DNA of 64,000 nt. It comes from Myxococcales bacterium (GTDB lineage: Bacteria; Myxococcota; Myxococcia; Myxococcales; JAJYLH01). Below, one piece after another: positions 1 to 64,000 of the stretch. Every line of letters begins with the position of its first letter. Within the stretch, counting starts at the first letter, position 1. The DNA lies in assembly GCA_021787845.1 (NCBI GenBank), contig JAJYLH010000001.1, positions 62,001 to 126,000 of the forward strand. Direction: 5' to 3'. The position numbers and the translations under genes were made by a program. The notes under the pieces were generated by a model. That model did not search any database. It saw only the letters and a program-made list of their open reading frames with translations, and was not told where the DNA came from.

Positions 1-141
1 GCTTCGCCAACGCCACGCTTGGAGCTCATCAATCCCGCCTATCGGTTGAATCCACCCATTCACGTTGATCGACCAGGGCGCTCCATCGACCATCGCTCGA
101 ACGGGAGGGGACGCCTGCCAGCCGTGCGGGCGGGAGAAAGC

Positions 142-999
142 ATGACGGCTCCGCAAAGGACGCGGACGAACGAATCGGTCGAGCCGGAGACGAGCGACGC
201 CGCGGCGTGCTCGCCGGGGTCGTCGGGCATCCCACCGGAAGGGCTACAGGTCATCGGTACCGATGCCGGGGAGCCTTTGGTCCGTCTCGCCCAGGACCGT
301 AACGAGGTGCTGAAGCGGATGGCGGAGACGGACGCGAAGGCGCTCGGCTTCACGAGCGCTACCGCGGGACATACCGAGCGGCAGACGGCGATGGCGCTCG
401 AGCGGACCGCGCACGCGCGCGAGCAGACGCGGCTGTCGACGCGCAGCGCGGAGCTGGCCGGCATCAACACCGACCTCGCGCGGGAACGGACGGGCCTGGC
501 CGGGCAACGAACCGACATGGCGGTCGCGCGCACCGAGATGGCGCGCCGGCGAACCTCTCTCGCTGAGGGGAGGACCGGTCTCGCCCAGCTCCGCACTCGG
601 ATGGCGGAGGAACGCACGGATTTCGCGCGAGAGCGCACTTCCCTCGCCCACGAGCGGACAAGCTACTCCGTCGAGCGCACGGACCTGGCGAAGGAGCGCA
701 ACGAGCTGGCGACGGCGCGCACGCACCTGTCGAACAAGCGCACCGAGCTCGCCCGCGAGCGCACCTGTCTGGCGATGGTCAGGACGGGTCTCGCCCTGCT
801 CACCTTCGGTCTGGCGCTGTTTCGTTTCTCCGGGTTGAACTGGTGGAGCATGTTCGACCTGGGCCTGGCCGTCGCCGGGTTGGCGCTGCTCGGCGCCGGC
901 ATCGCGGGCTACTGGAGAGCGCGAAGGAACATCCGGCACTTGGACCAGGTGCTCGAGGGTTTCGTCGGCCTCGAGCAGGTGGCATTGGAAGACGACTGA
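142..999 (+). CDS. DUF202 membrane protein with a long heptad-repeat helix
   Basis: A 285-residue protein. The ATG at 142 is chosen because GGGAGAAAG lies just upstream; an upstream TTG at 19 has no such site. Residues about 77-217 form roughly twenty consecutive seven-residue units of the form L/M-A-x-x-R-T-x. They run straight into the DUF202 signature (ARERTCLAMVRTGLALLTFG), followed by two hydrophobic segments (about 217-230 and 238-258) and a short charged tail. DUF202 proteins are normally small membrane proteins of unknown function with one copy of this arginine-threonine motif, so this looks like an internal expansion of the family's own helix. No function is assigned. The region before residue 50 is low complexity. 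The gene stands alone on the plus strand, facing the convergent exporter gene. Confidence 0.8.
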   Translation: MTAPQRTRTNESVEPETSDAAACSPGSSGIPPEGLQVIGTDAGEPLVRLAQDRNEVLKRMAETDAKALGFTSATAGHTERQTAMALERTAHAREQTRLSTRSAELAGINTDLARERTGLAGQRTDMAVARTEMARRRTSLAEGRTGLAQLRTRMAEERTDFARERTSLAHERTSYSVERTDLAKERNELATARTHLSNKRTELARERTCLAMVRTGLALLTFGLALFRFSGLNWWSMFDLGLAVAGLALLGAGIAGYWRARRNIRHLDQVLEGFVGLEQVALEDD

Positions 1000-1053
1000 C
1001 GGCGCGTCGCGGCTCGCCCCCACCGTGGGTTCGCGTGACCCCCGGGTGCGCAT

Positions 1054-2568
1054 CTACCCCCCTTCGAGCTGCCTGGCCGCGGCGGCGGCGGCCTCGTCGT
1101 AGGCGACGTCGGCGCGAGCGGCGGAGAGCCCGGCGGCGGCGGCGTTCATCAGCGCGAGGACGACCATCACGAGCACGAACCCGTGCATGAATGCCTTGTA
1201 GCGGGTGACGAGCTGGATGTTGTTGCCGGAGAAGACGTGGTGAATGTGCCAGTAGCCCTTGCGGTGGAGGTAGTCGTGCTCGGCGGAAGTGAAGACCACC
1301 CCGGAGATGTCGACGCCGAAGATGAGGCCGAGCGATCGCATCATGTTCAGAAGACCGCCGGCGACGCCGAGCTTTTCCTTGGGGGCCGCTCCCATGATCG
1401 CGCTGTTGTTGGGCGGCGTGAACAGGCCCATTCCGATGCCGAGCAGCACCAGCTCGGCGATCAAGGTCAAGAGATGGCTCTTGGTGCCGAGGAGGACCAG
1501 GGCTCCGCACGCGCCGGCGGAAAGGAACATCCCGGTGCTGGTCATCAGGCGCGAGCCGAGCTTGTCGGAGACGTAACCCGACAGCGGCGCCACCACCGCC
1601 ATCGCGAGGGGGATGGGCATCAGGAGCGCTCCCGTCAGAGCGACGCCGTAGTGCAGGACCCGTTCGAAGTAGAACGGCATCAGGAAGAGGACTGCGAAGA
1701 GGACGTAGTACGACATCATGCCGGTCAAATTTCCGACCGCGAAGGTGTAGCTGCGAAAGAGCTTGAGGTCGATCAGCGGGTGCGGAGTCCGGAATTCCCG
1801 GGCGACGAAGAGTCCGAGGAAGACGAAGGCGTGCGCGAAGTAGACGAGGATGACGTGCGAGGTCCAGCCGAGCTCGCGTCCGTCGTTGAAGGCGAGCACC
1901 AGGAACGCGAGGCCGGTCGCGAGGAAGAGCGCACCGAAGTAGTCCACCTTCTCCCGGACCTTGGGGCGGATGTTCGGCGGGAGGATCAGTAGCGCGGCGA
2001 TGGTTCCGAAGATGCCGATGGGGATGTTCACGTAGAACACGGCCCGCCAGCCGATGGAGGAGATGAGGATGCCGCCGACGAAGGGGCCGATGGCCATCGA
2101 GACCGCCTGGACCGCGCCCTGGATGCCGATGGCCCGTCCGCGCTCGTTGGCCGGGAACGCTTGCGTGATCAGCGCGACCGAGTTCGCTTGCAACAGGCCC
2201 GCGCCGACCGCTTGAACCACCCGCGCGACGATCATGAACAACGCCGACCCGGACATCCCACAGATCGCCGAGCCGACGGTGAAAACGACGAAGCCCAGGT
2301 TGTAGAGCTTGGAGCGGCCGAACATGTCCGCGAGCCGCCCGAACAACGGAAGGAAGATCGTCAGCGTCAACATGTACGCCATGGCGATCCACTCGACGAC
2401 CCGCATCGAGGTGTGGAAGGTCGTGGTGAGGGTCGGCATCACCACGTTGACGATGCTCACGTCCAGCGCCGACATCGTGGCGCCGACGAGCACCGTGCAG
2501 AGAATGAACCACTTCCACTGGGGACGGGACGAGAAGAACGGATGGGGAAACGGCAATGAGCGGGTCAT
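1054..2568 (-). CDS. DHA2-family (EmrB/QacA-type) MFS drug/proton antiporter
   Basis: A 504-residue, very hydrophobic protein with about fourteen membrane segments, the expected layout for DHA2 drug/proton antiporters. The loop motif GRLADMFGR is the MFS motif A, and the first helix carries the family's SALDVSIVNVVMPTL-type sequence. It should sit in the inner membrane and export small amphipathic compounds; the substrate cannot be read from the sequence. The ATG at 2568 is chosen over an upstream in-frame start at 2769 because GGAGG lies 9 nt before it and the extra N-terminus is unlike the family. No adaptor or outer-membrane partner is adjacent, so the gene appears to be a single transcription unit. 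Confidence 0.88.
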   Translation of the reverse strand: MTRSLPFPHPFFSSRPQWKWFILCTVLVGATMSALDVSIVNVVMPTLTTTFHTSMRVVEWIAMAYMLTLTIFLPLFGRLADMFGRSKLYNLGFVVFTVGSAICGMSGSALFMIVARVVQAVGAGLLQANSVALITQAFPANERGRAIGIQGAVQAVSMAIGPFVGGILISSIGWRAVFYVNIPIGIFGTIAALLILPPNIRPKVREKVDYFGALFLATGLAFLVLAFNDGRELGWTSHVILVYFAHAFVFLGLFVAREFRTPHPLIDLKLFRSYTFAVGNLTGMMSYYVLFAVLFLMPFYFERVLHYGVALTGALLMPIPLAMAVVAPLSGYVSDKLGSRLMTSTGMFLSAGACGALVLLGTKSHLLTLIAELVLLGIGMGLFTPPNNSAIMGAAPKEKLGVAGGLLNMMRSLGLIFGVDISGVVFTSAEHDYLHRKGYWHIHHVFSGNNIQLVTRYKAFMHGFVLVMVVLALMNAAAAGLSAARADVAYDEAAAAAARQLEGG

Positions 2569-2747
2569 TGGCGTGAACCTCCGTCGTTCCCGACCGGCAG
2601 TCGACGCGGCGCGCCAGCTCGGGTTCGATAGGGAGAGCTTGCGGTAGAGCACTCCGGGTGCGCGGCCGAATGCCGCTTCGAGGAGGCTTCGCGCGCTACG
2701 AATCAACGCCTTTCTGCCATCCGCGAGATCCGGTGCTCGGGATGGTA

Positions 2748-2898
2748 GAACCATGCCTATCCAGTTCACTCACCCAGACGTTCGCAGGAGCCGGACCCGT
2801 GAACGTCCGGGTCGGGCACGGCGTCCCTGGCAAACCCGAACACTGACGTGTCCGGCTCCAACTTCGGGGCAATTGCGTCAACCGGATAGGCATGGGTC
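2748..2898. repeat. Imperfect palindromic element of about 150 bp
   Basis: The ends are a perfect 12-bp inverted repeat, CCATGCCTATCC at 2751-2762 and GGATAGGCATGG at 2884-2895. Symmetry continues inward: the two strands translate to recognisably similar peptides (both begin MPI and both contain SRTR, TRT, PAP and DRHGS). A segment of its right arm, near 2834-2864 (CCGGCTCCAACT), recurs at about 27391-27421. There is no reading frame for a transposase, so it resembles a MITE or intergenic palindromic repeat. Confidence 0.6.
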
Positions 2899-2964
2899 GA
2901 ACCCGCTTCGTCCGAAGCCCCCGCTGGTGGTCGCCAGCGTTCCTAGAAGAAAGATGCTCCACGC

Positions 2965-3007
2965 GCGGGCGGGCGCGGCCCAGCCTCTTGGAGTCGCGCC
3001 CGCTCGC
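2965..3007 (-). terminator. Possible terminator after sat
   Basis: GC-rich arms 2965-2977 and 2995-3007 pair almost perfectly around a 17-nt loop, 12 bases beyond the sat stop codon. A TTTCTTCT tract follows only after a gap, so intrinsic termination is plausible but not clear. Confidence 0.4.
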
Positions 3008-3019
3008 CGCTCCCGTCGA

Positions 3020-4207
3020 CTACTGCGCCTGAGACTGGTAGTGGCCCATCAGGATCTTCGCGACCTCCGGCCGGCTGAACTCGGGCGGCAGGTCCATGCC
3101 CTTCGACAGCATCTCGCGCACCTTGGTGCCCGACAAGTTGATGAAGTCCTCCGGCTTGTGGTCGGGGGCATCGCGCATCATCACCACCCGGCCGAGCTTC
3201 TTGCTCCAGGCGGTGTTGTCGGCCTTGAAGATCTCGATCCGCAGCGCGCCCTTCGGCACCTCGTCGAAGATGGTCTGCGCGTCGAACGGCCCGTAGTAGC
3301 TGCCGACGCCGGCATGGTCGCGGCCGACGATGAGATGGGTGCAGCCGGTGTTCTGCCGGAAGACGGCGTGCAGGAGCGCTTCCCTGGGGCCCGCGTACAG
3401 CATGTCGAAGCCGTAGCCGCTGACGAGGACCGTGTTCTTCGGGAAGTACAGCTCGACCATCTTCCGGATGCAGGCGTCGCGCACGTCGGCGGGGATGTCG
3501 CCCGGCTTGAGCTTGCCGAGGAGCATGTGGATGAGGATGCCGTCGGCGTGGACCTGCTCGTACGCCATCCGGCACAGCTCCTCGTGGGCGCGGTGCATGG
3601 GGTTCCGGGTCTGGAAGGCGACCACCTTGTTCCAGCCGAGCTTCTGCATCTCGTCGCGGAGCTGGTAGGCGGTCCGGTAGGTCTCCGGGAAGTCTTTCTC
3701 GAAATAGGAGAAATTCAGGACCTGGATGGGGCCGGAGACCAGCGTGTTGCCGGCGCTGTTGAAGGCGGCGACGCCCGGGTGCTTGGGGTCGGTGGTGCGG
3801 AAGATCTTCTCGGTCATCAGCTTCAGGTCGTCGGCCGAGAGCTCCTCGATCGCCTTGACCTCCATCACCGCGAGGACCGGATGGCCGGCGACGTTCGGGT
3901 CGCGCAGGGCGATCTGCTTCTTGCCGCGAATGGCGCTCGCGTCCTGGACGACGTTGACGATGGGCACCGGCCAGAAGAGCCCGGCGGTGGTCTTCATCTC
4001 GGTCGCCACCTTCAGCGCGTCGGCCTTGTTCATGTAGCCGGTGAGCGGGTTGAAGTAGCCGGCGCCGAGCATGACGGCGTTGGCGGCGGCGGCCGAGGAG
4101 ACGACGAGGGACGGCAGCGATTCCGCCTCCTTCGCGAGGGCGGCGCGCTTGCCGGCGTCCTGGACGTAGAGGGGGTTGAGCTTTTCGGAACCGTACGGCT
4201 TGATCAT
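3020..4207 (-). CDS. sat: Sulfate adenylyltransferase (ATP sulfurylase)
   Basis: A 395-residue cytoplasmic enzyme that makes adenosine 5'-phosphosulfate and pyrophosphate from sulfate and ATP, the first step of sulfate reduction (or the last step of sulfite oxidation if run in reverse). The nucleotide-binding motif QTRNPMHRAH is at 199-208 and GRDHAG at 295-300. The protein begins MIKPYGSEKL, as dissimilatory Sat proteins do, has the usual length, and lacks a fused APS kinase domain. An AGGAGA site precedes the ATG. It is the last gene of the apr-qmo-sat series, 39 nt after qmoC, so co-transcription is likely. No pyrophosphatase gene is in the window, so pyrophosphate must be removed by an enzyme encoded elsewhere. 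Confidence 0.97.
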   Translation of the reverse strand: MIKPYGSEKLNPLYVQDAGKRAALAKEAESLPSLVVSSAAAANAVMLGAGYFNPLTGYMNKADALKVATEMKTTAGLFWPVPIVNVVQDASAIRGKKQIALRDPNVAGHPVLAVMEVKAIEELSADDLKLMTEKIFRTTDPKHPGVAAFNSAGNTLVSGPIQVLNFSYFEKDFPETYRTAYQLRDEMQKLGWNKVVAFQTRNPMHRAHEELCRMAYEQVHADGILIHMLLGKLKPGDIPADVRDACIRKMVELYFPKNTVLVSGYGFDMLYAGPREALLHAVFRQNTGCTHLIVGRDHAGVGSYYGPFDAQTIFDEVPKGALRIEIFKADNTAWSKKLGRVVMMRDAPDHKPEDFINLSGTKVREMLSKGMDLPPEFSRPEVAKILMGHYQSQAQ

Positions 4208-4246
4208 GGCTTTCTCCTGCCTGCCGGCCGCGCTCTTCGAGCGGCG

Positions 4247-5461
4247 TTACGGCAAGCCTGCGGGTGGAGCGGTTACCGGTTCCGCAGCGGCGGGGCTCGG
4301 AATCGGGGTGCGGATGCCCGAAGGGAGCTCCGCGGGCTGGCGGGCGGGAACGCCTCGTACCGCCAACGCCTCGCGCTGCACCTCGGCGAGGTACAGCGCC
4401 AATGGCCGGTAGACCATGTGCGACCACTTGCCGAAAGGAACTTCCAGCACCAAGAGCGGCACCACGAAGCCCAGGTGGACGACGTAGGCGACGTTCGCGG
4501 CGACGTCGAGGCCCACGCGGTGCAGCACGTGCTGGGTGAAGCCGGTGAGCGCGGTCAAGAGCAGCATCACCAGGAAAATCCAGTCGGACTCGTGGGAACG
4601 GCGATCGAGCGGCGCCGCCTGTGTCGCTCGCCCGCGCAGCGAGACGATCACGGTGACGAGGAGCCCCAAGCCGGCGAGATAACCCAAGCCGTGCACCCGC
4701 CAGTCGATGGCCGGGCCGCTCTGCATCCGGTGGAGGAAGAACATGATCAGGACGAAGAGCGTGACGTAGCTGAGCATCAGCCCCAGGTGAACCAGGTAGG
4801 AGCGCTTTCGCCCACAGGCGGCGTAGCGGCTCTGCGTGAAGAACTGGAGAGGAATCAGGGGCAGCTTCTTGAAATAGGCGCTCAGCGGGACCTTCACCCG
4901 CGGCCCCGAACCGGTCGTCCACCACCACATCCGGCTGGAATTGATGGCGAGGAAGAAGGTCAACACCCCGGCCATCGACCAGTCGAAGCGGTGGATCACG
5001 TGCCACGGGAGAAACGCGTGGGGGCCGTCATAGGTGCCGAGGCGGTGGCCCGAGAGAAGACCGTAGGCGAGGAACCCTCCGGCGGCGGCCAAGCCGACGA
5101 GCACCATGGCGAGCACTTCCGCTGCCCCTGAGCGGTAGAACAGGCGCGACAGCCCGGTGATGTCGTAGCGGGACGTGAGCCAGCGGCGCAGGCTCATCAT
5201 CATTTCGCCCGGCTCCGCGCCGCGCGGACAGCGTTCGGAACAGTCGCCGCAGTAGTAGCAGAGCCACGGCTCCAGCGATTGGTCGAGCCGATCGGCGAAG
5301 CCCAAGCGCGCGGTCTGGATAGGCTTGCGCGGGAACGACCAGAGCTCGTCGGCGTGGGGACAGACGGCGGTGCAGGTGCCGCACTGGTAGCACTTGCGCG
5401 CGTCGTGGGCGCCGAACTTCTCGAGATCGAGCATCAGCTTCGGATCGACGCGGGTCGCCAT
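4247..5461 (-). CDS. qmoC: Quinone-interacting membrane-bound oxidoreductase subunit QmoC
   Basis: A 404-residue fusion of a ferredoxin part and a membrane cytochrome b part, as in QmoC. The two [4Fe-4S] motifs are CYQCGTCTAVCP at about 25-36 and CYYCGDCSERCP at about 70-81. About six membrane helices follow (from about residue 115), related to HdrE/NarI-type haem b subunits. QmoC anchors QmoAB to the membrane and exchanges electrons with the quinone pool on behalf of APS reductase. Its ATG lies 2 nt after the qmoB stop codon. The C-terminus is proline- and alanine-rich and without recognisable function. Confidence 0.95.
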   Translation of the reverse strand: MATRVDPKLMLDLEKFGAHDARKCYQCGTCTAVCPHADELWSFPRKPIQTARLGFADRLDQSLEPWLCYYCGDCSERCPRGAEPGEMMMSLRRWLTSRYDITGLSRLFYRSGAAEVLAMVLVGLAAAGGFLAYGLLSGHRLGTYDGPHAFLPWHVIHRFDWSMAGVLTFFLAINSSRMWWWTTGSGPRVKVPLSAYFKKLPLIPLQFFTQSRYAACGRKRSYLVHLGLMLSYVTLFVLIMFFLHRMQSGPAIDWRVHGLGYLAGLGLLVTVIVSLRGRATQAAPLDRRSHESDWIFLVMLLLTALTGFTQHVLHRVGLDVAANVAYVVHLGFVVPLLVLEVPFGKWSHMVYRPLALYLAEVQREALAVRGVPARQPAELPSGIRTPIPSPAAAEPVTAPPAGLP

Positions 5462-5463
5462 CG

Positions 5464-7707
5464 CTAGAACCCCTTCAGCGGGTTGAGCCCCAGGTCGTCG
5501 AGGGTCTTCGCGAAGTCATCGAGGACGGCGGGAATGCGGTCCCACTCGTCGCGGCCGAGCTCGACCACCCGCACCCGCTCCGACTCCAGGCTCAGGCGGG
5601 TCAAGGTCTCCTGCAGGTTCTCCATCCGCTTGTTCGCCAGCTCCGAGCCCTGGATGAAGTGGCACTGGTAGTCGGCGCCGCGCTTGCAGCCGACGAGGAC
5701 GACGCCATCGATGCCCCTCGAGAGCGCTTCCGAAATCCAGATGATGTTGACCGACCCCAGACAGCGGACCGGAATCACCCGGACCCAGGGGTTCCACCGG
5801 GTGCGCTTCATCGCCGCGTCGTCCAGCGCCGGCAGCGCGTCGTTCTCGCAGAGGAGCGCCAGGATCCGCGGCTTCTCCTCGTCCTCCTCCGGCACCTCGA
5901 TGGCCTTGATCATCGAGGCGATACCATCAACAGAGTAATCCGGATAGGATATAATCCGCTCTGGGCACGCGCCGAGGCAGATGCCGCAGCGGCGGCAGCG
6001 CAGCTTGTTGTATTGCGGCGTCCCCTTGGGGTCTTCGTCGATGGCGCCGACGGGGCACTCTTCCGTGCAGCGCTTGCACTGGGTGCAGCGCTGCAGGAAG
6101 AAGCTGGCGAAGCCGACGTCGCCCGAGCGGGGGTGCACCGCTTCCCCTTGGCGCGCGGCGACGATGGCCTGCACCGCTTTCATCGCGGCGCCCCAGCCGT
6201 CCTCCGCCGCCTGGCCCCAGCCCATCGGCGCGCGCACGCAACCGGCCGTGTAGACGCCAGTGCGCCGCGTCTCGTAGGGAAAACAGATGTAGTGCGAATC
6301 GGGGAAGCCGTACGCGAGAACCGGCAGGTCCGGGCCCTGGCGGTAGGAGAGGTTCAGAATCTCCGTGCCCTCGTGGGCCGCCAGGGAGGCCGCCAGCGCT
6401 TCTGCCGCCTTGCGTTGGGTCTCGGACTCGTTCTTCTCGATGCGCTTCTTCGCGTCGCGCAGTTGGCGAATCGCCTCGCCATCGGCGGAGACTGGAACCA
6501 TGCCCGTCGCGAGGACGACCAGGTCCGCCTCGATTTCCACCGCCTCGCCCAGGAGGCTGTCGCTGACGCCGACCCGCAGGCCGTCGCCGCCCGCGGCCAC
6601 CGACTCGACCTCGCCGCGCACGAGCAACACGCCCGACCGGTCCTGCACCGCTTGGTAGAAGCGCTCGAGCTGACCTGGGGTACGCAGGTCGCGGAAGACC
6701 ACCGAGCACTCCACGCCCGGAATCGCTTCCCGAAGCTGCAGGACCTGCCGCAGCGAGGCAGCGCAGCAGTCGGTGGAGCAGTAGGGCAAGTGCTGAGCGT
6801 CGCGGGAGCCCGCGCATTGGATGAACGCCACTCGCTTGATGGCACCGCTGCCGCTAACCGTGAGGCTGCCGTCGGCGAGCCGCCGGTCGAGCTCGGCGGT
6901 GGTGAGGACGCCCTTCTGCCCGTAGCCGAGATGGCTCAGCCGCGACGCGTCGTAGGGCCGCGCGCCGGTCGCTTGGACGATGGCGCCGACCTTGAGCGTT
7001 ATCGGATCCCCGTTGCCCTCCAGCTCGACGGCGAACTGCCCTGGCTGCCCGGCAATCTCCTTGACGCGCGTGGCCAAGAGCACCCGGATGTTGGTGTCCT
7101 TCTCGATCTCGCGGACCAGCTCCGGAATCGGGTTCGCGTGCAGCCGATCGTAGGGCGGCACGTCGGGCACCACCTGCTTCAGCACCGTGAGGTAGCCGCC
7201 CAGCCGCGTCGCCTTCTCGACCAGCACCACCGGGTGGCCGAGGCCGGAGGCGGCGAGCGCCGCGTTGAGCCCAGCGAGACCGCCGCCGACCACCAGCACG
7301 GTCGGCTCGATGGTTTCCTGTGCCCGTTCCGCTGGCTTCATCGTCGCGGCGCGGGCGACGCCCATCCGCAGCAGATCCTCGGCGAGCATCTGGGTGTCTT
7401 CTTCGCCCGCCGGATGGCTCCAGGTCACCTGCTCCCGCAAAACAACGCGTTCGACCGGCATCTTCTCCGGGTCGAAGGAAAGCTCGAGCCGCTTGTGCCG
7501 AGCCGAACAGCCGGCGATCACCAGCGCGTCGACCGCGCCGCTCGCCGCCGCCTGGCGCAAGAGCTCCTGCCCCTCGGGAGCGCACAAGGCCGGATGGAGC
7601 GCTAGCCGAGCGGCACCGCTCTCCTTCGCCAAGCTCTCGAAGCCGTCGGTTCTCAACGACGCCCCGATGCCGCAGCCGGTGCAAACGAACACGCCCACGC
7701 GGCCCAT
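5464..7707 (-). CDS. qmoB: Qmo complex subunit QmoB (HdrA-like flavoprotein with MvhD domain)
   Basis: A 747-residue cytoplasmic protein. It begins with a cysteine motif (CTGCGIG, about 10-16). An FAD-binding Rossmann fold follows (GGGLAGLNAALAASGLG, about 140-156), then two [4Fe-4S] clusters (CTQCKRCTEECP and CRRCGICLGACP, about 535-580). The C-terminus is an MvhD-like [2Fe-2S] domain, recognisable from RCLGSVN and GCKRGADYQCHF. This order is that of QmoB, the HdrA paralogue that works with QmoA in electron transfer or bifurcation to APS reductase. Its start overlaps the qmoA stop by one base (TGATG), which implies translational coupling. Confidence 0.95.
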   Translation of the reverse strand: MGRVGVFVCTGCGIGASLRTDGFESLAKESGAARLALHPALCAPEGQELLRQAAASGAVDALVIAGCSARHKRLELSFDPEKMPVERVVLREQVTWSHPAGEEDTQMLAEDLLRMGVARAATMKPAERAQETIEPTVLVVGGGLAGLNAALAASGLGHPVVLVEKATRLGGYLTVLKQVVPDVPPYDRLHANPIPELVREIEKDTNIRVLLATRVKEIAGQPGQFAVELEGNGDPITLKVGAIVQATGARPYDASRLSHLGYGQKGVLTTAELDRRLADGSLTVSGSGAIKRVAFIQCAGSRDAQHLPYCSTDCCAASLRQVLQLREAIPGVECSVVFRDLRTPGQLERFYQAVQDRSGVLLVRGEVESVAAGGDGLRVGVSDSLLGEAVEIEADLVVLATGMVPVSADGEAIRQLRDAKKRIEKNESETQRKAAEALAASLAAHEGTEILNLSYRQGPDLPVLAYGFPDSHYICFPYETRRTGVYTAGCVRAPMGWGQAAEDGWGAAMKAVQAIVAARQGEAVHPRSGDVGFASFFLQRCTQCKRCTEECPVGAIDEDPKGTPQYNKLRCRRCGICLGACPERIISYPDYSVDGIASMIKAIEVPEEDEEKPRILALLCENDALPALDDAAMKRTRWNPWVRVIPVRCLGSVNIIWISEALSRGIDGVVLVGCKRGADYQCHFIQGSELANKRMENLQETLTRLSLESERVRVVELGRDEWDRIPAVLDDFAKTLDDLGLNPLKGF

Positions 7708-8945
7708 CAGTGACTCCTCGCAGCGGCCATGGCCTTGGCGGCGGCCCCGGTGGCGTCGCGCACACAGCTCGCGACGTCCTCCGGGCGCTTGGCGACCCCG
7801 GCAGCGAACAGGCGCGAGGCCCGGTCTTCCAACGCGAATCCATCCTCATCGCGCGGCACGTGCAGCGGTAGCTCGCCGCTTGCCGGTCGCATCCCGGTCG
7901 CCAGCACGACCAGGTCCGCTTCCAGCTCAGTGAGGCGGCCGGCTTCCTGGTCCTCCAGCTTCAGGCGCAGCGTGCCGTCGCCGGCGCAGGTGACCGACCC
8001 GACCTTGCCCTTGACGAACTTCACGCCCGCGCTCTCGGCCTTCGAGAGCATCGACTCGTTCCGTCCGGGCGCGCGGCGGTCGATGTAGCAGACGGTGACG
8101 GAGGTCTCCGGGAGCGCTTCCCTCAAGTAGAGCGTCTGCTTGAGCGACGCGAGGCAGCACACCGACGAGCAGTAGGGCAGGTGGTTGACGTCGCGGGAGC
8201 CGGCGCACTGGACGAACACCACAGACCGAGGTGGCCGGCCGTCAGACGGGCGGAGGATCCGGCCGCCGGTCGGCCCACTCGGAGACGCGAGACGTTCGAG
8301 CACCACGTTGGAGACGACGTCCGCCAGGACGCCGCCGCCCAACTCGGGCAGCTTCTCCAGCGGATACGGCACCCAGCCGGTGGCGATGACGAGCGCGCCG
8401 GCGTCGAGGTCGATCCGCCGCTCCTTCGCGGACAGGTCGACGGCCTTCGCTGGGCACGCCTCGACGCACTGATGGCAATCGGCCGGGCAGGCCGCGCGGT
8501 CCATCGCGTAGCGGCGGGGCCAAGCATCGAGGTGCGGGATGCGGATGGCTGGGACTTTCGCCAGCCCGAAGTTGAAGGGGTCGGGAACGCTCGTCGGGCA
8601 GACCTTCGCGCACTCTCCGCAAGCGGTGCAGGAGGGCTTGACCCAGGCGGGCTCCTCGCGCAGCGTCACCTTCCAGCCGGTGTCGGTCCGCTCGGCGGCG
8701 ACCAGGTCGGTCCGGGTCAGCACCCGGATGCGGGGGTTCTTCTCCAGCCGCCGGGTGTCGATTTCCAGGCCGCAGGAGGGCGGGCACAGCTTGGGGAAAT
8801 AGCGGTGCAGCTTGGCTACGCGGCCGCCGACGGCGCTGTCCCGCTCGACCAGGACCACCTCCTGGCCGGCCTCGGCGGCTTCCAGCGCGGCGGAGATGCC
8901 CGCGATGCCCGCGCCCAGGACGACGATCGGTTTCGAGGTGGTCAT
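7707..8945 (-). CDS. qmoA: Qmo complex subunit QmoA (HdrA-like flavoprotein)
   Basis: A 412-residue protein with an N-terminal FAD-binding fold (GAGIAGISAALEAAEAGQ), the HdrA-type GGRVAKLHRYFPKLCPP segment, and two cysteine groups (CTACGECAKVCP; CPADCHQCVEACPAKA). QmoA is the smaller HdrA homologue of the QmoABC complex that connects APS reductase to menaquinone. The ATG at 8945 is preceded by AAGGAG and overlaps the stop of the upstream YkgJ-like gene in an ATGA junction. A longer open frame exists upstream, but the family start, MTTSKPIVVLGAGIAG, fits only this ATG. Confidence 0.95.
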   Translation of the reverse strand: MTTSKPIVVLGAGIAGISAALEAAEAGQEVVLVERDSAVGGRVAKLHRYFPKLCPPSCGLEIDTRRLEKNPRIRVLTRTDLVAAERTDTGWKVTLREEPAWVKPSCTACGECAKVCPTSVPDPFNFGLAKVPAIRIPHLDAWPRRYAMDRAACPADCHQCVEACPAKAVDLSAKERRIDLDAGALVIATGWVPYPLEKLPELGGGVLADVVSNVVLERLASPSGPTGGRILRPSDGRPPRSVVFVQCAGSRDVNHLPYCSSVCCLASLKQTLYLREALPETSVTVCYIDRRAPGRNESMLSKAESAGVKFVKGKVGSVTCAGDGTLRLKLEDQEAGRLTELEADLVVLATGMRPASGELPLHVPRDEDGFALEDRASRLFAAGVAKRPEDVASCVRDATGAAAKAMAAARSH

Positions 8946-9853
8946 CGGCTCCTTCCCTGGGCGACCGCGCGCGGCCGCACGGTCATGGTCGGCTCCCCGA
9001 AGAGCGCGTACTTGAGCCACTGGTAGCCGAAGCGCAGCAGCCCCTCGTCGTCGGTCCGAATCGACGCCTGGGTGGCCTCGTCGACCTCGAAGCGCTCGAG
9101 GAAGCTCGACTGGAAGACGAACTCGCGGAAGGTGTCCAGGTCGTAGGCGGCCATGAAGAACAGCTCGATCCGTTTCTCGTCGAGCTGCCGGCCGCCGATG
9201 AACCACGGATGGGAGACCAGCTCGCGAAAGCCGGCCTCCAAGGATTCCGTCTCGGGAATGTGTTGATCCTTCTGCCAGTCGGCGACGGTCCAGCTCTGGG
9301 GCTCCGTATGCCCCAAGCAGAAGCCGTCCTCGAACAGCACATGCTGCGGGACCACCTCGACCCCGGCGCGGGCGGGCGGCAGCGCAGTCGCCACCGGATA
9401 CATCCGGCAAGCCCAGGGCCGCGCGTCGTAGACGGTGCACCCTTGCGGCCCCACGAAGGGGCAGCGCTTCTCGGCCGTAGCATCCATCTTGAGGAGCACC
9501 ACCGGCAGGTGCAGGTCCTTGGTGATCGGCATGATCGTGTGCCGATCCAAGAACTCCCGGGTGGTGAGGCCGGTCTGGCGCGACAGGCGCAACACGTCGA
9601 CCGGAGTGAGGAAGATGTTCACGTCGGCGCAGCAATGGGTGAAGCAGGAGAGGCCCGGGTGGCAGCCGAACGAGAAAGTATCGTTCGCTTGGAGCGGCCG
9701 GCCGCGCTCGAGCGCCTTCGGGAGCGGGGATGCCGGGCTGGTTGCGGGCGGGACGCTCGCAGCCAAAGGGCGGGTGAGGAGGCCCGCGCTTCCCGTGTTG
9801 GACGGCAGCGCTGCTGGTTGGGGGGAGGCGAGTCGGGAGGCGGGTACGCTCAT
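8942..9853 (-). CDS. YkgJ-type cysteine-cluster protein in the apr-qmo operon
   Basis: A 303-residue protein of the YkgJ/UPF0153 cysteine-cluster family, which is thought to bind zinc or iron-sulfur. The cluster is CHPGLSCFTHCC (about 64-75), with further cysteines in RCPFVGPQGCTVYDARPWACRMYP (split about 130-155). The first 55 residues are a low-complexity Ala/Pro/Ser stretch. The ATG at 9853 is supported by GGAAGG upstream and by an ATGA overlap with the preceding gene; another ATGA joins it to qmoA. The overlaps at both ends imply it is made together with APS reductase and Qmo. A role in assembly or metal supply for these complexes is possible but is inference only. Confidence 0.8.
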   Translation of the reverse strand: MSVPASRLASPQPAALPSNTGSAGLLTRPLAASVPPATSPASPLPKALERGRPLQANDTFSFGCHPGLSCFTHCCADVNIFLTPVDVLRLSRQTGLTTREFLDRHTIMPITKDLHLPVVLLKMDATAEKRCPFVGPQGCTVYDARPWACRMYPVATALPPARAGVEVVPQHVLFEDGFCLGHTEPQSWTVADWQKDQHIPETESLEAGFRELVSHPWFIGGRQLDEKRIELFFMAAYDLDTFREFVFQSSFLERFEVDEATQASIRTDDEGLLRFGYQWLKYALFGEPTMTVRPRAVAQGRSR

Positions 9854-10149
9854 GGTTGGCTTCCTTCCGGTGTCTCGTCGTCCGAGACGATGTGGCTCTT
9901 GAGCGCGTTTTCGGACCAGACGGAAATCGGTGACGAGCAGCCGGTCCGGGGATTGACGCGGTAGCGGTAGGACGAATGGACGCCGAACTTCTCTTCCATC
10001 CAGGTCCAGCCGCGCACGTAGTACGGACACTCGTCGCTGAAGCAGACGAGGTGCAGCGGTTCCTCGAAGCCCGCTTCGTCCGGAATCCGCACCCAGTCGA
10101 GCTGCCCGCCGCAGTGCGGGCACGTCTTCGCGATGGTCGGTTCGCTCAT
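9850..10149 (-). CDS. Small zinc-ribbon protein between aprA and qmo
   Basis: A 99-residue protein with a treble-clef or zinc-ribbon pattern: CPHCGG near residue 10 and CFSDECPYYVRGW near residue 35. The start at 10149 (MSEPTIAKTCPHC) places the first CxxC at the N-terminus, as small zinc ribbons do; an earlier in-frame start at 10221 adds only low-complexity sequence. It lies 93 nt after aprA and overlaps the YkgJ-like gene by ATGA. Its position suggests a role linked to APS reductase or Qmo, which cannot be shown from sequence. Confidence 0.72.
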   Translation of the reverse strand: MSEPTIAKTCPHCGGQLDWVRIPDEAGFEEPLHLVCFSDECPYYVRGWTWMEEKFGVHSSYRYRVNPRTGCSSPISVWSENALKSHIVSDDETPEGSQP

Positions 10150-10242
10150 CGAAGGCCCGCGCAAGAGGTGACAGGACGAGCCCCGAGGCGTGCCGCGGGG
10201 GGCAGCGAAGACCCGCGACACGCCCCGGTGGAACGGTTCAGA

Positions 10243-12126
10243 TCACGCGAAGAGCGGCTTGACCGGGACCTTGCGCATGGTCCACTCGCCGGTCTTCGAG
10301 TCGTACTTCGAGTTCACGAACACCTTCCAGTTGGCGTCGTCCATCTTCGGCTTGTCGGACCGGAAGTAGTAGCCCGGCCACCGGGTCTCCTCGCGGAAGA
10401 GGATGGAGCGCACGTGCGCTTCCGCCTGGTACATGCGCTGCTGGTTCTCCCAGGCCCGCATCAGCTCGTGCGCGTCCTTCGCGCCCAGCTTCTCCGCGTC
10501 CTCCTTCAGCATCTGCAACAGCTCGAGCGCCCGCTTCAGGTTCGGCCCCGAGGTGGTGAAGTTCGTGGTCACCCCGCCGGCGTACTCGTCCATCAGCTTC
10601 TGCAGCCGGAACATGAACATCTTCGGGGTGATGTAGTTCGGGTTGACCGACGGGTCGGTGGTCTTGTTGCAGTTGTCGGCGTAAGTCTTGAGCGGCTGCA
10701 GGATCATCCCCCGCGCCTTCTCGAGGTAGGCCGCGTCGAGCTTGGGGCTCGGCTTCTCGTCCACGATGTAGCGGACGGCGGCCTTGGCGGCGATGCGCCC
10801 CTCGGCGTGCGAGCCCGAGGAGAACTTGTGGGAGCTCGCGCCCGAGGCGTCGCCGGCGCAGAAGAGCCCCTTCACCGTCGACATGTTGTCGTAGCCCCAG
10901 AAGTACTCGCCGCTCGCCAGGTCCTTGGGGCCGCTGACCCAGGCGCCCGACGCGCCCGAGTGCGAGCCGATGAAGTACGGCTCCGCCGCGGCGATCTCGC
11001 TCGACTGCTGCTCGGGAGCGGTGTTGGTCCCCGCCCAGAGGAGCGCCTGCGACACGGTCATGTCGAGGAAGTCCTCCCAGGCCTCGGCCTCGAGCTCCTT
11101 GAGCTTCTTCTTCGCCGCCTTCTCGTCGCCGGCGGCGCTCGCGATCTTCTGAATCGCCTCCTCGGTCCGCATCGAGATGGGGGCCTTGCCCTCGGCGCAG
11201 TCGAGCAGCATCAGGTAGTTGCGCAGGTTCGCCGGGACCGGCTTGACCTTCCCGTACGGCGCCCAGTTCTCCAGCTCGGGCTTGCGCTCCTGCATGTAGT
11301 CGCCGCCGAAGGCGTTGGTCGCCCGGCTCTTGAAGAGCAGGAACCACGCGCCCACCGGGCCGTAGGCGTCCTTGAACCGCACCGGGATGAACCGCACTTC
11401 CTGGCAGGTCATCTCCGCGCCGGCCTGGATGGTGAAGTACGCCGAGCTGCCGGAGTTCCAGGGCGGGTACCAGGCGCGGCCGAGGCCCTCGCCCGAAGAG
11501 CGCGGCTTGAAGACGTGCACCGCGCCGCCCATCGCCACCAGCGTCGCCTTCGCCTTGAACACGTAGAACTTGCTCTCGCGCACGGAGAAGCCGAGCGCGC
11601 CCGCGCACTTGTCGCCGTCCATCAGGGGCCCGACGATGAAGACGCGCTCGAAGATGTTCTCCGCGCCCAGCGCGTTCTTCGCGGCCTCGGCGACGATGAC
11701 CTTGTAGCTCTCGCCGTTGATCATGAGCTGCCAGCGACCCTCGTGGACGTAGGCGCCCTTGTCGTCCTTCCAGATCGGCAGGCCCCACTTTTCGAACAGG
11801 TGCACGCTGCCGTCGACGTGGCGCGCGATGTTCGCCACCAGGTCCTCGCGGGTGATGCCCATCAGGTCGTTGCGGACGTAGTTGACGTAGTCCTGGATGG
11901 TGTTCTGCCCGTCCTTCAACCCCACGTACTGGTTGATCGCGGACAGGCCCATCGCCACCGCGCCCGAGCGGTCGACGGCGGCCTTGTCGACCAGGGTCAC
12001 CTTGAGGCCGTTCTTCTTCGCCCAGTAGGCGGCCTCGACCGCGGCGCCGCAGGCGGCCATGCCGCCGCCGAGGATCAAGAGGTCGGTCTCCACTTCGACA
12101 GTCTGGAAATTGGTGATGTCCGTCAT
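10243..12126 (-). CDS. aprA: Adenylylsulfate (APS) reductase alpha subunit
   Basis: A 627-residue FAD protein of the fumarate reductase/succinate dehydrogenase flavoprotein superfamily. It reduces APS to sulfite and AMP in the cytoplasm as a heterodimer with AprB. The N-terminal dinucleotide fold is LILGGGMAACGAAVEAAYWA (about 17-36), followed by VDRSGAVAMGLSAINQY, characteristic of AprA. Length is typical. AGGAGA precedes the ATG, which lies 9 nt after the aprB stop. The sequence is intact. Confidence 0.97.
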   Translation of the reverse strand: MTDITNFQTVEVETDLLILGGGMAACGAAVEAAYWAKKNGLKVTLVDKAAVDRSGAVAMGLSAINQYVGLKDGQNTIQDYVNYVRNDLMGITREDLVANIARHVDGSVHLFEKWGLPIWKDDKGAYVHEGRWQLMINGESYKVIVAEAAKNALGAENIFERVFIVGPLMDGDKCAGALGFSVRESKFYVFKAKATLVAMGGAVHVFKPRSSGEGLGRAWYPPWNSGSSAYFTIQAGAEMTCQEVRFIPVRFKDAYGPVGAWFLLFKSRATNAFGGDYMQERKPELENWAPYGKVKPVPANLRNYLMLLDCAEGKAPISMRTEEAIQKIASAAGDEKAAKKKLKELEAEAWEDFLDMTVSQALLWAGTNTAPEQQSSEIAAAEPYFIGSHSGASGAWVSGPKDLASGEYFWGYDNMSTVKGLFCAGDASGASSHKFSSGSHAEGRIAAKAAVRYIVDEKPSPKLDAAYLEKARGMILQPLKTYADNCNKTTDPSVNPNYITPKMFMFRLQKLMDEYAGGVTTNFTTSGPNLKRALELLQMLKEDAEKLGAKDAHELMRAWENQQRMYQAEAHVRSILFREETRWPGYYFRSDKPKMDDANWKVFVNSKYDSKTGEWTMRKVPVKPLFA

Positions 12127-12135
12127 CGGCTTCTC

Positions 12136-12570
12136 CTAGCGGGTCCAGACGTTGGGAAGGCCCAACGACTGCGGCTCGGTGTAGAGGGCGGTGCTCTCCA
12201 AGGTGGGCTCGCCGGCGAAGCCGCCGGCCGGGTCCGCCTTGCCCTCGGGGGTGGTGCGGATGGGGAACTTGAACCGCTTCAGGGTTCCGTTGCGGAACTT
12301 GACGGTCCACATGATGCTGTCGGTGGACCGCAAGGGAACGACGGACGCGCCCATCGGGACGAAGTCCGCGTAGCCGCGCATGTCGATCGCCTGCTGAGGG
12401 CAGATCTTCACGCAGTTGTAGCACTCCCAGCACATCTCCGGCTCGCGGTTGAACGCCTTCATCCGGTCCTTGTCGAGGAGCATGAGGTCGTTCGGGCAGA
12501 TGTGCTGGCAGGCGGTCTTGTCGAGCGCCTTGCACCCGTCGCACTTGTCGGGGTTGACGAAGCTCGGCAT
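12136..12570 (-). CDS. aprB: Adenylylsulfate (APS) reductase beta subunit
   Basis: A 144-residue protein with two [4Fe-4S] clusters that carry electrons to the FAD of AprA. The first cluster shows the AprB-specific spacing CDGCKALDKTACQHICP (about 9-25) and the second is CWECYNCVKICP (about 47-58). The C-terminal tail wraps AprA in known structures and is present here. AAGGAGG lies 7 nt before the ATG. It is the first gene of the apr-qmo-sat operon; a candidate promoter and a possible regulator site lie upstream at 12714-12776. Confidence 0.97.
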   Translation of the reverse strand: MPSFVNPDKCDGCKALDKTACQHICPNDLMLLDKDRMKAFNREPEMCWECYNCVKICPQQAIDMRGYADFVPMGASVVPLRSTDSIMWTVKFRNGTLKRFKFPIRTTPEGKADPAGGFAGEPTLESTALYTEPQSLGLPNVWTR

Positions 12571-12713
12571 CGAGCACCTCCTTGGAAGCGGGAGCCGCGC
12601 GGGCTCCCTCGGTCGTTGGCTCCCGGGATGGCGGCCCTTTCCGCTCCCGGTTGGCGCAAGCGCTCTCGCTTGGCGCCGCCTCCGGGACCGTCTTGGGTCC
12701 GTTCGGCGGGCGC

Positions 12714-12743
12714 ATTAGTCGAGCCGGGCGCGCATGCGGTCAA
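12714..12743 (-). promoter_or_regulatory. Candidate sigma-70 promoter for aprBA-qmo-sat
   Basis: On the minus strand, TTGACC (12743-12738) and ACTAAT (12719-12714) are separated by 18 nt, about 145 nt before the aprB start. The -10 box is a poor match, so this is only a candidate. Confidence 0.3.
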
Positions 12744-12754
12744 ACCGAGAGTTT

Positions 12755-12776
12755 CGTTCGGAACGATAAAGAAAGC
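12755..12776. promoter_or_regulatory. Candidate regulator site upstream of aprB (CGTTCGGAACG-ATAAA)
   Basis: The palindrome CGTTCGGAACG runs into ATAAAGAAAGC. The same palindrome-plus-GATAA arrangement occurs upstream of dsrA (45097-45122) and upstream of the LysR pair (47744-47769). It lies just upstream of the candidate -35 box. Confidence 0.45.
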
Positions 12777-12894
12777 GGATGCGGGTTCGGAGCGGTCGGA
12801 GGCGGGAAAAGCGCCCTCGCCGCGGCTCGCGGGGCCGGTTCGTTCGCCTGTCCGCGGGTCGGCGGCCTCGCCCCTTCCCCAGCGCTCGCGCCGC

Positions 12895-12918
12895 GGATCC
12901 GACCGATCGGTCCGATCG
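12895..12918. repeat. Dispersed GACCGATCGGTC palindromic repeat
   Basis: This copy contains GACCGATCGGTCCGATCG. Related copies are at 22668-22696 and, inside the siroheme synthase gene, at 31286-31329. Confidence 0.6.
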
Positions 12919-13032
12919 TCGTGAGCGTCGCGGCAGCGGTTCGAAGGGAATCGCGTCTCGCGCCCCCGCGTCATCGGGAAGCGCTTCCGGGGCGAGTTGC
13001 CGTACTCCGTCGGAAGTGACGTCGCTTCTCAC

Positions 13033-13112
13033 GCCGCTCATCGAAGAGCGCAGTCGAGGGACGACCGACCCCGCGAAGAACCACGCCCGTCGACTGCCCT
13101 CAGGACGAGCGG
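13033..13112. repeat. Dispersed inverted repeat (CAGTCGAGGGACGA type)
   Basis: Arms at about 13033-13063 and 13089-13112 are partly complementary and carry the GCTCATC...AGTCGA...GACGAGCGG pattern. It recurs at 42314-42395 and, more diverged, at 45401-45500. All copies are intergenic. Confidence 0.55.
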
Positions 13113-13157
13113 TTCTTCGCTCAGCGGCTTGTTGATGCGGGCTTCCGACGGGTTTCG

Positions 13158-13502
13158 CTAGTACGCCCGGCCCAGCCGTTCGAGGACCAGGTCGGCGTCG
13201 CCCAGGCTCGCGAAGAGCTCCTGCGCCTCGGGGCCCAAGCCGGCCAGCACCTCTCCTGGAGTGCTTACGAGCCGGCCACCGGCGACGTACGCCGGGCGGC
13301 CCTGATTGTCGAGATAGAGCCCTGCCGGTGGGCGGGAGGGCACCAGCCCTTCATACTGCTCCGGCGCCCCCTCGGCGCGCACGAGCGCCCACGCGTCGCG
13401 GTCGAAAAGCAGGACGTCGGTCTTCCCCGCGCGCGCGTCCTCTTCGAGAGGCCCCCATCCCGCCGCGTCGGGCGAACCTTTGAGCAACCAGAGCGACTCC
13501 AT
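13158..13502 (-). CDS. Conserved-looking small protein of unknown function
   Basis: A 114-residue soluble protein with no recognised family. It is acidic, with regular protein-like composition and no signal or membrane segment. GAGG lies 8 nt before the ATG. It lies 63 nt downstream of the CBS/receiver gene on the same strand, so the two probably form a small operon between the two-component genes and the apr promoter region. No function is offered. Confidence 0.6.
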   Translation of the reverse strand: MESLWLLKGSPDAAGWGPLEEDARAGKTDVLLFDRDAWALVRAEGAPEQYEGLVPSRPPAGLYLDNQGRPAYVAGGRLVSTPGEVLAGLGPEAQELFASLGDADLVLERLGRAY

Positions 13503-13565
13503 CGCTTTGCCTCAGCTCTCCAGGAGCGGTCTCGACGTGCCTCGCGGCACCGGGCAGCAGCGCTT

Positions 13566-14441
13566 CTACCAGACGCAGCTCACGAGGCTGCACGTTTCCA
13601 GCAGGAGGTCCCGGTCGGTCAGGACACCGACCAACTGGCCTTGGCGCAGGACCGGGATGTTGATCAGGTTGTTGTCGACCATCAGTTGGACCGCCTCCAC
13701 CAACGGCGCGTCGGCCTCGACGAAGGTCTGCTCGCCGATGAGATCCCCGGCGGTGCCGCTTCCCAGGAGCCGGCAGCGGGCGAGAAACACCCCGGGCTCC
13801 GGCGGCGCTCCCGGGTAGATGCCCGACACCAGCCACGCGAGCACGTCGTTGAGCCGGATCAGCCCGAGGAAGGTTTCGTCCCGGCCGTAGACCAGCACGC
13901 TGCGGTGGGCCTTGGCGTTGCGCTGAGTGGAACCGGTCCCGAACAGCGCCTCCGTCAGCGTCTGGATGACCTTGCGGACCGGGTCGTCCTCGTAGACGCG
14001 GTCGTAGGTCGCCGGCGACACCATCAGCTCGGCGATGGTCTTCTCGCTGGGCGCCGCGGTTCCCGGCTCGGCGAACCGGCGCAAGCGGTCGGCGAGCAGG
14101 TTCCAGTCGGTGGGCTTGTGGACGACGTCGGAGGCGCCGAGCTCCATCCCCCGCATCGCGACCCGCGTCTCGCCCTCCTCGGCCAAGAGCACCAGGGGCA
14201 CAGCAGGAACGGTCTCGCGGAGCCTGGCGAGGTCCTTGAGAGCGCTCTCGGAATCCGACGGCAGGTCGACCACCACCGCGTGGGGCGGGGTGGCTGACAG
14301 CAGGGACAGAGCCTCGTCGCTGCTCGCGGCGAGCTGCACAAGAAAGCCGCGCTCCCCAAGGGCCTGGGTGACGGCTTCCCCCAGCGCCGGGTCGGACGTG
14401 ACCCAGAGAAGGGTGACGCCCGCGTTCTCCGACTGGAGCAT
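13566..14441 (-). CDS. Receiver-like domain fused to paired CBS domains
   Basis: A 291-residue cytoplasmic protein. Residues about 8-120 have the response-regulator fold (phosphoacceptor candidate D59 in VVVDLP, lysine in HKPTD), but the N-terminal acidic pair is reduced to one Asp in VTSDPAL, so phosphorylation is doubtful. Residues about 133-291 look like a CBS pair, ending in the typical NIPVLRQGQLVGVLTDRDLL. CBS pairs bind adenylates, which would suit sensing AMP/ATP next to AMP-producing APS reductase; that link is inference. The start at 14441 (MLQSENAG) is preferred to an upstream start in low-complexity sequence. Confidence 0.8.
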   Translation of the reverse strand: MLQSENAGVTLLWVTSDPALGEAVTQALGERGFLVQLAASSDEALSLLSATPPHAVVVDLPSDSESALKDLARLRETVPAVPLVLLAEEGETRVAMRGMELGASDVVHKPTDWNLLADRLRRFAEPGTAAPSEKTIAELMVSPATYDRVYEDDPVRKVIQTLTEALFGTGSTQRNAKAHRSVLVYGRDETFLGLIRLNDVLAWLVSGIYPGAPPEPGVFLARCRLLGSGTAGDLIGEQTFVEADAPLVEAVQLMVDNNLINIPVLRQGQLVGVLTDRDLLLETCSLVSCVW

Positions 14442-15004
14442 GGGTCGCCTCGCGCTTGTCCCCTCGCAAGGGCGATCCTGTCCGGCGCGCGTGTCACCGG
14501 TCAAGGGGAAGAGCCTGCCGCGACCGACATCGACTCAGCGACGGTGCCGGGTTCAAGAGATTCGAATCGTCCGGTGGAAGTCGCGGCGATGGCCGCCCCG
14601 CTGCCGGCTCCTCCCCTGCGCGGCCGACACGATGAAGAAGCAACCACGCCAAGGCGGTTCGCGCGCTGGAGCCCAACACCTGAGCGTCCTTCGCGGGGCG
14701 CGACTTCCGGGCAAACCCGGCCACCTCAGTGCCTGGATGCCGCCGAGGTTCAGCGCGGGCTTGCGCCCGCAACCCCAATCTCGGCCTGGGAACGGATCGG
14801 AACCGCTGGTCCGGTTGACCGCACCTGGACGAGAGCGCCTCCACAGGCGAGGACGCCCGTGCCACGAAGTCTGCTGCGCGACGTCGAGAATCTGCGCGCG
14901 ACGCGAACCTTTCGCGGCTTGGTGGAACAGGAAAGCCCGGAGGCTGGAATGTCCGGCTCCAGGCGCGCCAAAAGGACAGGCATCGAAGCGAGAAGGCGTC
15001 TCGT
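14442..15004. other. Intergenic region between CBS/receiver gene and response regulator
   Basis: About 560 bases with no supported gene. A small hairpin (GCGGGC/GCCCGC, 14755-14770) is present, and 14711-14730 and 14947-14960 resemble parts of the palindromic element at 2748-2898. No clear promoter is seen. Confidence 0.5.
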
Positions 15005-15421
15005 TCAGGCCCGGACCGGCCCCGCGAGGGCTGTCGCCACGACCCGCAGGAACTCGCCGCGGTCGATGGGCTTGGAGATGAAGCCTTCGGGCGGCGGCAC
15101 CTGGCGGCGGGTCGAGAGGAAGTGGCGGAACGGCTCCGGGTCGCCGCCGATGCCGGTCACCGCGGTCACCACCACCACCGGCGTCTTCGCGAGCGCGGGG
15201 TCGTCGCGCAGGTTCCGGTAGAAGCGGATGCCCGACTCCTCGGGCATCGTGATGTCCAGGCAGACGAGGTCCGGCTTCTCCTTCTGCGCGGTCAGGAAAC
15301 CCGTCCGGCCGTTGTCGGCGCTGAGCGTGTCGTAGCCGTTGTCGGACAGGAGCGTCCGCAGGTACGTGACCACCGCCGGCTCGTCGTCGATCACCAGCAC
15401 CCGCTTCTTCGTCGTCGCCAT
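15005..15421 (-). CDS. Single-domain response regulator
   Basis: A 138-residue CheY-like protein without an output domain. The acidic pair is in VIDDEP (11-13), the phosphoacceptor is D56 in VCLDITMP, and the conserved lysine is in ISKPID. It lacks DNA binding, so it probably works through protein contacts or as a phosphate sink. It is the last gene after the kinase and a second regulator, 48 nt downstream, and it shares the long beta4-alpha4 insertion seen in its neighbour, which suggests local duplication. Confidence 0.93.
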   Translation of the reverse strand: MATTKKRVLVIDDEPAVVTYLRTLLSDNGYDTLSADNGRTGFLTAQKEKPDLVCLDITMPEESGIRFYRNLRDDPALAKTPVVVVTAVTGIGGDPEPFRHFLSTRRQVPPPEGFISKPIDRGEFLRVVATALAGPVRA

Positions 15422-15469
15422 CGCCTGGCCTCCTCTTCATGCCCAGGGGTAGCGCCCCTGGCTAGCGTG

Positions 15470-15994
15470 TCAGCTTCCGTGCTCCTTGAGCGCTTCCAGC
15501 GCCCGTCGCAGGGCGTCGTTCGACGCGCCTTGCAGCCCCTGCTCCAGCTCGTCGCGCAAGGACAGGCGGTCCTCGGTCGCGGCGCTCTCCGGGAGCCCCA
15601 GGGCACGCTGGACGCTGCGCAGGTAGGAGCGCCGGTCGATGGGCTTCTCCAGGTAGGTGCCGGGACCGGACATCACCCCCTGGCCCAGCGCCTGCAAAAG
15701 GTCCGACCGGCCGGACTCGTCCCGCGCGTGCGCGGTCACGATCAGCACCGGGATGCGGGCGAGCTCCGGGTCGCGGCGTAGCTCGAAGAGCAGCTTCTGC
15801 CCGCTCTTGCGCGGCATCACGAGGTCGAGCGAGATGAAGTCGGGCCGTCTCTCGCGCACCCTCTCCAACGCCTCCTCGCCGTCCGCCGCGGTCACCACCC
15901 GGAAGCCCGCGTCTTCGAGGACCGTGGCAAGGTACCGGCGCACGTCCGGCTCGTCGTCGACCACCAGAATCGTCTTGTCCTCAGGCCGCTCCAT
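15470..15994 (-). CDS. Response regulator with C-terminal extension
   Basis: A 174-residue receiver protein: VVDDEP at 11-16, phosphoacceptor D57 in ISLDLVMP, lysine in LEKPID near 115. About 45 charged helical residues follow and do not match a known DNA-binding domain. The ATG at 15994 is chosen because AGGAGG lies upstream and the earlier in-frame ATG is inside the kinase gene. It overlaps the kinase gene by 14 nt, so it is very likely the kinase's partner. Confidence 0.92.
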   Translation of the reverse strand: MERPEDKTILVVDDEPDVRRYLATVLEDAGFRVVTAADGEEALERVRERRPDFISLDLVMPRKSGQKLLFELRRDPELARIPVLIVTAHARDESGRSDLLQALGQGVMSGPGTYLEKPIDRRSYLRSVQRALGLPESAATEDRLSLRDELEQGLQGASNDALRRALEALKEHGS

Positions 15995-17117
15995 GGGACG
16001 CCTCCTGTAGAGCTTCACCGGTCTCGCTTTGCTTGGGCAGCCGGTCGCGGGGGAACACCAGCCGGAAGACCGAGCCTGCCCCTTCGGTCGACTCGAACGA
16101 CACCCGGCCGCCGTGCTCCTGCGCGATCTTGCGGGTGGTCAGGAGCCCCAGGCCGGTGCCCTTCTGCAATCCTTTGGTGCTGAAGAAATTGGTGAAGACC
16201 TGCCGCCGAATCTCCGCGTCCATCCCGACACCGTCGTCCTCGACTTCGAGAATCAGGGCGCCGCGCTCGTCGCGGGTGGAGAGCTTCACGTGCCCGCCGC
16301 GGCGTTCGCTCACCTGGCAGGCGTCGACCGCGTTCGAAACCAGATTCGCCAGCGCCGTGTGGACGCCGTCTTCATCCAGCATGGCGGTAGTGGTGCCGCC
16401 GAGCGTGAGCGTCAGCTCCACCCCGCCCAGCCGGGCGGCGTCGCGGAAGAGGTCGAACACCTTCTGCGCCACCGCATCCGGTGAGCAGAGGCGCACCTGG
16501 GGGGCGCGGCCGCGGGCGAAGTCCAGGAACTCCTTCACGAACGAGGAGATGCGGTCGATGTTCTCCTCGACCATCTCCCAGCCTTGGAGGATGCGGTCGC
16601 TGTCGCCCCGTTGCATGCCAGAGCGCACGACGTAGACGCCGCCCTCCAGCCCCATGATCACGTTCTTGATGCCGTGCGCGAGCCCGGCCACCGTCTGCCC
16701 CACCGCCGCCAGCCGCTCGGCCTCGAGCTTCTCCTGTTCCAGCACCTTCGTCGCAGTGATGTCCGTGCACATCTCGATGACGTAGGGAATCGTGCCGTCC
16801 TGGAGGGTCAGCGGCACGAGCTGGACGAGGTAGGTGATGGCGCTGCCGTCGTCGCGCACGCCGCGCTCCTCGCGCACCCGTGCCTTGCCGTCCGCGAAGG
16901 TCGCCGCCGCGCCGCACCGGTCGCAGCGCTCGGTCCGGTCCTTGAACACCGCGTAGCACGGCCGCGCGCGCCACTCGCCGAAGAAGCGCGCGAACCCGGG
17001 ATTCGCCTCGACCACCCGGTACCCGTCGTCGATGACGCCGATGGCCACCGGCACCTGGTTCCACAGCTCGGAGTGGATCCAGTTGCGGACGTCCTCAGTG
17101 GCGACGGTGCTGGACAA
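15981..17117 (-). CDS. PAS-domain sensor histidine kinase
   Basis: A 378-residue soluble kinase. Residues 15-130 form a PAS domain with a CDRCG motif at about 65-69, which could hold a metal or sense redox state (inference). The phosphoacceptor helix contains GLAHGIKNVIMGLEGG (about 147-162), the N box is NLVSNAVDAC, and the G boxes are DDGVGM and GTGLGL. There are no membrane segments, so it senses a cytoplasmic signal. The start is TTG at 17117, supported by AGGAGG 8 nt upstream. Two response regulators follow. The kinase gene lies 34 nt after the NrfD-cytochrome gene, suggesting control of, or co-expression with, that membrane complex. Confidence 0.92.
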   Translation of the reverse strand: MSSTVATEDVRNWIHSELWNQVPVAIGVIDDGYRVVEANPGFARFFGEWRARPCYAVFKDRTERCDRCGAAATFADGKARVREERGVRDDGSAITYLVQLVPLTLQDGTIPYVIEMCTDITATKVLEQEKLEAERLAAVGQTVAGLAHGIKNVIMGLEGGVYVVRSGMQRGDSDRILQGWEMVEENIDRISSFVKEFLDFARGRAPQVRLCSPDAVAQKVFDLFRDAARLGGVELTLTLGGTTTAMLDEDGVHTALANLVSNAVDACQVSERRGGHVKLSTRDERGALILEVEDDGVGMDAEIRRQVFTNFFSTKGLQKGTGLGLLTTRKIAQEHGGRVSFESTEGAGSVFRLVFPRDRLPKQSETGEALQEASHGAA

Positions 17118-17151
17118 CGAGATGCCTCCTGTGGGGCGTTAGCGCCGCCTG

Positions 17152-19143
17152 TCACCGTGCGGCGTATGGCTCCAGCCGCTGCATCAAGCTCTTCTCCGGC
17201 GCCCGATGGCAGGTGGCGCAGGTCGCGAGCTGTGCCGGGTATCGGTCGGGATGTTCCTTCACTTCCCGGCGATGACACTCGACGCACAGCCCGTGCATCG
17301 CCTGTTCGTAGCCGGGAACGAGGCCGGTAAGCGTGGGTTTGGGTTTGAGATACGAGTCCGCCAGCCGGAGGTTCTTGTGGCAGTGCAGGCACGGCGTCGA
17401 GGTGGCGCGGGTCTTCGGCAGCGCGCTGTTCGCGTGGCAGCGGGTGCAGCCGTCGCGACCGCGGAGGGCGACGACGTGGGCCTGGTGGTCGAAGAGGTCG
17501 GTGGTCGAGAACATGTCGCGGTGGCACGACGCACAGGCGGAGTTGCGCTCCAGCGGCAGGTTCGCGTGGTGGCAGGTGGCGCATCCGCTCCGGCCGGATT
17601 GCTCGCCACTGGCGGTCGATGAGAGCGACGCCGCTTCACCCCTTCGCCACCGGAGGCGAAGGCCGTTGGGGCCAACCAGCCATTCGTGGAAGGCGTGCGG
17701 AAAGATCACCCGCCGCCAGTCGCGGTCGCCGTCGAGGACCAAGAGCGCAGCCGGTGTCGCGCCAAGCGGTACCGGTTCGCCAGGGCGCAAGACGCCGATG
17801 TCGTGCAGCTTGTCCGGTCGAGCGCGCATCCAGCCGTCGACTGCCATCGCTTTGAGCGCCGGCACCGGCCGGGCGAGGTCGGGCGTCAACACCCGACGCG
17901 GCAGGAGCGCGAAGGCGACCGTGGTGCCAAGGACCAGCGCCAGCGAGTAGCCGCGCAGCCAGCCGAGGGGCCGGGGGAGGACCCGGTGGGAGAGCGGCTG
18001 GGGCCGGGGCGGCGGGAGCTCGGCGGCGGGCGGCTCGTCGAAGACGTGCAGGTGCTCGGTGAAGAAGAGGAACGCCAGCACCGCCAGGGAGACGATGCCG
18101 AGGCTGACCACGATTTCCATCCACGAGGGGAAGTAGGAGGCGCCGGCGGGCCGGGCGTAGGCGACGATAGCCGTGTCGAAGCGGTAGCCGACGACGCCGA
18201 GAATCGTCAGCCCGGAGGCGAGGGAGAGCCCGACTCGGCTCTCGCGCACCGGGCGGATGAAGCAGAGCGACATGGGGACGAGAGCGGTCACGCTCAGCTC
18301 GAACCAGAAGAGCCCGGCGGCGCCGGTGCCGGCGAAGGCGAGCGCGAGCTTCCCGCGCAGCGCGAGATCGCCCAGGCGCAGCGCCACGTAGAGGAGCAGC
18401 ACCCACGCCGCCGCGAGTCCGAGACCCGCGCGCGCCTTCGATGGGACCTCGTGCCCGAAGAGCCAGGCGGAAACGTTCGACTCGGTCAGCACCATCATCA
18501 GACCGAGACCGACCGCGGAGACGAAGTAGAGCACCGGCAACAGCGGCGTGTACCAGAGGGGGTTCAGCCGACCAGGAGCGATGAGGAAGAGCGACCCGAG
18601 GGAGGACTGGTGGAGGGTCGAGAGGACGATGCCGGCGATGATGAAGACGAGCGCGTACTTCTCCAGCCACCGGTGGATGCCCCTCAGGAGCGGTCTATCG
18701 AAGAGGCTGTGCTCCAGGACGACGGGAGCGAACTCGATGGCCAGGACCGTCAGGTAGAGCATGACGCACATCGCCACTTCGAAGAGGGCGGAGCGGTCCT
18801 GCGGATAAAGGATCGGGTGCCAGATGTGCCAGGGGAGGCCCAGGTCGTAGAGGAGCCCGACCACCACCGCGGTGTAGCCGAGGAACGCGGTGAGGATCGC
18901 CGGGCGCGCAAAGGCATGGAAGCGCTTCAGGTGGAAGATGTGGACGGTGGCGGCGAGGGTGAAGCCGCCTGCGGCGAGGGCGACGCCGCTCATCACGTCG
19001 AAGGCGACCCACAAGCCCCAGGGCGCCGCGTCGGAGAGGTTCGTCACCGCCCCCAAACCGCGCCAGAAGCGGGCCACCGTCACCACCGCGAGGGCGCCGA
19101 CGACGCCCCAGAGAACGGTCTTCACCGCGACCCGCCGGCTCAT
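17152..19143 (-). CDS. NrfD-type membrane subunit fused to a six-haem cytochrome c domain
   Basis: A 663-residue protein. Residues about 1-370 form eight to ten membrane helices of the NrfD/HmcC family, which oxidise or reduce quinones. A further helix lies near 398-420. The C-terminal 145 residues (from about 519) contain six CxxCH haem sites: CATCH, CASCH, CTRCH, CLHCH, CVECH, CATCH. In classic Hmc complexes the cytochrome and the NrfD subunit are separate proteins; here they are one chain. The cytochrome part is probably periplasmic, so the protein could join periplasmic electron carriers to quinone and, via the adjacent ferredoxin subunit, to the cytoplasmic HdrD-like subunit. It overlaps the ferredoxin gene by ATGA. 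Confidence 0.9.
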   Translation of the reverse strand: MSRRVAVKTVLWGVVGALAVVTVARFWRGLGAVTNLSDAAPWGLWVAFDVMSGVALAAGGFTLAATVHIFHLKRFHAFARPAILTAFLGYTAVVVGLLYDLGLPWHIWHPILYPQDRSALFEVAMCVMLYLTVLAIEFAPVVLEHSLFDRPLLRGIHRWLEKYALVFIIAGIVLSTLHQSSLGSLFLIAPGRLNPLWYTPLLPVLYFVSAVGLGLMMVLTESNVSAWLFGHEVPSKARAGLGLAAAWVLLLYVALRLGDLALRGKLALAFAGTGAAGLFWFELSVTALVPMSLCFIRPVRESRVGLSLASGLTILGVVGYRFDTAIVAYARPAGASYFPSWMEIVVSLGIVSLAVLAFLFFTEHLHVFDEPPAAELPPPRPQPLSHRVLPRPLGWLRGYSLALVLGTTVAFALLPRRVLTPDLARPVPALKAMAVDGWMRARPDKLHDIGVLRPGEPVPLGATPAALLVLDGDRDWRRVIFPHAFHEWLVGPNGLRLRWRRGEAASLSSTASGEQSGRSGCATCHHANLPLERNSACASCHRDMFSTTDLFDHQAHVVALRGRDGCTRCHANSALPKTRATSTPCLHCHKNLRLADSYLKPKPTLTGLVPGYEQAMHGLCVECHRREVKEHPDRYPAQLATCATCHRAPEKSLMQRLEPYAAR

Positions 19144-20006
19144 CGATGCCCTCCGCTTCCGCTTCCTTTGTCCTGAACCGCTTCCCTCGAATCCTGGGGA
19201 GCGCCATCCCCGCTCGGATGAGCCTCGGTACCGCTAGCGCTATCCGGCAGGGCTTCCGCATTCATCTCGGCGAGCTTCATCCGCCGCCGGGTGATCCACC
19301 AGGTGCCGGCCGCCAGCCCCCCGACCGCGAGAACGATGGTTGGGACCTTCGAGAGCGCCGCCCAGGTGCGGGAAGGCAGCGGCCGGTCGCCGGGAGCGCG
19401 GCCGCGGTTCAAGAAGTCCAGGGGGACGCCGGCGATCAGCAGCACCGAGGTGCCGCCGACATCATTCTCGCCATAGACGGTCTGGAGATAGCGTTCCGGG
19501 CTCGCCCGCAGACGCCGGTGCGCCTCGGCAAGGAGCTCGTCGCGGTCGCCGAAGATCGTCGCGTGGGTGGGGCAGGCCTCGACGCAGGCGGGCTGGAGCC
19601 CCCGGTCGAGCCGGGGCGCGCACATCGTGCATTTCTTGATGTGCGGGACCGCTTTCTCCCATTCGTACCGGGGGACCCCGAAGGGGCAGGCCATCATGCA
19701 GTAGCGGCAGCCCATGCAGCGGTCACTGTCGTAGACCACCGGTCCATCGGAGCGCTTCTGGAGAGCGCCCACCGGGCAGGCGGAGACGCAGGCGGGCTGA
19801 ACGCAATGGCGGCACTGCTCCCGCACGTATTCGCCGTCGTGCCGGACGACGGTGGTGAAGCGGGTCGACGAGAGGCTGTCGATGCGCACCTTCCAAGAGC
19901 GGGAGAGGTCGTCCGGCAGGTGGTTCTCGCGCTTGCAGGCGTCGACGCACTTCTCGCAGCCGATGCACTTGGTCGCGTCGGTGAGGATGGCCTGGGGCTT
20001 GGTCAT
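19140..20006 (-). CDS. HmcB-like four-cluster ferredoxin subunit with membrane tail
   Basis: A 288-residue protein with four ferredoxin-type cysteine groups (CIGCEKCVDACK; CRHCVQPACVSACP; CMGCRYCMMACPFG; CTMCAPRL plus CVEACP), as in HmcB/DsrO/NrfC-type electron-transfer subunits. A membrane helix lies near 228-248 (VPTIVLAVGGLAAGTWWIT) and a low-complexity tail follows. There is no Tat signal, so the soluble part should face the cytoplasm. GGAGG lies before the ATG. ATGA overlaps join it to the genes on both sides, fixing it as the electron wire of the Hmc-like complex. Confidence 0.9.
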   Translation of the reverse strand: MTKPQAILTDATKCIGCEKCVDACKRENHLPDDLSRSWKVRIDSLSSTRFTTVVRHDGEYVREQCRHCVQPACVSACPVGALQKRSDGPVVYDSDRCMGCRYCMMACPFGVPRYEWEKAVPHIKKCTMCAPRLDRGLQPACVEACPTHATIFGDRDELLAEAHRRLRASPERYLQTVYGENDVGGTSVLLIAGVPLDFLNRGRAPGDRPLPSRTWAALSKVPTIVLAVGGLAAGTWWITRRRMKLAEMNAEALPDSASGTEAHPSGDGAPQDSREAVQDKGSGSGGHR

Positions 20007-20704
20007 ACCGGCTCCTCCTCTTTGCCGAGCGCGGCGGCGACCCGGGACCCGGAGTCCGCGGGCCAGTGCCAGCCGATTTCGGAGAGGACCTGGGTGCCGG
20101 GCAGCAGCACCGCGTGGACCAGCTTGGTCAGCGGCATCAAGAGCATCACGAGGTCGGCGCTCAGGACGTGGACGAGGAGCATCGCCCGGAAGCCGAACGG
20201 ATCGAGCGCCGGATGCATGACGAAGAAGCCGGTGGCGATGGGTAGCGCGACCAGGAGCGGCAGCGCGAAGTCGAGGGGCCGGGAGAGGCTGCGGGTCGCG
20301 CGCAGGGACAGGCGCAGGGTGAAGAGCGCGACCCCCGCGATGACCGAGACGATGGTGAGCACATCGGCAGCGGTGTTGGGTAGCGCCGGCCACTTGAGAC
20401 CCGTCCCCCGCGCCGAGAGCGCGATGTGGCCGGCGAGAAAGAGCGGCACCAGGAGGACGCCGACGTGGAAGAGAATCGACGTCCCCGTGAAGAGGGTCTG
20501 TTCGCGCAGCTTGTCCAGGGGTACGAGCCAGCGCAGGGTGGCGCGGAAGAGGGCTTTTCGCGGCAAGGACGGGTCCCCGGCGCGGCGCTGGACGCGCCGA
20601 ATCTCCCAGGTGGTGAGGAGAACGTGTCGCAAGAGCCCCAGGACCATGAACGCGAAGCAGAAGAGGAACAGGGGACCGCGAGCGAAAGCGAGGAGCGTGG
20701 TCAC
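20003..20704 (-). CDS. HmcE/DsrM-like cytochrome b membrane subunit
   Basis: A 233-residue protein with five or so membrane helices, related to the haem b subunits HmcE, DsrM and NarI. Conserved histidines lie in its helices (for example FHVGVLL and LVHVLSADLV). It should bind haem b and exchange electrons with menaquinone. The start is GTG at 20704, which overlaps the previous gene's stop as GTGA; the downstream junction is ATGA. It stands beside an HdrD-like subunit, repeating the DsrM-DsrK arrangement. Confidence 0.88.
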   Translation of the reverse strand: MTTLLAFARGPLFLFCFAFMVLGLLRHVLLTTWEIRRVQRRAGDPSLPRKALFRATLRWLVPLDKLREQTLFTGTSILFHVGVLLVPLFLAGHIALSARGTGLKWPALPNTAADVLTIVSVIAGVALFTLRLSLRATRSLSRPLDFALPLLVALPIATGFFVMHPALDPFGFRAMLLVHVLSADLVMLLMPLTKLVHAVLLPGTQVLSEIGWHWPADSGSRVAAALGKEEEPV

Positions 20705-22104
20705 GCCGCACCTCCCGCGGCGGGCACGCTCTCCGGGACCGCTTCCGGTGGAGACTTCACCGCGCTGAAGTCCAGGACCTTCAGCACCAGGTCGTGGAGG
20801 CCGACCACCTGCACGTCGAGGCCGTGGTCCTCGCAGACTTCGCGCAGCTGTTTCTTGCAGTTCGCGCAAGGCGCGACGACCAGCTTGGCGCCGGTCGCGC
20901 GGATCTGATCCGCCTTGCGTTTGCCCATCAGCTTGGTGCGGAAGCTGCGAATCTCGTCGATGGAGACGGTGCCGCCGCCTCCTCCGCAGCAGTAGTTCTG
21001 CTGCCGGTTGGGGGTCATCTCCACGAAGTCGTCGCAGATGGCCCGGAGGATTTCCCGCGGCTCCTCGGTGATGCGCCCCGCGCGCGCGAGGTTGCAAGGG
21101 TCGTGGTAGGTGACCTTCTCTTCGATGTGCTCCTTCTTCAGCGGCAGCTTGCCCTGCCGGAGCGCTCCTGCTGTGTACTGGAGGAAGTTGACCACCTGCG
21201 GGGCCTCGGGACCACAGAAGGTGGAGGCGAACCAGGCGGAGCGCGTCGCGTGCCCGCACTCGCCGATGAGGATCTTCTTCCCGTGCAACCGCCGGACCTC
21301 GTCGACCTCGCGATGGACGATGCGCTCCATCATCCGGTCGCTGTAGAAGAGGCCGTAGTTGATGCCGTCGTAGTTGCCGGTGCCGATGGTCCAGGAGCCG
21401 CCGGTAAGCGCCATCACCGCGGCGTTTCCCATCAGGGTGTCGGGCTCCAAGAGGTAGTCGCTCACCGCGGGGAAGAAGACGTGCTCCGCGCCCTCGACGT
21501 CGAGGGGGAACTTCACCTCCGCCCCGAAGTTGTCGCGCAGCTCCTCCTCCAGGAACTCGCAGGTGTCCTTGAGGGCCGGCACCGGTATCGCCGAGGTGTT
21601 GCCCACCCCCTGGAGCTGCTCGCGCACGGCGACCACCAGCGCTTTCGGGACCACCCCGACCTCCGCGAGCAGCCACCGCGACAGGTGGGTGATGAGGCCG
21701 TGGTCGATGCCGAGCGGGCACGACAGCTTGCAGCGGCGGCAGGCGGTGCAGCGGTAGAACTCCTCGCCCATCCGGTCGATGTACTCGTCGGTGAGGACGA
21801 AGCCGCTGCCGAGTCGCGCCGCCAGCATGCCCGGGCGGGTGAAGTAGCGGCGGTAGACGGTGAGGAGAAGCTCGGAGCGCCGGCAAGGGATGTCGCGGGG
21901 GTCGGCGGTCGCCTCGTAGAGCTGGCAACCCGCGGAGCAGCGCGCGCACTTGGCGCCGGCCCGCGCGGCGAGGTCCAGCGATACTCCATAGCTGGAGTGC
22001 TCCAGGACAGCCGCGAAGGCCTCCAGGAACCGTCGCGGGCGGTCGGTCGCGGTCAGGCAGCTCTTCTCGACGACGTAGCTGTAGGGGCTCTTCTTTTCCA
22101 CCAT
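20701..22104 (-). CDS. HmcF/DsrK/HdrD-like iron-sulfur subunit
   Basis: A 467-residue cytoplasmic protein. Two ferredoxin motifs lie in the N-terminal half (CARCSAGC at about 52-59 and CTACRRCKLSCP at about 117-128). Two CCG domains follow (GECGH...HDPCN and CCGGGGG...CANCK), which in HdrD and DsrK hold the catalytic non-cubane cluster. It is the likely site of disulfide or thiol chemistry, or of electron release to cytoplasmic partners, in the Hmc-like complex. AAGGAG lies 12 nt before the ATG. Together with the next three genes it makes a four-gene operon with 4-nt overlaps. Confidence 0.9.
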   Translation of the reverse strand: MVEKKSPYSYVVEKSCLTATDRPRRFLEAFAAVLEHSSYGVSLDLAARAGAKCARCSAGCQLYEATADPRDIPCRRSELLLTVYRRYFTRPGMLAARLGSGFVLTDEYIDRMGEEFYRCTACRRCKLSCPLGIDHGLITHLSRWLLAEVGVVPKALVVAVREQLQGVGNTSAIPVPALKDTCEFLEEELRDNFGAEVKFPLDVEGAEHVFFPAVSDYLLEPDTLMGNAAVMALTGGSWTIGTGNYDGINYGLFYSDRMMERIVHREVDEVRRLHGKKILIGECGHATRSAWFASTFCGPEAPQVVNFLQYTAGALRQGKLPLKKEHIEEKVTYHDPCNLARAGRITEEPREILRAICDDFVEMTPNRQQNYCCGGGGGTVSIDEIRSFRTKLMGKRKADQIRATGAKLVVAPCANCKKQLREVCEDHGLDVQVVGLHDLVLKVLDFSAVKSPPEAVPESVPAAGGAA

Positions 22105-22128
22105 TCGAGTCTCAGTCTCCTTTCCCCG

Positions 22129-22476
22129 TCAGGCGCCGCCGATACCGGGGGGGCGGGCCGGCCCCGGTCCCGGCTCCAGCGTCCCTTTGAGGAAGCGCTC
22201 CAGCAGATCGTCAACGCTGCCGCTCACCCAGGAGAGCACCCGGATGCCGTGCTCGGTCAGCATGTCCTCGAAGAAGTCCTGGACCCCCCCGCAGATGAGG
22301 GTGTCGACGCCCTGGTCGCGAAGGAGGCGGAAGCGGTCCAGGGCCTCGCGGCTGCGCAGGACGAAGTCGCGCTGCTCCACCACCTTCCCGCGGCGGATCG
22401 TGAAGATGGCGATGGTGGCCGAGTACTCGAAGCAGGGGGCGACCGACTCGCCGAATCGCGGGATGGCGACCTTCAC
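22129..22476 (-). CDS. NifX/NifB-type dinitrogenase cofactor-binding family protein
   Basis: A 115-residue protein of the NifX/NafY/NifB-C-terminal fold, beginning MKVAIPRFGESVAPCFEYS and containing DTLICGGVQDF, both typical of the family. Members bind metal clusters or act as small regulators. No nitrogenase genes are present. Small proteins of this family often sit beside iron-sulfur enzymes, and this one precedes the Hmc-like genes by 24 nt, so it is probably their first operon gene. GTG at 22476 gives the family's N-terminus; a TTG at 22494 is possible. Confidence 0.82.
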   Translation of the reverse strand: MKVAIPRFGESVAPCFEYSATIAIFTIRRGKVVEQRDFVLRSREALDRFRLLRDQGVDTLICGGVQDFFEDMLTEHGIRVLSWVSGSVDDLLERFLKGTLEPGPGPARPPGIGGA

Positions 22477-22601
22477 GCTGGTCTTCCCACGCAAGAGCCG
22501 GGCCGGGTCTGTTCGCGAGCGGAAGTTCCGGACCGGCGAGGGAAAAGGCGAGTCGCGGCCCCGATCGCCGCTGCCAGCGGCCTTGTTTCAACGGCGGAGC
22601 A

Positions 22602-22627
22602 TGTTTCGTTTCGCCGTGTTTCGAAGC
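22602..22627. promoter_or_regulatory. Weak match to the dsrA/aprB/lysR motif upstream of the Hmc-like operon
   Basis: On the minus strand TTCGAAACACGGCGAAACGA resembles the TTCGAACG...GCGATAA motif near dsrA, about 130 nt upstream of the NifX-like gene. The plus strand shows TGTTTC three times (22584, 22602, 22617). The match is loose. Confidence 0.25.
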
Positions 22628-22667
22628 AGAAGCGTTCAGGAGAGACCGAGCGACCGCGCATCCCTTC

Positions 22668-22696
22668 GGACCGATCGGTCGGATCCGACGGATCGG
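22668..22696. repeat. Dispersed GACCGATCGGTC palindromic repeat
   Basis: Contains GACCGATCGGTCGGATCC followed by a second GATCGG half. It is intergenic, just beyond the 3' end of the sigma-54 regulator gene. Related copies are at 12895 and 31286. Confidence 0.6.
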
Positions 22697-22724
22697 CCTG
22701 AGCGCGGACGCGACGAGGAGAGCC

Positions 22725-24074
22725 TCAGCGCTTGCGGCTCGAGCGGATGCCGTAGCGGTTCATCTTCCGCCAGAGCGTGACGCGGCTGATGCCCAGATCC
22801 TGCGCCGCCTTCCCCAAGGCGCCCCCCGAGCGGCCCAGCGCGGCCCGGATGGCGTCGGCCTCGGCGCGGTCGAGGCCGCTGGGCGCGCTGTCGAGCTCAG
22901 CGGCAGCGGAACGGGTGAGCGGCTGCAGCTCCTCGGGGAGGTGGACGACATCGATCATCTGTTCGTGGCAGAGGACGAAGCCGTGCTCGATGACGTTCTC
23001 CAGCTCCCGCACGTTGCCGGGGAAATCGTGGCGCAGGAGTAGCTCCATCGCCGCCGGCGTCAGGCCCTGGATGCGCTTGCCGCGCTTGGCGTTGAACCGG
23101 CGGACGAAGTGCTCGACGAGGTAGGGAATGTCTTCGCGCCGTTCCCGCAACGGCGGCACGCAGAGGCGAACCACCCCCAGGCGGAAGTAGAGGTCGTCGC
23201 GGAAGGCGCCCTCGCTCACCAGGTCGGCGAGCCGGCGGTTGGTCGAGGCGATCACCCGGACGTTCGCCTTGAGCGTGCGCACCCCGCCCAGGGGCTCGTA
23301 CTCGCGCTGCTGGAGGACCCGCAGGAGCTTCACCTGGGTCGGCGGCGGCAGCTCGGCCACCTCGTCGAAGACGATGGTTCCCCCCTCAGCGAGAGCGATT
23401 CTGCCCGGCTTGTCCTTCTTCGCGTCGGTGAAGGCGCCGCGCACGTAGCCGAACAGCTCCGACTCGAAGAGGCTCACGGGGAGGGAACCGCAGTTGATGA
23501 CCACGTACGGTCCTGCTCGGCGGGAGCTCAGGTTGTGAATCGCGCGGGCCAAGAGCTCCTTGCCCGAGCCGCTGGGGCCCTCGATCAACACGGTCGCGTC
23601 GCTCTCCGCCACGTCCGGGAGCACCGCGAAGATCTTTCGGAACGCGTGGCTGCGCCCGACGATGTCCTCGAAGGTGTAGCTCGCCTGGATTTCCCGACGG
23701 AGCTGCTCGATGGCGGTGAGGTCGCGGAAGGTCTCCACCGCGCCGAGGAGGTTTCCTTGAGCGTCCTTCAGGATCGCGGTCGAAATGCTGATGGGCACCG
23801 CCCGGCCGCGCCCGGCGAGGATGTGGGCGGGCACGTCGATGAGCTCGCGGCCGGTCTCCATCGTCTGCCGGAGCGCACAGCCGCGCTCGCAGAGGTCGGC
23901 GTGGAAGACGTCCGCGCAGCGCCGGCCGATCGCCTGTTCCGCCGGAACGCCGGTGATGCGCTCGGCCGCGCGGTTGAAGGAAGTGATGTGCCAACGGTGG
24001 TCGACCGTGAAGACGCCGTCGGCGACCGAGCTCAGGATCGTCTCCACGAACCGCTTGTCTTCAGGGCCGTCCAT
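22725..24074 (-). CDS. PAS-containing sigma-54-dependent transcriptional activator
   Basis: A 449-residue regulator: PAS domain (about 8-120, with two cysteines in ADLCERGCAL), AAA+ domain (about 140-370) and a Fis-type helix-turn-helix at the end (AAQDLGISRVTLWRKMNRYGI). The Walker A is GPSGSGKE and Walker B is GGTIVFDEV. The sigma-54 contact loop reads GAFTDA rather than GAFTGA, a variant seen in many regulators of this type. The start is MDGPEDK at 24074; the longer open frame upstream is compositionally non-coding. It is followed by the NifX-Hmc-like operon on the same strand, its likely target, though I found no convincing -24/-12 promoter. Confidence 0.9.
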   Translation of the reverse strand: MDGPEDKRFVETILSSVADGVFTVDHRWHITSFNRAAERITGVPAEQAIGRRCADVFHADLCERGCALRQTMETGRELIDVPAHILAGRGRAVPISISTAILKDAQGNLLGAVETFRDLTAIEQLRREIQASYTFEDIVGRSHAFRKIFAVLPDVAESDATVLIEGPSGSGKELLARAIHNLSSRRAGPYVVINCGSLPVSLFESELFGYVRGAFTDAKKDKPGRIALAEGGTIVFDEVAELPPPTQVKLLRVLQQREYEPLGGVRTLKANVRVIASTNRRLADLVSEGAFRDDLYFRLGVVRLCVPPLRERREDIPYLVEHFVRRFNAKRGKRIQGLTPAAMELLLRHDFPGNVRELENVIEHGFVLCHEQMIDVVHLPEELQPLTRSAAAELDSAPSGLDRAEADAIRAALGRSGGALGKAAQDLGISRVTLWRKMNRYGIRSSRKR

Positions 24075-24317
24075 CGCCACGCCGGTTCTCTGGTCCCCGA
24101 CGAACGGCGAGCGCGGCACCAGGCGAGAGCGCTGTCGATCTCCACCGACGCCAACCGGAACCGCTCTCGCCCACCAGGCGCCCGCTTCGCGCCCGCGAAG
24201 GATGGTCGCGCGTGGCGGCGGGCACGGACATCCAAACGCCGTGGCCCTCCGGTTCAACAGATTCGATGGCCCAGCGGATCCGACGCGGCGGAAATCATCG
24301 GCCTCGGAGGCGACGCG

Positions 24318-24668
24318 ATGCAGGCGCTCTTCATCGTCAACGATGCGCCCTACGGCGTGGAGCGGACCTACAACGCTCTGCGGCTGGCGGACGTGATGCT
24401 CACGCTGGAGCCGGAGCTCGATCTGACCGTGTTCCTCTTGGGCGACGCGGTCTGGTGCGCGCGCGCCGGCCAGGAGACGCCGAGCGGCTATTACAACGTC
24501 GAGCGGATGCTCAAGCCGCTCGTGCGCCGGGGGATGGTGCTCGCCTGCGAGACCTGCCTGACCGCGCGGGGCCTGAAGGCGGCCGACCTCGCCGAAGGGT
24601 GCCGCAGCGCTCGCCTGGGGGAGCTGGGCTCTCTCACCCTAGAAGCGGACAAGGTGATCACGTTCTAG
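24318..24668 (+). CDS. DsrE-family sulfurtransferase-like protein
   Basis: A 116-residue protein of the DsrE/DsrF fold, starting MQALFIVNDAPYGVERTYNALRLA with the cysteine pair CETCLTARGL near residues 75-84, where family members hold the active persulfide cysteine. GGAGG lies 8 nt before the ATG. It is a single protein, not the DsrEFH trio of sulfur oxidisers. It is on the plus strand, divergent from the sigma-54 regulator (243-nt gap), and its last bases overlap the 3' end of the convergent broken gene. It may pass sulfane sulfur to or from DsrC, which is inference. Confidence 0.85.
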   Translation: MQALFIVNDAPYGVERTYNALRLADVMLTLEPELDLTVFLLGDAVWCARAGQETPSGYYNVERMLKPLVRRGMVLACETCLTARGLKAADLAEGCRSARLGELGSLTLEADKVITF

Positions 24669-25256
24669 CCCGCCCGGTCGAAGAGTGCGCAGGCCCTCGG
24701 AGCCGGCGCCTGGCGCGGCCCGGATGCGGGCGCCGCATCGGCTCGGTCGCTATCGGCTCCGCCCGCGTGGGGCGGATGAGCCCGCGGCGATGCGCCGGCC
24801 TCCTTCAGCTTGCCCATCGCGCCGGCAGGAGCGGTGCTGCCATCCGGCGCGAGACCGGCCTGGGCGAAGACCAGGCGGGTGGCGGTGGTCGTGACGACGA
24901 ACCCGGGCGGGACATGGTCAGCTCGCCGTAGGCGTCGAGGAGCTGGACCTTGCCGGCGCCGAAGTCCGGCGTCACCCGCGGGGTGAGGTGATGGAATGCC
25001 GTGCCGGTCACGATGAGGCGCGCCCGCCGGACGACCAGGGTGTCCGCCGGCTTTTGCACCCCGAAAGCGCTCCTGCCACCCACGTCGAGGAGGCCACCGA
25101 GCCGGACCGAGACGCGGCTGACGCCCGGTGCCTCGATCCGGCGGGCGGTAGCGCTGTCGTCGGCCCGTGCGGATTCGCCGAGCACGGCGCCGGGACCGAG
25201 GCGAAAAGGGAAAGCGCTGCCGCTAGGCACGACATCGAGGCGAACGCCAAAGTCAT
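24665..25256 (-). pseudogene. Frameshifted gene for an exported protein of unknown function
   Basis: An excellent ribosome-binding site (AAAGGAG) precedes an ATG at 25256 that begins a clear signal peptide (MTLAFASMSCLAAALSLFAS). The protein-like sequence then continues in a second frame from about 25178 (ESARADDS...GGLLDVGGRSAFGVQ). Near 24903-24913 it moves to a third frame (FVVTTTATRLVFAQAG...) that stops at 24665. Both changes are in the same direction, as expected from one missing base each, and lie in short G/C runs. Either the gene is decayed or the assembly has two indels. The repaired protein would be about 195 residues and matches no family I recognise. Confidence 0.6.
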
Positions 25257-25479
25257 CGTCTGCTCCTTTCCAAAGGGACGACGGGGAGGGCTCTCTCAAG
25301 AGAACCGCGCGCGGGGCGAATCGAGGCTCACGACGCGGCGGCGGGCCCCGAAGGTTCGACGTCAAGGCGAAACGATCAAGCGGAAAGTTTGGCGGCTCGG
25401 ATAAGGCAAACAGATCGTCGTTTCCGGCCCATCCAACAGGTTGAGGCGAGCGAGGATGGCAAGCGAGGGCGCTGGCCGT
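25257..25479. other. Short intergenic region upstream of the broken gene
   Basis: About 220 bases between the TSUP permease stop and the signal-peptide ATG, with only GC-driven open frames. Nothing specific was recognised apart from the ribosome-binding site of the broken gene. Confidence 0.5.
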
Positions 25480-26406
25480 TCAGAGGTAACGGACCGCGAC
25501 CGCGATGAGCGTGGCGCCGAGGATGGCCTTGACGAGAAGCGGTGGCACCCGGCGTTGGAGGCGGGCGCCCAGGTAGATTCCGGCCATCCCGCCGAGGCCG
25601 AATAGCATGCCCAGAAGCCAGTCGGGCCGAGCGAGCGCCGCGTGTGCCGTCGGCATGAAGGCATAGACCAGCGCGGCGAACACCGACGTCACCCAGGTCG
25701 ACAGGAGTGTCGCGCCGGCCACCGCGAACGGGGGCAATCGCAGCACCGAGACGCACAACGGCGCCAGCACCGCGCCGCCGCCGATGCCGTAGGCGCCCGC
25801 CGCGACGCCGACCAGGAGCGAAGGGAGCACCAGCGCTGCCGTGGGGAACGACAGCTCCCCGGTGGTCGTGAGGATGCTCGTGCGGCTCCAACCGACGCGG
25901 CCGCCGACGATCCTCTCGCTGGCCGGCGCGGCCGCCTCTGAGCCAACCGGCAGCGGTCTCGCTGAGCGTCGCGCCCGCCGCCATTCGGTGAACGCGTCTT
26001 GGACGACCCGCAGCCCGAGCAGTCCCAGGATGACGCCCGCGAACACCCGAAATCGCGCCGGGTCGGCCAGGACCGTGACGTGCAGGCGGTAGCCGACCAG
26101 CACCCCGGGGAGGGTCCCGGCGAAAAGCAGCGCGAAGAGCGTGCGCGAAAGGTGCCCGTCGCGGAGGAACCGAAAGACGCCGACGGGGATGGAGACGATG
26201 TTGTAGACGAAGTTCGTCGCCGAGACGCCCGGCGCGGTGTAGCCGAACACGCTGACCTGGAAAGGCAGCAGGATGAACGCGCCGGAGACGCCGCCGGTGG
26301 AGGTCAAGAGCGACACCACGAACATCACCAGCGGCGGTACGAAGACATAGGTCGAGACGCCGGAGACCGGAAAGTGGACCCAGAGCTTGTCCAGCCAGCC
26401 GATCAT
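25480..26406 (-). CDS. TSUP-family (TauE/SafE) anion permease
   Basis: A 308-residue membrane protein with about eight helices in two related halves, each containing a glycine-rich motif (LTSTGGVSGAFILLP and AGAYGIGGGAVLAP), typical of TauE/SafE sulfite or sulfonate transporters. In this island it is the only candidate for moving an oxidised sulfur anion across the membrane; direction and substrate are not readable. It lies about 280 nt after adk. A soluble loop of about 45 residues separates the halves. Confidence 0.85.
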   Translation of the reverse strand: MIGWLDKLWVHFPVSGVSTYVFVPPLVMFVVSLLTSTGGVSGAFILLPFQVSVFGYTAPGVSATNFVYNIVSIPVGVFRFLRDGHLSRTLFALLFAGTLPGVLVGYRLHVTVLADPARFRVFAGVILGLLGLRVVQDAFTEWRRARRSARPLPVGSEAAAPASERIVGGRVGWSRTSILTTTGELSFPTAALVLPSLLVGVAAGAYGIGGGAVLAPLCVSVLRLPPFAVAGATLLSTWVTSVFAALVYAFMPTAHAALARPDWLLGMLFGLGGMAGIYLGARLQRRVPPLLVKAILGATLIAVAVRYL

Positions 26407-26544
26407 CGGGGTCGCTCCCGATCGTCACCCGGAGCGCGGGCCTCCGACCGCATCCTGGCGCCGGACACGTCAGCGGCCCGAGGCACGACGACGCGCCCGC
26501 CGCGAGGCCTCGACGCGCCTCTCGGCAGCGCCTCCGTCCAGGCC

Positions 26545-26648
26545 GCGAGGAAGGTCCGCGATCGCAGTCGACCGTTACCGCTTCAGCCCGGCGCGGGACC
26601 GATGCGCTCGAAGATCTCGTCGATCAGGCCCGGCCCGTCGCTCAGGGC
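26545..26648. repeat. Degenerate tandem copy of the adk 3' end
   Basis: Positions 26545-26648 match 26649-26752, offset by 104 bp, with clear identity over the segment containing ACCGTTACCGCTTCAGCCC. Read on the minus strand, the copy still encodes an adenylate-kinase-like C-terminus (LSDGPGLIDEIFERIG) with its own stop. It lies immediately downstream of adk and is a partial duplication. Confidence 0.75.
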
Positions 26649-26686
26649 GCGAGGACTGTCCGCGATCGCCGCCGACCGTTACCGCT

Positions 26687-27328
26687 TCAGCCCAGCGCCC
26701 GCGCGATGCGCCCGAAGACCTGGTCGACCGCGCCCAGCCCGTCGATGGGCCTCAGCAGCCCTTTCGCTCGGTAGTAGTCGATCAGCGGCTTGGTCTGCGC
26801 CTCGTAGGTCTTGAGCCGCGCGCGGATGGCCTCTTCCCGGTCGTCGTCACGTTGATAGAGCTCGCCGCCGCAAGCGTCGCAGACGTTCGCGTTCTTCGGC
26901 GGGTTGAAGGTGACGTGGAAGGGCGTGTTGCACTGGGTGCAGGTGCGCCGGCCGGAGAGCCGCTTCACCAGCTCGTCGTTGTCGGCGGTGAGGCAGAGGA
27001 CGTGATCGAGCGCTCGGCGCTGCTTCTCCAGCATCACCCCCAAGGCGTCCGCTTGCGCTACCGTCCGGGGGAAGCCGTCCAGGAGGAAGCCGTCTTTCGC
27101 GTCCGGCTCCCGGATGCGTTCCGCCACCAGGCCCACCACCACGCCGTCGGGGACCAGCCCGCCGGCGTCCATGTGACCCTTGGCCTCCTTGCCCAGAGGG
27201 GTGCCCGCCTTGACCGCGGCCCGCAGCATGTCGCCAGTGGAGATCTGCGGGATGGACCGGGTTTCAGTGAGGCGCTTGGCTTGCGTTCCCTTGCCGACGC
27301 CCGGCGGGCCCAGGAGGATGAGGTTCAT
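26687..27328 (-). CDS. adk: Adenylate kinase
   Basis: A 213-residue cytoplasmic enzyme converting AMP and ATP to two ADP. The P-loop is GPPGVGKGT (7-15). The long form has a zinc-binding LID with CTQC and CDAC pairs (about 129-153), and the FPRT motif is at about 85-88. Its place among sulfate-reduction genes makes sense because APS reductase releases AMP that only adenylate kinase can return to the adenylate pool. Outside such loci adk usually sits with ribosomal protein genes. It follows the DsrK-type gene after about 150 nt. Confidence 0.96.
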   Translation of the reverse strand: MNLILLGPPGVGKGTQAKRLTETRSIPQISTGDMLRAAVKAGTPLGKEAKGHMDAGGLVPDGVVVGLVAERIREPDAKDGFLLDGFPRTVAQADALGVMLEKQRRALDHVLCLTADNDELVKRLSGRRTCTQCNTPFHVTFNPPKNANVCDACGGELYQRDDDREEAIRARLKTYEAQTKPLIDYYRAKGLLRPIDGLGAVDQVFGRIARALG

Positions 27329-27390
27329 GATGGTCTCCTTTAGCGCTCACGCTCGGCGAACGCGCTGCTTGCCGGCACCCAGGTCGTGCC

Positions 27391-27421
27391 TGAACCCGGA
27401 CACTCACGTCCGGCTCCAACT
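27391..27421. repeat. Dispersed repeat shared with 2834-2864
   Basis: AACCCGGACACTCACG followed by TCCGGCTCCAACT matches the sequence at 2834-2864 except for a 2-nt gap and two substitutions. Both copies are intergenic, here between the DsrK-type gene and adk. Confidence 0.55.
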
Positions 27422-27477
27422 CAAGCTTGGGCGGTGCCTCTCCAGTGAACCCAGCACGTCCTCGGACCACGTTCCGC

Positions 27478-29076
27478 TCAGTGCCACTCCCAGTCGATGA
27501 AGCCGGGCTTCACGTCGACCATCGCGTTGACCACCAGCTCGACCAGCCCGCCGTAGCCGATGCCCGCGCGCTCCCAGGCGTCATAGTACTTGAGCATGTC
27601 GCGGATTTGCCCCTTGCAGTTGGAGCAGGGCGCGCAGACGTACTTCGGGTGGTCCTTGTCCATCGGCAGGCCCTGGAAGGCGGTGAGAATCTGCCGCATC
27701 TTCCGGCGGCCGCTGACCTGGAACCTCCAATCGGGGAAGTTGTGGCCCTGCATGATGGCGAAGCCGGAGCCGCCGCCGCAGCAGTAGTTGTGGACCCCGT
27801 GCGGCTCCATCTCCCGGAAGCGCTCCTGGGGGACGACAGCCCTGACGACCTCCCGCTGCGGCTCGACGATGCCCATCAGCCGGGTGATGTTGCAGGGGTC
27901 GTGGAGGGTGACGGGAAAGTCGTTGCGGCTCGGGTCGAGCTTGATGCGGCCGCTCTTGACGATGTCCGCCATCAAGGTCAGCGCGCTCTCCCGGGGGATG
28001 TTCAGGTCGCCGGTCAAGATGCGGTCGGCGATGACCCCCAGCACCTTGTGCGCGTGGCCGCACTCGCCGACCACGATCTTCTTCACCTTGAGCTTCTTCG
28101 CCGCCTGCATGTGGCGAATCAAGGTCCGGGCGAGCTGCACGTCGTCGTAGAAGGCGCCGTAGTTGATGCTGTCGTAGGCGGCGAGCTCGCTGGAGAGGGT
28201 CCAACTGATGCCGGCCGCCTCGAGGAGGAGGCCGAAGGCGCCGGGGTTCTCCGGCCAGGCCAGGATTTCGCCGGCGTTGTGCATCACCAGGACGTCGGCG
28301 CCTTCCTTGTCCCAGGGCGTCTTCAGGGAGAGGCCGGTCTTCTCGGAGATGTCCTCGTCGATGAAGTCCAGGTTGTCCTTGACGACGATGGCGTTCATCC
28401 CCGTCGAGGAGCCGGTGCGCTGCTGGAGCATGGAACCGTCGCCGTGGAGCTCGCGGGTGGAGATGCCCAGCTCCTGGCTCGCGACCTTCCGGATCTCCCG
28501 GGCAATCATCCCGTTGTCGACCCCCAACGGGCAGCTCTGGCCGCAGCGGCGGCAGAGGTTACACCGATAGGACAGCTCGATCAGCCGGGCGATTCCTTCC
28601 CATGACAGCTCGATGTCGCCGCGGCCAAAGGTCGAGCCCTTGACGTGCTTGAAGTAGAGGCGCCGGAAGACCTCCGACCGGTACGTCGGGCGGTAGAGCG
28701 GGTTGCGGCCGCTCTCGGTGTAGACGTGGCAGGCCTCGGAGCAGGTCTGGCAGCGGGCGCAGTGCTCCATCGAAATGACGAGCGGCTGGAGGAAGGTCCA
28801 GTTGTCGGCGCCGCTGAAGAGCTTGCGCATCCCGCCGAGGAACGTCTGGACCAGGCGGTCCTCCTCCTCCTTCGTCTGAGGCTTGGGGATGTTGACGACG
28901 ATGGTGTCGTCGACGCAGACGAACTTCTCCTGCTCCTTCTCGGTCAGCGGCTTGAAGGGCGGAATCCAGCCGGGCTGGTCGTACGGAGGAGGGAGGGGCT
29001 CCTGGTCGGCGAGCTTCAGGTGGCCGACGGGACCGCTGCCGCGACCCAGGTCGTGGATGGAGGGGGAGGCTCTCAT
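27478..29076 (-). CDS. Second DsrK/HdrD-like iron-sulfur subunit
   Basis: A 532-residue cytoplasmic protein with ferredoxin motifs CARCQTCSEACH (about 107-118) and CNLCRRCGQSCP (about 173-184). Two CCG domains follow (GECGHAH...HDPCN and CCGGGSG...CSNCK), which hold the catalytic cluster in HdrD and DsrK. It is clearly distinct from the dsrK of the MKJOP operon (34592-36265). It overlaps its DsrM-like partner by ATGA, so the pair forms a two-subunit membrane complex of DsrMK/TmcBC type. Its substrate could be the DsrC trisulfide or another cytoplasmic disulfide. It belongs to the operon running from dsrM through the siroheme synthase. Confidence 0.88.
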   Translation of the reverse strand: MRASPSIHDLGRGSGPVGHLKLADQEPLPPPYDQPGWIPPFKPLTEKEQEKFVCVDDTIVVNIPKPQTKEEEDRLVQTFLGGMRKLFSGADNWTFLQPLVISMEHCARCQTCSEACHVYTESGRNPLYRPTYRSEVFRRLYFKHVKGSTFGRGDIELSWEGIARLIELSYRCNLCRRCGQSCPLGVDNGMIAREIRKVASQELGISTRELHGDGSMLQQRTGSSTGMNAIVVKDNLDFIDEDISEKTGLSLKTPWDKEGADVLVMHNAGEILAWPENPGAFGLLLEAAGISWTLSSELAAYDSINYGAFYDDVQLARTLIRHMQAAKKLKVKKIVVGECGHAHKVLGVIADRILTGDLNIPRESALTLMADIVKSGRIKLDPSRNDFPVTLHDPCNITRLMGIVEPQREVVRAVVPQERFREMEPHGVHNYCCGGGSGFAIMQGHNFPDWRFQVSGRRKMRQILTAFQGLPMDKDHPKYVCAPCSNCKGQIRDMLKYYDAWERAGIGYGGLVELVVNAMVDVKPGFIDWEWH

Positions 29077-30017
29077 TTGTGCTCTCCGTATTGGCTGAAG
29101 TCCTCAGTCGCCAGGTCGACCCAGCTCTTCTCGCCGCCGCCCTGGATGTGCGGTGCCGCCCAGCTCACCTTCTGCGTCAGGTTCGCGAGGATGAGCTTCT
29201 CTCGCGGTCCGCCGGGGAGGTTCGGCTCGTCGTTCCAGCGCACCGAGTGGTAGGCGAAGTACTTGGCGACGAAGTGCGCCATGTGGGTCAGCGGGATGTA
29301 CGCGGTCAAGGTGGCGAGCAGGCACGCGGTCACCGCGACCATCGCCCCGGCGGCGCCGGAAGCGACGGGGACGAGGTGGCCGGCGAGCAGGTTGTGGACG
29401 AATTCGCTCGCGAGCACGAACCGTGGATCGAACGCGACGAAGGTGACGAGCGCGAAGCCGAAGGTGACGATGAAGAACAAGAGGTTGCCGACGTCCGCGG
29501 CGGTGGTGAAATCCGCGAGGTCCGGATCGGTCAGCCGCCGCTGCAAGAGGCCGAGCGCGCCGAGGAAGACGAGCCCGGCGCCGATCGCGGCGACGAGCGC
29601 GATCAGAATCTGCCAAGCCCCAGCGACAGCGCTCCAGCTCCCTCCGGCGAAGTGGGCGAGAGCGGCGCCGAGGGCCATCAGGACGGTCGCGGTGAAGGTC
29701 AGGTAGAGGCCGAAGTGGAAGGGGAACGAGCGCCACCACATCTTGCGGTTGTGCTCGTGGAGGGCCTCGAGGAAGACGATTTCCCGGCCCATGGCGGTCA
29801 TCTCGGCGCTCTTGGAGACGTGCCGCGGCTTCTTCCACCACTCCGGCTCCTCGAGGTAGCTGCCGCCGTGCTGGGCGCGCTCCTTTTCGTGGGGCACCGG
29901 GTACAGCTCCCAGCGCAGGTGCATCGGCATCTTCGAGAACATCCGGATGCGCGCCAGGACGGCGACGACGAACACCGCCACCCCGGCGTAGGTGACCAAG
30001 TACGGAATCATGGGCAC
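29073..30017 (-). CDS. Second DsrM/TmcC-like cytochrome b membrane subunit
   Basis: A 314-residue protein with about six membrane helices and histidines placed for haem b (HFGLYLTFTA, THMAHFV). The N-terminal cytoplasmic segment is rich in charged and aromatic residues. It resembles DsrM in order of features but differs clearly from the MKJOP DsrM. The start is GTG at 30017 with AGGAGG 7 nt upstream; an ATG two codons later is possible. It overlaps the siroheme synthase gene by 10 nt and the DsrK-type gene by 4 nt, so translation is probably coupled. Confidence 0.87.
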   Translation of the reverse strand: MPMIPYLVTYAGVAVFVVAVLARIRMFSKMPMHLRWELYPVPHEKERAQHGGSYLEEPEWWKKPRHVSKSAEMTAMGREIVFLEALHEHNRKMWWRSFPFHFGLYLTFTATVLMALGAALAHFAGGSWSAVAGAWQILIALVAAIGAGLVFLGALGLLQRRLTDPDLADFTTAADVGNLLFFIVTFGFALVTFVAFDPRFVLASEFVHNLLAGHLVPVASGAAGAMVAVTACLLATLTAYIPLTHMAHFVAKYFAYHSVRWNDEPNLPGGPREKLILANLTQKVSWAAPHIQGGGEKSWVDLATEDFSQYGEHK

Positions 30018-32005
30018 GGTGAGACCTCCTGGTGAGCGGCACCGATCACGCTGATCGGCAGCTCGATGATTCTGGGGCCGGCCGCGGGCCCACCGGCAGC
30101 GGCACCGGAGCCCGAAAGCGCGGCAATCACGTTTTCGACGGTGACGGGGCGGGCGACCTCGACGACGTGCTGCCAGCCGCGTTGGCGGGCCCGCTGGGCG
30201 GCGGCGGGCGAGAGGCCGACGGCGCGAACGTGCGAGGTCCAGCCGGAGCAGCAGCGGTCTTCCTCGACGGCGTCGACCTCGGCGGCGTCGCGCAGGAGCC
30301 AGCCGCTCAAGGGCGCCGAGCCGATGACCACCCGGGCGGTTTCGCTCAACGGTCGTTGCGCTTCGAGGACTTCCGCTCCCGCGCGATCGAGCGCCGCTCC
30401 GAGGGCCCCGGCCGGCGTGAAGAGGCCGAGCCGCTGGCCGAAGAGCGGCCGCCGGGAAAACCAGTCGAGCGCCGCGGCGTGGCGGACGGTGGAGCCGATG
30501 ACGAACAGGGCGGGCGGCTGGATACCAGCAGCGGTGCCGGCTTTCTCTAGCGCTGTCAGGGTGCTGACGACCACGCGCTGGCGCGAGGAGGTGCCCCGGG
30601 CGACGAGCGCGGCGGGGGTGTCGGCCGGCATCCCGGCCTCGACGAGCTTGGCGACCACCGCCGGCAGGCTGGAGACGCCCATGTAGCCGACCAGGGTCGC
30701 GTGCGGGTCCTGCGCCAGGAGGTCCCAGCGGACCTGGGGGCCGTCGGACTTAGAGCTCTCGTGCGCGGTGACCAGCGTCAGGCGGACGGACTCGCCCCGG
30801 TGGGTCGGAGGGATGCCGGCGCTCGCGAGGGCTCCGATTCCCGAGGTGACGCCGGGGACGATTTCGTAAGGGATGCCCGCCTGGGTGAGCGCCTCGGCCT
30901 CTTCGCTCCCGCGGCCGAAGACCAGCGGGTCGCCGCCCTTCAGGCGCACCGTACGTCTGCCCTCGCGGCCGAGGCGGACGAGGAGGGCGTTCGTCTCCTC
31001 CTGCGGGACCGAGTGGTGGCCGGCCTCCTTGCCGACGCCGTGCAGCTCGACGTCGCGCTTCAGGTCGCAGGGGAGGGCGCCTATGGCCAGGCGGTCGTAG
31101 ACGATGGCGTCGGCCTCGCGCAGGCGGGTACGCGCGCGAACCGTGAGCAGGCCCGGGTCGCCGGGTCCGGCGCCGACGAGGGAGACCAAAGGTAGGCGCG
31201 CGCGCGCGACGGCGTCAAAGCCATTGTGGCCCGGCGCCGGGACGCTCGCATTTCCCCGAGCGCTGTCTTCGCGCTCGGTGGCGTCGATCAGACCGATCGG
31301 TCGGATCGGACTGATCGGCCCGATCGACGCTGCAGAGTGGGCGTGCGGCATCGGGTGTGGCCGAAGCGCCTCGGGCGTCGCGACCTCCGGCGCAAGCCAC
31401 GCGCTGAGCTCTTGCGCTCCCGGCACCCGGGCGCGCAGCCGGTCGGCGTCGACGGTCCCCGCGAAGAAGGCGTCGTAGCGCTCTTCGGCCGCCGCGCGCG
31501 GCAGGTGCAAGTCGTGGACGGCCCGTCGAAACCGCGTCGCCGCGTCGAGCCACTCGGCCCATTCCTCGCCCAGCTTCCGCTCGAAGAGCTGCCGCAGCCG
31601 CCGGACCACGAACGGCGCGCCTCCGGCGGAAGCGATGGCGAGCTGGAACGCTCCTCGCTTGACCCGCGCCGGCAGATGGAACGTACACAGCTCCGGGTCG
31701 TCGGCCACATTGACCCAGATGCCCGCCGCCTTGGCTTCTTCGAAGACCTGGGCGTTGACCGCGCGGTCGTCGGTGGTGGCGAAGACGATGCCAAACCCGT
31801 GCGTGTCGCCCGAATGGAAAGCGCGCTCGCGAAGCGCGATGCGACGCCGCTGGATCAGCTCGCGCAGCGCTGGCAGGCACACCGGCGCCAGCACCGTCAC
31901 CCGCGCGCCGGCCTCCAGGAGCCCTTCTGCCTTGCGCAGCGCGACCTCGCCGCCGCCGACCACCAGCGCGGGCCGTTCGCTCAGGTTCAGCATCACCGGA
32001 TACAT
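30008..32005 (-). CDS. cysG: Multidomain siroheme synthase (CysG-type with HemD-like end)
   Basis: A 665-residue fusion. Residues 1-200 are a precorrin-2 dehydrogenase/ferrochelatase domain (VVGGGEVALRKAEGLL; VNVADDPELCTFHLPA). Residues about 267-515 are uroporphyrinogen-III C-methyltransferase (VGAGPGDPGLLT; VRLKGGDPLVFGRG). The last 120 residues resemble the C-terminal half of uroporphyrinogen-III synthase (VVIGSAPLSGWLL; AVGLSPAAAQRARQRGW) and may be a partial HemD. It makes siroheme, the DsrAB cofactor. The 60-residue linker contains a stretch encoded by a dispersed palindromic repeat (31286-31329). It follows dsrP by 27 nt, so it is in the dsr operon. Confidence 0.93.
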   Translation of the reverse strand: MYPVMLNLSERPALVVGGGEVALRKAEGLLEAGARVTVLAPVCLPALRELIQRRRIALRERAFHSGDTHGFGIVFATTDDRAVNAQVFEEAKAAGIWVNVADDPELCTFHLPARVKRGAFQLAIASAGGAPFVVRRLRQLFERKLGEEWAEWLDAATRFRRAVHDLHLPRAAAEERYDAFFAGTVDADRLRARVPGAQELSAWLAPEVATPEALRPHPMPHAHSAASIGPISPIRPIGLIDATEREDSARGNASVPAPGHNGFDAVARARLPLVSLVGAGPGDPGLLTVRARTRLREADAIVYDRLAIGALPCDLKRDVELHGVGKEAGHHSVPQEETNALLVRLGREGRRTVRLKGGDPLVFGRGSEEAEALTQAGIPYEIVPGVTSGIGALASAGIPPTHRGESVRLTLVTAHESSKSDGPQVRWDLLAQDPHATLVGYMGVSSLPAVVAKLVEAGMPADTPAALVARGTSSRQRVVVSTLTALEKAGTAAGIQPPALFVIGSTVRHAAALDWFSRRPLFGQRLGLFTPAGALGAALDRAGAEVLEAQRPLSETARVVIGSAPLSGWLLRDAAEVDAVEEDRCCSGWTSHVRAVGLSPAAAQRARQRGWQHVVEVARPVTVENVIAALSGSGAAAGGPAAGPRIIELPISVIGAAHQEVSPCP
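31286..31329. repeat. GACCGATCGGTC-type repeat inside the siroheme synthase linker
   Basis: A 44-nt stretch rich in GATCGG units, including GACCGATCGGTCGGATCGG, is read in frame as IGPISPIRPIGLID (residues about 226-240) between two catalytic domains. The same sequence is intergenic at 12895 and 22668. Confidence 0.7.
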
Positions 32006-32032
32006 GGTCGGCGCCTCCGCGGCCAGGTCTCG

Positions 32033-33190
32033 TCAGGCCTGCAGCTCCTCACGAACGGAGATCGCGATTTTGTAGAGCACGGTCAGCACCAGCGCGCCGA
32101 GGGCGTAGATGCCCAGCGCGATGAGCAGCTCGCGCCCGGTCGGGTAGTACTGGGTCACGTCGTCCAAGGGCGAGGGGACGAAGCCCGTCAGCACCATCGC
32201 CAGGCCCTTGTCGATCCACAGCGAGCCGTAGACCGCGATGCAGCCAAAGACCAGCAGCTTGTGGTTGCGCCGGAACCGGGGAACGATCAAGAGCACCAGC
32301 GCGACCACCGCCAGCGTGACCGACGCCCAGCTCCAGGGGACGAGCATCGTGTGTCCGTGCAGGCCGAGGTAGGCGTAGGTGTAATGCGCGATGTCCTCGG
32401 GCACGTGGCTGTACATCGTGGTGAAGACCTCGAGGAGGATGAAGAAGGCGTTGATGGCCATCGCGTAGGCGACGATCTCGGCGAGCTTGTCGATCGCCTG
32501 GAGGCCGGGGTCGAACTTGGTGGTGCGGCGGACGACCAGCGCCAGGAGGATCAAGAGCGCGGGACCGGCGGCAAAGGCCGAGGCGAGGAAGCGCGGCGCC
32601 AGGATGGCCGACTCCCAGAAGGTGCGTCCGGCGAGGCCGCAGTACAGAAACGCGGTCACGGTATGGATGCTGACCGCCCAGGGCACCGACAGGTAGATCA
32701 GTGGCTTGACCCACTTCGGCGGCGGCATCCCCGCGCGCTCGGCGCGGAGGGTCGCTCGGGAGATGATGACGTTGAGGGTCAGGTAGCCGAACAGGACGAC
32801 GGTGTCCCAGAACAGCATCGAGTGCGGCGTCGGGTGCAGGAAGATGTTCATGAACCGCATCGGCTGCCCGAGGTCCACCGTGACGAACAGGATGCACATC
32901 ACGACCGCGGTAATCGCCAGGAACTCGCCGAGGATGGTCATCTTCCCGAACGCCTTGAAGTGATGCAGGTAGTAGGGCAGCACGACCATGACGGCGGAGG
33001 CGGCGACGCCGACCAGGAACGTGAGCTGAGAAACGTACAGACCCCAGACCACGTCGCGGGACATGCCGGTGAGGCCGAGGCCGTGGATGAACTGCCCGGC
33101 GTAGGCGATGGCGCCGATGGCGATGAGAACGAGGAGCCCCGTGATCAAGGTCCAGTAGCGGCGGCTTCCTCTGAGTGCGCTCTCGAGCAT
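32033..33190 (-). CDS. dsrP: DsrP, NrfD-family membrane subunit
   Basis: A 385-residue integral membrane protein with ten helices of the NrfD/PsrC family. It forms the quinone-reactive subunit of DsrMKJOP and works with DsrO. Charged residues inside helices (for example FVTVDLGQPMRFMNIF) match family positions. It starts 9 nt after dsrO and is followed by the siroheme synthase gene. Length is usual for DsrP. Confidence 0.95.
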   Translation of the reverse strand: MLESALRGSRRYWTLITGLLVLIAIGAIAYAGQFIHGLGLTGMSRDVVWGLYVSQLTFLVGVAASAVMVVLPYYLHHFKAFGKMTILGEFLAITAVVMCILFVTVDLGQPMRFMNIFLHPTPHSMLFWDTVVLFGYLTLNVIISRATLRAERAGMPPPKWVKPLIYLSVPWAVSIHTVTAFLYCGLAGRTFWESAILAPRFLASAFAAGPALLILLALVVRRTTKFDPGLQAIDKLAEIVAYAMAINAFFILLEVFTTMYSHVPEDIAHYTYAYLGLHGHTMLVPWSWASVTLAVVALVLLIVPRFRRNHKLLVFGCIAVYGSLWIDKGLAMVLTGFVPSPLDDVTQYYPTGRELLIALGIYALGALVLTVLYKIAISVREELQA

Positions 33191-33199
33191 GCTCTACCC

Positions 33200-34036
33200 C
33201 TAGAGGATGTAGAAGACGTTGGGCGAGGTTCCGAGCTCCGGCTTGCGGCGGACGACGTTGGCGGTTCGCAGGATCTGAGCGACCGGGGACTTCGGATCGT
33301 CGCGGTCGCCGAAGGTCATCGCCGGGGAGGTCCCCAAGGGGGCGAAGACTTTCGCGCAAGCCTCGACGCAAAGCGGCATCTCGCCCACGTCGAGCCGCTC
33401 GGCGCAGAAGGTGCACTTCTCGACCACGCCCTTGGTCCGGGTCGGGAAGTCGGGATTGGCCTCGGGTTCGCCCGGGGTCCAGGGAGCGAAGTACTGGCGG
33501 GGATCTTCCCAGTTGAAGCTGCGGGAGCCGAAAGGACAAGCGACCATGCAGTAGCGGCAACCGATGCAGCGGTGGAGGTCCTGCATCACGATTCCGTCGG
33601 CGCGCTTGAAGGTCGCCTGGGTCGGGCAGACCCGGACGCACGGCGGATCATCGCAGTGGTTGCACATCACCAGGGTCGGCTCTTCCTTCTTCGCCGGTTC
33701 CAGAAAGGGGCCGGAGAGCTCCGGGAAGACGTGGTCGAACGGCTCCTTCCAGTCCCACTTCACCTCGTGCTTCGGATTCGAGAGGAGCGGCAGGCGCCGG
33801 CCGGGAAACAGGTAGGGGACGTTGTGGCCCTGGTCGCAGGCCTCGATGCACTTGGTGCAGCCCCTCTCCTTCAAGCACTTGCGGGTGTCGATGACCATCG
33901 CCCAGCGCTTGGCCTTGAGCTCGCCGGCGGCCGGCTGGACGTGCGGCGCCGACTTCTGGATCGCGGTGGCCAGCGGCGCGGCGGCGGTTCCCAGCGCGCC
34001 CAAACCCGCCCATTTGAGAAAGCTCCGTCGCTCCAT
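33200..34036 (-). CDS. dsrO: DsrO, periplasmic ferredoxin subunit with Tat signal
   Basis: A 278-residue protein with a twin-arginine signal (ERRSFLKWAGLGALG at the N-terminus), so it folds before export to the periplasm. Cysteine groups CTKCIEACD, CNHCDDPPCVRVCP, CIGCRYCMVACPFG and CTFCAERL...CVEAC would bind three or four [4Fe-4S] clusters. In DsrMKJOP it passes electrons between DsrJ and DsrP. The ATG at 34036 is fixed by the Tat motif and lies 2 nt after dsrJ. Confidence 0.95.
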   Translation of the reverse strand: MERRSFLKWAGLGALGTAAAPLATAIQKSAPHVQPAAGELKAKRWAMVIDTRKCLKERGCTKCIEACDQGHNVPYLFPGRRLPLLSNPKHEVKWDWKEPFDHVFPELSGPFLEPAKKEEPTLVMCNHCDDPPCVRVCPTQATFKRADGIVMQDLHRCIGCRYCMVACPFGSRSFNWEDPRQYFAPWTPGEPEANPDFPTRTKGVVEKCTFCAERLDVGEMPLCVEACAKVFAPLGTSPAMTFGDRDDPKSPVAQILRTANVVRRKPELGTSPNVFYIL

Positions 34037-34038
34037 GG

Positions 34039-34440
34039 TCACTTCTCTCCCGGTCGCTGATGGCAGTCCCAGCAGTACGGCTCGACGCCGAGATAGGCGT
34101 GGCACTTGTCGCAGAACTGGGCCGGGTGCGAGTGGCAGCGGAAGCAGGCCCCGGACTGGCGCGTGTCGCTCAGGTTGATGCGATAGGTCTCCCCGTCGGC
34201 GGCGAGGTAGTCCCGGTCGAGCCCGCGCACCGCGCTGTCGCGCCAGTCGTCCAGAAGCTGCATGTGCTCGGCGCGCATGAACGACGACGACTCGATGCAA
34301 TGCTTTCCGTCGGCGCCGGCAGGCAGCTCGAGCTTCGGCGGCGCGCCGCGGTGTCCCGTCGCAAGGGCGTACCAGGCGGGCGCGGTGATCAGAACGACGA
34401 ATATCGCCAGCCCGCCCAAGATCTTCCCGGTGTCATACAT
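34039..34440 (-). CDS. dsrJ: DsrJ, periplasmic triheme cytochrome c
   Basis: A 133-residue protein with an uncleaved N-terminal membrane anchor (about 8-27) and three haem sites, CFRCH, CDKCH and CWDCH, in the last third. A conserved cysteine (C48) precedes ESSSFMRAEH; in the purple sulfur bacterium protein a cysteine acts as an unusual haem ligand, and this residue is kept here. It is the periplasmic electron entry or exit point of DsrMKJOP. A 151-nt gap with a palindromic repeat separates it from dsrK. Confidence 0.95.
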   Translation of the reverse strand: MYDTGKILGGLAIFVVLITAPAWYALATGHRGAPPKLELPAGADGKHCIESSSFMRAEHMQLLDDWRDSAVRGLDRDYLAADGETYRINLSDTRQSGACFRCHSHPAQFCDKCHAYLGVEPYCWDCHQRPGEK

Positions 34441-34475
34441 CGTCAGGCGGCCTCCTCGGCGTCACGTAGACAGTA

Positions 34476-34547
34476 GGATGGGTGGAGCGGAGCGTAGCCC
34501 ATCTTTCTCGACCGCTGCCGATGGGTTCCGCTCCGCTTCACCCATCC
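34476..34547. repeat. GATGGGT-type palindrome between dsrK and dsrJ
   Basis: Arms 34476-34502 and 34521-34547 are nearly perfect inverted copies (core GGATGGGTGGAGCGGAGC) around an 18-nt loop. A related copy sits inside dsrN at 39721-39802. In the operon transcript it would form a strong hairpin that could separate dsrMK from dsrJOP expression. Confidence 0.75.
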
Positions 34548-34591
34548 CACACGGTTGGCCGAAATGCCTCGGAACATTCTCGACGACATCG

Positions 34592-36265
34592 CTACGCCGC
34601 CTCCACAGTCGGGTGTTCCTCGCTGTCGGCCGGCGGCGCCTCGACCTCGTCCCGCATCGGTTCCTTGCGGAAGTTGAGCTCGCGCTCCTTCTCTCCCTTC
34701 ATCACGAGCGCGTTGGCGACCAGCTCGGTGATGCCGCTGACCTTCACGCCGGGCGCCCAGAAATCGCAGACGGTCGTCAGGGTCGCCCGATCGATCGCGC
34801 AGCAGGCGGCGAGCACGTTGACGCCGTGCTTGTCCTGGACGTACTGGACCGCCTTCCCGCGCGGCATCCCGCCGCGCAGCCGCATCTCCATGTTTTCGTC
34901 GGTGCCCAGGCCCGCGCCGCCGCCGCAGCAGAAGGTCTTTTCGCGGATGGTCCCTTCGGGCATCTCGAAGAAGTTGTGGCAGGCCGCTTTGATCACTTGC
35001 CGCGGCTCTTCCAGCATGCCCATCGCGCGGGCCGGGTTGCAGGAGTCGTGGAAGGTCACCCGCCGGCCGTCGTTGCGCGAGGCGTCCAGCTCGAGCTTGC
35101 CGTGCTGCACGAGGTCCGCCGTGAACTCCATGATGTGAATCATCTTGGTCGACCGGGCGTTCTCGAAGACCGTGCCGGTGATCGGCGACTTCGGGACCTC
35201 CAGGAAATCGGGCGGCCCGTTCATCGTGTCCATGTACTGGTTGATGACGCGCCACATGTGGCCGCACTCGCCGCCGAGAATCCACTTGACGCCGAGCCGC
35301 TTGGCCTCCGCGTACATCTTCGAGTTCAGCCGTTTCATCATGTCGGCCGAGGTGAAGAGGCCGAAGTTGCCGCCCTCGGAGGCGTAGGTGCTCCAGGTGT
35401 AGTTGAGCCCCAGCTCGTGAAAGAGCGCCAGATAGCCCATGCAGGTGTAGATGCCGGGCTCCGCCAGAAAATCGCCGGACGGCGTGACGAAGAGGATGTC
35501 CGCGCCCTTCTTGTTGATGGGAACGTCGATGTGGACGCCGGTCACCTCCTCCACGTCCTCGGCGAAGAACTCGAGGGTGTCCTTGAGGCCATGCGGCTGG
35601 ATGCCCAGGTGGTTCCCGGTGCGGTAGCAGTCGGCGACCGGGTGCATGACCCAGTTGACCGACAGGCCGAGCAGGTGCAGCAGCTCGCGGCCCATCATCG
35701 TGATTTCGGCGGTGTCGATGCCGTAGGGGCAAAAGACCGAGCAGCGCCGGCACTCGGTGCATTGATAGAAGTAATAGAACCACTCCTTGAGCACTTCCGG
35801 CGTCAGCGGGCGCGCGCCGGCCCAGCGGCCGAGGATTTTCCCGAAGGTGGTGAAGTCGTGGCGATAGACGCTGCGCAAGAGCTCCGCGCGCAGCACCGGC
35901 ATGTTCTTCGGGTCGCCGCCGCCGATGTAGAAGTGGCACTTGTCCGCGCAGGCGCCGCAGCGCACGCAGATGTCCATGAAGACCTTGAACGACCGGTACT
36001 TCTGCAGCCGCTCCCGCATCCCGTCGAAGATGATCCGCTTCCAGTTCTCCGGGAGCTTCCAGTCCTCGTCGGTCGGATGCCAGGCGTGTCCGTTGGGAAA
36101 ACCGATGTGCTCCAGGTCCTTGGGCTTGGAGGGATAGATGAAGCTGCCGGGCCGGAAGACGGTCGGCGTGTCCCGCCAGTCGGTCGCGGGCGGCTGGTAA
36201 TCGACCCGATGGACCTCTTCCGGGTGGTAGTACTCGAGCTCGTCCGGCTTGTGCGCTTGAGACAT
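34592..36265 (-). CDS. dsrK: DsrK, catalytic iron-sulfur subunit of DsrMKJOP
   Basis: A 557-residue cytoplasmic subunit. Ferredoxin motifs are CVRCGACADKCH (about 120-131) and CTECRRCSVFCP (about 190-201). The CCG-type domains carry GECGHMW, HDSCNPARAMG and CCGGGAG. DsrK is the HdrD-like subunit thought to reduce the DsrC trisulfide. It starts 2 nt after dsrM with an AAGGAG site inside the dsrM end. The N-terminal 100 residues match the DsrK-specific extension and are absent from the other two HdrD-like proteins in the window. Confidence 0.95.
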   Translation of the reverse strand: MSQAHKPDELEYYHPEEVHRVDYQPPATDWRDTPTVFRPGSFIYPSKPKDLEHIGFPNGHAWHPTDEDWKLPENWKRIIFDGMRERLQKYRSFKVFMDICVRCGACADKCHFYIGGGDPKNMPVLRAELLRSVYRHDFTTFGKILGRWAGARPLTPEVLKEWFYYFYQCTECRRCSVFCPYGIDTAEITMMGRELLHLLGLSVNWVMHPVADCYRTGNHLGIQPHGLKDTLEFFAEDVEEVTGVHIDVPINKKGADILFVTPSGDFLAEPGIYTCMGYLALFHELGLNYTWSTYASEGGNFGLFTSADMMKRLNSKMYAEAKRLGVKWILGGECGHMWRVINQYMDTMNGPPDFLEVPKSPITGTVFENARSTKMIHIMEFTADLVQHGKLELDASRNDGRRVTFHDSCNPARAMGMLEEPRQVIKAACHNFFEMPEGTIREKTFCCGGGAGLGTDENMEMRLRGGMPRGKAVQYVQDKHGVNVLAACCAIDRATLTTVCDFWAPGVKVSGITELVANALVMKGEKERELNFRKEPMRDEVEAPPADSEEHPTVEAA

Positions 36266-36267
36266 GC

Positions 36268-37254
36268 TCACTCCTTGTCCAGAGGCAGGCCGGCCTCGCG
36301 CATCCGGTCGCGGAATTCGTCCTCGTACTCCGCGTAGGTGTGGACCGGGAGCGGACGGTTCCACGGATTGACGTGGTGGCGCGCGCGGTTGTCGTTGGCG
36401 AGGTTGCGCGTCGGCGACAAGAAGACGCCGCCCAGGTGCATCAGCTTGCTGAACGGGAAGTAGGCGAGCAGCGTGCTGACGCAGAACAGGTGCGCGTAGA
36501 AAATCCAGCCCACCGCAGGCGGATGTGGCGCGAGGACCAGAAGACCCATCACCGCGGCCTTGACCTGCGAGACGTCGACCTTGTCGATGTGCCTCATCCA
36601 CAGGCCGGTGCAGCCGATGGCGAGGAACAAGAACAGCGGAAAGTAGTCGGCCGGGAGCGACAGATAGCGCATCCGCGCCCAGCCGAGGCGCCGCGCGAGC
36701 AGGAACGTCACCGCGCCCAGGAAGACGAAGCTCGTGATGTAGATCCCCGGAACGCCGACCTGCAAGAAGCCGTCGACGTTGGTGAGGACGTCGACGAACC
36801 GGGGAATCGGAGCGAAGAAGAAGCGCAGGTGGCGCAGGACGATGATCAGCATCGAGTAGTGGAAGGCGAGCGCCGCCGCCCACAGCCACTTGTTGGTACG
36901 ATAGGCGAGCTGGCCGTCGCGCAAGACCGTTTCGCGGTTGCGGAAGAGCGAGCGAAACGCCAGAATCTCCAGCGCCATCCGGCCCATGGCTTGCCATCCG
37001 GTCGCGGGGTTGTCGAGCTTGTCCTGTTTGATCCACGGAAGCGACTTCTGCTGGCCGCAGGTCGTGGGAATGCGGAACGGCACCGGCGAGCGGCCCCAGC
37101 CGATGACCTTGACGACGATGCCGACCAGAAAGACCGCGGCCGCGAAGTAGGGAACGACGACGCCAAAGAGCCAGCGCAGGTCGCCCAGGTGAACGCCGAC
37201 GTACGCGGCGAGCAGGAGCACGAGGACCGCGGCGAGAGAAACGAGAGCTTTCAT
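36268..37254 (-). CDS. dsrM: DsrM, cytochrome b subunit of DsrMKJOP
   Basis: A 328-residue membrane protein with about six helices and histidines for haem b (AFHYSMLII; WIFYAHLF). The cytoplasmic loop SLPWIKQDKLDNPATGWQAM is characteristic of DsrM. It takes electrons from menaquinol and passes them to DsrK. It overlaps the RsbRD-like gene upstream by ATGA and is followed directly by dsrK. Confidence 0.95.
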   Translation of the reverse strand: MKALVSLAAVLVLLLAAYVGVHLGDLRWLFGVVVPYFAAAVFLVGIVVKVIGWGRSPVPFRIPTTCGQQKSLPWIKQDKLDNPATGWQAMGRMALEILAFRSLFRNRETVLRDGQLAYRTNKWLWAAALAFHYSMLIIVLRHLRFFFAPIPRFVDVLTNVDGFLQVGVPGIYITSFVFLGAVTFLLARRLGWARMRYLSLPADYFPLFLFLAIGCTGLWMRHIDKVDVSQVKAAVMGLLVLAPHPPAVGWIFYAHLFCVSTLLAYFPFSKLMHLGGVFLSPTRNLANDNRARHHVNPWNRPLPVHTYAEYEDEFRDRMREAGLPLDKE

Positions 37255-37886
37255 GGTTCACCACCGTAGGGCGGGGGCTCGTCCCCCGCCGAATCGCCCA
37301 GGCAATCCGACGCGGTCGGGGGACAAGCCCCCGCCCTACGTATTTCTCCTCCAACGGGATTCAACGTGATCAGCGGCGGCTCTTCGACCATGTCGAGCGT
37401 GCCGGCCTCGATGTTCCAGCGACGCAAGAGCCCGCCCACGCTGCGTTTGAGCTCGTTCAGGCGAAGCTGGAACACCTGTTCGCGCAGGCGGACGTAGACG
37501 TCGAACGCCTGCATGCCCAGCCGCTCGATCTGCCGATCGAACGCAGCGAGATCGTCCAATGACGCGCCGGGGACCTCTTCGCGCACGATTTCGCGCAAGC
37601 GCCAAACGAACCCGACCGCCTGCGAAGGCGACAAATCCTGGACGGCCCGGACGCGCAACACCGCGTCGAGCGCGGACGCGGCGGCGGTCCCGGGAGGCTC
37701 TGGGCTCGCCGCCGCGTGGAGAAGGTGAGGCAACTCGGTCCGGTACGTGTTTCCGACCGGATTCGCGAACGGATCTCGTTGCTGGCGCCAGAGCTTGCCC
37801 CCGACGCCGTGCTCATCGAGGATGGCGTCGATCCAGCGCTCGACCAGCGCTCGCTCCTTCTGCGCGATGAGCTCCGAGAGCGACAT
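37251..37886 (-). CDS. RsbRD N-terminal-domain-like protein preceding dsrM
   Basis: A 211-residue soluble helical protein resembling the RsbT co-antagonist RsbRD N-terminal (globin-fold-like) domain: MSLSELIAQKERALVERWIDAI, then SPSQAVGFVWRLREIV. Proteins of this kind are commonly encoded just before dsrM in sulfate reducers, where their role is unknown. The last 30 residues are proline-rich, carry two cysteines, and are encoded by a palindromic repeat (37265-37340), so the true conserved protein probably ends near residue 180. It overlaps dsrM by ATGA. Confidence 0.75.
   Translation of the reverse strand: MSLSELIAQKERALVERWIDAILDEHGVGGKLWRQQRDPFANPVGNTYRTELPHLLHAAASPEPPGTAAASALDAVLRVRAVQDLSPSQAVGFVWRLREIVREEVPGASLDDLAAFDRQIERLGMQAFDVYVRLREQVFQLRLNELKRSVGGLLRRWNIEAGTLDMVEEPPLITLNPVGGEIRRAGACPPTASDCLGDSAGDEPPPYGGEP
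37265..37340. repeat. Inverted repeat forming the 3' end of the RsbRD-like gene
   Basis: Arms 37265-37290 and 37313-37340 are near-perfect inverted copies (core GTAGGGCGGGGGCT). They encode the final residues of the RsbRD-like protein just before the dsrM start, and the hairpin would lie in the mRNA immediately upstream of dsrM translation. Confidence 0.75.
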
Positions 37887-37899
37887 ACACCCATCCTCT

Positions 37900-37926
37900 G
37901 GGCGAACCTCTTTTGAGAGGCCGCCC
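37900..37926 (-). promoter_or_regulatory. Hairpin between dsrC and the dsrM operon
   Basis: GGGCG...CCTC and GAGAGG...CGCCC pair around TTTT in the 87-nt gap after dsrC. There is no U-tract after it, so it may be an mRNA processing or stabilising stem rather than a full terminator. Confidence 0.45.
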
Positions 37927-37973
37927 GTCGATTCGTCTGGCCTCGAACGGACGTGCGAGTCGCGCGCGACGGG

Positions 37974-38291
37974 TTAGACGCAGCCGGTCGGCTTGGGCAG
38001 GCCCGCCACCTTGCACGCGCCCTTGGCGGGTCCCGAGGGGAAGAGCTCGTAGATCTGTCCGAGCTTCATGCCCGTGTCCTTGCAGACCTTGCGAATCATC
38101 GGGGCGACGCCGAACTTCTGGTAGTAGTCGCGCAGGTAGTTGACGAGCTTCCAGTGGGGCTCGGTCAGGTCCTTGACCCCTTCGGTCTCGGCGAGGGCGA
38201 GCGCGACTTTCTGATCCCACAGCTCGGGCTGCTGAATGAAGCCGTCTTCATCCAACTCGAGCATCATTTCACCGACTTTGAGCTGCGCCAT
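37974..38291 (-). CDS. dsrC: DsrC, sulfur-carrier substrate of sulfite reductase
   Basis: A 105-residue protein with both redox cysteines of true DsrC: C93 and the penultimate C104 in GACKVAGLPKPTGCV, ten residues apart. TusE-type relatives have only the penultimate one. DsrC receives sulfur from DsrAB as a trisulfide and is then reduced by DsrMKJOP. GAGGAG lies before the ATG. The gene overlaps the TPR gene by 23 nt. Confidence 0.97.
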   Translation of the reverse strand: MAQLKVGEMMLELDEDGFIQQPELWDQKVALALAETEGVKDLTEPHWKLVNYLRDYYQKFGVAPMIRKVCKDTGMKLGQIYELFPSGPAKGACKVAGLPKPTGCV

Positions 38292-38862
38292 TGCGGTTCT
38301 CCTCTTCTGCGTGCGTGGACGGACGAGCGAACGTGGACTTCTTCTTGCGCGCCAGGATCAGCGCGAGCGGCTCCTGCTCCGCGGGCTTGGGCGAATAGCC
38401 GAGCTCGGCGGCGTAGGCGATGCAGAGCTGGGCTTCATCGGTCCTGCCCAGCTCCTCGAGCGCGGGCGCCAGGTGGAAGAAAGCCGCTCCGTTCTTGGGA
38501 TCGAGCGCGATGGCCCGCGACAGGCAGTCGACCGCGGCCTTCGCCTTGCCGAGACAGAGAAGCCCGAGGCCCTGATTGAAGTGGGCCAGCCCGAGGTCCG
38601 GCTGCGCTTCGACCGCCCGGCGATTGGCCTCGACGCTCTCCTGGAACTGCCACTTCGCCAAGAGAATGCCGCCCAGGTTGACCCAGGCGCCCGCGCATGT
38701 CGGATCGAGCTCCACCGCCGCCCGCAGCTCCCCCTCGGCGTCGGTGAGCTGTCCGGACTTGATGAGCGCGGTGCCCCGGGAGAGGTGCGCGCAGGCCTGC
38801 TCCTGCGCGTCGTCGGAGGCAATCTCGCGGGCAGCCGGGGTGATCTCAGCCGTGGCCTTCAT
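38269..38862 (-). CDS. TPR-repeat protein between dsrN and dsrC
   Basis: A 197-residue soluble protein with about four tetratricopeptide repeats (residues 20-160; for example GAWVNLGGILLAKWQFQES, ALDPKNGAAFFHLAPALEEL). Such proteins are protein-binding scaffolds. Its start overlaps the dsrN stop by ATGA and its end overlaps dsrC by 23 nt, so it is translated with both and may act as an assembly factor or partner in DsrAB/DsrC chemistry (inference). No signal peptide. Confidence 0.85.
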   Translation of the reverse strand: MKATAEITPAAREIASDDAQEQACAHLSRGTALIKSGQLTDAEGELRAAVELDPTCAGAWVNLGGILLAKWQFQESVEANRRAVEAQPDLGLAHFNQGLGLLCLGKAKAAVDCLSRAIALDPKNGAAFFHLAPALEELGRTDEAQLCIAYAAELGYSPKPAEQEPLALILARKKKSTFARPSTHAEEENRNGAAQSR

Positions 38863-40490
38863 GAGAGTCTCCGCCCGTCGCTCGAGATGGACGGGAAGCG
38901 AGTGGGTTGCGCGGTCCGGCCCGGCGCCGCCAAGCGCTGGGGACGGCCGCCCGACATTCCAGAGCGATCGCTGAGCAACGAGTCCTGCGCCGACCGCTCT
39001 GGAAGGACGGCCGGCCGGTCGGGTGATCGTTTCATGGCACTGGACGCATCCTGGGCGACCGGACCGATGGAGTGTGCCGAAATGCGAAATGCGTGCGCGG
39101 CGCGGACGAGACCGGGCGCCCATTCGGGCACGCCGAGCGCGTGGAGATGCGTGTAGGTCGCGACGACGTTCCCGACCCGCATTCCGTCGCGGCCGTCGCC
39201 CAGTCCGGTGCCGCGGCCCAGAGTCATCACTGTTTCGAGCGCGGACGGCCCGACGAGCCGCGAGTAGTGAAATTCGTGGCCGCGCAAGGTCGTGCCGATG
39301 TCGAGGAACGGGTTGGCGCGATCGATCTGCGCCGAGACGTAGCCGTGGCCTTGGGGGCGCGTGAAGACTTCGACGGAGAACGGTAGCGCTCCTGCCATCG
39401 GGTAGTCGCCATCGCCGTGGCGAACCGAGCGCGACAGGTACATCAGCCCGCCGCACTCGGCCCAGACCGGAAGGCCCTCGGAGATGGCGCGCGCGAGTTG
39501 GGCGCGCAACTTGGCATTCGCGCTGAGGGCGGGCGCGTGCTCTTCGGGGAACCCGCCGCCGGCGTAGAGCGCGTCGATAGCCGGGAGATCCTCGTCCGCG
39601 AGCGGCGAGATGGTAACGATCTCCGCACCCGCCGCCTCGAGCGCTTCCAGGTTCTCTGGGTAGTAGAACGAGAACGCCGCGTCGCGCAGGACGCCGATCT
39701 TCGCCGTCGGGGAAGTTCGTAGGAGGGGTGGAGCGCAGCGCAGCCCATCATCCCGTGCCGTCGCCAACGCGCTGGATGGGCTCTGCTCCGTTTCACCCGT
39801 CCAACCGCTTGCGGCGATGACCGCATCAACGTCGACGTACTTCTCCGCGACCTCCGCCAGCCGCTCGAGCGCGGCTTCCCGCTGGGGGTGCTCGTCCGCG
39901 CAAACGAGACCGAGGTGCCGGCTCGGTAGCCACTGCTCGTCGAGTCGCGGGATGGCACCGATCACTGGAATGTCGCTCACGTCGGCGAGCGCGCGTCGGA
40001 TGAGATCTTCCTGTCGCCGGGTGGCGACGCGGTTGAGAATCACGCCGGCGATGGGCAGGTCCGGATCCAGGGCCCGGCAGCCCAGCAGCAGTGCGGCCGC
40101 GGTGCGGGTGACCTTGACCGCGTTGACTACCTGCAGGACCGGAGCGCCGAGGACTTTTGCCAACGCGGCGGTGGAGTGCGAGCCGCGTTCGTCGAGGCCG
40201 TCGAAGAGGCCGCGGTTGCCTTCGATCAGCGCCAGATCGGAGGTCGCGGCGGCCCTGGCGACTGATGCGAGAATCGCCTCGCGCGACATCAGATAGGTGT
40301 CGAGGTTGCGTCCCGGTGCGCGGGCGGCGGCGCCGAGCCAGGCGGCGTCGATGAAGTCCGGCCCCTTCTTGAACGGCGCCACGCGCCAGCCGCGGTTCAC
40401 CAGCGCCCGTAAGAGACCGAGGGCCACGAGGCTCTTGCCGGCGTCCCCGGAGAGCCCCGCCACGACCGCTGTCGGCATGCCGCTCGGCAC
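38859..40490 (-). CDS. dsrN: DsrN, siroheme amidase (CbiA-type cobyrinate a,c-diamide synthase family)
   Basis: A 543-residue protein. Residues 1-210 are the ATP-dependent amidoligase domain (AGLSGDAGKSLVALGLLRAL; FKKGPDFIDAAWL), and 262-455 the glutamine amidotransferase (AFSFYYPENLEALEAAGA; WAECGGLMYLS with the catalytic Cys). DsrN amidates siroheme for DsrAB. Between the domains, residues about 230-257 are encoded by a palindromic repeat, an in-frame insertion absent from ordinary CbiA. The last 70 residues are also unlike the family and contain short inverted repeats. GTG at 40490 is chosen for AGGAGG 8 nt upstream; ATG at 40478 is possible. Confidence 0.9.
   Translation of the reverse strand: MPSGMPTAVVAGLSGDAGKSLVALGLLRALVNRGWRVAPFKKGPDFIDAAWLGAAARAPGRNLDTYLMSREAILASVARAAATSDLALIEGNRGLFDGLDERGSHSTAALAKVLGAPVLQVVNAVKVTRTAAALLLGCRALDPDLPIAGVILNRVATRRQEDLIRRALADVSDIPVIGAIPRLDEQWLPSRHLGLVCADEHPQREAALERLAEVAEKYVDVDAVIAASGWTGETEQSPSSALATARDDGLRCAPPLLRTSPTAKIGVLRDAAFSFYYPENLEALEAAGAEIVTISPLADEDLPAIDALYAGGGFPEEHAPALSANAKLRAQLARAISEGLPVWAECGGLMYLSRSVRHGDGDYPMAGALPFSVEVFTRPQGHGYVSAQIDRANPFLDIGTTLRGHEFHYSRLVGPSALETVMTLGRGTGLGDGRDGMRVGNVVATYTHLHALGVPEWAPGLVRAAHAFRISAHSIGPVAQDASSAMKRSPDRPAVLPERSAQDSLLSDRSGMSGGRPQRLAAPGRTAQPTRFPSISSDGRRLS
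39721..39802. repeat. GATGGGT-type palindrome inserted in frame in dsrN
   Basis: Arms 39721-39750 and 39774-39802 are inverted copies related to the intergenic palindrome at 34476-34547 (shared GGTGGAGCG and CCCATC blocks). It adds about 28 residues to the linker between the two DsrN domains without breaking the frame. Confidence 0.75.
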
Positions 40491-40502
40491 CGCGAAGACC
40501 TC

Positions 40503-42227
40503 CTAGACCATCTCCAAGAAGCCGCAGGGACACTCCGCTGCGCACTTGTTGCAGCCGTCGCAGGTGTCGAGATTGACCTTGTAGAAGTGACCGAGCCTGG
40601 GGTCCGCTTCCTTCTTGAAGCAGGACGGCGTGCAGAACATCCAACAGCGTTCGCAGCCGAAGCAGAGGCCGCAGGAGAAGCAGCGGCTCGCCTCGTCGAG
40701 GAACTGCTCCTGGGTGATGCCGTGATCGATTTCCGCGTGGGGCTGGGCGAGGCGCGTGGGCGCGTCGAGCTTGGCGCGTTCGGCGCGCGGCTTCGGATCG
40801 TAGTAGTCGATTTTCAGCCGCTCGGGCTTGATGTCCTTGAGCTTCGCGGCCTCCGGGAGCGCTTCCCCTCGGAGGGTGGCGTGAATCGCTTCCGCCGCTT
40901 TGCGACCCTGGCCGACCGCGATGGTGGCGAGCCCCAATTCGACGTTGTCGCCGCCGCTGAAGACCCTTTCGAGGCTGGTGCGGCCCCAGGCGTCGGCCGA
41001 CAGCCAGCGGGTTTCCGCCAGAGGACCGCCGACGGTGCCGAAGTCCGGCTCCTGGCTGACCGCGGCGATCACTGTGTCGCACGCAAACTCGATGAATTCG
41101 CCTTCGATGGGCACCGGCGAGCGACGGCCGGAGCTGTCGGGTTCGCCCAGCCGCATCCGCTGCAGCACCAGCTTCGTGACTTGGCCCCGCTCGTCCCGCT
41201 CGATGCGGGCCGGTGCGGCGAGAAACTCGATCTTGACGTTCTCCTCGAGGGCGCCGACCACCTCTTCCTCGATGGCCGGCATCTCGGTGCGGGTGCGGCG
41301 GTAGAAGAGGGTCACGTCGGCGCCGAGCTTCTGCGACAGTTCTGCCGAATCCGCCGCGAGCCGCAGCGAGACGCGGGCGGCGTCGATGGCCGTGTCGCCT
41401 CCGCCGATGACGGCGACCCGCTGGCCGATTCGCGGCGCGGTGCCCAGCGCGACCTGGCGCAGGAACTCAGTGCCGGTGTAGACGCCGGCGCCGTCCTCGC
41501 CGGGGACTCGGATCTTCTTGCCGCGGTGGGCGCCGATGGCCACGAAGATCGCTGCGTAGTCCTGTTGCAGGCTCTCGAAAGAGACCTCGCGGCCGACCGC
41601 GCAGCCGAGCTTGAGCTCGACGCCGAGCGCGACGATCCGCTGAACCTCTTTCTCCAGCACGTCCCGCGGCAGGCGGTAGTCCGGAATGCCGTACCGCAGC
41701 ATCCCGCCGGCTTCGGGGAGGCTCTCAAAGAGGGTGACCGGATAGCCGCGTCGGGCGAGCTGGTATGCGCACGACAGACCCGCCGGCCCGGCGCCGATGA
41801 CCGCGATCTTCTCAGTCTGGCTTCCCGGCGGCGCCAGCACCGGCAGCGTCAGATGCCGCTCCAAGCCCCAGTCGCCCAGGAACCGCTCCAGCGAGTTGAT
41901 GGCGACCGCGCCATCCTTGGTCTTGCGATTGCAGTTGTCCTCGCACGGATGCGGACAGACCCGTCCCATCACCGCGGGCAGCGGGTTGGTCTGGGTCAGC
42001 ATCCGGAACGCTTCGTCGAGCGCGGCCTCCAGCGGGAGGTGCAGCCGCTCCCGCTGGGAGACCGTGTTGATCCACTCCCGCACGCCGTTCCCCGCGGGGC
42101 ATCCGATCAGGCAAGGCGCCTCTTTCTCCAGTTGCGCCGGACGCGCGGACGAAACGCCCCCCCCTGCGCCGCCGCGGCTCGTGACTTTCAACGGCTTGAC
42201 GTGCTCGGATTTCTTCAGAAGCCCCAT
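40503..42227 (-). CDS. dsrL: DsrL-like NAD(P)-linked iron-sulfur flavoprotein
   Basis: A 574-residue homologue of the glutamate synthase small subunit/NfnB group. An N-terminal cysteine region (CLIGCPAGNGV; CPHPCEDNCNR) precedes an FAD fold (GAGPAGLSCAYQLARRGY, about 143-160) and an NAD(P) fold (GGGDTAIDAARVSL, about 277-290). The C-terminal ferredoxin segment (CFSCGLCFGCERCWMFC; CDGCNKCAAECPCG) is typical of DsrL. DsrL proteins exchange electrons between NAD(P)H and DsrAB. It lies 12 nt before dsrN and after dsrABD, its usual neighbourhood. A generic NADPH:glutamate synthase-like enzyme is less likely given this context and the C-terminus. Confidence 0.87.
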   Translation of the reverse strand: MGLLKKSEHVKPLKVTSRGGAGGGVSSARPAQLEKEAPCLIGCPAGNGVREWINTVSQRERLHLPLEAALDEAFRMLTQTNPLPAVMGRVCPHPCEDNCNRKTKDGAVAINSLERFLGDWGLERHLTLPVLAPPGSQTEKIAVIGAGPAGLSCAYQLARRGYPVTLFESLPEAGGMLRYGIPDYRLPRDVLEKEVQRIVALGVELKLGCAVGREVSFESLQQDYAAIFVAIGAHRGKKIRVPGEDGAGVYTGTEFLRQVALGTAPRIGQRVAVIGGGDTAIDAARVSLRLAADSAELSQKLGADVTLFYRRTRTEMPAIEEEVVGALEENVKIEFLAAPARIERDERGQVTKLVLQRMRLGEPDSSGRRSPVPIEGEFIEFACDTVIAAVSQEPDFGTVGGPLAETRWLSADAWGRTSLERVFSGGDNVELGLATIAVGQGRKAAEAIHATLRGEALPEAAKLKDIKPERLKIDYYDPKPRAERAKLDAPTRLAQPHAEIDHGITQEQFLDEASRCFSCGLCFGCERCWMFCTPSCFKKEADPRLGHFYKVNLDTCDGCNKCAAECPCGFLEMV

Positions 42228-42313
42228 GATGCGATGCCCTCGAGAAGACGGAACGAAGTGCCTGAACCGAACAGCGACCTCGCTCCGGGCTCAGTTCGAA
42301 GATGAGTCAAAAT

Positions 42314-42395
42314 CCGCTCGTCCTCAGCGCAGTCGAAGGACGAGCGCTTTCCTGCCGGCGTCCGCTCATCCCTCGACTGCGCTCGGGATGAGCGG
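42314..42395. repeat. Dispersed inverted repeat between dsrD and dsrL
   Basis: Arms 42314-42346 and 42363-42395 carry AGTCGAAGGACGAGCG and CGACTGCGCTCGGGATG, a family also seen at 13033-13112. It fills most of the 211-nt gap between dsrD and the dsrL-like gene and could form a hairpin attenuating read-through. Confidence 0.7.
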
Positions 42396-42438
42396 ACGTT
42401 GATCGCATGCGGCCGATCTCGGACGGCGAACGATCGTC

Positions 42439-42684
42439 CTACGACGCCGGGTGGTAGTCCGGGTTGAGCACGATGTAGCTGCCTCCGACGTACGAGTAGG
42501 TGCAGCGGCCGTCGTCGATGATCACCCGGATGGCCTCCTTGCACTTCTGCTTGTCGCATGCCTCTCCGAACTGCTCGATCATCGCCTTGGTCAGGTCCGT
42601 CGCCTTCAGGTTCTTCTTGCCGTGGTAGTCCTTGACCATGCCGTACATGGTCTCGGCCACCTTCTCGACGCTCAGGTCTTCCAT
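42439..42684 (-). CDS. dsrD: DsrD, activator of dissimilatory sulfite reductase
   Basis: An 81-residue winged-helix-like protein, MEDLSVEKVAETMYGMVKDY..., ending in the family's TYSYVGGSYIVLNPDYH. DsrD is found almost only in organisms that reduce or disproportionate sulfite and stimulates DsrAB activity. AAGGAGG precedes the ATG, 17 nt after dsrB. Confidence 0.95.
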   Translation of the reverse strand: MEDLSVEKVAETMYGMVKDYHGKKNLKATDLTKAMIEQFGEACDKQKCKEAIRVIIDDGRCTYSYVGGSYIVLNPDYHPAS

Positions 42685-42701
42685 GGCGTCCTCCTTCTTG
42701 T

Positions 42702-43793
42702 TTACGCCGGCACCTGCCGGATCTGCGCGGAGCGGGCGAAGGTCTCGCCGGCGTGGGTGAAGTCGTCGATGTGGAACTTCGTGAACTCGATGCCGGTCAG
42801 CTTGAAGAAGTTGGGCCAACCGATCCGCTCGATCCACTCGCCCATCCGCTCGAACTTGCGGGCATGGCTCGCGTAGACGTCGACGATGTTCCGGACCGCG
42901 CTCACCACCTCCGGCCAGTGCGGCGGGTTGTTGGGCAGGAACGGAATCGCGAGCTTGGAGAACATCGGCGGATGCCGCGCGTCGGAGACCTTGCCGCCGA
43001 CCCAGATGGACAGACCGTCGTTCTCCGCGTTGATGATGCTCATCGACGGGCAGACGGTGAAGCAGTTGCCGCAGTACATGCACTGCTCGTCGATGACCTC
43101 GACGCTCTGCTTGCCGTTGACCGAGGCGGTCCGGACCGCGCCGGTGGGGCAGGAGGCGAGGGTGGTCGGGATTTCGCAGGTCTTCGGGAGGGCGTCGTGG
43201 TTGATCTTCGGCGGCTTGCGGTGGACGCCGAGAATCGCGATGTCCGAGCAGTGGACCGCGCCGCACATGTTCAGGCAGCAGGCGAAGGCGATGCGCAGTT
43301 TCGCCGGCAGGTCCATCGCCTCGAAGTGGGGGAACAGCTCGTCCATCACGTTCTTGACGACGCCCGAGGCGTCGGTCGCCGCCGAATGGCAGTGGACCCA
43401 GCCCTGGGTGTGGACGATGTTGGTGATGGACCGGCCGGTGCCGCCGACCGGGTAGCCCTCGGCCCGCAGCCGGGCGATCAGCGGATCGATCCGGGTCTCA
43501 TCGGTGACCAGGAACTCGACGTTGTTGCGGCTCGTGAAGCGCAGGTAGCCGCCGCAGAACTCGTCGGCCAGGTCGGCGAAGAGGCGGATGGTCTCGATGC
43601 TCATCAGCCGCGGGGTGGCCGCGCGCACCGAGTAGAGCTTGGCGCCCGAGTGCGACACGTGCACGAGCACGCCCGGCTTCAGGATTTCGTGGTACTTCCA
43701 CTGACCGTAGTTCTCCTGGATGATGGGCGGCAGGAACTGCTGGTAGTTCGGCGGTCCGATGTCGGTCTTGCGCTTCAGCGGCTCGGCGGACAT
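42702..43793 (-). CDS. dsrB: Dissimilatory sulfite reductase beta subunit
   Basis: A 363-residue subunit carrying the catalytic siroheme-[4Fe-4S] site: [13 protein letters not shown] (about 178-190) and the second pair in [14 protein letters not shown] (about 208-221). A ferredoxin domain with [12 protein letters not shown] (about 240-251) is inserted. It binds DsrA in an alpha2beta2 enzyme that reduces sulfite onto DsrC. It starts 29 nt after dsrA with GAGGAG upstream and ends in TAA. Confidence 0.97.
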
Positions 43794-43822
43794 GGCTGGG
43801 TCTCCTCTTTGATGCGAAAGGG

Positions 43823-44995
43823 CTAGGCCTCGTAGAAGATGTAGGGGTTGGCGCGGGGGTGGCTGATCATCTCGGGAATCGGCTCCAGGCCGATCTGCTC
43901 CAGGAAGTTCCCGAGCCCGATGCGCTGGATGAACTCGCCCACCCGCTCCCGGTTCTTGCCGTTCTCCGCCCACAGATCCCAGATGGCGGCGATCAGCTCC
44001 TTGAAGTCGTCGTAGGGCGGCTCCACCTTGATGAACGGCACGAAGACGCTCGACAGGAGCGCGCCGCCGATGATGGGGGCCTTGGCGCCGATGAGGATGG
44101 TCGCGCCCCGGTCCTTGCCCGGCGAGAGCGCCTTCGGCATCGCGTTGATGCAGTGCATGCACTTGACGCAGTTCGAGTTGTCGATGGAGAGCGCCTTCCC
44201 GTTCCAGCTCATGCACTTGGTCGGGCAGCGGTCGCAGACGTCCTTCTGGAGGTCCAGCTTGCCGCTCTCCGCGTACTCCTTCACCGCCGGCTGGTCGATC
44301 TGGATGTTGTCCCGCCAGGTCCCGATGACCGACATGTCGGCGCGGGCGATGGCCGCCACGCAGTCGTTCGCGCAGCCCGCCGCCTTGATCTTGAACTTGT
44401 AGGGGAACGCCGGCCGGTGCAGCTCGTCCTGGTAGGTCTGCGTCATGTCGTAGACGAAGTTCAGGGTGTCGTAGCAGGCCCACTCGCACCGAGCAGGACC
44501 GCAGCAGCAGCTCGGCGTCCGCATGTCGGAGCCGCTCCCGCCGAGGTCGAAGCCCGCGTCGGTCAGGTCCTTGAAGGTCGGCTCCAGCTCCGGGGTGGTG
44601 GTGCCGAGGAAGACGATGTCGCCGGTCGACCCGTGCATGTTGGTCAGGCCGCTTCCGTGCTTCTCCCAGATGTCCGAGAGGGTCCGCAGCGCTTTCGAGG
44701 TGTAGAACCACCCCGACGGCTGGTTGATGCGCATCGTGTGGAACTCGGCGACCCCGGGGAACTCGTCGGCCAGGTCGGTGTAGCGGCCGATGACCCCGCC
44801 GCCGTAGCCGTGGACGCCGACGATGCCGCCGTGCTTCCAGTGGCCGCGCTTCTCCTCGTAGGAGCGCTCCAGCACTCCCAGGAGGTCCTGGACGGCGGCG
44901 CTCTTCGCGCTCTTCTTGATTTCCTTGACGAAGCTGGGCCAGGGACCTTTCTCCAACTCGTCGATCAACGGTGTCTGGTGCTTGAGCTCGGTCAT
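43823..44995 (-). CDS. dsrA: Dissimilatory sulfite reductase alpha subunit
   Basis: A 390-residue subunit with siroheme-cluster cysteines in [16 protein letters not shown] and [11 protein letters not shown], and ferredoxin cysteines in CDRCPTKC...CVKCMHC. The ATG at 44995 gives the family start ([19 protein letters not shown]), with AGGAG upstream; the earlier in-frame start is non-coding in character. The protein is shorter than the 437-residue Desulfovibrio DsrA, lacking an N-proximal insertion, a segment before the ferredoxin domain and the C-terminal tail. It is the first gene of the dsr operon. Confidence 0.97.
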
Positions 44996-45058
44996 GAGGG
45001 CTCCTGATGTGGGCTTGCCTGTTCGCCTTCGCGCGGCGTCGTTCACTACCGGGCGCGC

Positions 45059-45087
45059 CTTGTCGCGCCGGCCCGGATCCGCGTCAA
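45059..45087 (-). promoter_or_regulatory. Candidate sigma-70 promoter of the dsr operon
   Basis: On the minus strand TTGACG (45087-45082) and GACAAG (45064-45059) are 17 nt apart, about 65 nt before the dsrA start. The -35 is good and the -10 poor. Confidence 0.35.
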
Positions 45088-45096
45088 CGCTGAGAA

Positions 45097-45122
45097 GTTC
45101 GAACGCCGCGATAAACAAAAGC
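45097..45122. promoter_or_regulatory. Candidate regulator site upstream of dsrA (GTTCGAACG-N2-GCGATAA)
   Basis: GTTCGAACGCCGCGATAA followed by ACAAAAGC, directly upstream of the candidate -35 box. It matches 16 of 18 positions in the site upstream of the LysR pair (47744-47769, opposite orientation) and is related to the aprB site at 12755. Confidence 0.55.
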
Positions 45123-45400
45123 TAATGGCCCAGGGACCCGCTCGACTCCCCTTGCGGGCGCGAAACCCCCGGAATTCGCGCGCGATTCGGCGGGGTGGCG
45201 CGCTTCCCCCCAGGCCCCGCCCGGGCGCTCCGACGCCGCGACTCGCGAAGGGCTGGAGCGCCGCCGCTAAGCACGGTGGTTCGCCGCTGGTCCGCCCGTG
45301 CCGCGCACCATCGACTGGCAGGAGTGGTCAAGAACAGCGGTAGCGCACCTGCTGAGTCGCCGGAACAGAAGAAATGCACCAGGGACGGAGCTGGGGACCG

Positions 45401-45500
45401 CTCACCCTGAACCCTTCGGCAAGCTCAGGATGAACTTCGTCGAAGGGCGGGCGGTCCACCGTGTTCCCGCCCATCCTTCGACTGCGCGTAGCGCGCGGCT
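45401..45500. repeat. Dispersed intergenic repeat (TTCGGCAAGCTCAGGATGAAC type)
   Basis: Contains CTTCGGCAAGCTCAGGATGA at the left and CATCCTTCGACTGCGCG at the right, the two halves of a palindromic repeat common in proteobacterial intergenic DNA. Related sequences are at 42314 and 13033. Confidence 0.55.
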
Positions 45501-45715
45501 GATGCCCGCAAGCCAACCGCACGAGCCACGACCAGTGGTGCCCGCCCTCTGGCCGGGCCCGGTGACGCCGGACCAGCGGGCCCGCACCGCTATCGCGACG
45601 CTGTGCGTCGAGAATCAGCGCGTGGCGGCAAGATTCTTCGGGCAAGTGGTTCAGGATGAACGGGAGCGAGGAGTCGAGGAGGACAGGACGGACCTTTTCC
45701 TTCCGGGTCCTCGGG

Positions 45716-46732
45716 TCAGGCGCCGCGCCGTTCCGCGCGCCAGGCCGCGCCGAAGCCTCGGGCCTGGTCGATGAACGCGTCGACGGCCCGCGAGGTGCGC
45801 GGCTCGTTCCAGGTCACCAGCACGATCCTGCGCAGCAGCGGCGGATCCAGGGCACAGCTCCACAGCCGGCCCTCACAAGCGCTGCCGGTCTCATCCCGTT
45901 CGATCACCATCGCCGGGAGGAACGCCACCCCCATCCCCAGCGCCACCATCCGCTTGACGGTCTCCACGTTCTCGCTCTCCACCACCGGGTCCACCGCCAG
46001 CCCCAGCCGCTCCAGGTGACCCGCGATCAAGGCGCCGGTCGGCGTCTGGGCGCTGAGCGCGACGAAGCGGGTGTCGGCGAGCTGGTCCACCTTTACCGTC
46101 GGCCGCCCGAAGAAGGGGTGCGTCCGGCCGCAGACGAAGGCGACCCGCTCCTCGAACAAGGTCTCGTAGCGCAGCCGCTTCTCCGGGCGCGGGTCGGCCA
46201 GCACTGCGAGGTCGAGCTGGTCGGCCAAGAGGGTCGAGACGATGTCGTCCGACTCCCGGTAGAAGACCGTCGGGTGCGCCGCCGGATAGCGCTTGCGAAA
46301 GGCGAACAAGAGGCGCGGGAGGAAGTAGATCCCCACGCTGTTGACCGTGCCGATGCGGACCTCCCCTTTAGCGCCCTCGCTTAGCTCGCGGACCGCCCGT
46401 TCCGCCTGCCGGACCTGCGCCCCGATCTCCTGCGCGTGGCGATACAGGAGCCGCCCCGCCTCGGTCGGCCGCATCCCCCCGGGGCCCCGGTAGAAGAGCT
46501 GCGAGCCCATCTCCTCTTCCATCTGCTTGATCTGGTAGGAGAGGGCCGGCTGGGTGATGTGCAGCCGCACCGTCGCCCGCTTGATGCCCCCCTCCTCCAC
46601 CACCGTCTGGAAGCAGCGCAGCCGGTAGAGGGTGGTCGGCAGCTCGTTCGCGCGCTCTGGCCGAGATCGCAGCTCCCTACCGGTAGCGCTCTCGGACGCC
46701 ATCGGCGGCTCGCTCTTCGCGCTCGCCATCAT
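45716..46732 (-). CDS. LysR-family transcriptional regulator, copy 1
   Basis: A 338-residue regulator: a 32-residue N-terminal extension, then the LysR helix-turn-helix (RCFQTVVEEGGIKRATVRLHITQ, about 38-60) and a co-inducer domain (GEVRIGTVNSVGIYFLP onward). It is closely similar to the next gene (shared IGTVNSVG, HPFFGRPTVK, TPTGAL), so the pair arose by tandem duplication. Both lie upstream of dsrA on the same strand and are the obvious candidates for dsr/apr control. The ligand is unknown; sulfur intermediates or redox state are guesses. Confidence 0.92.
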   Translation of the reverse strand: MMASAKSEPPMASESATGRELRSRPERANELPTTLYRLRCFQTVVEEGGIKRATVRLHITQPALSYQIKQMEEEMGSQLFYRGPGGMRPTEAGRLLYRHAQEIGAQVRQAERAVRELSEGAKGEVRIGTVNSVGIYFLPRLLFAFRKRYPAAHPTVFYRESDDIVSTLLADQLDLAVLADPRPEKRLRYETLFEERVAFVCGRTHPFFGRPTVKVDQLADTRFVALSAQTPTGALIAGHLERLGLAVDPVVESENVETVKRMVALGMGVAFLPAMVIERDETGSACEGRLWSCALDPPLLRRIVLVTWNEPRTSRAVDAFIDQARGFGAAWRAERRGA

Positions 46733-46754
46733 CAGGAGACCTCCTCCCCCAGCC

Positions 46755-47669
46755 TTACGACCGGCAGCCGCGCCAGGTGCGGCCGAACCGGCGCACTTCC
46801 TCCACGAACGCGTCGACCGCCCGCGACCGGGGAGCCTCCCGCCAGGCGGCGAGGACGATCCGCCGGACCAGCGGTGGCTCGAGAGCGCTCCTCCAGAGCT
46901 TGCCTTCCGACCCGTCGCACCCGACGTCGTCCGCGGTCACCATGTCCGGCAGCAGGGCGACGCCCATCTCCTCCTCCACCATCCGCTTGACCGCCTCGAC
47001 GTTGTCGGTCGAGACGATGGGCGCGAGCGCCACCCCTTGGCGCTCGAGGTACCGCTCGGCGAGAGCGCCGGTGGGGGTCGAGGGGTCGAGGGCGATAAAC
47101 CGCGCGGCTGCGAGGTCGGCCGGCTTCACCGTCGGGCGCCCGAAGAACGGGTGGCTCTTCGCGCAGACCAGAGAAATCGGGTCGTCGGCCACGTGGGTGA
47201 AGCGCAGGCGCGGGTCGGGCTCCGGGTCCGCGGCGAGGGCGACGTCGAGCTTGCCGGCGAGGAGCATCTCCACCAGCTCGTGGGAGGCGCGGTAGACGAG
47301 GACCGGGTGCACTGCCGGACAGCGGGAGTGCACCCGCCAGAGGACCTGCGGGAGGAAGTGGGTGCCGACGCTGTTGACAGTGCCGATGCGGATGTCGCCG
47401 GTGATCCCGTCGGCGAGCTCGCGGACGGCCTGGTGGGCGGCGTGGACCGCGCCGACGATCCGCTCGGCGTGGGCGACGAGGACCCGGCCCGCCTCGGTCG
47501 GCACGACGCTACGGGGGCGCCGGTGGAAGAGCGGCACCCGCAGCTCGTCCTCGAGCTGCTTGATGAGGTAGGAGAGCGCTGGTTGGGTAATGCCGAGGCG
47601 CGCGGTGGCCCGCTTGAACCCGCCCTCCTCGACGACGAGCAGGAAACAGCGAAGCTGATGCAGCTCCAT
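46755..47669 (-). CDS. LysR-family transcriptional regulator, copy 2
   Basis: A 304-residue LysR protein with the helix-turn-helix at about 17-40 (FKRATARLGITQPALSYLIKQLE) and a full effector domain. It is the paralogue of the downstream copy, 22 nt away, so they form an operon. A motif matching the dsrA upstream site lies 75-100 nt before its start, as expected for an autoregulated LysR gene. Confidence 0.93.
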   Translation of the reverse strand: MELHQLRCFLLVVEEGGFKRATARLGITQPALSYLIKQLEDELRVPLFHRRPRSVVPTEAGRVLVAHAERIVGAVHAAHQAVRELADGITGDIRIGTVNSVGTHFLPQVLWRVHSRCPAVHPVLVYRASHELVEMLLAGKLDVALAADPEPDPRLRFTHVADDPISLVCAKSHPFFGRPTVKPADLAAARFIALDPSTPTGALAERYLERQGVALAPIVSTDNVEAVKRMVEEEMGVALLPDMVTADDVGCDGSEGKLWRSALEPPLVRRIVLAAWREAPRSRAVDAFVEEVRRFGRTWRGCRS

Positions 47670-47743
47670 GGGACCTTGCCCCTGGAAGCTGGTCCCCAGC
47701 CGGACGGCAGTCTAGCCGCGCCGCGTGCGGCCGGCGGATTTCA

Positions 47744-47769
47744 GGTTTCTTATCGCTTCGTTCGAACGG
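47744..47769. promoter_or_regulatory. Candidate regulator site upstream of the LysR pair
   Basis: On the minus strand it reads CGTTCGAACGAAGCGATAAG, with a perfect 10-bp palindrome CGTTCGAACG. It is nearly identical to the dsrA site in the opposite orientation. Confidence 0.5.
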
Positions 47770-47875
47770 TTGGAGGGCGGCGCGATCTGCTGGCCGGCGG
47801 GCTCCGCCGGCGGGGACGCCGCGGCTCCCTTGACGGCGGAGTTTCTCGCGCCTAGTGTCGGTCCGCGCTCCATGT

Positions 47876-47951
47876 GCGGGCGTAGCTCAGTTGGTAGAGC
47901 ACGAGCTTCCCAAGCTCGGGGTCGCGGGTCCGAACCCCGTCGCCCGCTCCA
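47876..47951 (+). tRNA. tRNA-Gly (CCC)
   Basis: A full cloverleaf with acceptor stem GCGGGCG/CGCCCGC, D arm GCTCAGTTGGTAGAGC, anticodon stem CGAGC/GCTCG around loop TTCCCAA (anticodon CCC), T arm GCGGGTCCGAACCCCGT, discriminator T and encoded CCA. A terminator follows. Its 3' part is the attachment site of the adjoining element. Confidence 0.96.
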
Positions 47952-49275
47952 GCGAAGAGGCCGGAGATTTCCGCGAAAGCGCGAGGTCTCCGGCCTTCGT
48001 GTTTTCTCCGCTTCCGGGCGTTTGTGGAAGCCGGCTGGAAAACCCAGCGGCCAGCGCCATCGGAACGGGCGGCACGTCCGTCTCGACGGGCAAGCCGAAG
48101 GTCAGCCGCCCGATCTCGTCCCGGAGGAAGCCGGGCGCGAGGTGGCCGTACACGTCCATCGTCAGCTTCACGTCCGAGTGTCCGAGGATACGCTGCACCG
48201 CTGCCGGTGAGCAGCCGGATTGCATGAGCAGCGAGGCGGTCGTGTGCCGCAGGTCGTGGAAGCGGAGCGGCCGGACGATGGCGGTCGGCCAGAGCTTGTG
48301 CCCGTGCGTCGGGCAGCGGCGCAGCGCCTTGTCAGGAGCCGTCTCGCTGTGCTGGCACCCGCGGACGCGGCAGACGTGGCGCCAGCCGAGCACGATGCCC
48401 GCGCGTCCGAGCGCCCGGCGCAACACGTTCTCCAGCTCCAGCTCGCGCGGGAGCATCGATCCGTCGGGGCGTGGAAACACGAGGTCCGAGGGCGAGGCCG
48501 CGAGCGCCACCCGCAGGAACGGCGCAAGCTCCGCGTGAATCGGGACGTGGCGGACCTTGCCGCCCTTGGTCGTGTTCCGTTCCCAGCTTCGGGCGACCGT
48601 GAGGATGCCGGCGTCGAAGTCCACGTCGGTCTTTCGCAGCGCGCACAGCTCGCCCTTGCGAAGCCCGGCGTAGGTCGCGGTCGCGAAGAGCGGTCGCCAG
48701 CCGCAGGCGATCGACTTGGAGCCGTGCTCGCGCAGCGCCTCGAGCACCGGTACCACCTCGTCGTGCCGCAGGTAGTCCGGCTGCCGCACCGGCACCTTGC
48801 GCTTGGGCACGTCGGCGACCGGGTTCGCTCCCGCCCACCGTCCGGCCCGTCGCGCGAGGTTGAAGGCGCGTCCGAGGTAGCCGCGCAGGTGGTTCACCGT
48901 TTCCGGCGCCAGCGGGCCGTCCTTCTGCGCGAGGAAGCCTTCGATTCGGCCGGGCGTCAGCTCGGCGAGCGTCAGCCGCCCGAGGTCCGAGTCGAGAAGG
49001 TGCCGCGCCTGCCGCTCGACGACCTCGCGTGAGGCGAGCTTCTGCACCGGTCCGGTAAGCCACCAGCGGAGCAGCTCAGCGACAGTGCCGCCGCCATCCT
49101 CCGCCGGGAGCGGCTCCAAGCCGAGCCGCTGCCGCTCGCCCTTCGCTTCCAGCTCCCGCGCGATGCGCTTGGCGTCCGTCTTCTGGTGCGCGGTCGTCGC
49201 CACCTTGCGCCATCGGCCTCGCCCATCCTTGAAGCTCGCCCACCACTTGCCGCCCTGCCAGAATGCGGATGCCAT
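47887..49275 (-). CDS. Tyrosine-recombinase integrase
   Basis: A 462-residue phage/ICE-type integrase. The core-binding domain lies at about 65-165 and the catalytic domain at about 175-390, with Arg in YAGLRKGEL, HDLRH, GHSDVKLTMDVYGHL and the nucleophile Tyr in the last motif. A cysteine-rich insertion (CRVRGCQH...RRCPTHGH) may bind zinc. AGGAG precedes the ATG. The last 65 nt run antisense into the tRNA-Gly gene, so the C-terminal tail is encoded by the attachment site itself. It adjoins attL, as expected for a site-specific element. Confidence 0.93.
   Translation of the reverse strand: MASAFWQGGKWWASFKDGRGRWRKVATTAHQKTDAKRIARELEAKGERQRLGLEPLPAEDGGGTVAELLRWWLTGPVQKLASREVVERQARHLLDSDLGRLTLAELTPGRIEGFLAQKDGPLAPETVNHLRGYLGRAFNLARRAGRWAGANPVADVPKRKVPVRQPDYLRHDEVVPVLEALREHGSKSIACGWRPLFATATYAGLRKGELCALRKTDVDFDAGILTVARSWERNTTKGGKVRHVPIHAELAPFLRVALAASPSDLVFPRPDGSMLPRELELENVLRRALGRAGIVLGWRHVCRVRGCQHSETAPDKALRRCPTHGHKLWPTAIVRPLRFHDLRHTTASLLMQSGCSPAAVQRILGHSDVKLTMDVYGHLAPGFLRDEIGRLTFGLPVETDVPPVPMALAAGFSSRLPQTPGSGENTKAGDLALSRKSPASSLERATGFGPATPSLGSSCSTN
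47908..47951 (+). other. attL (3' end of tRNA-Gly)
   Basis: The 27-bp core TCCCAAGCTCGGGGTCGCGG... (47908-47934) is identical to 54117-54143. The following 17 bp differ at two positions. It covers the anticodon to the CCA end of the tRNA. Confidence 0.88.
47958..48005 (+). terminator. tRNA-Gly terminator
   Basis: GGCCGGAGA and TCTCCGGCC pair around an inner CGCG stem, followed by TTCGTGTTTT. It also lies within the 3' part of the integrase gene on the other strand. Confidence 0.7.
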
Positions 49276-49287
49276 GAGCGCTCCTGC

Positions 49288-49590
49288 CTAGACGTTGCGC
49301 AGCCGGTAAGCCTTGTTTCCGAACCGCGCGATGACTTCCAGCTCGCCGCCGAGCGCCTCGACGTAGCGGCGCAGCGTCGAGAGCCGGTGGTCTTCCCGCC
49401 GCTCCAGCTTCGACAGCTCCGACTGCGTCATTTCCACCAGCTCGGCCGCCTCGACCTGCGTCTTGTTGGCCATGCGCCGCATCTCGGCGAGGTCCATCTC
49501 GAGCAGCTCCTGCTCGGCCTCCCGGTACAGCTTTTCGATTTCCGCTTTCGAGTACCGCGCTTCTAGAATCTCCCGCCACTTCTTCGCCAT
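49288..49590 (-). CDS. XRE-family antitoxin (HigA-like)
   Basis: A 100-residue protein with a helix-turn-helix of the XRE type (KTQVEAAELVEMTQSELSKLERRED, about 43-67). It lies 19 nt downstream of the toxin gene, the HigBA order, and should neutralise it and repress the operon. Two adjacent ATGs exist; 49590 has the better spacing from AGGAGG. Confidence 0.85.
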   Translation of the reverse strand: MAKKWREILEARYSKAEIEKLYREAEQELLEMDLAEMRRMANKTQVEAAELVEMTQSELSKLERREDHRLSTLRRYVEALGGELEVIARFGNKAYRLRNV

Positions 49591-49609
49591 CATGGCCTCC
49601 TGGTCCGCT

Positions 49610-50026
49610 CTAGCTGTGCTTTCCGGCTCTTTGCTCCGCCAAGTAGTCCCGCCAGATTCGCTCGGCTACCGGGACCATGCGTTCGTAGAACCGCCGGTCC
49701 CCCGACTTGTCGCCACCGATGAGCAGCACCGCGTCTCGCCGGGGGTCGAACGAATAGAAGATGCGCAGTGCCCGGCCGTGCGTTTCCGTTCGAAGCTCCC
49801 GGAGCGCGAAGGAGGCACCGTTCACGGCGCTCGACAGCGGGTATCCGAGAGCGGTGCCGGCTAGTTCGAGCTTGCGAACGGCCCTGATCACCGCGTCGGT
49901 CAAGGGCCTGTCCAGGTCGATGAACCACGCCTCGAATTCGTCAGTGGCGATCACTTCGACCATGCCGGGATGATGCACTTGAGAAACTAGGAAGTCAAGT
50001 GCCTTCGAGGCCAACGCGAGAAGCAT
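49610..50026 (-). CDS. HigB/RelE-superfamily toxin
   Basis: The core (MVEVIATDEFEAWF... FALRELRTETHGRALRIFYSFDPRRDAVLLIGG) is the phage-derived Gp49/HigB fold, a ribosome-dependent mRNA endonuclease family. The start at 50026 has a GAGGTGAGG site and gives 138 residues; an internal ATG at 49963 would give the usual 117 but has no clear site. It is paired with the XRE antitoxin downstream and probably stabilises the element. Confidence 0.85.
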   Translation of the reverse strand: MLLALASKALDFLVSQVHHPGMVEVIATDEFEAWFIDLDRPLTDAVIRAVRKLELAGTALGYPLSSAVNGASFALRELRTETHGRALRIFYSFDPRRDAVLLIGGDKSGDRRFYERMVPVAERIWRDYLAEQRAGKHS

Positions 50027-50031
50027 GGTCC

Positions 50032-50268
50032 TCACCTCTCGGGGAGCGCGATCACGCGCCCGCTCTTCGGCTCGCTGCGCCGCGCGTAAGTGCGGATGGC
50101 GTAAGGCCAGAACCGCAAGAGGCCGCCGATCCGCGTGTACGGGAGGTCCCCTTGCGAGACGTGGAGGTGGACCCAGCGAACCGACACGCCGAGAAAATCG
50201 GCCACGTCGGCGACCTTCCACAGCCGTTCCGTTGGAGCAGGGACGTTCTCTTTCTGTTCGGTGAGCAT
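50032..50268 (-). CDS. Excisionase-like helix-turn-helix protein
   Basis: A 78-residue protein with a MerR/excisionase-type helix-turn-helix (LWKVADVADFLGVSVRWVH, about 16-34) and the wing segment YTRIGGLLRFWPYAIRTYARR. Proteins of this kind direct excision of integrative elements. It lies 5 nt upstream of the toxin start. Confidence 0.82.
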   Translation of the reverse strand: MLTEQKENVPAPTERLWKVADVADFLGVSVRWVHLHVSQGDLPYTRIGGLLRFWPYAIRTYARRSEPKSGRVIALPER

Positions 50269-50350
50269 GGCTACCTCTTGGGGTCACGGGCACCGGGAGC
50301 GGTGCCGGGGTGGAGTGAAAGGGATTCGTCGAACGGAGGGACCGAAGGGC

Positions 50351-51698
50351 TCATGCGTCGCTCCCGAGAAGGGAAACCTGCGTCCCGTGCGTCCCGTGCG
50401 TCCCGAAGCCCATGCTTTCAGGCGTTTGGAGGTTTTCGGCTGCGTCCCGCGTGCGTCCCGGCTGCGTCCCGCCATCGTCGCGGCCGAGCGTGATCAACCG
50501 CTCCTTCTCCCTCTTCCCTTGCCGGCGGCCGGGTCCCTGCTCGACGACGTACCCGGTCGCCCGCAGGTCGGGCGCGATGCGACGCACGGCATCAGCCATC
50601 GACCGCGCTGAGCCCGGCCAGCCGCGCGGTCTCGATGCGGCGTCTGGCGTTCCGCGGTTCAGCTCGGTGAGCAGCCCGGCGGCCGTCCCCCGCCAGCGCC
50701 CCTGCTCGGCGAGCAGCGCGCGAATCGGCTCGGCCACGGGCGAGGCGTCGAGAATCACGGCGCGGGCGTCGGCGCGAGCGGCGTCATAGGCGCGAAGGAA
50801 GGCGCCCGGCTCCAAGCCGAGCGCGGGCTCAGCGGCAACCGCGAGCGTCGCGAAGTCGGCCATCCGCGCGAGCGCCATCACAAGCGCGTCGAGCAACTTC
50901 GCGAGGATGCGAGGCGTGGCATCGATGCGCACCGCCTCATGGTCTTTCTCCGTTCGCCGGTTCGCCGGTGGGATCGTCGGACAGGTGAGCACCAGCGCGC
51001 GGTCGGACAGGTCGCCGCGCACGGTGACGTGATCGATCGCTGTCAGGATGGCCGGGCGCCTCGCGCGCCGCTCTCGCCCGCAGGGACACCAGCGTGCCGG
51101 TGGCGTCGTACAAGGGAAGGACGCACGCATAGCCCGAGCGCTGCCGGTCACCACCCGGCCCACGAGCCCAAGGCGGGAGCGGTCCTGCTTGGGTCGGCGC
51201 ACGGGCAAGGCCGCGGTTGGCCACGTCGCCGGGATTCAAGCCGCGCGAGCCAAGCCAACCGCTCACCGCATCATCGTCGAGAACAGAGCGGCAGCGCTTC
51301 CACTGCTCTTGCACCTCGCCCAACGGTGGCCGGTTCGGCGGCGCGGGGGACGGTGGCGCGATAGGTGAGCGTCGAGGCATACGGTAGGCAGTAGCGAACC
51401 CGTTGGCCGGAGGAGTGTCGCAAAGGTGGGCGGCAGCGCAACGGTCCAGCACGTCGGCCCAAGACGAGGGTTTCGTCGAACCCGTCACGACGGCAGCGGC
51501 CAACCCGACAGCGCTCCCGCCTACCCCGCACTCGAAGCAGCGCCACCCTTGCCCAGCCGGTCGAACGCGTATCGCGAGCCGTCGGTCGCGGCGCTTGGGG
51601 TGACGGAGAGCAGCACCGCAGACGGGACACGGGCCAATGCCGCCGCCTCGCCGGTCGGAAACCGTTGGCGTTGATCTGCTCGAACAGGTCCGCGCCAT
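50351..51698 (-). pseudogene. Primase/helicase of the element, broken by deletion and frameshift
   Basis: The 5' part (from 51698) encodes a CHC2-type primase zinc finger (CPVCGAAL...GWRCFECGVGG) and continues to LYDATGTLVSLRARA. Near 51065-51080 the reading frame changes, and the sequence resumes as a helicase C-terminus (ILTAIDHVTVRGDLSDRALVLTCP... to GWPGSARSMADAVRRIAPDLRATGYVVE). The Toprim and Walker motifs expected between these parts are missing, so an internal segment was deleted. The tail contains repeated GTHGT units encoded by CGTCCCG repeats. Replication by this element is therefore unlikely. Confidence 0.72.
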
Positions 51699-51770
51699 GC
51701 GGTAGCGCTTGCGTTAGGCGTCGAGCTTCGTTCCTTGGTCGTGCGCTAGCAGCGCAGCGCTACCGCATGG
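51695..51770. repeat. Perfect 15-bp inverted repeat at the primase 5' end
   Basis: CCATGCGGTAGCGCT (51695-51709) and AGCGCTACCGCATGG (51756-51770) are separated by 46 nt. The left arm includes the primase start codon, so the repeat could be an operator or part of the element's origin. Confidence 0.7.
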
Positions 51771-51805
51771 CCGGTAGCCAAGCGGGTGCGCTGCTGCTCG
51801 GCGGC

Positions 51806-53114
51806 CTACGTTCCCTTCACAAGGGCGGACTGCTGCGCGCTCGAGGCGCCATCCGAGCAATCCAGGGCGATCGTGCAGCTCTCGCCCGCTGCTGGCCCTT
51901 GGAAGTCGTAGGTCGCTGTACCGTCTCCGTTGTCAGCGACGGTACCTTTACAGGTGTCAGTCGCGTCGCCGGTGATGGTGAGCGAGTCGCCGTCTGGGTC
52001 TACGCACTTGATCTGGTAGCTCGCCTGCTGGGACGCGGGGACGGTGCTCGGAGGCGTGGAGGTAAAAGACGGGCGGCCCAAGGAAACTGAGCCCGTCAGA
52101 AACGTTTTCAAATAGCCGTCACTACAGCTCACCGTGAGAGTACAAGTCCCGGTCGCCGCCGGCACTGTGAAGGCGTAGGTTCCAGTGCCGTTGCCATTGT
52201 CCGTCATCGTACCGCCGCAGGTGTCGGTCGCGTCGACAGCAAGCGTCAGCGGGTCGTTGTCCTCATCGACGCACTTCACGTCAAAGGACTGCGCGCTGTT
52301 GCCAAGGGGACTCGTGGGAATCGCAGAGGTATACGCGGGCGCTGTGTCGATGCACGAAAGCTCGATGGTTTGCGCATCGCTCAGGGGCGGCGACGCGTCG
52401 TCGGTCACCGTTACCTTGAAAGTACATTTGTCGAGCGGAGTCTTCTCCCGTTGCACGACCAGCTCAGGGCACCGGTTTTCGCGTCGATGCTCGCGCTGAA
52501 GGGGCAGGGCGGGTCCGTGTCGGCCGGTGTGACGCTGAAGGCGAGCGCTTCCGGCGGCGCCTCGGGATCGGTCGCAGCTGCCTGGACCGTACCGGAGCCG
52601 TGGGCCTCCCCGGACGGCGGCAACGAGAGCACCGGTGGCTGATTGTCGATCGTAATCGTCCCGCTGCCGTCCGCCTCCGCCCGGCCGCTCACACAACTTA
52701 CCGCGGCCACGCAGCTCGCACCGCCCTTCAACTTGGGGAAAGTGAGGGTGTAAGTGCCCGTACCGTCACCCTTGTCACTTACGCCGACCACTGCGCCGAA
52801 GGGACCTGCGATTGCCGCGTGTAAGTGCCCGTACCGTCACCCTTGTCACTTACGTTCCCGCCGCAAGCGTCGTCGTACTGGTTCGTGGCGAGCATCACGG
52901 AGAACCCGTTGGCGGAAACGCAGGCGATCGGGATGCTCAGGTGGTCACCCACCTTCGCCGTCGCGGGCAGAGTGAACGTGAGGGTCAGATCAGGGCTCCC
53001 GCACGACACGAGCGCACCGGCAGCAAGGCTGAGAACAGCCCAGCCAAGAACGCTGCGGACTGTCGTTGACTTCAGGGAACTCAGAGAAGCAAAGCAAAGA
53101 TTGCTGTGTCTCAT
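51806..53114 (-). pseudogene. Repeat-containing lipoprotein gene with two frameshifts
   Basis: Starts with a lipoprotein signal (LGWAVLSLAAGALVSCG, lipobox LVSC near residue 38), followed by beta-rich repeats of the form I-x-CVDxDGDxLT...ATDTCxGTxxDNGDGTxTYxF. At least four repeat units are readable, each with paired cysteines, resembling Ig/cadherin-like extracellular modules. The frame shifts within a 71-bp-offset duplication (52748-52854) and again near 52447 in a GGG run. The repaired protein would be about 430 residues and surface-exposed. The region looks less GC-rich than its neighbours, consistent with recent acquisition. It ends at 51806. Confidence 0.72.
52748..52854. repeat. 36-bp direct repeat at 71-bp spacing in the lipoprotein gene
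   Basis: Positions 52748-52783 and 52819-52854 are identical and encode the VSDKGDGTGTYT end of a module. The 71-bp offset is not a multiple of three, so the two copies lie in different frames. Confidence 0.85.
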
Positions 53115-53714
53115 CGCACGCCCTCGGACGAGACGGAACCACTACCACCCCCGACAAGCCTCGTCAACGGCGAAAGCCCTACGCGCGCGAGGGCTCAGAT
53201 CAGGCGACCCAGGTCAAGGATCTCCGACCCGGATCGCGTATATTGCGCGGAACGTCGAGCGGCGAGCACTCAGTGCGAGCTAGCGAGTGGTCGGACGGCG
53301 CTTCTGGCGGCAGGTGAGGGACCACCCTTCACGTACGCGCGGCGCGCGGGATCGCTCCGCGTGCGTGGTCGGCTCCAAATCGTCCGGGAGTCGCTCCCCG
53401 ATCACCTGGCGGCGATGAATCCAAACCCCCTCTCCAAGATCTGGGGATACTACCGGCAACGGGCGAATCCGAACCGGGGCTTCTGGGAAAATCGGCAGGC
53501 CGAGCGGCGTCGCCGACGTGCGCTGGCGGTGCCGTGCTGCCGGTGCGGTGCCGGTCGCCTCGCGCGCGCGACGCTGTAAATGCGATCGGCTGCGTACAGC
53601 CTGGGGGCGATCGCGGCAGTACCGGCGGTGTCCCGTCCGTCCCGCGTTCGTCCCGTGCCACCGCCTTGCCCGCTAGCGTTCGGGACCGTCGGGACGCACG
53701 GGACGGTGCGCGCC
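53115..53714. other. Right part of the element without a firm gene
   Basis: About 600 bases. A short plus-strand frame at 53415 is the only reasonable coding candidate. At 53625-53720 are several CGTCCCG/CGGGACG repeats like those in the broken primase tail (50383-50470), which suggests the remains of a second primase end. No other signal was found. Confidence 0.45.
53415..53579 (+). CDS. Possible 54-residue small basic protein
   Basis: Begins MNPNPLSKIWGYYRQRANPN and contains a run of arginines and a CCRCG motif. It has no good ribosome-binding site and matches no known family. Recorded only because its composition is more protein-like than that of surrounding frames. Confidence 0.25.
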   Translation: MNPNPLSKIWGYYRQRANPNRGFWENRQAERRRRRALAVPCCRCGAGRLARATL

Positions 53715-53909
53715 CTACTTGTTCGCGCTCGCCCTCGCGAGGTAGGTGGCGAGGTCGGCGGGCGCTACCCGGATCGCGTTCAAGATGCGCACGTGCGCCA
53801 GCTCCCCGCGTTCGCACAGCTTGTAGACGGTGGCGGTGCAGACGCCGAGCTTCCTCGCCACCGTCGCGGCCGTGAGCAGGTCCGCCGCGCCGCCGTCGAT
53901 GGCGCGAAG
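53715..53909 (-). CDS. Excisionase-type HTH fragment at the right end of the element
   Basis: A reading frame encoding LLTAATVARKLGVCTATVYKLCERGELAHVR (split across about 53785-53880) and ending in APADLATYLARA, a standard helix-turn-helix excisionase. No ATG or GTG with a ribosome-binding site precedes it in frame, and the open frame continues upstream into att sequence, so the 5' end may be lost. Confidence 0.5.
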   Translation of the reverse strand, partial: LRAIDGGAADLLTAATVARKLGVCTATVYKLCERGELAHVRILNAIRVAPADLATYLARASANK

Positions 53910-54116
53910 CCGAGTGCGTTCGCCAGCGTCAGCCGGGCGAAGCGCGGTCTGAACCTTGTGGAAACCGGCTGGAAAACCGGCGTGCGTTTCCCTGAAATCG
54001 GTTGCAGTCGGTTGCGCGTGAACCTCGCCCGCTCGCGTGCGGATCGTCTTGAAAACAAGGCGATTTGCGTCCTGCTGCAACCCGTTGCGGTTGCTTGCGT
54101 TCGTGTCTGGCGCTTT

Positions 54117-54160
54117 TCCCAAGCTCGGGGTCGCGGGTCCGAATCCCATCGCCCGCTCCA
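54117..54160 (+). other. attR (copy of the tRNA-Gly 3' end)
   Basis: Repeats 47908-47951 with two mismatches, both in the T arm. The 5' half of the tRNA is absent, so this is not a second tRNA gene. Confidence 0.88.
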
Positions 54161-54163
54161 TCG

Positions 54164-54210
54164 CGAAGGCCGGTGATCGTCGCGGAAACGCGCGGTCGCC
54201 GGCCTTCCAC
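54164..54210 (+). terminator. Terminator-like hairpin beyond attR
   Basis: AAGGCCGG...CCGGCCTT arms around an inner CGCG stem, followed by CCACTTTCT. It matches the layout and much of the sequence of the tRNA terminator at 47958, so it is probably the original one displaced by integration, or a copy. Confidence 0.55.
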
Positions 54211-54238
54211 TTTCTCCGCGCGCGGCGAGCCTGGTCCG

Positions 54239-55945
54239 TTATGGCGAGCGCGGGCGGACGCCGTGCCGGGCGGTAGCGGTAGAGTCCTTCGCCGGTGTCA
54301 GGTGAACCAGGTAGGCGGTGGTCAAGACCTCGGGGCGCGTCGCCGGATCGAGGAAGCGGGTCGTCAGCTTGGTCACGGGGTAGTCGGCGAGAGCGATCTC
54401 GCGGCCGACGGTCACCGGAAGCTGTTCGACGTCCGTGAGCCCCTTCGGGTCCGTGTACAGCCACATCGGCGTCGCGTTCACCCGGCGCACCAGATCCGCG
54501 AGTTGGTGGATCTCGACCGGCACCCGCTCGAGGGCGACGTCGAGCGAATACGGATGCTTGCGGAAACAGGCGACCTGGGACAGCGGTATCGCCTCGGCTC
54601 GCGCGGCGCGAACGGCCGTCGAGCCCGACTGGTAGCGCAGCAGGCGCGGATAGAAATGGCCGGCCAGGACCACGTTCGCGCCGAGAATCGCGAGCAGCGA
54701 CGGAGCGACGAGGCGCGCGCGCGCGTCACGCGCGAGCCAGGCGGCGGCCATCGCGGCGAGGAAGAGGGCCGTCGCGGCGGCGCCGACGACGACGTGGCGC
54801 AAGGGGAAGACGCGGACGGTCAGCCAGACCGCGAGCCCCCCGAGAGCGCCGATGACCAGCATCTGCGCGATGAGCAGCACCGTTCGTGCTCGGCGCGAGC
54901 CCGCGTCCAGGAAGCGGTCGAGCCAGCGCGCGGTCAGGACCGCGACGAACGGGAGCGCGACGAAGATGTAGTGCGGCAGCTTGTAGTGCGAGAGCGAGAG
55001 CGCGACGAAGGTGAGGGCGAATCCGCCGGCGGCAAAACCCTCGCCCGGCTCACCGCGAAGGCGCCTCTTCACGAGCGAACGGGCCTCGGCGAAGAGCGCC
55101 GCGACGAACATCGGCGACCACGGCAGAAACGCCCAGAGGAGCGTGTGGGCGAAGAAGAGCGGGTCGGTGTGGTTGTGCCAGGCGTTCGACCCGGTGATGC
55201 GCCCGAAGCTCTGCGTCCAGAAGAAGAAGGCGATGCCGTGTATCCCGAACTCGCGGTGGAGACCGACCAGCATCGGAATGAGTAGGACGGAAGCGATGAC
55301 GCCAACCGCCAGCGGTGCCGGGGAGAGAAAGCGCTTCCATTCTCGACGCAGCGCGATCTCGGAGCCGACGGCGAACGCCGGCACCACGGCGCCGATCGGT
55401 CCTTTCGCCAGCAGCGCGAGCCCGGTGCCGAGGCCCGTAAGAAGTAGTGCACGAGCGCTACCACTCTTCCCGTACGCTCTCGCTTGCCAGAGGGAGAACG
55501 CGACCGCGCCGAGCAGCACCGTATCCGTCCGGCAATCGTTGGTGATGAGGAACAACGCTTGGCAGGAGGCGAACAGGAGAGCGGCAAGCGCTCCCGTACG
55601 CCGGCCCGAGTCGAGGCTCGCGAGCTTACCGACCGAGAGCCATCCGACCAGGGCCGCCAGGAGCGACGGGACCTTCGAGGCGGCATTTGAGATTCCGAAG
55701 ACGGCATACGACAGCGCCGTGAGCCAGAAGGTCAGGGGCGGCTTGTCGAGGTAATCCCATCCGCGGCAATGGACGACGAGGAAGCTCCGCGACGCGAGCA
55801 TCTGCCGGGCGATGAGCGCGTACTCCGCCGCGTCCACGTCGGGCGGATCGAGGCGCAGCGCCAAGAGGTAGACGAGCGCAATCGCGAGGAAGGCGAGGAC
55901 GACCAAGCCCGGGGCGCGAGCCCGACCGGCACTCTGGCGCCGCAT
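54239..55945 (-). CDS. PMT/ArnT-family membrane glycosyltransferase
   Basis: A 568-residue protein with about twelve membrane helices and a soluble C-terminal part, of glycosyltransferase family 39/83. The first periplasmic loop has DVDAAEYALIARQML with the catalytic-type acidic residue, then DYLDKPPLTFWLTAL. Such enzymes transfer sugars from polyprenyl-phosphate carriers to lipid A, lipids or proteins. Its start overlaps the TolC-like gene stop by one base, so it may be co-expressed with the efflux operon, although a functional link is not obvious. Confidence 0.88.
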   Translation of the reverse strand: MRRQSAGRARAPGLVVLAFLAIALVYLLALRLDPPDVDAAEYALIARQMLASRSFLVVHCRGWDYLDKPPLTFWLTALSYAVFGISNAASKVPSLLAALVGWLSVGKLASLDSGRRTGALAALLFASCQALFLITNDCRTDTVLLGAVAFSLWQARAYGKSGSARALLLTGLGTGLALLAKGPIGAVVPAFAVGSEIALRREWKRFLSPAPLAVGVIASVLLIPMLVGLHREFGIHGIAFFFWTQSFGRITGSNAWHNHTDPLFFAHTLLWAFLPWSPMFVAALFAEARSLVKRRLRGEPGEGFAAGGFALTFVALSLSHYKLPHYIFVALPFVAVLTARWLDRFLDAGSRRARTVLLIAQMLVIGALGGLAVWLTVRVFPLRHVVVGAAATALFLAAMAAAWLARDARARLVAPSLLAILGANVVLAGHFYPRLLRYQSGSTAVRAARAEAIPLSQVACFRKHPYSLDVALERVPVEIHQLADLVRRVNATPMWLYTDPKGLTDVEQLPVTVGREIALADYPVTKLTTRFLDPATRPEVLTTAYLVHLTPAKDSTATARHGVRPRSP

Positions 55946-57333
55946 CACTTCGGGTCGAAGGTGCCGGCCGCGTGGGCGAGCTCCAGTACCGCGAGCTGGG
56001 CGTCGAGCGTCTCGGCGATGCGCCCGAGCTCGGCGCGCCGGAGCTCGGTGTTCGCGTCGTCGACTTGGAGCTCGGTCGTCGCGCCGGCGCGAAAGCCGAC
56101 CATCACGAGCTGCTGGTTCTCTCGCGCGAGCTTCTCCTCCTCGGTCGCCTTGCGCTGGTTGGCGCGGGCGCTCTCGTAGTCCAGCCGCGCGCGCCGGAGC
56201 TCGTCCTCGGCCTTGACGCGAGCGCTCTCGACCTCGGCTTGCGCTTCTGCCTCCTTGTCGCCCGCCTCGCGCAGGTCCGCCTCCCTGAGGCCCCCGTCGT
56301 ACAGCGTCCAATCGAGGCCCAGGGTGACGAACCAGCTCGTGTCGCTGGCGGTGAAGCCGGAGACGTTCGAGGCCCGGTAGGCGGCGTCGAGGCCCAAGGT
56401 CGGCAGGTACCCGAGCTTGGCAGCGGTGCTGCCCTCCTGCGCCGCTTCCAACCCCTTCTCGGCGGCGAGGACGTCGGCTCGGCGCGTCGCGAGCTTTTCG
56501 AGGTCGCCGAGCGGCGGGGGCGGCGGCGGGTCCGGCGGCCGCTTCACCTCGAAATCCGGGTCGCGCGCGAGGAGGGCGGCGAGGGCGCTCTTTGCCGAGA
56601 GGTAGGCGTTCTTCGCGCGCACCAGGTCCTGCTCCGCCGCCGCTTCGTCGATCTGCGCGCGCAGGAGCACGATCTTCGGCACCGTTCCAGCTTTGAGCCG
56701 GACCTTGGCGTCTTCGATGTGGGCGCGCTGGGTGGCGAGCTGCTCCTCTTGCACGCGGGTCGCCTCGCGCGCGGCGACGGCGCCGTAATAGAGCTGCGCG
56801 ACGGCGAACAGCACCTGCCGGCGCGCGTGCACGAGGTCGAGCGACACCTCCTCTTCGCCCAGGTACGCCGCCTGAATCGCCGGTACGAGCGAGGGAGCCA
56901 AGAGCGCCTGCCTCAGCTCGATCTGACCGCCGACCTGGTTCTTCTTCTGCACGGTCAGGCTCTCGAAGCCCGACGGGTAGATGATGTAGTCGCTCGGCAT
57001 CCCCGGCGGATGCTGAGGCGAGAAGGGGGTCCCCTCCGGGGAGGCCGGCGGCCCTTGCGGCGAGAGGACGTCGCGGACGTAGTAGCCGGCGGGGAGGGAG
57101 AAGGTCGCCTCGACGTTGTTGTAGGTGTAGCTGCCCGCGGCCGAAAGATGCGGCAGGTAGCTCGCCCAGAGCTTCTTCGCCATCTCGTGCGCCTGGGCGA
57201 GACGCGCGCGCATCGCCTTCAGGTCCGGGTTGTCCGCTCGCGCCTCGTGCAGGGCCTGGCCGAGGGTGAGGGTCGGCGTCAGCGCCGGCGCGGGCACGGC
57301 GAGCAGGAGGCCGGCGACGAGCGCCGCGATCAT
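55945..57333 (-). CDS. TolC-family outer-membrane efflux protein
   Basis: A 462-residue protein with a signal peptide (MIAALVAGLLLAVPAPALT) and two OEP repeats built from long coiled coils rich in Ala/Glu/Arg (for example ARRQVLFAVAQLYYG; ELRRAELGRIAETLDAQLAVLEL). It forms the outer-membrane channel of a tripartite pump. It overlaps the RND gene by ATGA. A proline-rich segment near residue 265 (PPDPPPPPPL) is unusual but typical of linker variation. Confidence 0.92.
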   Translation of the reverse strand: MIAALVAGLLLAVPAPALTPTLTLGQALHEARADNPDLKAMRARLAQAHEMAKKLWASYLPHLSAAGSYTYNNVEATFSLPAGYYVRDVLSPQGPPASPEGTPFSPQHPPGMPSDYIIYPSGFESLTVQKKNQVGGQIELRQALLAPSLVPAIQAAYLGEEEVSLDLVHARRQVLFAVAQLYYGAVAAREATRVQEEQLATQRAHIEDAKVRLKAGTVPKIVLLRAQIDEAAAEQDLVRAKNAYLSAKSALAALLARDPDFEVKRPPDPPPPPPLGDLEKLATRRADVLAAEKGLEAAQEGSTAAKLGYLPTLGLDAAYRASNVSGFTASDTSWFVTLGLDWTLYDGGLREADLREAGDKEAEAQAEVESARVKAEDELRRARLDYESARANQRKATEEEKLARENQQLVMVGFRAGATTELQVDDANTELRRAELGRIAETLDAQLAVLELAHAAGTFDPK

Positions 57334-60300
57334 CTCTCCTCCGCTGCGCTATCGATCACCAGCGCCGGTGCCGCTATCCGTCCGGTCGGGTCGCCGCCGG
57401 CGGGGGACGCTGCTCCCGTGGGCCCTTCGTGGGTGGAGAAGTCGTGTTTGAAGCTGAGCCTGTCGAACCAGGTGTAGGCCACCGGCACGACGATCAAAGT
57501 GAGGAAGGTGGAGGCGATGACCCCGCCGATCACCGCGATCGCCATCGCCGACTTGAACTCGCTGCCTTCGCCCCGCGCGAGCGCCGCCGGGAGCATCCCG
57601 AGCACCATCGCCGCGCTGGTCATCAAGATCGGCCGCAGCCGGGTGGGCCCTGCCTTCAGGAGCGCCGCCAGCATCGACAGGCCCTGGCCGCGCAGCTCGT
57701 TCGTGTAGTCGACGAGGAGAATCGCGTTCTTCGTCACCAGGCCCATCAAGAGGATGATCCCGATCATCGAGGACATGCTCAGGGCGTTGCCGGTCAGGAA
57801 GAGGAGCAGGAGCGCTCCTACCAAGGCGAGCGGTAGCGCCAGCATGATGGTGAGCGGGTGAATGAACGACTCGAACTGGGAGGCGAGGACGAAGAAGATG
57901 AACAGCACCGCGACCGCCAGGGCGATGCCCATGTTCAGGAACGTCTCGTTCATCCGCTTGGTCTCGCTGCCCCAGACGAACGAATAGCCGGCGGGCTTCC
58001 CGATCTTCGCGAGCTTCGCCTGGATGTCGTTCACCACGTCGCCTAAGGGGCGTCCGTTCAGGTCGGCGGTCACCACGATCTGCCGCTCGCGGTCCTGCCG
58101 CTCGATGGTGGAAGGGCCGCTTCCCTTGTTCACCCGCGCGATCTGGCCGATGCGCACCAGGCGGGGGCCACTCATCGCCTGGAGCATCATGAGAGGGGAA
58201 GCGCTGCCGCCTAGCCGACGGCCGGTCGCCGGCACCTCCAAGTCGGCCAGCTCGGCGACGCTCGTCCGGTCGGTCGGCGCAAGCTGCACCCGCACGTCGA
58301 AGTCGCGCCCCTGGTCGCGGTACTTCGCGACCACCGCGCCTTCGAGCGCCAGCCGGAGCGTCTGGGCGACCGTGCCCACCGAGACCCCCAGGTCCGCTGC
58401 CGCTGCCCGGTCGACGGCGACGCTCGCCTGCGGCTTGCCGGGCCGGTAGCTCTCGTCGGCGTCCACCGCGCCGCGGGTCGTGCGCACCGCTCGGAGCGCC
58501 TGGCGCGCGAGCAGGCGCAGGGTGTCGTAGTTCTCCCCGCGCACGTAGAGCGTGACCGGAGACTCGTTCGCGCCTTCGACGATGCCCAGGTCCTGGACCT
58601 CGGCGCGCAAGCCGGGCACGTCGCGCAGCTTCCGGCGGATGTCCTCCTCGATGTCCCACTGGGTCAGCGGCCGCCGCTCGTCGACCTTGGTGCAGTAGAC
58701 GCGCAGCTCCGCCTTGTTCGCCTCCTCGTCCGGGCCGACGACCGAGAAGATCGAGAGCACGTTCTGGTTCGCGCTCCGGACGAGCTTCTCCACCCGGGCG
58801 ACGGTGCGGCTCATCGCGGCGAAGGAGGTGTCGGGCGGCATCTCCAGCTCGACCTTGAACTCGCCGCGATCCTCCGGGGTCATGAACTCCTTGCCCATGA
58901 AGGGGACGAGCCCGAGCGTCCCCGCGAAGAGGGCGAGGGCGGTCATGACGACGGTCGCCTTGTGCCGCAGCGCCCACGCCAAGAGGCTGCGGTACAGCTC
59001 GTCGAGACGGTCGTAGCTTCGCACCACCGGTCCGAAGAAGCGGTGGCGCTTCAGCTCCTCGTGGTGGCCGGGCTGGATGGCCTTCATCACCCGGGCGCTC
59101 ATCATCGGGTCCAGGGTGAAGGAGACGAAGAGGCTCACCAGCACCGCTGCCGCCACCGTCAACCCGAACTGGCGGAAGAACTGGCCGACGATGCCGCCCA
59201 TGAAGGCGACGGGCACGAACACCGCGACGATGGTGAAGGTGGTGGCCATCACCGCGAGGCCGATTTCGTTGGTCGCTTCCTTCGCCGCGGTGACCGGGTC
59301 CTTGCCCAGCTCCATGTGCCGGAAGATGTTCTCCCGCACCACCACCGCGTCGTCGATGAGGAGGCCGATGGAGAGCGACAGCCCGATCATCGTCAGCATG
59401 TTGATGGTGAAGTGCATCGCCCACATGACGAAGAACGTCGTCACCACGCTCGTCGGCAGGGAGAGCGAGGAGATCAAGGTCGAGCGCCAGTCGAGCATGA
59501 AGAGGAAGATCACCAGCACCGCCATCAGCCCGCCGAAGACCAGGTCGCGGCGGACGTCGTGGATGTTGCGGCGGATGAAGGTCGATTCGTCGATGACCTT
59601 CTTGAGCTTGACGTCCCGCGGGAGGACGCGGCCCAGGTCCTGGACCTTGGCGTAGACCTGGTCGGCGACGGCGACGGTGTTCGAGCCGCCCTGCTTCTGG
59701 ATGGTCAGCGTCACCGCGTCGCGGCCGTCGACCCGGGTGGTGGTGCGCACCTCCTTGAAGCCGTCGACCACGTGGGCGACGTCCGACAGCCGCACCTGCC
59801 CTCCGCTCTCGGAGGTGGCGACGACCAGGTTCTTCAGCGCGTCGATCGACCGGAAGCGCCCCAGCGTCTTGACGGAAATCTCCTGCGTCGCCGAGGTGAT
59901 CCGGCCGGCCGGGAGGTCGTAGCCCTCCTCGCCCAACTGCTGCGCGATTTGCGCGAGCGACAGCCCCAGAGCGTCGAGCTTGTCCGGCTCGACGAAGACG
60001 TGGATTTCCCGCTCGAGCCCGCCGGTGATGGTGACCGACGCCACCCCGTCGATGGCCTCGAGCTGCGGCTTGACGACGTCCTTCGCGAGCCGCCGGGTCT
60101 GCGCCGGGCCGCGGTTCGAGGAGACCGCGTAGGTGAGGATGGCGGTAGCGGTCGGGTCGAAGCGCGCGATGATCGGGTCCTTCACGTCCTGCGGGAACTC
60201 GCCGCGGATCGCCGCGACCTTGTCCCGGACGTCCGAGTTGGCGCTCTTGATGTCGGCCGACAGCTTGAACCGAACGATCACGGTCGAGACGGAGTCGCGC

Positions 60301-60551
60301 GAATAGCTCATCACCGTGTCGACGCCGTTGACCGCGCTGACCGCGTCTTCCACCCGCTTGGTGACCTGCTGCTCGACCTCCTCCGGCCCCGCGCCCGGAT
60401 AGATGGTGGTCACGCTGATCACCGGAATCGACACGTCCGGGAAGAGGTCGACGCCGAGCTCGAACATCGCGATGAGGCCGAGCGTCATCAGCGCGGCCAT
60501 CACCATCACGGTGAAGACCGGCCGCCGGATCGCGATGTCCGAGAGGACCAT
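57330..60551 (-). CDS. RND-family multidrug efflux transporter (AcrB/HAE1 type)
   Basis: A 1073-residue inner-membrane pump with twelve helices and two large periplasmic loops. N-terminus MVLSDIAIRRPVFTVMVMAAL; proton-relay aspartates in GLLIDDAVVVRENIFRHMELG (split; about 400-420). It exports hydrophobic compounds using proton flux. It follows the adaptor gene by 13 nt and precedes the TolC gene, giving a complete adaptor-pump-channel operon. The sequence is intact. Confidence 0.95.
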   Translation of the reverse strand: MVLSDIAIRRPVFTVMVMAALMTLGLIAMFELGVDLFPDVSIPVISVTTIYPGAGPEEVEQQVTKRVEDAVSAVNGVDTVMSYSRDSVSTVIVRFKLSADIKSANSDVRDKVAAIRGEFPQDVKDPIIARFDPTATAILTYAVSSNRGPAQTRRLAKDVVKPQLEAIDGVASVTITGGLEREIHVFVEPDKLDALGLSLAQIAQQLGEEGYDLPAGRITSATQEISVKTLGRFRSIDALKNLVVATSESGGQVRLSDVAHVVDGFKEVRTTTRVDGRDAVTLTIQKQGGSNTVAVADQVYAKVQDLGRVLPRDVKLKKVIDESTFIRRNIHDVRRDLVFGGLMAVLVIFLFMLDWRSTLISSLSLPTSVVTTFFVMWAMHFTINMLTMIGLSLSIGLLIDDAVVVRENIFRHMELGKDPVTAAKEATNEIGLAVMATTFTIVAVFVPVAFMGGIVGQFFRQFGLTVAAAVLVSLFVSFTLDPMMSARVMKAIQPGHHEELKRHRFFGPVVRSYDRLDELYRSLLAWALRHKATVVMTALALFAGTLGLVPFMGKEFMTPEDRGEFKVELEMPPDTSFAAMSRTVARVEKLVRSANQNVLSIFSVVGPDEEANKAELRVYCTKVDERRPLTQWDIEEDIRRKLRDVPGLRAEVQDLGIVEGANESPVTLYVRGENYDTLRLLARQALRAVRTTRGAVDADESYRPGKPQASVAVDRAAAADLGVSVGTVAQTLRLALEGAVVAKYRDQGRDFDVRVQLAPTDRTSVAELADLEVPATGRRLGGSASPLMMLQAMSGPRLVRIGQIARVNKGSGPSTIERQDRERQIVVTADLNGRPLGDVVNDIQAKLAKIGKPAGYSFVWGSETKRMNETFLNMGIALAVAVLFIFFVLASQFESFIHPLTIMLALPLALVGALLLLFLTGNALSMSSMIGIILLMGLVTKNAILLVDYTNELRGQGLSMLAALLKAGPTRLRPILMTSAAMVLGMLPAALARGEGSEFKSAMAIAVIGGVIASTFLTLIVVPVAYTWFDRLSFKHDFSTHEGPTGAASPAGGDPTGRIAAPALVIDSAAEER

Positions 60552-60564
60552 CAGCCAAGCCTTG

Positions 60565-61722
60565 TCAGCGGTGCCAGGCCGCGGGCGGGGCAGGGTCGAC
60601 CTTCACCGGCGCGCCGTCGGAAAGGTTGCCCAGGCCGGTGATCGCGAGGAGGTCGCCTGGCGCCAGGCCGTCCCGCACCGCGACCAGCGAGCCGTCGGTG
60701 GGCCCGAAGGTCGGGTGCAGCTCTTCTACCTTGCCGCTGCGCACCCGGAAAACGACAGCGCCGCCGGCCTGCTCGAGGAGGGCCTGGGTCGACACCGCCA
60801 GGGTGCCCGCGAGCCGTCCGACCGTGACCGTGGCCCGCGCGAATTCGTTCGGCAGCAGCCGCCCGGAGCCGTTGTCGATCTTGATTTCCACCTCAGCCCG
60901 CCGGGTCTCGGGGTCGAGCGCTGGCGCGAGCACCGCGACCTGCCCGGGGAAGGTCTCCTCGGGGGACGCGTCGACCGCGACCACCGCCGGCATCCCCACC
61001 GCGAGCTGCCCGAACTGCCGCGCGTCGACGGTCGAGTCGAGCTTCAGGGTCGAGAGGTCCTGGACCGTGAAGGCGGGCACTTGTTTGCCGACCATCGCCC
61101 CCAGGCTGACGGCCCGGCTCGTCACCACCCCGTCGATAGGCGATTCGATCCGGGTGTCGGCGAGCTCCTGACCCATCAAGCCCGCTTGCGCCTGCGCGGC
61201 GGCGAGGTTCGCCCGGGCGAGCGCCACCTGCGCTTTCGCGAGCTTCAGGTGAACGCTTGCGCCGTCGAGCTGCGCTTGCGGTGCCGAACCTCCTCGGGCG
61301 AGCTCGGCGGTTCGGGTGAATTCGAGCTTCGCACCGTCCGCCCCGGCCTCGGCGACCTGGACCTGCGCCTGGGCCGCCAAGACCTGCGCCTGGGCGGCCC
61401 GCGCTTGCCAGGAGAGCTCCTGGTGCTCGACGGTCGCCAGCACCTCGCCGGCGCGGACCCGCGCGCCGACCTCGACGAAGAGCCGGTCGACGCGCCCGCC
61501 GATCTTCGCGAAGACCGGCACGTCGTTGTCGGCGGCGATGTTCCCGGTGAAGGAGATTCGAATCGCCAGGTTCGTGCGCACCACCGGCTCGGTCCTGATC
61601 AGAGCGACGCTCGCGGGGGCGACCGCGGCCGTCTTCGCGGCCTTTCTCGCCTGCCAGACTCGATAGGCGACGAGCGCGACCAGCACCCCGGCCGCCGGGA
61701 GCACCACGGTGCGCGCTTTCAT
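60565..61722 (-). CDS. RND periplasmic adaptor (membrane fusion protein)
   Basis: A 385-residue protein anchored by an N-terminal helix ([18 protein letters not shown]). A lipoyl-like beta domain (about 75-105 and 195-215) flanks an Ala/Gln-rich coiled hairpin (about 105-185), followed by beta-barrel and MP domains. It joins the RND pump to the TolC-like channel. First gene of the efflux operon. Confidence 0.93.
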
Positions 61723-62113
61723 GAACGATCCTCGCCGGCGCGCGGATTCCGGCAGGGCGCCCGCCCCGGCGCGGGGGTGGTCGAGCCGGGACGCCGCGGG
61801 ACTCGTGCGGTGTGCATCAGCGCTCCGGAAAGGCGGCAGCGCTTCACCACCTCACCGATGGGTGCGCACACCGAGGACCTCCTTTTGCCCGCCGCGAGAC
61901 AACTCCGGAGCGGCCGGAGCGGGGAGCGGTGTACGTCCGTTCCGGCCGGCCGCGCAAGCTTCCAAGAGCCGGCAAGCGATCCTGACTGGCCTCGCACGCG
62001 CGGCCGAGGCGGGGCGCTGTCTTCGGGCCTTGACATCGCTTGGCCGGCCCTTAGAATGCGCCGCCTTTTTTCGGGCGCCGACGGAGCGCGCCCGCGCGAA
62101 GACGAGGTTGCCC
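61723..62113. other. Divergent promoter region, efflux operon and rpmB
   Basis: About 390 bases between divergent genes. The rpmB promoter is clear (62031-62058). No operator or regulator gene for the efflux operon was recognised. Confidence 0.6.
62031..62058 (+). promoter_or_regulatory. Sigma-70 promoter of rpmB
   Basis: TTGACA (62031-62036), 16-nt spacer, TAGAAT (62053-62058), then about 55 nt to the rpmB start. Both boxes are near consensus, the best promoter in the window. Confidence 0.8.
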
Positions 62114-62305
62114 ATGGCGATGACCTGTAGCGTGTGCGGTAAGCGTCCGCTCGTCGGCAACGCGGTCAGCCACGCGAACAACAGGACCAAGAAGCGCTCG
62201 CTGCCCAATATCCAGCGGGTTCGGGTGAAGCGGGGCGAGACCGTGTGCCACGTGTGGGTCTGCACCCGCTGCATCAAGGCGGGCAAGGTCGAGAAAGCGG
62301 CCTAG
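62114..62305 (+). CDS. rpmB: Ribosomal protein bL28
   Basis: A 63-residue protein beginning [25 protein letters not shown] (split) and ending in [17 protein letters not shown]. The two CxxC pairs mark the zinc-binding form of L28. GAGG lies 7 nt before the ATG. It has its own promoter and a terminator, so it is a single-gene unit. Confidence 0.96.
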
Positions 62306-62337
62306 GAGCCCTTTAGGCAGGCAGCAGCGCTTTCGGC

Positions 62338-62374
62338 GTGCCGGGTGCCCACCTCGACGGGGCCCGGCACGTTT
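62338..62374 (+). terminator. rpmB terminator
   Basis: GTGCCGGG and CCCGGCAC arms separated by a short loop, followed by GTTTCGTC, 32 nt after the rpmB stop codon. Confidence 0.75.
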
Positions 62375-62401
62375 CGTCTGGCCCGCAATGGGGAGGCTTA
62401 G

Positions 62402-64000
62402 ATGGCATCCTCCAGTGATCGACGGGACGACGGCCCGACCCCGCTCGCGCTGGCCCGGGCCCGGCTCGCGGTCGCGAGCGGCAAGCAGAAGCTCGACCTG
62501 ATTTTCTCCGCTCCCGACCCGCGCGCGTTCGTCCGCGGCCTGCCGGCCGAAGACCTCTATTTCGCCGTGCGCGAAGTCGGTCTGGCGGACGCGGCGGACG
62601 TCGTCGGGCTCGCCTCGCCGGCGCAGTTTCGCGCGTTCGTCGACCTCGACGCCTGGAGCCACGACCGGCTCGATGGGGCCCGGGTCCTCGCCTGGCTGCG
62701 CCTCGCCCGCGAGGGCGCGCCGACCCCCGCGGAGTTCCGGCTCCTGCGGCTGGGGCTCGACCTCGACCTGCTGGTCCTCGTCCTGAAAACCCAGACGTCC
62801 ATTCACGCGCTCGAGGAGGAACCGGACCCGGTCCTCACCAGCGACAACTGGGTCCGCAGCGCCGAGGGCAAGTATCTCATCGAGATCACCGCGACAGGAG
62901 ACGACGGCGCTACCGCCCGGCAGCTCATCGAGGACTTCATCGACGAGAACCCGTTCGAGGCGACGCGGCTGTTCGAGGCGGTGCGTTGGGAGCTGGAAAG
63001 CGAGCTGGAGGAGAGCTGTCTGCGGTGGCGCCAGGGCCGGGTGCGCGACCTCGGCTTTCCCGCCCTCGAGGAGGCGTTGGCCATCTGGCGCCCGCTGCCG
63101 GACGGTTGGAGGCCGCGGGAAGTTGCGCCGGACGCGGGTCGCGTGTCCGGCGTGCCCGCGTTGCTCCTCGCGGGGCGGACGCGCGCGCTCTTTCTCGACC
63201 GCGTCGCCGAGGAGCTTCCGGACGAAGCGCGTGGCGCCTTCAACGAGGGGCTCGTCTACCTCCTGAACTGCGCGCTGGTCGCCGACGGCATCGACCCGAA
63301 GGATCTCGACCTCGCGCGCTCGTCGCTCGCAGCGGCGCGGGACACGCTTTCCTTGGGGCTGGAGCTTTCGAGCGGCGGCGAGCCGGGGCGGGCGCTGGCG
63401 GTGCTGGTGTCGACGCCGCCGGTCGAGCTGTTCCGGGTGGCGGTCACCCGGCTCCTGGATGTTCAGCGGGAGGCCGACCGAGCTGCGAGACCTCTCCTGT
63501 TCGGCAGCGGCGCTCAAGTCGCGCTCGACACGCCCGACGCGGAGACGCTCGCGGGCCTCCGGCGCAAGCGGCTCCGGCTGTTCGAGGGGGCCGACTGGCG
63601 TCCGCTGCGCGACCGAGCGGATCTCGACCGCGCGGTGGAGACGATCGCGCGGGCTCGGCAAGCGGCAGCGGTGCTGGCTGGCATCGGAATCGACCCGGCG
63701 CGTGCGAGCGAGTTGGCGGAACAGGCGGGCCGCGCTCCGACGGCGATCAGCGCGAGCCAGCTCGCCCTGACCGCGGCGGTGCGAACGACCCTGGAGCTGA
63801 CCGCGCTCGGGCCGCTGACCGCGGAGGACCTCAAAGAGGTGGGGCGCCTCTTCGACGGCGAGAAGCTCAGCGGTAGCGCCAGAGCTGGGCTTGAGCGGTT
63901 CTTCGACGAGCGGGCGCCAGCGGCGACGCCGGTCACGCGGGAGTGGGTCGCGCGGCTCGAGGCGGAGCTCGGACCGCCGCTCGCCCGCGGCGGGCTCGAT
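62402..64000 (+). CDS. DUF6178-family protein (3' end beyond the window)
   Basis: An open frame of 533 codons running off the window edge. GGGAGG lies 6 nt before the ATG. It has the DUF6178 pattern: an N-terminal LDLIFSAPDPRAFVRGLPAEDLYFAVREVG segment (split), then the acidic-aromatic FVDLDAWSHDRLDG and LVLVLKTQTSIH blocks. The function of the family is unknown; members occur in deltaproteobacterial groups, including Myxococcota. It is predicted to be soluble and mostly helical. Antisense frames of similar length are shadows. Confidence 0.85.
   Translation, partial: MASSSDRRDDGPTPLALARARLAVASGKQKLDLIFSAPDPRAFVRGLPAEDLYFAVREVGLADAADVVGLASPAQFRAFVDLDAWSHDRLDGARVLAWLRLAREGAPTPAEFRLLRLGLDLDLLVLVLKTQTSIHALEEEPDPVLTSDNWVRSAEGKYLIEITATGDDGATARQLIEDFIDENPFEATRLFEAVRWELESELEESCLRWRQGRVRDLGFPALEEALAIWRPLPDGWRPREVAPDAGRVSGVPALLLAGRTRALFLDRVAEELPDEARGAFNEGLVYLLNCALVADGIDPKDLDLARSSLAAARDTLSLGLELSSGGEPGRALAVLVSTPPVELFRVAVTRLLDVQREADRAARPLLFGSGAQVALDTPDAETLAGLRRKRLRLFEGADWRPLRDRADLDRAVETIARARQAAAVLAGIGIDPARASELAEQAGRAPTAISASQLALTAAVRTTLELTALGPLTAEDLKEVGRLFDGEKLSGSARAGLERFFDERAPAATPVTREWVARLEAELGPPLARGGLD

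Follow-up and report, generated by a model that had tools for sequence, protein, structure and literature searches.

The gene at 38859-40490 (minus strand) of the window, that is, of the whole 64,000-nucleotide stretch analysed here (G000:C153:62001-126000, from a 6.24-Mb draft genome of 153 contigs), encodes DsrN, a CobB/CbiA-type a,c-diamide synthase of 543 residues. The protein matches the profile NF002204 with 428.9 bits (cut-off 254) and combines the two Pfam domains of CobB/DsrN-type enzymes: a CbiA nucleotide-binding domain (residues 9-185; 39936-40466, minus strand) and a GATase_3 amidotransferase domain (residues 264-452; 39135-39701, minus strand), with conserved P-loop and GATase residues. 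The alignment of homologues shows no variation at the P-loop residues, at C346 or at H448; with the catalytic residues intact, nothing points to a dead gene. The name dsrN, implying siroheme amidation, is suggested by the gene's place in a dsr cluster. Its frame remains open through two different palindromic elements, one falling exactly between the two domains (39719-39805) and one at the 3′ end (about 38898-39066); a relative of the former lies in intergenic DNA at 34473-34550, between the ORFs at 34039-34440 and 34592-37354 (both minus strand).

What is the element between the domains? It is a GTAG-tagged REP doublet, or REPIN: two inverted REP units and a spacer form one hairpin, with the GTAG tetranucleotide at the outer end. 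The covariance model of the family aligns to the whole of 39719-39805 (G000:C153:101719-101805; 73.5 bits, E 1.1e-13), an in-frame repeat of 87 bp, or 29 codons. It runs from GTAGGAGGGGTGGAGCGCAGCGCAGCCCATC through a 25-bp loop to GATGGGCTCTGCTCCGTTTCACCCGTCCAAC, its left half-site being an exact match to the family pattern. GTAG stands at 39719-39722, its counterpart at the opposite end having decayed to CAAC. The 31-bp arms match at 24 of 31 positions, whereas those of the intergenic copy match at 27 of 31. The plus strand folds at -50.0 kcal/mol, lower than each of 200 shuffles, and the coding strand more weakly (-44.6 kcal/mol, z -2.2). A sequence-only reading of this DNA had proposed an inverted repeat at 39721-39802, in frame in the dsrN linker and of the same family as an intergenic copy at 34476-34547. 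Family match, half-site, fold and open frame bear this out, and the two copies share one family model; only the extents need correcting, as the 82-bp span was a few bases too short and the intergenic copy has the fuller span given above.

Genome-wide, the half-site pattern occurs 140 times (64 forward, 76 reverse), against no match for the same pattern read backwards. Full copies follow GTAGGATGGGTGGAGCGnAGCGnAGCCCATC-loop-GATGGGCTnCGCTnCGCTCCACCCATCCTAC, and the covariance model finds the family at no fewer than 80 places; the repeat has the high copy number and the dispersed, mostly extragenic distribution of a REPIN. Among the matches listed, lengths range from 71 to 97 bp, and 75 of 80 copies begin with GTAG or end with CTAC. 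We considered divisibility by three as a signal of selection: the three insertions within single genes measure 87, 75 and 84 bp, but 39 of the 80 copies among the matches listed are also multiples of three, and the signal is not significant. Near-exact half-sites number 84 in the host genome versus none in 194 other Myxococcota genomes, which rules out sharing across the order (to which Anaeromyxobacter sp. RBG_16_69_14 also belongs); by this test, the family is restricted to the host genome. The family model gave a single weak match in the genomes of relatives (E 0.006), and a search of a plasmid collection with the repeat returned one match (75%), in Candidatus Thiodictyon syntrophicum only. 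Judged by these comparisons, the family is lineage-specific and appears to have multiplied in the host lineage.

As expected of a REPIN host, the genome holds one gene for a REP-associated tyrosine transposase (RAYT; L041:1324-1788, 154 aa; NF047646, 81.2 bits, curated cut-off 80). Long, directly repeated palindromic elements that start with CAGTAGGATGGACAGTCC and end with GGACTGCCCATCCTACTG border the gene on either side, the whole arrangement lying at L041:1100-1985. These have only the GTAGGATGG ends in common with the REPIN and are otherwise different, so that the RAYT is bordered by a longer palindromic element with GTAGGATGG ends and not by the REPIN family itself. Such an arrangement is compatible with REPIN status, since RAYT genes with unrelated long inverted-repeat flanks exist (PMC3733652), and in the systems studied RAYTs either recognise the GTAG motif or use it in cleavage (PMC8266576). 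With flanks that differ apart from their ends, we infer, rather than observe, that the host RAYT mobilises the REPIN family. A second Y1 transposase match (L042:1273-2109, minus strand) is weak and below the cut-off (21.7 bits), and is surrounded by a different repeat encoding VPVPGHSRVRL/MSVRVQA-like peptides.

To place the insert in its protein context, we measured the linker between two conserved anchors in 82 homologues. CobB/DsrN relatives numbered 536 among the matches, of which 80 were kept. It has 42 residues in the window, 29 in the nearest homologue (67% identical) and a median of 30 across the set (n=82; minimum 27, range 27-65). Without the repeat, 13 residues would be left, fewer than in any of the 82 homologues, which indicates that the REPIN replaces part of the native linker while lengthening it. 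By this comparison the net gain is about 12-13 residues, with about 16 native residues gone; the earlier estimate of some 28 added residues comes close to what the repeat encodes, namely 29, but overstates the growth of the linker. The encoded stretch (DsrN residues about 229-258, minus strand) reads GWTGETEQSPSSALATARDDGLRCAPPLLR and includes TGETEQSPSSALATAR. That reading had proposed a homologue alignment and had named conservation of the same residues in DsrN homologues lacking the repeat as evidence against an insertion; the alignment confirms the insertion, and none of the homologues examined carries these residues, which rules them out as native linker. In an AlphaFold model built from a 43-sequence alignment (mean pLDDT 84.4), both domains lie mostly above 90, and values below 50 occur only at residues 232-238 and 240-255, within the REPIN, and at 481-543, the tail. 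The insert is accordingly predicted to be a disordered spacer between the domains.

The tail brings in the second palindromic element, which the sequence-only reading had overlooked. Window positions 38898-39066 have counterparts at about 20 further genomic sites (33 matches, 71-91% identity) and encode DsrN residues about 476-531, in place of the native C-terminus: the element starts near residue 476, where homologues end, and 86 residues follow the conserved W457, compared with a homologue median of 20. A long extension is also found in the DsrN homologue of the Myxococcales MAG CSMAG_262 (L044; 242 residues past W457), while the others have 11-51.

How exceptional is a copy inside a gene? 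For a census, we took the flanks of 80 REPINs and about 20 half-sites and used a codon model, trained on the host genome, to score their frames. About 92 of the 100 copies checked lie outside genes; four of about 100 are internal to open frames that are coding to either side of the repeat, four further proteins, NuoM among them, are extended C-terminally by a REPIN, and the remaining copies are intergenic by the codon-model test. All four internal copies lie between domains or conserved blocks. Besides dsrN, they comprise an ORF for HMG-CoA reductase and mevalonate kinase (L166:97-2535, plus strand) with the REPIN at 1501-1582 as the joint; an ORF combining radical SAM TIGR03960 with TIGR03936 (DUF2344; L167:548-3073, minus strand), in whose linker a short tandem repeat, coding for QDERSGLQDERSW-like peptides, comes after the REPIN; and a large membrane protein lacking a Pfam match (L173:1145-3082, minus strand), where two blocks align to homologues in relatives and the REPIN occupies the gap that separates them. 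In relatives, the genes for HMG-CoA reductase and mevalonate kinase are separate, a fused form in the relatives G002 and G015 being ruled out by stops between the genes. A G8-A6-G5 run lies just 3′ of the L166 repeat, and a sequencing error there could have created an apparent fusion. Bacterial genomes are mostly coding, and the few internal copies hence amount to a strong deficit of REPINs inside genes, the survivors occupying tolerant places. The statement of the first reading that such repeats are normally confined to intergenic DNA is true for most copies; three more internal ones nevertheless exist in this genome, and intragenic REPs have been documented elsewhere (PMC3733652).

Together, these data make it very probable that a REPIN transposed into the DNA encoding the linker between CbiA and GATase_3 and was tolerated there, most likely as a neutral or nearly neutral insert. 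In such a scenario, a member of the lineage-expanded family—two inverted, GTAG-tagged REP hairpins—would have entered the linker DNA as single-stranded DNA moved by the RAYT or a lost relative of it, and about 16 native linker codons would have been lost at or after the insertion. The copy may have persisted because the GC-rich palindrome is free of stops in this frame, has a length divisible by three and lies in a flexible linker, where selection tolerates it. The second element would have replaced the native stop of dsrN, adding a disordered tail.

Alternatively, the insert might be retained for a function, either as part of the DsrN linker or as an mRNA hairpin that tunes expression of the dsr operon. 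Both strands form a stable hairpin, and several REPINs have been captured at domain joints; the coding-strand fold is the weaker of the two, however, the same repeat occurs in unrelated proteins, linker length is free to vary among homologues (27-65 residues) and the insert is predicted to be disordered, all of which renders a function improbable. We deem it more doubtful still that dsrN is broken, with the repeat interrupting the gene in the living organism, or that assembly error has produced its open frame. The draft comprises 153 contigs, and repeats are often where assemblies go wrong, yet a single open frame spans both domains with catalytic residues intact, the repeat sits well within a 417-kb contig, and the copy has diverged from the consensus, as fits an old resident. 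The position exactly between two domains could also mean that each is translated on its own, which would make the repeat in effect intergenic; with no stop between the domains and 82 homologues that are single chains over the same linker, this is very unlikely. That an ordinary linker, variable in length as such linkers are (27-65 residues in homologues), contains this palindrome by chance is ruled out for practical purposes: the sequence matches a dispersed family at E 1.1e-13 and has an exact half-site whose control pattern has zero matches genome-wide.

The preferred reading, a tolerated transposition into linker DNA, finds a less expected counterpart in other phyla. The DsrN linkers of L076, L078 and L079 (Desulfobacterales/Deltaproteobacteria) and of L088 (Nitrospirae/Nitrospirota) contain an unrelated palindrome, AATCCCCCCTnnCCCCCCTTT, in frame, where it encodes NPPLPPF-KGG-type peptides; hairpin scores of these linker palindromes reach 15-18, compared with 8-10 elsewhere in the same genes. 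L105 and L090 carry fragments of the AATCCCCCCTnnCCCCCCTTT palindrome in this linker. Its half-sites are numerous in the genomes of L088 (25), L079 (20), L076 (21) and L090 (41), with a control count of 0, and few in those of L078 (2) and L105 (3). The Desulfobacterales palindromes may stem from one event. The insertion in L088, which barely alters linker length (30 versus 29), looks independent because L077 and L083 have otherwise very similar linkers without the palindrome. From sequence comparison, the DsrN linker has thus probably acquired palindromes on three or more occasions. One could go further and regard it as a recurrent landing site—for a GTAG REPIN in the myxobacterium, for a AATCCCCCC-type palindrome in Desulfobacterales and, independently, for the same type in Nitrospirota—with palindromes repeatedly rewriting linkers and, in the present genome, maybe joining HMG-CoA reductase to mevalonate kinase; this broader proposal is tentative, and we consider it rather less probable than not. 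Alongside the internal captures, of which one genome has several, each at a domain joint, the data suggest that linkers of multi-domain enzymes act as safe harbours for palindromic repeats, and that repeat families unrelated to one another can reach the same linker in different phyla. They also carry a warning for annotation, in that odd linkers or tails in such genomes may be repeats.

How does dsrN compare with known systems? In the one library searched, we found no paper linking GTAG, REPs and Myxococcota, and a crude search there for dsrN with palindromic repeats yielded nothing relevant. REPINs were defined by Bertels and Rainey in 2011 (PMC3116915), and the host family resembles theirs in its two inverted REPs with a variable spacer, single hairpin, many copies and RAYT in the genome; it differs in that the RAYT is flanked by a different, longer palindrome, leaving the family link to be inferred, and in that a few copies are intragenic. 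The Rickettsia palindromic elements (RPE; Ogata et al. 2000 and 2002, as cited in PMC10969869 and PMC3733652) likewise lie in frame within unrelated proteins whose frames stay open. According to these citing accounts, RPE are about 150 bp long or CGTC-tagged, and nearly half of the copies in Rickettsia conorii are intragenic, compared with about 4% internal copies here. The CGTC tag belongs to RPE-type repeats (PMC3733652), and the host repeat, tagged with GTAG, has neither this tag nor an RPE family sequence. The closest precedent are the intragenic GTAG-REPs of several species, including Opitutus terrae, Thauera and Thioalkalivibrio (Di Nocera et al. 2013, PMC3733652). Most of those are dimers, with 20-30 encoded residues, and flexible linkers or loops were proposed as the sites that tolerate them. 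As in dsrN, these are GTAG-tagged palindromes, mostly dimers, within genes of known function. Given these precedents, the dsrN capture is not a new kind of system; it is, on good support, a clear fresh example of a phenomenon known for GTAG-REPs since 2013 and for in-frame palindromes in Rickettsia since 2000, and provides a clean case, open to testing, in which a selfish DNA hairpin has turned into protein sequence. What sets it apart from the GTAG-REPs of Di Nocera et al. are the host phylum and the repeat sequence, the targets—many DNA replication and repair genes there, dsrN and biosynthetic or membrane proteins here—and the additional loss of native linker in dsrN.
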